Positions 1 through 14,707 of a stretch of DNA of 14,707 bases are shown here, piece by piece; positions within the stretch are counted from its first letter, which is position 1, and each line of letters opens with the position of its first letter. The notes beneath the pieces were generated by a model. It was not told the DNA's origin. It made no database searches and worked only from the letters and a program-made list of their open reading frames with translations. The stretch comes from Desulfobacterales bacterium. Its GTDB lineage: Bacteria; Desulfobacterota; DSM-4660; Desulfatiglandales; Desulfatiglandaceae. The stretch is taken from the NCBI GenBank assembly GCA_022013615.1, contig JAKLQB010000232.1, positions 1 to 14,707 of the forward strand. The letters are read 5' to 3'. Made by a program: the position numbers and the translations under genes.

Positions 1-240
1 ACAAGGAGTTTTCATACGGACGTTAGTACCCAAACTGGTGAAAGGTTTATAATCATCACCCTGACAGAAGATTTGGAGAGCAGGTTTTACTAAAAAATAA
101 CAGCGACATTGTTCGTCTGATTAGCATATAGCGTATTTTCCCGTTTGGGAAACAAGACCGGGGATCACGAAGGGAAAACGGTATGTCAAAATTGCTTTAG
201 ACCAACGTTTCCCCCTTCCCATGCTTGCACAGTGTCATAT
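1..240. other. Stretch after the last gene with no supported gene
   Basis: Downstream of the last kinase I find no coding frame with family features on either strand. Two weak inverted repeats are present: TTTCCC/GGGAAA around a four-base loop (137-152), and AACA/TGTT (99-113), which on the minus strand is followed by a run of six T. The second could be a poor intrinsic terminator, but its stem is only four base pairs. Confidence 0.35.
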
Positions 241-1758
241 TTAAGGGCTTTCGGTACGCTCAAAGGGAAGCCAAACAGTGAAAGAAGAGCCCTTACCGAG
301 CTCGCTTTCAACCTCGATACGACCGTGATAAAAATCCACAATACTTTTCACAATGCTCAACCCAAGCCCTGTCCCGGTAATGGACCTTGTCTCCACTCTT
401 TTTTCACGAAAAAATTCGGAGAAGAGGCGGTTTTGACCCTCTTTACTTATGCCGATTCCCGTATCGGCGACAGATACCCCGACATAGGGTCCGTCCTGTT
501 CCGCGGTAATCAGCACACTGCCACCCTCCTTGTTGTATTTGATAGCATTACTCACCAAGTTGTTAAACAGTCGTATCAATTCTTCGCGGTCAGCATGGAC
601 AGAAGGTAACTCGTCAGGGACTTGTACTTCAAGGCGGATCTGGTTCTGGTTGGCAAGTGGCTGCATGAGTTCCCCGACCTCTTTCAGAACAATGTGGATG
701 CTTTGGGCCGTTATTTCGCGTCGTACTGACCCTGCTTCCATGTGCGCCACGTTTAGTAAATCACCGACCAGATCCACTAACGCCCTTATGCGCTGTTTTG
801 ATCGCTTAATGAATTCACGTTGTTTTTCCCTGTCTTGCACGTACCCCTCGCCTATCACTGACAGGTAACCGTCTACGGCCGAAAGGGGAGTACGCAGTTC
901 ATGGGCTACCATATTCATAAATTGTGCTTTCACCTGCTCAACACGTTTAACCTCGGTAATGTCTCGCAGAACCGTGACTGTGCCCAGGAATTGTCTAGAA
1001 GCTACATCCACAACGGGGGCTACGTTAGCAAGCACCCATGTTTCTTCCGGTTTAGAGCTGAGTTTGACCTCGTTTGACAAACGCTTTTGCTGCTTTGAGA
1101 CCTTGGAGATCATCTCCACCAAATCCCCACACTCCAACACCTCACTCACCGGTAAAGGTATCCGGACAGATTGGACAGGGGAGAGGATCTTGAGAGATGC
1201 AGGATTATATAGTACCAACACTTGTTCTGCATTGCATACCATCACCCCGTCAGCCATGCAGTCAATGACTGTACGGAACTGGCTCTTTTCGGTTACCAGT
1301 TCAAGCATGCGCTGGCGACGCTCGGCCTCAAGACGATTCCGCTCGCGAATCAGACGCACCCGCTCCAGGGCCCGATCCACCAAACGCAAGAGTTCGTCCG
1401 GGGCAAAGGGTTTGGCGATGAAATCATAAGCCCCGCGTTTGGTGGCTTCGACCGCAGCTTCTATCGTGGCATAGGCCGTTATCATAACAAACACAGTTTC
1501 CGGCGCTATCTCTTTAGCCTGGAGAAGAAACTCAAAACCACTGATGCCTGGCATCCGCAAGTCAACCAGTACCAGGTCCACATCCGGTTGCTGGCGCAGT
1601 ATTTCCAGTCCCCTTTCGCCCCGCTCGGCCTGTAGGACTCTGTGGCCTTGAGATCGAAGCACACGATCGCACCCACGTCGAATACCTGCTTCGTCATCGA
1701 CCACAAGGATTTTGTGGCTTTCGGCTTGGTTCAGTTTGTTTGCACGATCATCAGTCAT
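241..1758 (-). CDS. Soluble response regulator-histidine kinase: receiver, PAS, HisKA, HATPase
   Basis: Cytoplasmic protein of 505 residues without membrane helices. An N-terminal receiver has Asp21/Asp22, phospho-acceptor Asp66 in VLVDLRMPG, Thr94 in MITAY and Lys116 in IAKPF; its MITAYATIEAAVEATKRGAYDF stretch resembles NtrC-type receivers. A charged helical linker (about 120-160) leads to a PAS-like domain (about 160-270, ending in TVLRDITEVKR). The kinase part follows, with His286 in MVAHELRTPL, NNLVSNAIKYNKEGG, DTGIGIS and GTGLGLSIVKS. Two adjacent ATGs (1761 and 1758) follow AAAGGTG; the second has the better spacing. An upstream kinase, perhaps the Cache kinase before it, could phosphorylate Asp66 and so control this kinase. 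The output partner is not in the window. Confidence 0.92.
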   Translation of the reverse strand: MTDDRANKLNQAESHKILVVDDEAGIRRGCDRVLRSQGHRVLQAERGERGLEILRQQPDVDLVLVDLRMPGISGFEFLLQAKEIAPETVFVMITAYATIEAAVEATKRGAYDFIAKPFAPDELLRLVDRALERVRLIRERNRLEAERRQRMLELVTEKSQFRTVIDCMADGVMVCNAEQVLVLYNPASLKILSPVQSVRIPLPVSEVLECGDLVEMISKVSKQQKRLSNEVKLSSKPEETWVLANVAPVVDVASRQFLGTVTVLRDITEVKRVEQVKAQFMNMVAHELRTPLSAVDGYLSVIGEGYVQDREKQREFIKRSKQRIRALVDLVGDLLNVAHMEAGSVRREITAQSIHIVLKEVGELMQPLANQNQIRLEVQVPDELPSVHADREELIRLFNNLVSNAIKYNKEGGSVLITAEQDGPYVGVSVADTGIGISKEGQNRLFSEFFREKRVETRSITGTGLGLSIVKSIVDFYHGRIEVESELGKGSSFTVWLPFERTESP

Positions 1759-1880
1759 CATAAACACCTTTATTTGTAAAAGAAAAACAGCATATGCGCT
1801 CACAAAATCAGCAGGCCCGAAGTACACTCCGGTATAATGTGTCTTACTCTTGTCTCATGGATCGGACCGGCGACTCCGTG
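1759..1880 (-). other. 122-base intergenic stretch between the two left-hand kinase genes
   Basis: This is the widest gap in the array. It contains an 8-base palindrome, GCATATGC, and the ribosome binding site AAAGGTG beside the next start. I see no convincing terminator with a T run and no clear -35/-10 pair on the minus strand, though a promoter for the last gene could be here. Confidence 0.4.
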
Positions 1881-3857
1881 TCATCCTGTATTATTATCAA
1901 GCAGGGTATCTGGCACGGGCAATGTAAAAATGATGTCTATCCACTCATTATACACGCCTTCCGCATGGATGTCTCCACCATGGCGGCGAATGATTTCACG
2001 TGTGATAAACAATCCCAATCCGGTTCCCGTCTTCTGTTCCGAGTCTGCCGGTGGTTGGAGGCGGGAGAATTTTTTGAACAAATTATCTATTTGATCGGGT
2101 GGGACACCCGGACCGTCATTCCAGACGTGGAGATCGGCTTTCCCGTTGCCCCATTGCCCCGATAGCCGCACAACACCATCTTTCCGGCCATATTTGGCCG
2201 CATTGCCCAGCAGGTTTTCGTATACAATCTGGAGAAGCGAAGGATCGGCCTGAACGAACAGGTCATCCTGGAACTCAACCTGCACCCGTATTCTTCTTGC
2301 ATCAAGCCGTCCCCGAAAATTGCTCAGCACAGGACGAATCACGTCCGATTCTATATGCACAGGCCGAGCACGCACCTGTAGTTCGCCTTTTTCTATTCGG
2401 GAAAGATTGAGATAGTTAAGTATCATCTCTTCGGCCCTGTTTATTGCCTGCGCTACGTCGTCGAGGGCCTCTTTTTGATCTTCGCTGATTTTGCCAATAT
2501 ATCCGTCATGCACGGCAAGCAGATTGATTTTCATCGCTGCAACCTGGTTCTTTAGCTCATGTGTTATAAATTCCAGGGCATCAAGGTAATTCTGCACCCA
2601 CTGTTTTAGTTCTGTTGCCGTGTGCTGGAGATCATCGCGGCTGCTTTTCAACTGTTCGTTGCGCTCCTTTAGCGAACCGACCATCTGGTTAAACGCGCTT
2701 GTAAGGCGGTTAATCTCGTCTCGTTCCGCTCCCGGTGTATGGGGTAGCTGATAGTCAAGATTGCCGCGCGAAACCTCGGCTGCGCCGGCTGTCAGTTGGG
2801 TCAGGGGCCGGGCCAACCGAGCAGCCAACCAAAAAGAAAGAAAAACAGTACATATAAACGCAAGAACGGCAACCACAATGAATAGGGTCATGGCCTGTCT
2901 GCGCATATCGTCATAACGTTTTTTCAATACACCTACGTATAACATGCCGACTATTTCGTCTTCTATGTTTCGTAAGGGTTCGTATGCAGAAATGTACCAG
3001 CTGTCAACCACAAAGGCGGGGCCTGTCCATGTCTTCCCTTCACCCAGAACCTTATCATAGACTTCCGCGGAGACACGTGTGCCTATAGCCCGTTTCCCGT
3101 CCGGGCCTATTACATTCGTCGTAATACGCACATCACCCTGGAATATGGTGACGGTGCCTAAGTTCTTTCCGCCATAGGTCGCGACCGTAAAGACATTTTC
3201 TCGCACGAAATCCACGAAGTCGAAATTCTGGTTAATCACAGTCCCCAAACGGACAATGCCCGTTACTTGCTTGCTTTCATTTATTATTGGTGCAGCGGCC
3301 TCAAGCACCATTGCTTCGGCGATTTCTTGTGGCCCTCCGGGTTTTGCATGTGGTGTAGGCAGCACGCGAATCCGCGTGCGCTCTGCCAATACACCGTTCT
3401 TTGTGGTCAAGGCTTGTAAGGGGAGAAGCGAAAGGCCGGCTGCCGGTTTGTGTTCAAGAAGCACACGTGTAATGACGGGGCTGTTAGACGCCTGAGCACC
3501 CTTGTTATCACCATAGGCAGTCGCCACGATAATGCCGCGGCCGTCCAAGACATGCAGGAAATCATACCCGCACTTAACACGGAGATCATTCAGAACACCG
3601 GGGTCAACCGCCCGATTGGAGGATAACTTCTCGGCTATATCCCCCTCTGCCATCACCATGCATGCCTTTAGGGCCTCGTCCAGACGTCGCTCCCACATGG
3701 CACGAGCGGTTTTCAGTCCTAATACAACCCGGCGCTCCGCTTCCCGGATGACCATCCGGTTGATGAGGAAGCTTCCGGCCACTATCGTAAGAGCACCGGA
3801 AAGCACGACTACGCCGACAAAGGCGCCAAGCAACCTTGTACGTAAAGGCAGGTCCAT
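1881..3857 (-). CDS. Membrane histidine kinase: Cache-type sensor, HAMP, HisKA, HATPase
   Basis: Sensor kinase of about 658 residues from the ATG at 3857, which has GGGAG five bases upstream; a longer reading from 3905 would overlap hypE. TM1 is at about 10-34 and TM2 at about 322-345. The large segment between them is probably extracytoplasmic and looks like a double Cache fold (FLHVLDGRGIIVAT, TVTIFQGDVRITTNVIGPDGKRAIGT, SAYEPLRNIEDEIVGMLYVGV). HAMP follows (about 345-400), then His433 in FITHELKNQ. The ATPase boxes are ENLLGNAAKYGRKDG, DGPGVPPDQ and GTGLGLFITREI. The residue five after the His is Gln rather than the usual Pro, but Asn at +4 is kept. It lies 41 bases after hypE and 122 bases before the next kinase gene. 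The ligand is unknown; small organic acids are common for Cache domains. Confidence 0.92.
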   Translation of the reverse strand: MDLPLRTRLLGAFVGVVVLSGALTIVAGSFLINRMVIREAERRVVLGLKTARAMWERRLDEALKACMVMAEGDIAEKLSSNRAVDPGVLNDLRVKCGYDFLHVLDGRGIIVATAYGDNKGAQASNSPVITRVLLEHKPAAGLSLLPLQALTTKNGVLAERTRIRVLPTPHAKPGGPQEIAEAMVLEAAAPIINESKQVTGIVRLGTVINQNFDFVDFVRENVFTVATYGGKNLGTVTIFQGDVRITTNVIGPDGKRAIGTRVSAEVYDKVLGEGKTWTGPAFVVDSWYISAYEPLRNIEDEIVGMLYVGVLKKRYDDMRRQAMTLFIVVAVLAFICTVFLSFWLAARLARPLTQLTAGAAEVSRGNLDYQLPHTPGAERDEINRLTSAFNQMVGSLKERNEQLKSSRDDLQHTATELKQWVQNYLDALEFITHELKNQVAAMKINLLAVHDGYIGKISEDQKEALDDVAQAINRAEEMILNYLNLSRIEKGELQVRARPVHIESDVIRPVLSNFRGRLDARRIRVQVEFQDDLFVQADPSLLQIVYENLLGNAAKYGRKDGVVRLSGQWGNGKADLHVWNDGPGVPPDQIDNLFKKFSRLQPPADSEQKTGTGLGLFITREIIRRHGGDIHAEGVYNEWIDIIFTLPVPDTLLDNNTG

Positions 3858-3898
3858 ACTATCTCCCTTGGTCGTATCCCAAAAGAAAACTGGATTAT

Positions 3899-4912
3899 TT
3901 AACAAATCCTGGGCAAAAGTTCCCCCCTGGGTAAAAAAACTATTCTCCTGGTGCCAATGAAGGTCTCAAGTAAAACCCGGGGTCTATTCCGGCTAATAAC
4001 TTCTCCAATAATAGCCGCGTCCTTTCCCAAAGGATCGTCTCTCATCACTTCCAGTACCGAATGAGCGTCCTCTCCGGCCACAAAGGCTATCAATTTCCCC
4101 TCACAGGCTATATGCAGGGGGTCCAGCCCCAGCATTTCACAGGCAGCCCTCACTTCGTCTTTGATAGGAATAGCCTTTTCTTCGATCACCATCTCCACTC
4201 CGGACTGTAAAGCAATCTCATTAAGTGCAGTGACGACACCTCCCCTGGTAGGGTCTCTCAACACATGGATGTTTTTACTTTCTTTAGTCATACGCGAGAC
4301 AAGATTATTCAATGGGGCACAGTCACTTAAAAGATTACTCTCAAATTGGAAACCCTCCCTTTGAGAAAGCACAGCGATCCCATGATCGCCAACAGTCCCA
4401 CTCAAGATGATCCTATCCCCCACCCTGGCATTACCGCCCGAAATATCCAGATCACCATCAATACTTCCTATCCCGGCGGTATTAATAAAAAGCCGGTCTA
4501 ATGAACCTCTTTCCACCACCTTGGTATCCCCGGTGACGATCTGCACCCCTGTCTGCCTGGCCACCCTTTCCATAGACTTGATCACTTTTTTCAGGGTATT
4601 TAATGAAAACCCCTCCTCAATTATCAAAGACACACTCATATATAAGGGCTCGGCCCCTACCATAGCCAGGTCATTTATTGTTCCACAAACGGCCAGTTTC
4701 CCGATATCCCCCCCGGGAAAGAACAGCGGTTTCACCACATATGAGTCAGTGGAAAAGGCCAGTCTTTTGCTCTTCAAATAAAGGCGGGCCGCATCATCCA
4801 ATTCCTTTAATACGGGATTATCAAAGGTGGGAAGTAATAACTCCTTGATTAACCGGTAAGAGAGCTCGCCGCCGCCACCATGAGCAAGTAATACCTCATC
4901 AGGACCTTTCAT
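3899..4912 (-). CDS. hypE: HypE, carbamoyl dehydratase forming the cyanide ligand
   Basis: HypE dehydrates the HypF-delivered carbamoyl group on its C-terminal Cys to thiocyanate and donates CN to HypD-bound iron. From the ATG at 4912 it has 337 residues, a normal length. Motifs: AHGGGGELSYRLI near the N-terminus, FSTDSYVVKPLFFPGGDIG, GTINDLAMVGAEPLY, VTGDTKVV and RDPTRGGVVTALNEIA of the PurM/SelD-like ATP-binding fold. It ends exactly in PRIC with the acceptor Cys last. A 20-residue longer reading from 4972 would overlap hypD and is not family-like. hypE overlaps the hypD stop by four bases. With hypF interrupted, HypE would lack its carbamoyl donor unless another hypF exists. Confidence 0.96.
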   Translation of the reverse strand: MKGPDEVLLAHGGGGELSYRLIKELLLPTFDNPVLKELDDAARLYLKSKRLAFSTDSYVVKPLFFPGGDIGKLAVCGTINDLAMVGAEPLYMSVSLIIEEGFSLNTLKKVIKSMERVARQTGVQIVTGDTKVVERGSLDRLFINTAGIGSIDGDLDISGGNARVGDRIILSGTVGDHGIAVLSQREGFQFESNLLSDCAPLNNLVSRMTKESKNIHVLRDPTRGGVVTALNEIALQSGVEMVIEEKAIPIKDEVRAACEMLGLDPLHIACEGKLIAFVAGEDAHSVLEVMRDDPLGKDAAIIGEVISRNRPRVLLETFIGTRRIVFLPRGELLPRIC

Positions 4913-6000
4913 ATTTCTTTCCTTCCATAATGGTAATAGGCGGCACAACTTCCCTCCAGAGATACCATACAAGGCCCTATTGGATGGTCAGGATGACAAC
5001 CCTTGCCAAAGACTTTACAGTCTGTAGGTTTCTTTATGCCCCTCAATATCTGGCCGCAGATACAATCTGGATGTTCATAATCTTTTCCTTCCGGGATATC
5101 AAAATGATCTTCTACATCGAACATCTTATACTTATGTGTCAACCTTAAGCCGCTCCCGGGAATGATTCCCATACCCCTCCAATTCGCATCACATCTCTCA
5201 AAAACCTCATCCATCAAATCAAGGGCAACCGCATTCCCCCCTTCAGAAACCCCTCTTTTGTATTGAATCATAACCTGACTCTCACCATCTTCTTGCTGGG
5301 AGACTAACATGAGTATTGCCTGCAGAACATCCGTGGGCTCAAAACCGGCGATTACGCATGGTATTCTATAATCTCGAGTTATAAACCGGTAGGGATTCGA
5401 GCCGATGATGGTGCTTACATGGCCGGGACAGATAAAACCTTGCAGGTTTATTTCTCCCATATCTAACAAAGCCTTCATGGCGGGGGGAATCAGTTTGTGG
5501 AGACACAAAATGAAGAAGTTTGAAAGGTGCATCTTAAGGGCCGAAGATACGGCACAGGCAATGGTAGGGGCGGTAGTCTCAAAGCCAATGGCCAGAAGAA
5601 CCACCTTCTTTTGGGGATTCTTCCTGGCAATCTCAACGGCGTCCAGCGAAGAGTAAATGACCCTGATATCACTTCCTTTTGCCCTCTCCTTTTCCAGGCT
5701 TGATAAACAGCCGGGAACCTTAAGCATGTCCCCAAAAGTAGCCAGGATCACCCCATCCGTTTTTGCTATGCTGATAGCCTTATCCACATCCTGCGTTGAG
5801 GTAACACAGACGGGGCAGCCAGGGCCTGAGATCAGGTTTATCTTGTCTTTGAGAAGTTCTTTGATACCACTTTTGAATATGGTAACAGTATGTGTTCCAC
5901 AGACCTCCATGAAATTGAGCTTCTGTGAATTGAAGGCCTGGATCTTACTCACCAATGCCTCGGCCAGGCTTCTATCCCTGAACTCGTCAAGATATCTCAC
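4909..6000 (-). CDS. hypD: HypD, Fe-(CN)2CO assembly scaffold with [4Fe-4S] cluster
   Basis: HypD holds the Fe-(CN)2CO unit with HypC while the cyanide and CO ligands are added. The 363 residues match the usual length. Key motifs: Cys34 in FMEVCGTHT, Cys62 and Cys65 in GPGCPVCV, GFETTAPT, GFICPGHVSTIIG and AGFEPTDVL. The cysteine-rich C-terminus (CICGQILRG, DCKVFGKGCHPDHPIGPCMVSLEGSCAAY) is where the [4Fe-4S] cluster is bound. The start is GTG at 6000, six bases after GGAGG, overlapping hypC by 14 bases. The stop overlaps hypE as ATGA. No defect is visible. Confidence 0.96.
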   Translation of the reverse strand: MRYLDEFRDRSLAEALVSKIQAFNSQKLNFMEVCGTHTVTIFKSGIKELLKDKINLISGPGCPVCVTSTQDVDKAISIAKTDGVILATFGDMLKVPGCLSSLEKERAKGSDIRVIYSSLDAVEIARKNPQKKVVLLAIGFETTAPTIACAVSSALKMHLSNFFILCLHKLIPPAMKALLDMGEINLQGFICPGHVSTIIGSNPYRFITRDYRIPCVIAGFEPTDVLQAILMLVSQQEDGESQVMIQYKRGVSEGGNAVALDLMDEVFERCDANWRGMGIIPGSGLRLTHKYKMFDVEDHFDIPEGKDYEHPDCICGQILRGIKKPTDCKVFGKGCHPDHPIGPCMVSLEGSCAAYYHYGRKEI

Positions 6001-6205
6001 TTATCTCCTCCAGTAACCTCAGGGACTCATTGGCCGCATCTTCATCAATTTTTTTGATGGCAAAACCGGCGTGCAGAAGTACGTAATCTCCTACCCGGAC
6101 ATCGGGTGTGAGATAGAGTTCGATTTCCTTGCTTAAACCACCGATTTCGATCAGCCCTCTACTATCTTTAATTTCAACTACCTTCACTGGAATAGCCACG
6201 CACAT
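5987..6205 (-). CDS. hypC: HypC, hydrogenase maturation chaperone
   Basis: Small chaperone of 72 residues that, with HypD, carries the iron with CO and CN ligands to the large subunit. The essential N-terminal Cys is in MCVAIPVKV, so the start must be the ATG at 6205; this puts the Cys at position 2. A longer in-frame reading from 6226 would bury it. The central strand pattern and GDYVLLHAGFAIKKIDEDAANESL are typical of the family. AGGAG lies eight bases before the ATG, inside the end of hypF, whose TAG is one base upstream. Its 3' end overlaps hypD by 14 bases. Confidence 0.95.
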   Translation of the reverse strand: MCVAIPVKVVEIKDSRGLIEIGGLSKEIELYLTPDVRVGDYVLLHAGFAIKKIDEDAANESLRLLEEISEIS

Positions 6206-6206
6206 C

Positions 6207-7718
6207 CTAAAAGCTCCTTGCCGCAATCACAGCCTGGCCTAATGAAATCCCACCGTCATTGGAAGGAACCCTCTGATGAAAGAAAGGTTCAAACTGGTTT
6301 TCTCTTAAAACATGCAGGATTTCTCTGAGCAACAATCTATTCTGAAATACTCCACCGCTTAAGGCAACTTTATTCAACCCATCTTTCTCCCTTATTTTTT
6401 CGCAGACACCCAGGGTGAAACTGGCCACTGTCTGATGAAACTTGGAAGAGATAGTTGGGGTTGGCACTTCTTTTTGCAAATCCTCAATAATTTCCCTTAT
6501 GATCTCCCATGTGTCCACACACAGCCGGTCATCTTCCTCTAAGAAATTCCACCTATAACAATCCTTGATCTCTTCCCCGGCTGCCATCTCCAGTTCAATG
6601 CCCGCCTGGCCCTCGTAACTGATGGAATCCCTTACCCCTATTAATGATGAAACTGCGTCGAAGAGCCTGCCACAACTTGAGGTTAACGGAGAGTTGAACT
6701 TCCTTTTTAATTGTTCAATGATAATCATTACTTCTTTTTTATCCAACCGGGCGAGAAATTCCAAATCTAAATGGAGGCATTCCTCCCCCAGGAGGCAGTA
6801 GAGAAAACTCAAGGCCATACGATAGGGATGCCTTACTGCGGCATCCCCACCGGGCATGGGAGTGTACCTGAGATGGGCCCATCTCTTAAAGCCCAAATAA
6901 TCAGCTACCAGGAATTCACCGCCCCATACCTTGCCATCAGTTCCCAATCCCGTTCCGTCAAACGCAATGCCTATGACCTTTTCATCCAGTCCGTTTTCAG
7001 CCATACAGCTTGCAATATGGGCATGATGATGCTGTATGGCCAGAAGTTTCTTATCGGTCAACCCCTCGGCATATCTTGTAGAAAGATAGTCAGGGTGCAG
7101 GTCATGGGCTATCACCAGGGGATCAATTCGAAAGAATTCCTGAAAATGGGAAATGGCATCCTTGAAGAATTCATAAGCATCCAGATTCTCCAGATCCCCG
7201 ATATGCTGGGAAACGATGTAAAAATTGTCCTTTGACACACAGAAGGTATTCTTTAGTTCTGCCCCACAGGCAATGATCCCCGGAGATGGAATGGAAAGAT
7301 AAAGGGGCTGAGGGGCAAAACCCCGTGACCTTCTGATCAGTCTCTCAGCGCCTTCTTCTACCCAGCCTACCGAATCGTCACACCTGAGGTGAATATCCCG
7401 GTCATGAATCAAGAAAAAATCGGCCAATCCCTTAAGCCTGTCCAGAGCCTCCTGGTCATTTATCACAATGGGTTCTTCACTGAAGTTTCCACTGGTCATC
7501 ACCAGGGCCAAAAATGAGTTCTTAAGCAGAAGATAATGAAGTGGGGTATAGGGAAGCATTACCCCCAAGTAGCGGTTACGGGGGGCAACCATAGGGGAGA
7601 TCGTCGAATCGGATTTCTTTGCAAGCAGCAGGATCGGCCTTCTTGAATTGGTCAGGATTTTCTCTTCATCAGGGTTTACATAACAATATTTCTTTACCGA
7701 TTGGAGATCGTAGGACAT
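6207..7718 (-). CDS. hypF: HypF C-terminal portion (rest of YrdC-like domain and Kae1-like carbamoyltransferase domain)
   Basis: If translated separately from the first ATG after the internal stop, this gives 503 residues; the open frame itself begins at 7763. It contains the remainder of the YrdC-like domain (TSGNFSEEPI, FLIHDRDIHLRCDDSV, RRSRGFAP) and the Kae1/TobZ-like domain with its metal-binding HHHAHIASCMAENG, FDGTGLGTDG, WGGEFL, LSGGVFQN and the C-terminal PSNDGGISLGQA. All motifs are intact. The ATG at 7718 is an internal Met of the family (PFAIM) and has no ribosome binding site at working distance, since AAGGAG at 7753-7758 is 34 bases away. Independent translation therefore looks poor. 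The stop codon lies one base before hypC. Confidence 0.8.
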   Translation of the reverse strand: MSYDLQSVKKYCYVNPDEEKILTNSRRPILLLAKKSDSTISPMVAPRNRYLGVMLPYTPLHYLLLKNSFLALVMTSGNFSEEPIVINDQEALDRLKGLADFFLIHDRDIHLRCDDSVGWVEEGAERLIRRSRGFAPQPLYLSIPSPGIIACGAELKNTFCVSKDNFYIVSQHIGDLENLDAYEFFKDAISHFQEFFRIDPLVIAHDLHPDYLSTRYAEGLTDKKLLAIQHHHAHIASCMAENGLDEKVIGIAFDGTGLGTDGKVWGGEFLVADYLGFKRWAHLRYTPMPGGDAAVRHPYRMALSFLYCLLGEECLHLDLEFLARLDKKEVMIIIEQLKRKFNSPLTSSCGRLFDAVSSLIGVRDSISYEGQAGIELEMAAGEEIKDCYRWNFLEEDDRLCVDTWEIIREIIEDLQKEVPTPTISSKFHQTVASFTLGVCEKIREKDGLNKVALSGGVFQNRLLLREILHVLRENQFEPFFHQRVPSNDGGISLGQAVIAARSF

Positions 7719-7763
7719 TATGGCAAAGGGCTTAGATGTCCTGAGCTTTCTTCTCCTTAATTT

Positions 7764-8513
7764 TTATATGGCTTTATCATTTTCCGCATCACATGCAAGG
7801 TGAAATCCCCCTAACCCCTTAACGGCTATTATACAACCTTCTCGCAGAAGTCTTATGGTCTCTTGTATCGGGTCAACACCCATTATCTCCTCATTTTGGT
7901 CCCAAAGCATCAGTCGGGGACCGCATCGGGGACATGCGTTGGGCTGTGCGTGGAACCGCCTGTTCAAAGGATCCTGATATTCCTTCAGGCAGGCAGGGCA
8001 CATGGTAAAACAATCCATCGTGGTATTCTTCCGATCATAGGGAATATCACGGGTGATGGTAAAACGGGGCCCGCAGTTGGTGCAGTTGATGAAGGGGTAT
8101 AGATACCTTCTGTCGTGGGGATCGAATAATTCTCGAAGGCAATCTTCACAAATACCAATATCAGGAGAGACCGGGACAAACTGGCCTTCAGTCTTATGGC
8201 TTTCTCTTATTTCGAACTTATCATATCCCAGAAGAGGAAGATGATCTCGGACTTCTATCCTCTCAATGTGGGCAAGGGGAGGGGCGGATTCCCTGACTTC
8301 CCTCAGGAATTCTTCTACACTTTCCCTTTCACCTTCCGCATCTATAACCACCCCTCCGGAGGAGTTACAAACCCACCCTGATAGGCCGCATTTGTGGGCA
8401 GACCTATAGATGAAAGGGCGAAATCCCACCCCCTGAACTATTCCCATTACTTCAATGGAGAACCGGCTTATATCCCCATGGTTTTTTGCTTCGCTTGTCT
8501 CCATGCCCACCAT
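7764..8513 (-). CDS. hypF: HypF N-terminal portion as translated to the internal TAA
   Basis: This 249-residue product would hold the acylphosphatase-like domain (about 16-105), with its catalytic Arg32 in VQGVGFRPF and Asn50 in WVCNSSGGV. Next come the two zinc-finger segments: CEDCLRE with NCTNCGPRF, and CPACLKEY with ACPRCGPR. It ends with only the first strands of the YrdC-like domain (IIAVKGLGGFHLACDAEN). It would stop inside that domain, so the product should not carry out carbamoyl-adenylate transfer alone. The zinc and acylphosphatase parts show no damage. Confidence 0.8.
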   Translation of the reverse strand: MVGMETSEAKNHGDISRFSIEVMGIVQGVGFRPFIYRSAHKCGLSGWVCNSSGGVVIDAEGERESVEEFLREVRESAPPLAHIERIEVRDHLPLLGYDKFEIRESHKTEGQFVPVSPDIGICEDCLRELFDPHDRRYLYPFINCTNCGPRFTITRDIPYDRKNTTMDCFTMCPACLKEYQDPLNRRFHAQPNACPRCGPRLMLWDQNEEIMGVDPIQETIRLLREGCIIAVKGLGGFHLACDAENDKAI

Positions 8514-8537
8514 GTATTTCTGACTCTAATTAAAATG

Positions 8538-8996
8538 TTAGTTCACTTCTCTTAAAACAGATTCAATTATATTGGGAGCCGCCCTCTTCAGTTCCTGGGA
8601 AAGACCTATTCCCCGGCCGAGGTCCTTGGGTTGAATGCCAAAGATAACTACCTCCGGGGATACCCCGAGAAGAGAAGCCAGGCGTAAAACCTGAGGCAAT
8701 CCTACTTCATGCAAAGAAAACTTTACTTTATCATTTACCTCATCTATCTCCTGGGGGGTAAATCTCTTCACCGTTCCGGGTTCCTTCCCCATGTCCACGG
8801 CATCAACGAAGACCACTTTAGGGGCTTGTCTCATTAGATCAACCAGACCCAATCCTCTGGTTCCGGCATCAAGCACCTTAACCCCTTCAGGCAGTCTCAG
8901 TTTCTCCAGTTCATGGACTATATGTGCTCCTATGCCATCGTCTTTCATCAGGGGATTGCCTACCCCCAGAATAAGCACCCTATATCTAATTGAGAT
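8538..8996 (-). CDS. [NiFe] hydrogenase maturation protease (HycI/HyaD/HybD family)
   Basis: Endopeptidase that removes the short C-terminal peptide of the large subunit once nickel is inserted; here the substrate is probably HydA. Family signatures: LGVGNPLMKDDGIG at the N-terminus, VFVDAVD with a metal-binding Asp, and SLHEVGLPQ with the metal-binding His. IFGIQPKDLGRGIGLS is also typical. About 152 residues, a usual length. The start is uncertain: an ATG at 9131 would add 45 residues without family resemblance and overlap the kinase by 101 bases. The good ribosome binding site instead points to ATC at 8996 or ATT at 8990, and GTG at 8978 would begin just at the core strand. The gene sits 24 bases before hypF. 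Confidence 0.88.
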   Translation of the reverse strand: MSIRYRVLILGVGNPLMKDDGIGAHIVHELEKLRLPEGVKVLDAGTRGLGLVDLMRQAPKVVFVDAVDMGKEPGTVKRFTPQEIDEVNDKVKFSLHEVGLPQVLRLASLLGVSPEVVIFGIQPKDLGRGIGLSQELKRAAPNIIESVLREVN

Positions 8997-9004
8997 CTTT
9001 GTTT

Positions 9005-9009
9005 CTCCT
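9005..9009 (-). promoter_or_regulatory. Ribosome binding site that decides the maturation protease start
   Basis: AAAGGAG lies on the minus strand just after the stop of the upstream kinase (9031-9033). Eight bases downstream is ATC (8996), fourteen bases downstream is ATT (8990), and the first ordinary start in frame is GTG at 8978, 26 bases away. The site therefore favours a rare ATC or ATT start. Confidence 0.5.
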
Positions 9010-9030
9010 TTAAGAATGAATTGTAACCCT

Positions 9031-10944
9031 TCACTGTTGCTGGTTATCCGTCTCAGTGGCCGTGGGGATCTCTTTAGCTTTCCGTGTCTTAGGAAAGGTA
9101 AGGATAAACTCAGTGCCCTTTGCTTTATCACTTTTTACACTTATTGTGCCCCCGAGTGTTTCCACTACTTTCCTGACAAAGGGCAGACCCATACCCCTTC
9201 CATAAGGGTCCATCTCTTTGGCTTTCTGGGTCCGGAAGAATTCATCAAATATCTTGGGGATATCCTCAGTATCTACTCCGATCCCCGTATCCTTAACCCT
9301 GAGGATCACCTGGTCATCTGAAGCCGAAAGGCCTAAGGAGATGGTTCCACCGTCCGGTGTATACTTGATGGCATTGGTGATCAGATTATTGAGGATCTTC
9401 TCCATGTCTTCCTCGGTCCCCATCAGGTTGAGTTCCTCATCAGGTAATTCAACATTTATGCTCAATCCTTTTTCCTGAGCGCTTGTTTTAAACAGATCAA
9501 CCGCCCTTTGTATCTGCTCTTTTATCGACAGGGGAACCCATTGAACGTCGGGCTTCCGTGATTGCCACTGGTAGATGTCCAGCAGTCCTTTCGATACGTC
9601 CATAACGGAATCTATGCGCCTGGACATTCGCTTCATCAGCTCTTCCTGCTTTTCTGTCAGGCCTCCCACATACCCTTTCAGCATGACGTCCAGAAGACCC
9701 TGGATGGCCATTAATGGGCCTTTCAACTCATGAGTCATCATCATGACGAATTCGCTTTTGGCCTCATCCTGTTTCTTCTGGGTATCATAGATCTTTGCAT
9801 TTTCAATGGAGACAGCCCCCTGGCTGGACAAGGCTCCGATAAAATCTAGTTCATTCTGGCCGAAAGTTCTCCTCTCACCGGTATACAGGCGCAGTGTCCC
9901 GATGACTTTTTCTCTTCCCATCAAGGGAAAAGACAACATGCTTACAATTCCCTCTTTGCGGGCATCCGCCGGATATTGAACCGCTGGGTCAGTAGAGGCA
10001 TCCAGAACAAAGTGGGGCTCTCCTCCCAATGCCTTTGCGAGGCTCTTGTCGGCATCTACCGGTCCCTTATTTATGTAAGCCTCGCTCAATCCACAGGCAG
10101 ACGCCAGCTCCAGCAGATTTGTTCTCTCGTCTAATAGCCGTAGGGTAACCCCTTTGAGCCCCATAATCTTCATGATACTGTGGCAGATAAGGTTAAGTCT
10201 TGGATAAAACCCAAGAGTAGAAGTGGTATCTTTTGCAAGCTGATTCAGTAACCCAAGCTGCTGATTGGCCTGCTCCAGCTTCTCTTGAAGTTTCATAAAC
10301 TCCAGTATCTTCTCCCTCACGCGCCTAAACAATAGCAGGACAATAGAGATGGAGACATAAAGCACCGTGTTGAAAAATAAGAGAAGCATCAGAACAAAAA
10401 AGGGATTGTCTTGTACGCCCCGGGATATGAAGGATGAGCCATGCATATGGGCTAAATGGCCTGTCAATTCCAAAAGGGCTATAGTGGTGATCGTGAGGGC
10501 GATTAAGGAGGCATAGACCAGACAGGCGCGTCTTTCCAGTAGGACCCCGCTTAGAATCACATGAAAAAGGAAATAAAACAGGAGAGGACTTGCAATGCCC
10601 CCGGTGTAGTGGAAAAGGAGGGTGATGAAGACCCAGTCTATGGCAAACTGAAAACAGGTAAACCTGTGAACAATGCTTGTGTCCGGGGAAGGAACTCTCT
10701 TCTTGAGGGCAAAGAAGTAATAATGGAAAAGGGCATTTAACAGGACTACTATGGCGCAAATCGAAAGAACTTTAAGCGCAGGAATATCAAGGCGGATAAG
10801 CCGGTTACCTGTGAAGGTGGCCAGGATGACCACCCCCAAGAGGACCCACCTTAAAAGGATCCACCACCTCTGTTTCGAGAGAGGCCCCTCCCAGACAATT
10901 TCATAAGATAAGGCCCCTGTTCTCTGGGGGACAGGCTTTCCCAT
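9031..10944 (-). CDS. Membrane histidine kinase: six TM helices, GAF, HisKA, HATPase
   Basis: Sensor kinase of 637 residues. About six hydrophobic helices lie between residues 26 and 207. The third and fourth flank TGGIASPLLF (114-123), which resembles the GGxxNPF quinone-site motif of RegB/PrrB kinases. A short helical linker (208-235) leads to a GAF-like domain (about 240-385), then the DHp helix with His405 in MMTHELKGPL. The ATPase domain has NNLITNAIKYTPDGG (N box), DTGIGV (G1) and GRGMGLPF (G2), all intact. The Thr/Asn expected four residues after the His is Gly, so phosphatase activity may be weak. It begins 8 bases after the receiver gene. The ligand is unknown; a redox or quinone signal is an inference from the motif and the hydrogenase context. 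Confidence 0.92.
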   Translation of the reverse strand: MGKPVPQRTGALSYEIVWEGPLSKQRWWILLRWVLLGVVILATFTGNRLIRLDIPALKVLSICAIVVLLNALFHYYFFALKKRVPSPDTSIVHRFTCFQFAIDWVFITLLFHYTGGIASPLLFYFLFHVILSGVLLERRACLVYASLIALTITTIALLELTGHLAHMHGSSFISRGVQDNPFFVLMLLLFFNTVLYVSISIVLLLFRRVREKILEFMKLQEKLEQANQQLGLLNQLAKDTTSTLGFYPRLNLICHSIMKIMGLKGVTLRLLDERTNLLELASACGLSEAYINKGPVDADKSLAKALGGEPHFVLDASTDPAVQYPADARKEGIVSMLSFPLMGREKVIGTLRLYTGERRTFGQNELDFIGALSSQGAVSIENAKIYDTQKKQDEAKSEFVMMMTHELKGPLMAIQGLLDVMLKGYVGGLTEKQEELMKRMSRRIDSVMDVSKGLLDIYQWQSRKPDVQWVPLSIKEQIQRAVDLFKTSAQEKGLSINVELPDEELNLMGTEEDMEKILNNLITNAIKYTPDGGTISLGLSASDDQVILRVKDTGIGVDTEDIPKIFDEFFRTQKAKEMDPYGRGMGLPFVRKVVETLGGTISVKSDKAKGTEFILTFPKTRKAKEIPTATETDNQQQ

Positions 10945-10952
10945 GGAGCCAT

Positions 10953-11363
10953 TCAGCCCTTCTGGATCAATTTCTTGACCTTTTCAAGCAACGCGTCAAA
11001 CCGGATCGGCTTCTCCACAAATTCATCTACTGGTAGATAGTCTTCATCGTCCTCAGGAGAGAATTTCATATGCATCTTCTCGGATATACCTGTAATCATG
11101 AGAATGGGAATGTTTGAATACTCCCTGTACTCGGATTGTGGGTCGCGGCTTCTGAGCTGCCGGGAGACCTGAAATCCTTCCGTTATTGAATCCATCATCA
11201 CGTCAAGGATAATAAGATCCGGAAAGACTTCTTTTGTCAGCCTGAGACCCTCGGTACCATTTCCAGCGCTGAATACCTGGTAATCGTTGGCCTCCAGGGT
11301 AATCCGCATGCTCTCAACCAGATCAGGGTCATCATCAATAACAAGAATTTTTGGTTTTTCCAT
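10953..11363 (-). CDS. Single-domain response regulator (CheY-like receiver)
   Basis: Receiver protein of 136 residues with no output domain. Visible landmarks: acidic triad DDD at 10-12, phospho-acceptor Asp54 in LIILDVMM, Thr91 in ILMITG, and Lys118 in FVEKP. A stretch after Thr91 (about 95-112, with PEDDEDYLP) is longer and more acidic than the usual CheY loop. It follows hydA by 25 bases and is separated from the next histidine kinase by 8 bases, so the kinase is its likely partner. Without an effector domain it must act by protein contact, as a phosphate sink, or as a relay step towards another protein. The receiver call is firm; the partner is inferred from position. Confidence 0.92.
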   Translation of the reverse strand: MEKPKILVIDDDPDLVESMRITLEANDYQVFSAGNGTEGLRLTKEVFPDLIILDVMMDSITEGFQVSRQLRSRDPQSEYREYSNIPILMITGISEKMHMKFSPEDDEDYLPVDEFVEKPIRFDALLEKVKKLIQKG

Positions 11364-11388
11364 CCTTCTCCTCCTCCTTTACTCCTTT
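11364..11388 (-). promoter_or_regulatory. Purine-rich leader with stacked ribosome binding sites before the response regulator
   Basis: The 25-base gap between hydA and the response regulator is almost all purine on the minus strand and contains AAAGGAG and then AAAGGAGGAGGAGAAGG directly before the ATG at 11363. This is a strong start signal. No promoter or terminator fits in the gap, so the regulator is probably co-transcribed with the hydrogenase. Confidence 0.65.
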
Positions 11389-12675
11389 CTAAAGGAAAAT
11401 ACAATGGGTAGAACATGAAATACAAGGATCGTATGCCCTGACGAGCATTTCCGCCATGAGTTCTATCTCTTCTTTCGGCCTGTCTTTTATTTCAGGGACT
11501 AAGGTCTCCAGGTCTTTCTGGATATTTGCATGGTTCTGGTTAGTAGGAATAACACAGTTGGCCCAAACGCATTCACCATCCTTGTTGTACTCATATTCGT
11601 GGAACAGGATGCCCCTGGGAACCTCAGTGGACCCGCTCCCCCTTCCAGCCCGAATGGAGACCGAAGGTTTTTCGTCCTTAATTCCATTATTCAGCACATC
11701 ATCTATCAGCCGGATCGATTCTTCCACGCTATGGACTACTTCCACAAGTTGCGCGACATTGTTCATAAATGGATTGTGGCTGGTAGGCTTGAGCCCAAAG
11801 GCCTCGGAAACCCCTTTCGCCTTGGGCGTCAACTGGTCATAGTTTAGGTTCAATCTGGCAAGGGCACCCACCATATAGGAATCCCTCTTATTTTTGGTGA
11901 ACTTGGCCGTGGACTGAGGAACTAAGTATTCATTGGTAACCTCCTTGTATTGATCCACAGGCCATGTACCCCCATCCGTGGACGCGATATCTCCGTCATA
12001 AAGGGCATATTCATCAGGATGCGTCAGGCCGATAAACTCGGTTTCCCTGGTAAACTGAGGAAGTTTGCCCGCAAGATCCTTGATAAGGGATGCCACAGCC
12101 TCCACGTCCGGCACACAGTCTGCCAGTTTCTGCCGCAATGTCTCCATCTCTTCCACTGTGGGCCATTTCGTGAATCCCCCCACCACGGGTCGTTGCGGAT
12201 GGGTTGTGCGGCCTCCAAGCAGGTCGGACATCTCATTGGCCAGGCGATGGATCTTGACTACGCGAAGTACATGTTCGGTATGTGAGGATGCCAGAGGTAC
12301 AACGCTGGGGACCCCGGCGAGATCCGGAAGTACAAGATACCCTAAATGAAGGATATGGCTCTGCAGGTTTTCAGCGTGCATGAGGAGCCTTCGAAATTTC
12401 TCCGTCTGCTCAGATAAGGTTACACCCATGGCCGCCTCAGTGGCCTTCAATGATGTTAGGGTATGCCCAATGGAGCAGATACCGCAGATCCTCGAGGTGA
12501 TGTGGGCAACTTCGTACCATTTGCGTCCCCGGAGCATTGCCTCGAAAAACCGGGGCGCCTCCACAACCTGCCACTGACACTCCTCTACTCTACCATCTTT
12601 TATCTTTATTAAGATATTCCCATGCCCCTCTACACGCGTCACGTGGTTTACCTTGATGACCTTTTCACCGTTCAT
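11389..12675 (-). CDS. hydA: Group 3b [NiFe] hydrogenase alpha (large) subunit
   Basis: Catalytic subunit of 428 residues that binds the NiFe active site and splits or forms H2. The N-terminal motif is VNHVTRVEGHGN, followed by the first Ni-binding pair in RICGICSIGHTLTSLKA. The second pair is at the very end in DPCISCSTH, so all four Cys ligands are present. After the terminal His only CIFL remains, which fits the very short peptide removed by the maturation protease in Pyrococcus-type enzymes. The start ATG overlaps the hydD stop as ATGA, with GGAGG seven bases upstream. Gene order and the flavin partner favour group 3b over 3c or 3d. Maturation would use the protease and Hyp proteins encoded downstream. 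Confidence 0.95.
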   Translation of the reverse strand: MNGEKVIKVNHVTRVEGHGNILIKIKDGRVEECQWQVVEAPRFFEAMLRGRKWYEVAHITSRICGICSIGHTLTSLKATEAAMGVTLSEQTEKFRRLLMHAENLQSHILHLGYLVLPDLAGVPSVVPLASSHTEHVLRVVKIHRLANEMSDLLGGRTTHPQRPVVGGFTKWPTVEEMETLRQKLADCVPDVEAVASLIKDLAGKLPQFTRETEFIGLTHPDEYALYDGDIASTDGGTWPVDQYKEVTNEYLVPQSTAKFTKNKRDSYMVGALARLNLNYDQLTPKAKGVSEAFGLKPTSHNPFMNNVAQLVEVVHSVEESIRLIDDVLNNGIKDEKPSVSIRAGRGSGSTEVPRGILFHEYEYNKDGECVWANCVIPTNQNHANIQKDLETLVPEIKDRPKEEIELMAEMLVRAYDPCISCSTHCIFL

Positions 12676-13412
12676 TTTGCCACCTCCGAAAATCCGGTAT
12701 AAAGTCGAAAATTCCCAAGCACATCCTGTACACTCAGCCCATACTTGGCAAGGATCTCCCTCTGGGAATCGACATTTGGGTTATCCACAAGACCCCGGCA
12801 TCCCCAGCAAAAGCTTCCTTCTATAACGCAACACGACCCGCAGCCCGCACGGGTAACCGGCCCCATACAGGTCATCCCCTTCTCGAAAACGCATAAATTT
12901 TCAGCCATCTTACATTCCACGCATACAGGATAGTTAGGGATCTCGGGTTTTTTCCCCAGTAGTAAGGCCTTAACCACCGTTGTGAATTCCTTGCGGTTTA
13001 TGGGGCATCCAGGGATTTCAAAATCAACCGGAACCACTGCTTTAAGAGGCCGGGCCGGATCGGTCTCGTAAAGCATAGCCTTGTCTCCATAAACGAATTT
13101 TCTGTAATATTCCGGAGCATGAAAGTTTTTTATACAGTTAATCCCGCCCAGCACAGCACATGAGCCAAGGGCAACCAGGACTTTGGCGTTCGTGCGTATC
13201 TGGTTGAGCCGATCCTCGTCAGAGCCACGAGTGATTGAACCTTCAACAAAGGCGATGTCATAATCGTCAGAGTGTTCCTTCGTTGCCTCTCTAAAACTTA
13301 CTATATCCACTGCCGCAACCACTTTTAAAAGATCCTCTTCCAGATTTATTACCTGGAGTTGACATCCCTCGCAACTGGCAAAATCAAAGAATGCTACTCT
13401 TGGTTTTTCCAT
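12672..13412 (-). CDS. hydD: Group 3b [NiFe] hydrogenase delta (small) subunit
   Basis: Small subunit that carries the proximal [4Fe-4S] cluster beside the NiFe site, plus further clusters leading electrons to the beta and gamma subunits. An N-terminal FFDFASCEGCQLQ holds the CxxC of the proximal cluster. VALGSCAVLGGINCIKNF and VPGCP-like EIPGCPINRKEF supply its other ligands. The C-terminal part is Cys-rich: CVECKMAENLCVFEKG, CMGPVTRAGCGSCC and GSFCWGCRGLVDNPN, as expected for additional cubane clusters. There is no Tat signal peptide, so the enzyme is cytoplasmic. The ATG at 13412 lies eight bases after GGAGGAG and overlaps the hydG stop as TGATG. A GTG one codon upstream (13415) is a possible alternative. 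About 246 residues, normal for the group. Confidence 0.93.
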   Translation of the reverse strand: MEKPRVAFFDFASCEGCQLQVINLEEDLLKVVAAVDIVSFREATKEHSDDYDIAFVEGSITRGSDEDRLNQIRTNAKVLVALGSCAVLGGINCIKNFHAPEYYRKFVYGDKAMLYETDPARPLKAVVPVDFEIPGCPINRKEFTTVVKALLLGKKPEIPNYPVCVECKMAENLCVFEKGMTCMGPVTRAGCGSCCVIEGSFCWGCRGLVDNPNVDSQREILAKYGLSVQDVLGNFRLYTGFSEVAK

Positions 13413-14248
13413 CACAGCGCCTCCTCCAAATCAAAGATGTCCGTGTATCTAAACACCGGCCCATCCTGACAGACATAGACATGATTGATCTGGCAATGGC
13501 CACACTTGCCCAGCCCGCATTTCATCCTTCTCTCGAGAGATAGGAATATCTGTGTATCCGGTATGCCCTTTGCCTTGGCCTCTAATATTACAAATCGATA
13601 CATCACAGGAGGGCCAACAACAATACAGTATGTCTTGGACGGATCGATATCAATCATTGGGAAAAGGGTGGTTATCACTCCTATATGCCCTTTCCAGGTA
13701 TGGTCTGGTCGATCCACGGTTTCCAGGTATTTTATATCTTTTCTGCTCCCCCATTGATCGAGTTCATCGAGAAAGAGCCGTTCAGATGGGTTTCTGGAGC
13801 CGAAAAGGATGGTCACCTCTCCATACTCTTCCCGGTGTTCCAGGACAAAATTTATAAATGATCTCAACGGAACCAGCCCTATTCCACCGGCCACAAACAG
13901 GAGATCCTTTCCTTTGGTCTCTTCTACAGGAAAATGGGTACCAAAGGGACCACGTATCCCCACCGTATCCCCTGTTACAAGGTTGTGTACAGCATTGGTG
14001 AGGTTTCCGACCTTGCGAATAGCAAGCTCAAAGGAGTTCGTCTCTCGCGGAGCAGAGGAGACCGATATGGGGGCCTCCCCAATGCCCATCACAGATAACT
14101 CAACAAACTGTCCTGGATTGTGGCCCAGGGACTCTCCACTCACAAGATGCATCTCAAAGAGCTTCTCACTCTCCGTGAGATCCTCGATTCGAGAGATTTC
14201 GGCCCATCTCGGTAGATAAGGAGAAACTTCGGGAACGCTTTGGTTCAT
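13412..14248 (-). CDS. hydG: Group 3b [NiFe] hydrogenase gamma subunit, FAD/NAD(P)-binding with [2Fe-2S] cluster
   Basis: Flavoprotein of 278 residues, related to PyrK and the ferredoxin-NADP reductase family, that exchanges electrons between NAD(P)(H) and the iron-sulfur chain. Domains in order: an N-terminal FAD-binding barrel (about 10-105) with EAPISVSSAP and a GDTVGIRGPFGTHFP segment; a nucleotide-binding domain (about 110-225) with the loop FVAGGIGLVPLRSF and a later VGPPVMYRF; and a C-terminal [2Fe-2S] loop with Cys in KCGLGKCGHCQI followed by YVCQDGPVF. The C-terminus DIFDLEEAL is typical of the family. It starts after a strong ribosome binding site and its stop overlaps the small-subunit start. 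NADH versus NADPH preference cannot be read from sequence by eye. The symbol follows the Pyrococcus hydrogenase and is unrelated to the [FeFe] maturase HydG. Confidence 0.93.
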   Translation of the reverse strand: MNQSVPEVSPYLPRWAEISRIEDLTESEKLFEMHLVSGESLGHNPGQFVELSVMGIGEAPISVSSAPRETNSFELAIRKVGNLTNAVHNLVTGDTVGIRGPFGTHFPVEETKGKDLLFVAGGIGLVPLRSFINFVLEHREEYGEVTILFGSRNPSERLFLDELDQWGSRKDIKYLETVDRPDHTWKGHIGVITTLFPMIDIDPSKTYCIVVGPPVMYRFVILEAKAKGIPDTQIFLSLERRMKCGLGKCGHCQINHVYVCQDGPVFRYTDIFDLEEAL

Positions 14249-14265
14249 GGCAGATCACCTCCTTA
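14249..14265 (-). promoter_or_regulatory. Strong ribosome binding site for hydG
   Basis: Reading on the minus strand, the hydB stop codon TAA runs directly into AAGGAGG, nine bases before the hydG ATG at 14248. This near-perfect Shine-Dalgarno fixes the hydG start and suggests high expression with translation close to hydB. Confidence 0.8.
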
Positions 14266-14707
14266 TTTTTCAGTTTCTTTTAACCTGTTAAACGCATCCA
14301 CAGGGTCGGCAATATCCGGTAGACAGGATGAGGCACATCTGCCGCATCCCACACATGCCACATCATCCAGTACCTTGAAAAGGTACAGGCCCTTTCGGAA
14401 GAAACGATGACGGTACCTTGAGGCCCTGGTCTCACGGAAATTTTCACCGGTGGCAACCCTGGCAAAATCCTGAAGCAGACAACCATCCCAGCGACGGAGC
14501 CGTTCTCCGTTGATGAGATCCAAGCCCATATCATCATGCACGTCAAAGCAGTAACAGGTCGGGCAAACCAGGTTACACGTCCCGCAACTCAAACACTTAC
14601 TCGCTTTTTCTTCCCAGAATAGACTTCCTTCAGAATGCTCTAACAGTTGAGGTATCTCTCTTTTGGGAAAGGTCAGGCTCCTTTTCTTACACATGTTCGA
14701 AATCTGA
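14263..14707 (-). CDS. hydB: Group 3b [NiFe] hydrogenase beta subunit, 4Fe-4S protein (C-terminal part; gene runs off the right edge)
   Basis: Iron-sulfur subunit that passes electrons between the flavin subunit and the rest of a cytoplasmic NAD(P)-linked hydrogenase. The visible part has two cysteine clusters: CLSCGTCNLVCPTCYCFDV, with extra Cys residues after the C-x2-C-x2-C-x3-C core, and CVGCGRCASSCLP nearer the C-terminus. Between them lies an RRWDGC...FARVATGENFR region typical of this subunit. There is an ATG at 14694, but the frame stays open to the window edge. Family members are usually over 300 residues, with an N-terminal domain before these clusters, so this is most likely only the last ~147 residues. 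The stop lies 14 bases before the gamma-subunit start. The family call is strong; the exact role as beta rests on gene order. Confidence 0.85.
   Translation of the reverse strand, partial: QISNMCKKRSLTFPKREIPQLLEHSEGSLFWEEKASKCLSCGTCNLVCPTCYCFDVHDDMGLDLINGERLRRWDGCLLQDFARVATGENFRETRASRYRHRFFRKGLYLFKVLDDVACVGCGRCASSCLPDIADPVDAFNRLKETEK

Follow-up and report, generated by a model that had tools for sequence, protein, structure and literature searches.

The hypF gene in the window, the whole stretch of 14,707 nucleotides analysed here, is interrupted by a single in-frame TAA. We are highly confident that this codon is a lone nonsense difference, that hypF is otherwise sound, and that the change has no function of its own. 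An error of the consensus or of base calling in the contig is given an even chance as its source. That the sampled strain really carries a null allele of very recent origin is a serious possibility, though short of an even one. All other explanations, taken together, are improbable. The coordinates of the features are collected in Table 1.

Table 1. Features of the interrupted hypF gene, its neighbours in the window, and short hypF-like frames in other genomes.
Feature	Position	Strand	Basis or remark
[NiFe] hydrogenase subunits resembling sulfhydrogenase HydA, HydD, HydG, HydB	11389-14706	-	best family matches, all below their own cut-offs
Hydrogenase maturation protease	8538-9131	-	TIGR00072, 148 bits (cut-off 47.45); listed ORF, match from residue 53
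Upstream hypF piece, 249 aa: acylphosphatase, HypF zinc fingers, start of YrdC	7764-8513	-	TIGR00143, Pfam
In-frame TAA, hypF codon 250	7764-7766	-	translation; residue in this column in 120/120 homologues listed
K256-x-R258, putative KxR of the YrdC KxR...SxN tetrad	7740-7748	-	alignment; between the stop and the internal Met
Internal in-frame ATG, codon 266	7716-7718	-	no Shine-Dalgarno, anti-SD duplex +1.1 kcal/mol
Downstream hypF piece, 518 codons and TAG: remaining YrdC, Kae1-like carbamoyltransferase domain	6207-7763	-	TIGR00143, Pfam
hypC, uninterrupted	5987-6226	-	TIGR00074, 81.3 bits (cut-off 48), positions 1-69 of 80; listed ORF, true start probably inside
hypD, uninterrupted	4909-6000	-	TIGR00075, 474 bits (cut-off 192.8)
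hypE	3899-4912	-	family model; ends PRIC then TAA, internal control for TAA termination
C-terminal-only frames in G773, G672, G579, G612, G455, G591, G637, G628, G560, G761			second genome search

The gene lies on the minus strand (8513 to 6207) and was translated in one frame of 769 codons. Apart from the terminal TAG, the sole stop in this frame is codon 250 (TAA, 7766-7764); no frameshift or second internal stop was found in the translation of 6207-8513. The original prediction had placed the TAA at 7764-7766, followed by 15 skipped residues and an internal Met 16 codons from the stop, and translation showed all of this to be right. Codons 251-265 read KLRRRKLRTSKPFAI, and the Met is codon 266 (7718). 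The full-length HypF of about 767 residues that had been foreseen needs a slight correction: the gene has 767 sense codons besides the internal TAA, and the homologues P0001, P0002, P0003 and P0005 have 768 residues.

The upstream piece matched positions 1-227 of TIGR00143 (2e-90) and the downstream piece positions 229-740 (6.9e-155), a match that exceeds the model cut-off alone. With 1-227 and 229-740 covered, one model column is lost. In Pfam, the upstream piece matched PF00708, two stretches of PF07503 and positions 2-29 of PF01300. The downstream piece matched positions 31-178 of PF01300 together with PF17788 and PF22521 (both Kae1-like subdomains). Taken together, the two pieces carry the acylphosphatase, zinc-finger, YrdC and Kae1-like domains in HypF order. 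Judged from the sequence, the in-frame homologous continuation of 518 codons past the stop is not a product of chance. Motif residues of HypF were putatively assigned to K256/R258, S341-G-N343, HHHAH 495-499 and the Asp in NDGG 752-755. The claim that only one codon is wrong is borne out by the single missing TIGR00143 column and the lack of a second lesion in hypF, and the zinc-finger, acylphosphatase and Kae1-like motifs, described earlier as intact, are all present.

A protein search with the read-through HypF as query scored 7998 candidates, of which the best 120 are listed. P0001, the closest among the matches listed, is an unbroken protein of 768 residues with 99% identity that represents a cluster of 19 member sequences. 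P0002 (93% identical) and P0003 to P0005 (83-85%), also among the matches listed, are unbroken as well. Alignment with relatives at the stop column, a check proposed earlier, gave a sense residue in every one of these best 120 of 7998 homologues. The column is variable, with eleven kinds of residue (K28 A21 S15 N14 E10 R9 T7 D6 Q4 G3 L3); the five nearest homologues have Glu or Lys. A list of best full-length proteins is biased towards unbroken genes, and searches with the separate pieces are a fairer test of the stop. The best match listed for the N-terminal piece was 63% identical. With the C-terminal piece, the seven matches above 75% identity had lengths of 742-783 residues; a single short match stood near those seven, P0241 (75%, 403 aa), which lies on a 1562-base contig. 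Neither piece search gave a close relative with the same break among the matches listed, with the proviso that 90% clusters may hide shortened members and that the window's own pieces have no separate entries there. Among genome contigs only L001 and L002 were found as relatives (44-45%). Viral contigs held no relative of hypF and plasmids gave no match. The best identity among the full-length places listed in two genome searches was 52%.

Stop aside, the window HypF differs from P0001 in six residues (positions 3, 4, 6, K247, V426 and E731). Positions 3, 4 and 6 also vary in P0002 and P0003. K247, V426 and E731 were found in 17, 5 and 13 of the 120 homologues listed, respectively, and no window residue in a scorable column was absent from these 120; the stop and 14 codons in poorly covered columns, where the N-terminal differences are taken to lie, were left unscored. 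A random missense change would land on a residue seen in homologues in 43% of cases, and three of three would do so by chance with a probability of ∼0.08. This is a weak sequence-based hint that the changes at positions 247, 426 and 731 passed selection. All three scorable missense changes hit residues that homologues also have, so nothing points to a contig rich in errors overall. Nor is there a sign of long decay of hypF, and the stop is the sole blemish. Nonsense changes make up 5.4% of the amino-acid-changing single-base changes in hypF, so in the absence of selection one stop among the seven differences from P0001 would have a probability of about 0.3. Five residues of P0001 unseen in the other 119 homologues had been considered as a contrast and were dropped, the window having all five. 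The stop must postdate the split from P0001 or not be real. Base error and very recent inactivation, two of the options raised in the original prediction, both survive on the same three grounds: the unbroken 99% homologue, the lack of a second lesion and the scorable missense changes on residues seen in homologues.

The frequency of broken hypF genes was estimated in genomes. The first genome search gave 184 places in 168 matching genomes, with the best 150 of 184 listed, and the second, of 387 genomes, gave 142 places in 130 genomes with a match. Stops were flagged at none of the 150 places listed of 184 and at two of the 142. A flagged stop in G523 lies before the first Met and was not counted. 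At the places inspected in the 130 matching genomes, two broken hypF-like genes were found (G648 and G720). In G648 (L016:1882-4178), hypF consists of two overlapping ORFs of 330 and 451 aa with a frameshift near residue 330, and a HypD-like ORF follows; the frameshift may itself be an assembly error. In G720 (L017, minus strand), a C-terminal hypF-like stretch contains an inner in-frame TAG. By eye, a transposase-like stretch precedes it in the same frame and a HypC-like frame lies downstream. As a lower bound, broken hypF copies occur in roughly one per hundred matching genomes or more, and at such a frequency no special mechanism is needed. Ten of the 142 places, each an open frame of 362-429 aa, match the query at about residues 392-767 and nowhere else, which suggests that one-domain HypF-like proteins occur, and are not rare, in the genome group of the second search.

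The surroundings of hypF look undamaged. The cluster on one strand comprises HydB, HydG, HydD, HydA, a response regulator, a histidine kinase, the protease, hypF, hypC, hypD and hypE, the response regulator and histidine kinase being labelled by eye from the ORF list. Model matches extend over most or nearly all of the length of hypC, hypD, hypE, the protease, HydA, HydD and HydG, in keeping with the earlier statement that these hyp genes, the protease and the visible hydrogenase motifs look undamaged; HydB is cut by the window edge. No interruption was seen in the other genes of the window, the kinases and response regulator being judged from ORFs only. Flanking the hydrogenase and hyp genes and in their midst, at 241-3905 and 9031-11363, inspection by eye showed a response regulator and three genes that look like histidine kinases, one of which has a receiver domain. 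HypA and HypB are usually needed for nickel insertion; neither hypA nor hypB was recognized by eye among the listed ORFs of the window.

Could the two pieces act as a split HypF, the 249-aa piece cooperating with a 503-aa piece from Met266, or the second piece acting alone in the manner of HypF1? The internal ATG lies 16 codons past the stop and is the only ATG, GTG or TTG within the first 57 codons past it. However, the 20 bases upstream of this ATG form an anti-Shine-Dalgarno duplex of only +1.1 kcal/mol. The values at hypD, the response regulator, HydA, HydD and HydG were -9.3 to -14.3, and eight other listed starts, some of which are probably not true starts, gave -5.5 to +0.1, with a weak -2.4 at the start of hypF itself. 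Just past the stop there is a purine-rich AAGGAG, but it was discarded as a start signal because no start codon is suitably spaced from it. Lys256 was found in 120/120 and Arg258 in 119/120 of the homologues listed. Matched with the help of a TsaC sequence, this pair presumably corresponds to the KxR of the YrdC tetrad. A KxR...SxN catalytic tetrad is described, in a passage of PMC9654439, for the YrdC domains of TsaC and HypF. The solved HypF 4g9i has Thr in place of that Lys. As both residues lie between the stop and Met266, neither of the pieces made by stop and restart would contain them, and with no ribosome-binding site in addition, a restart at Met266 is unlikely to help function. Short C-terminal-only HypF-like genes do occur (10 of 142 places in the second genome search), and C. 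necator has a one-domain HypF1, for which a passage in PMC9100943 suggests a possible gain of function at higher oxygen. Against this, the same source states that HypF1 seemed inactive anaerobically, and part of PMC5350229 reports that an E. coli hypF mutant was not complemented by HypF1, although production of the protein was not established. No split close relative was found among the matches listed. We therefore consider a split HypF very improbable. An older pseudogene, its role taken over by another hypF copy in the genome, has similarly little in its favor. Two near-full-length matches were indeed found in G040, G373 and G329 (among the matches listed for the 168 matching genomes) and in G448, G623, G736, G745 and G772 of the 130, the second copies in the latter five being 28-32% identical. 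The window hypF, on the other hand, has no second lesion and no scorable residue unseen in homologues, and hence no sign of decay, and it still lies between the protease and hypC in an uninterrupted cluster.

In a functional read-through of the UAA, an amino acid would be inserted at codon 250 and some full-length HypF would be made. In favor of such a mechanism, frame and homology are intact for 518 codons and the stop column tolerates many residues. Yet no close homologue listed has the same break: a residue stands at this place in 120/120 listed, and the piece searches gave no conserved stop, within the reach of 90% clusters. For three RNA stretches located at the stop or beyond it, folding yielded z values of -0.66, -0.65 and +0.89 against shuffles, i.e. 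no stimulating structure more stable than shuffled sequence was found after the hypF stop. The window contains no tRNA gene and no Rfam family. Within the same operon, the hypE model match extends to the final model position and the gene ends PRIC then TAA, with the C-terminal cysteine directly before the stop. The carbamoylated residue of HypE is the C-terminal cysteine, as stated in a passage of PMC10321239, so efficient TAA read-through would extend HypE by 29 residues, to its detriment. There is likewise no sign of a genome-wide reassignment of TAA within the window, where no other gene was seen interrupted and TAA ends hypE. Other TAA-interrupted genes had been named earlier as a sign of recoding, and none was seen in the window. 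The read-through option of the original prediction is thus not supported by the homologues, the RNA or the end of hypE. Low-level read-through of the UAA in hypF is possible, but a functional one is highly unlikely. It is just as hard to credit that in at least one strain the UAA in hypF is translated to give catalytic full-length HypF while hypE is still ended, with maturation limited by leaky termination.

Once the stop is passed, the window HypF has the same domain order, motifs and length as HypF (TIGR00143; structures 3vth, 4g9i and 3tsp), and the 99% identical P0001 matches solved HypF chains. The difference from HypF is the in-frame TAA itself, which leaves no single uninterrupted chain with all HypF domains in the gene as written. 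The nearest known short form is the truncated HypF1 of Cupriavidus necator, likewise shorter than a usual HypF. That protein consists of one of the three domains, as described in parts of PMC9100943 and PMC5350229. By contrast, the window gene is cut inside the YrdC domain with all coding sequence still present, so that the architecture differs. The hypF of G648 is similar in that one visible lesion disturbs a gene that can otherwise be read, but there the lesion is a frameshift near residue 330 and in the window it is a stop. Among the titles and abstract openings listed for hypF premature stops, hypF pseudogenes and bacterial UAA read-through, none described an interrupted hypF.

Where a lone stop is seen on one contig while near-identical relatives are intact and nothing else is damaged, it is not to be called recoding. 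If the TAA is real, translation would end after 249 residues and the YrdC domain could not form. HypE would then remain without carbamoylation, and the [NiFe] hydrogenase of the strain would stay unmatured, unless another hypF exists. The sampled strain would in that case have lost [NiFe] hydrogenase maturation only very recently.
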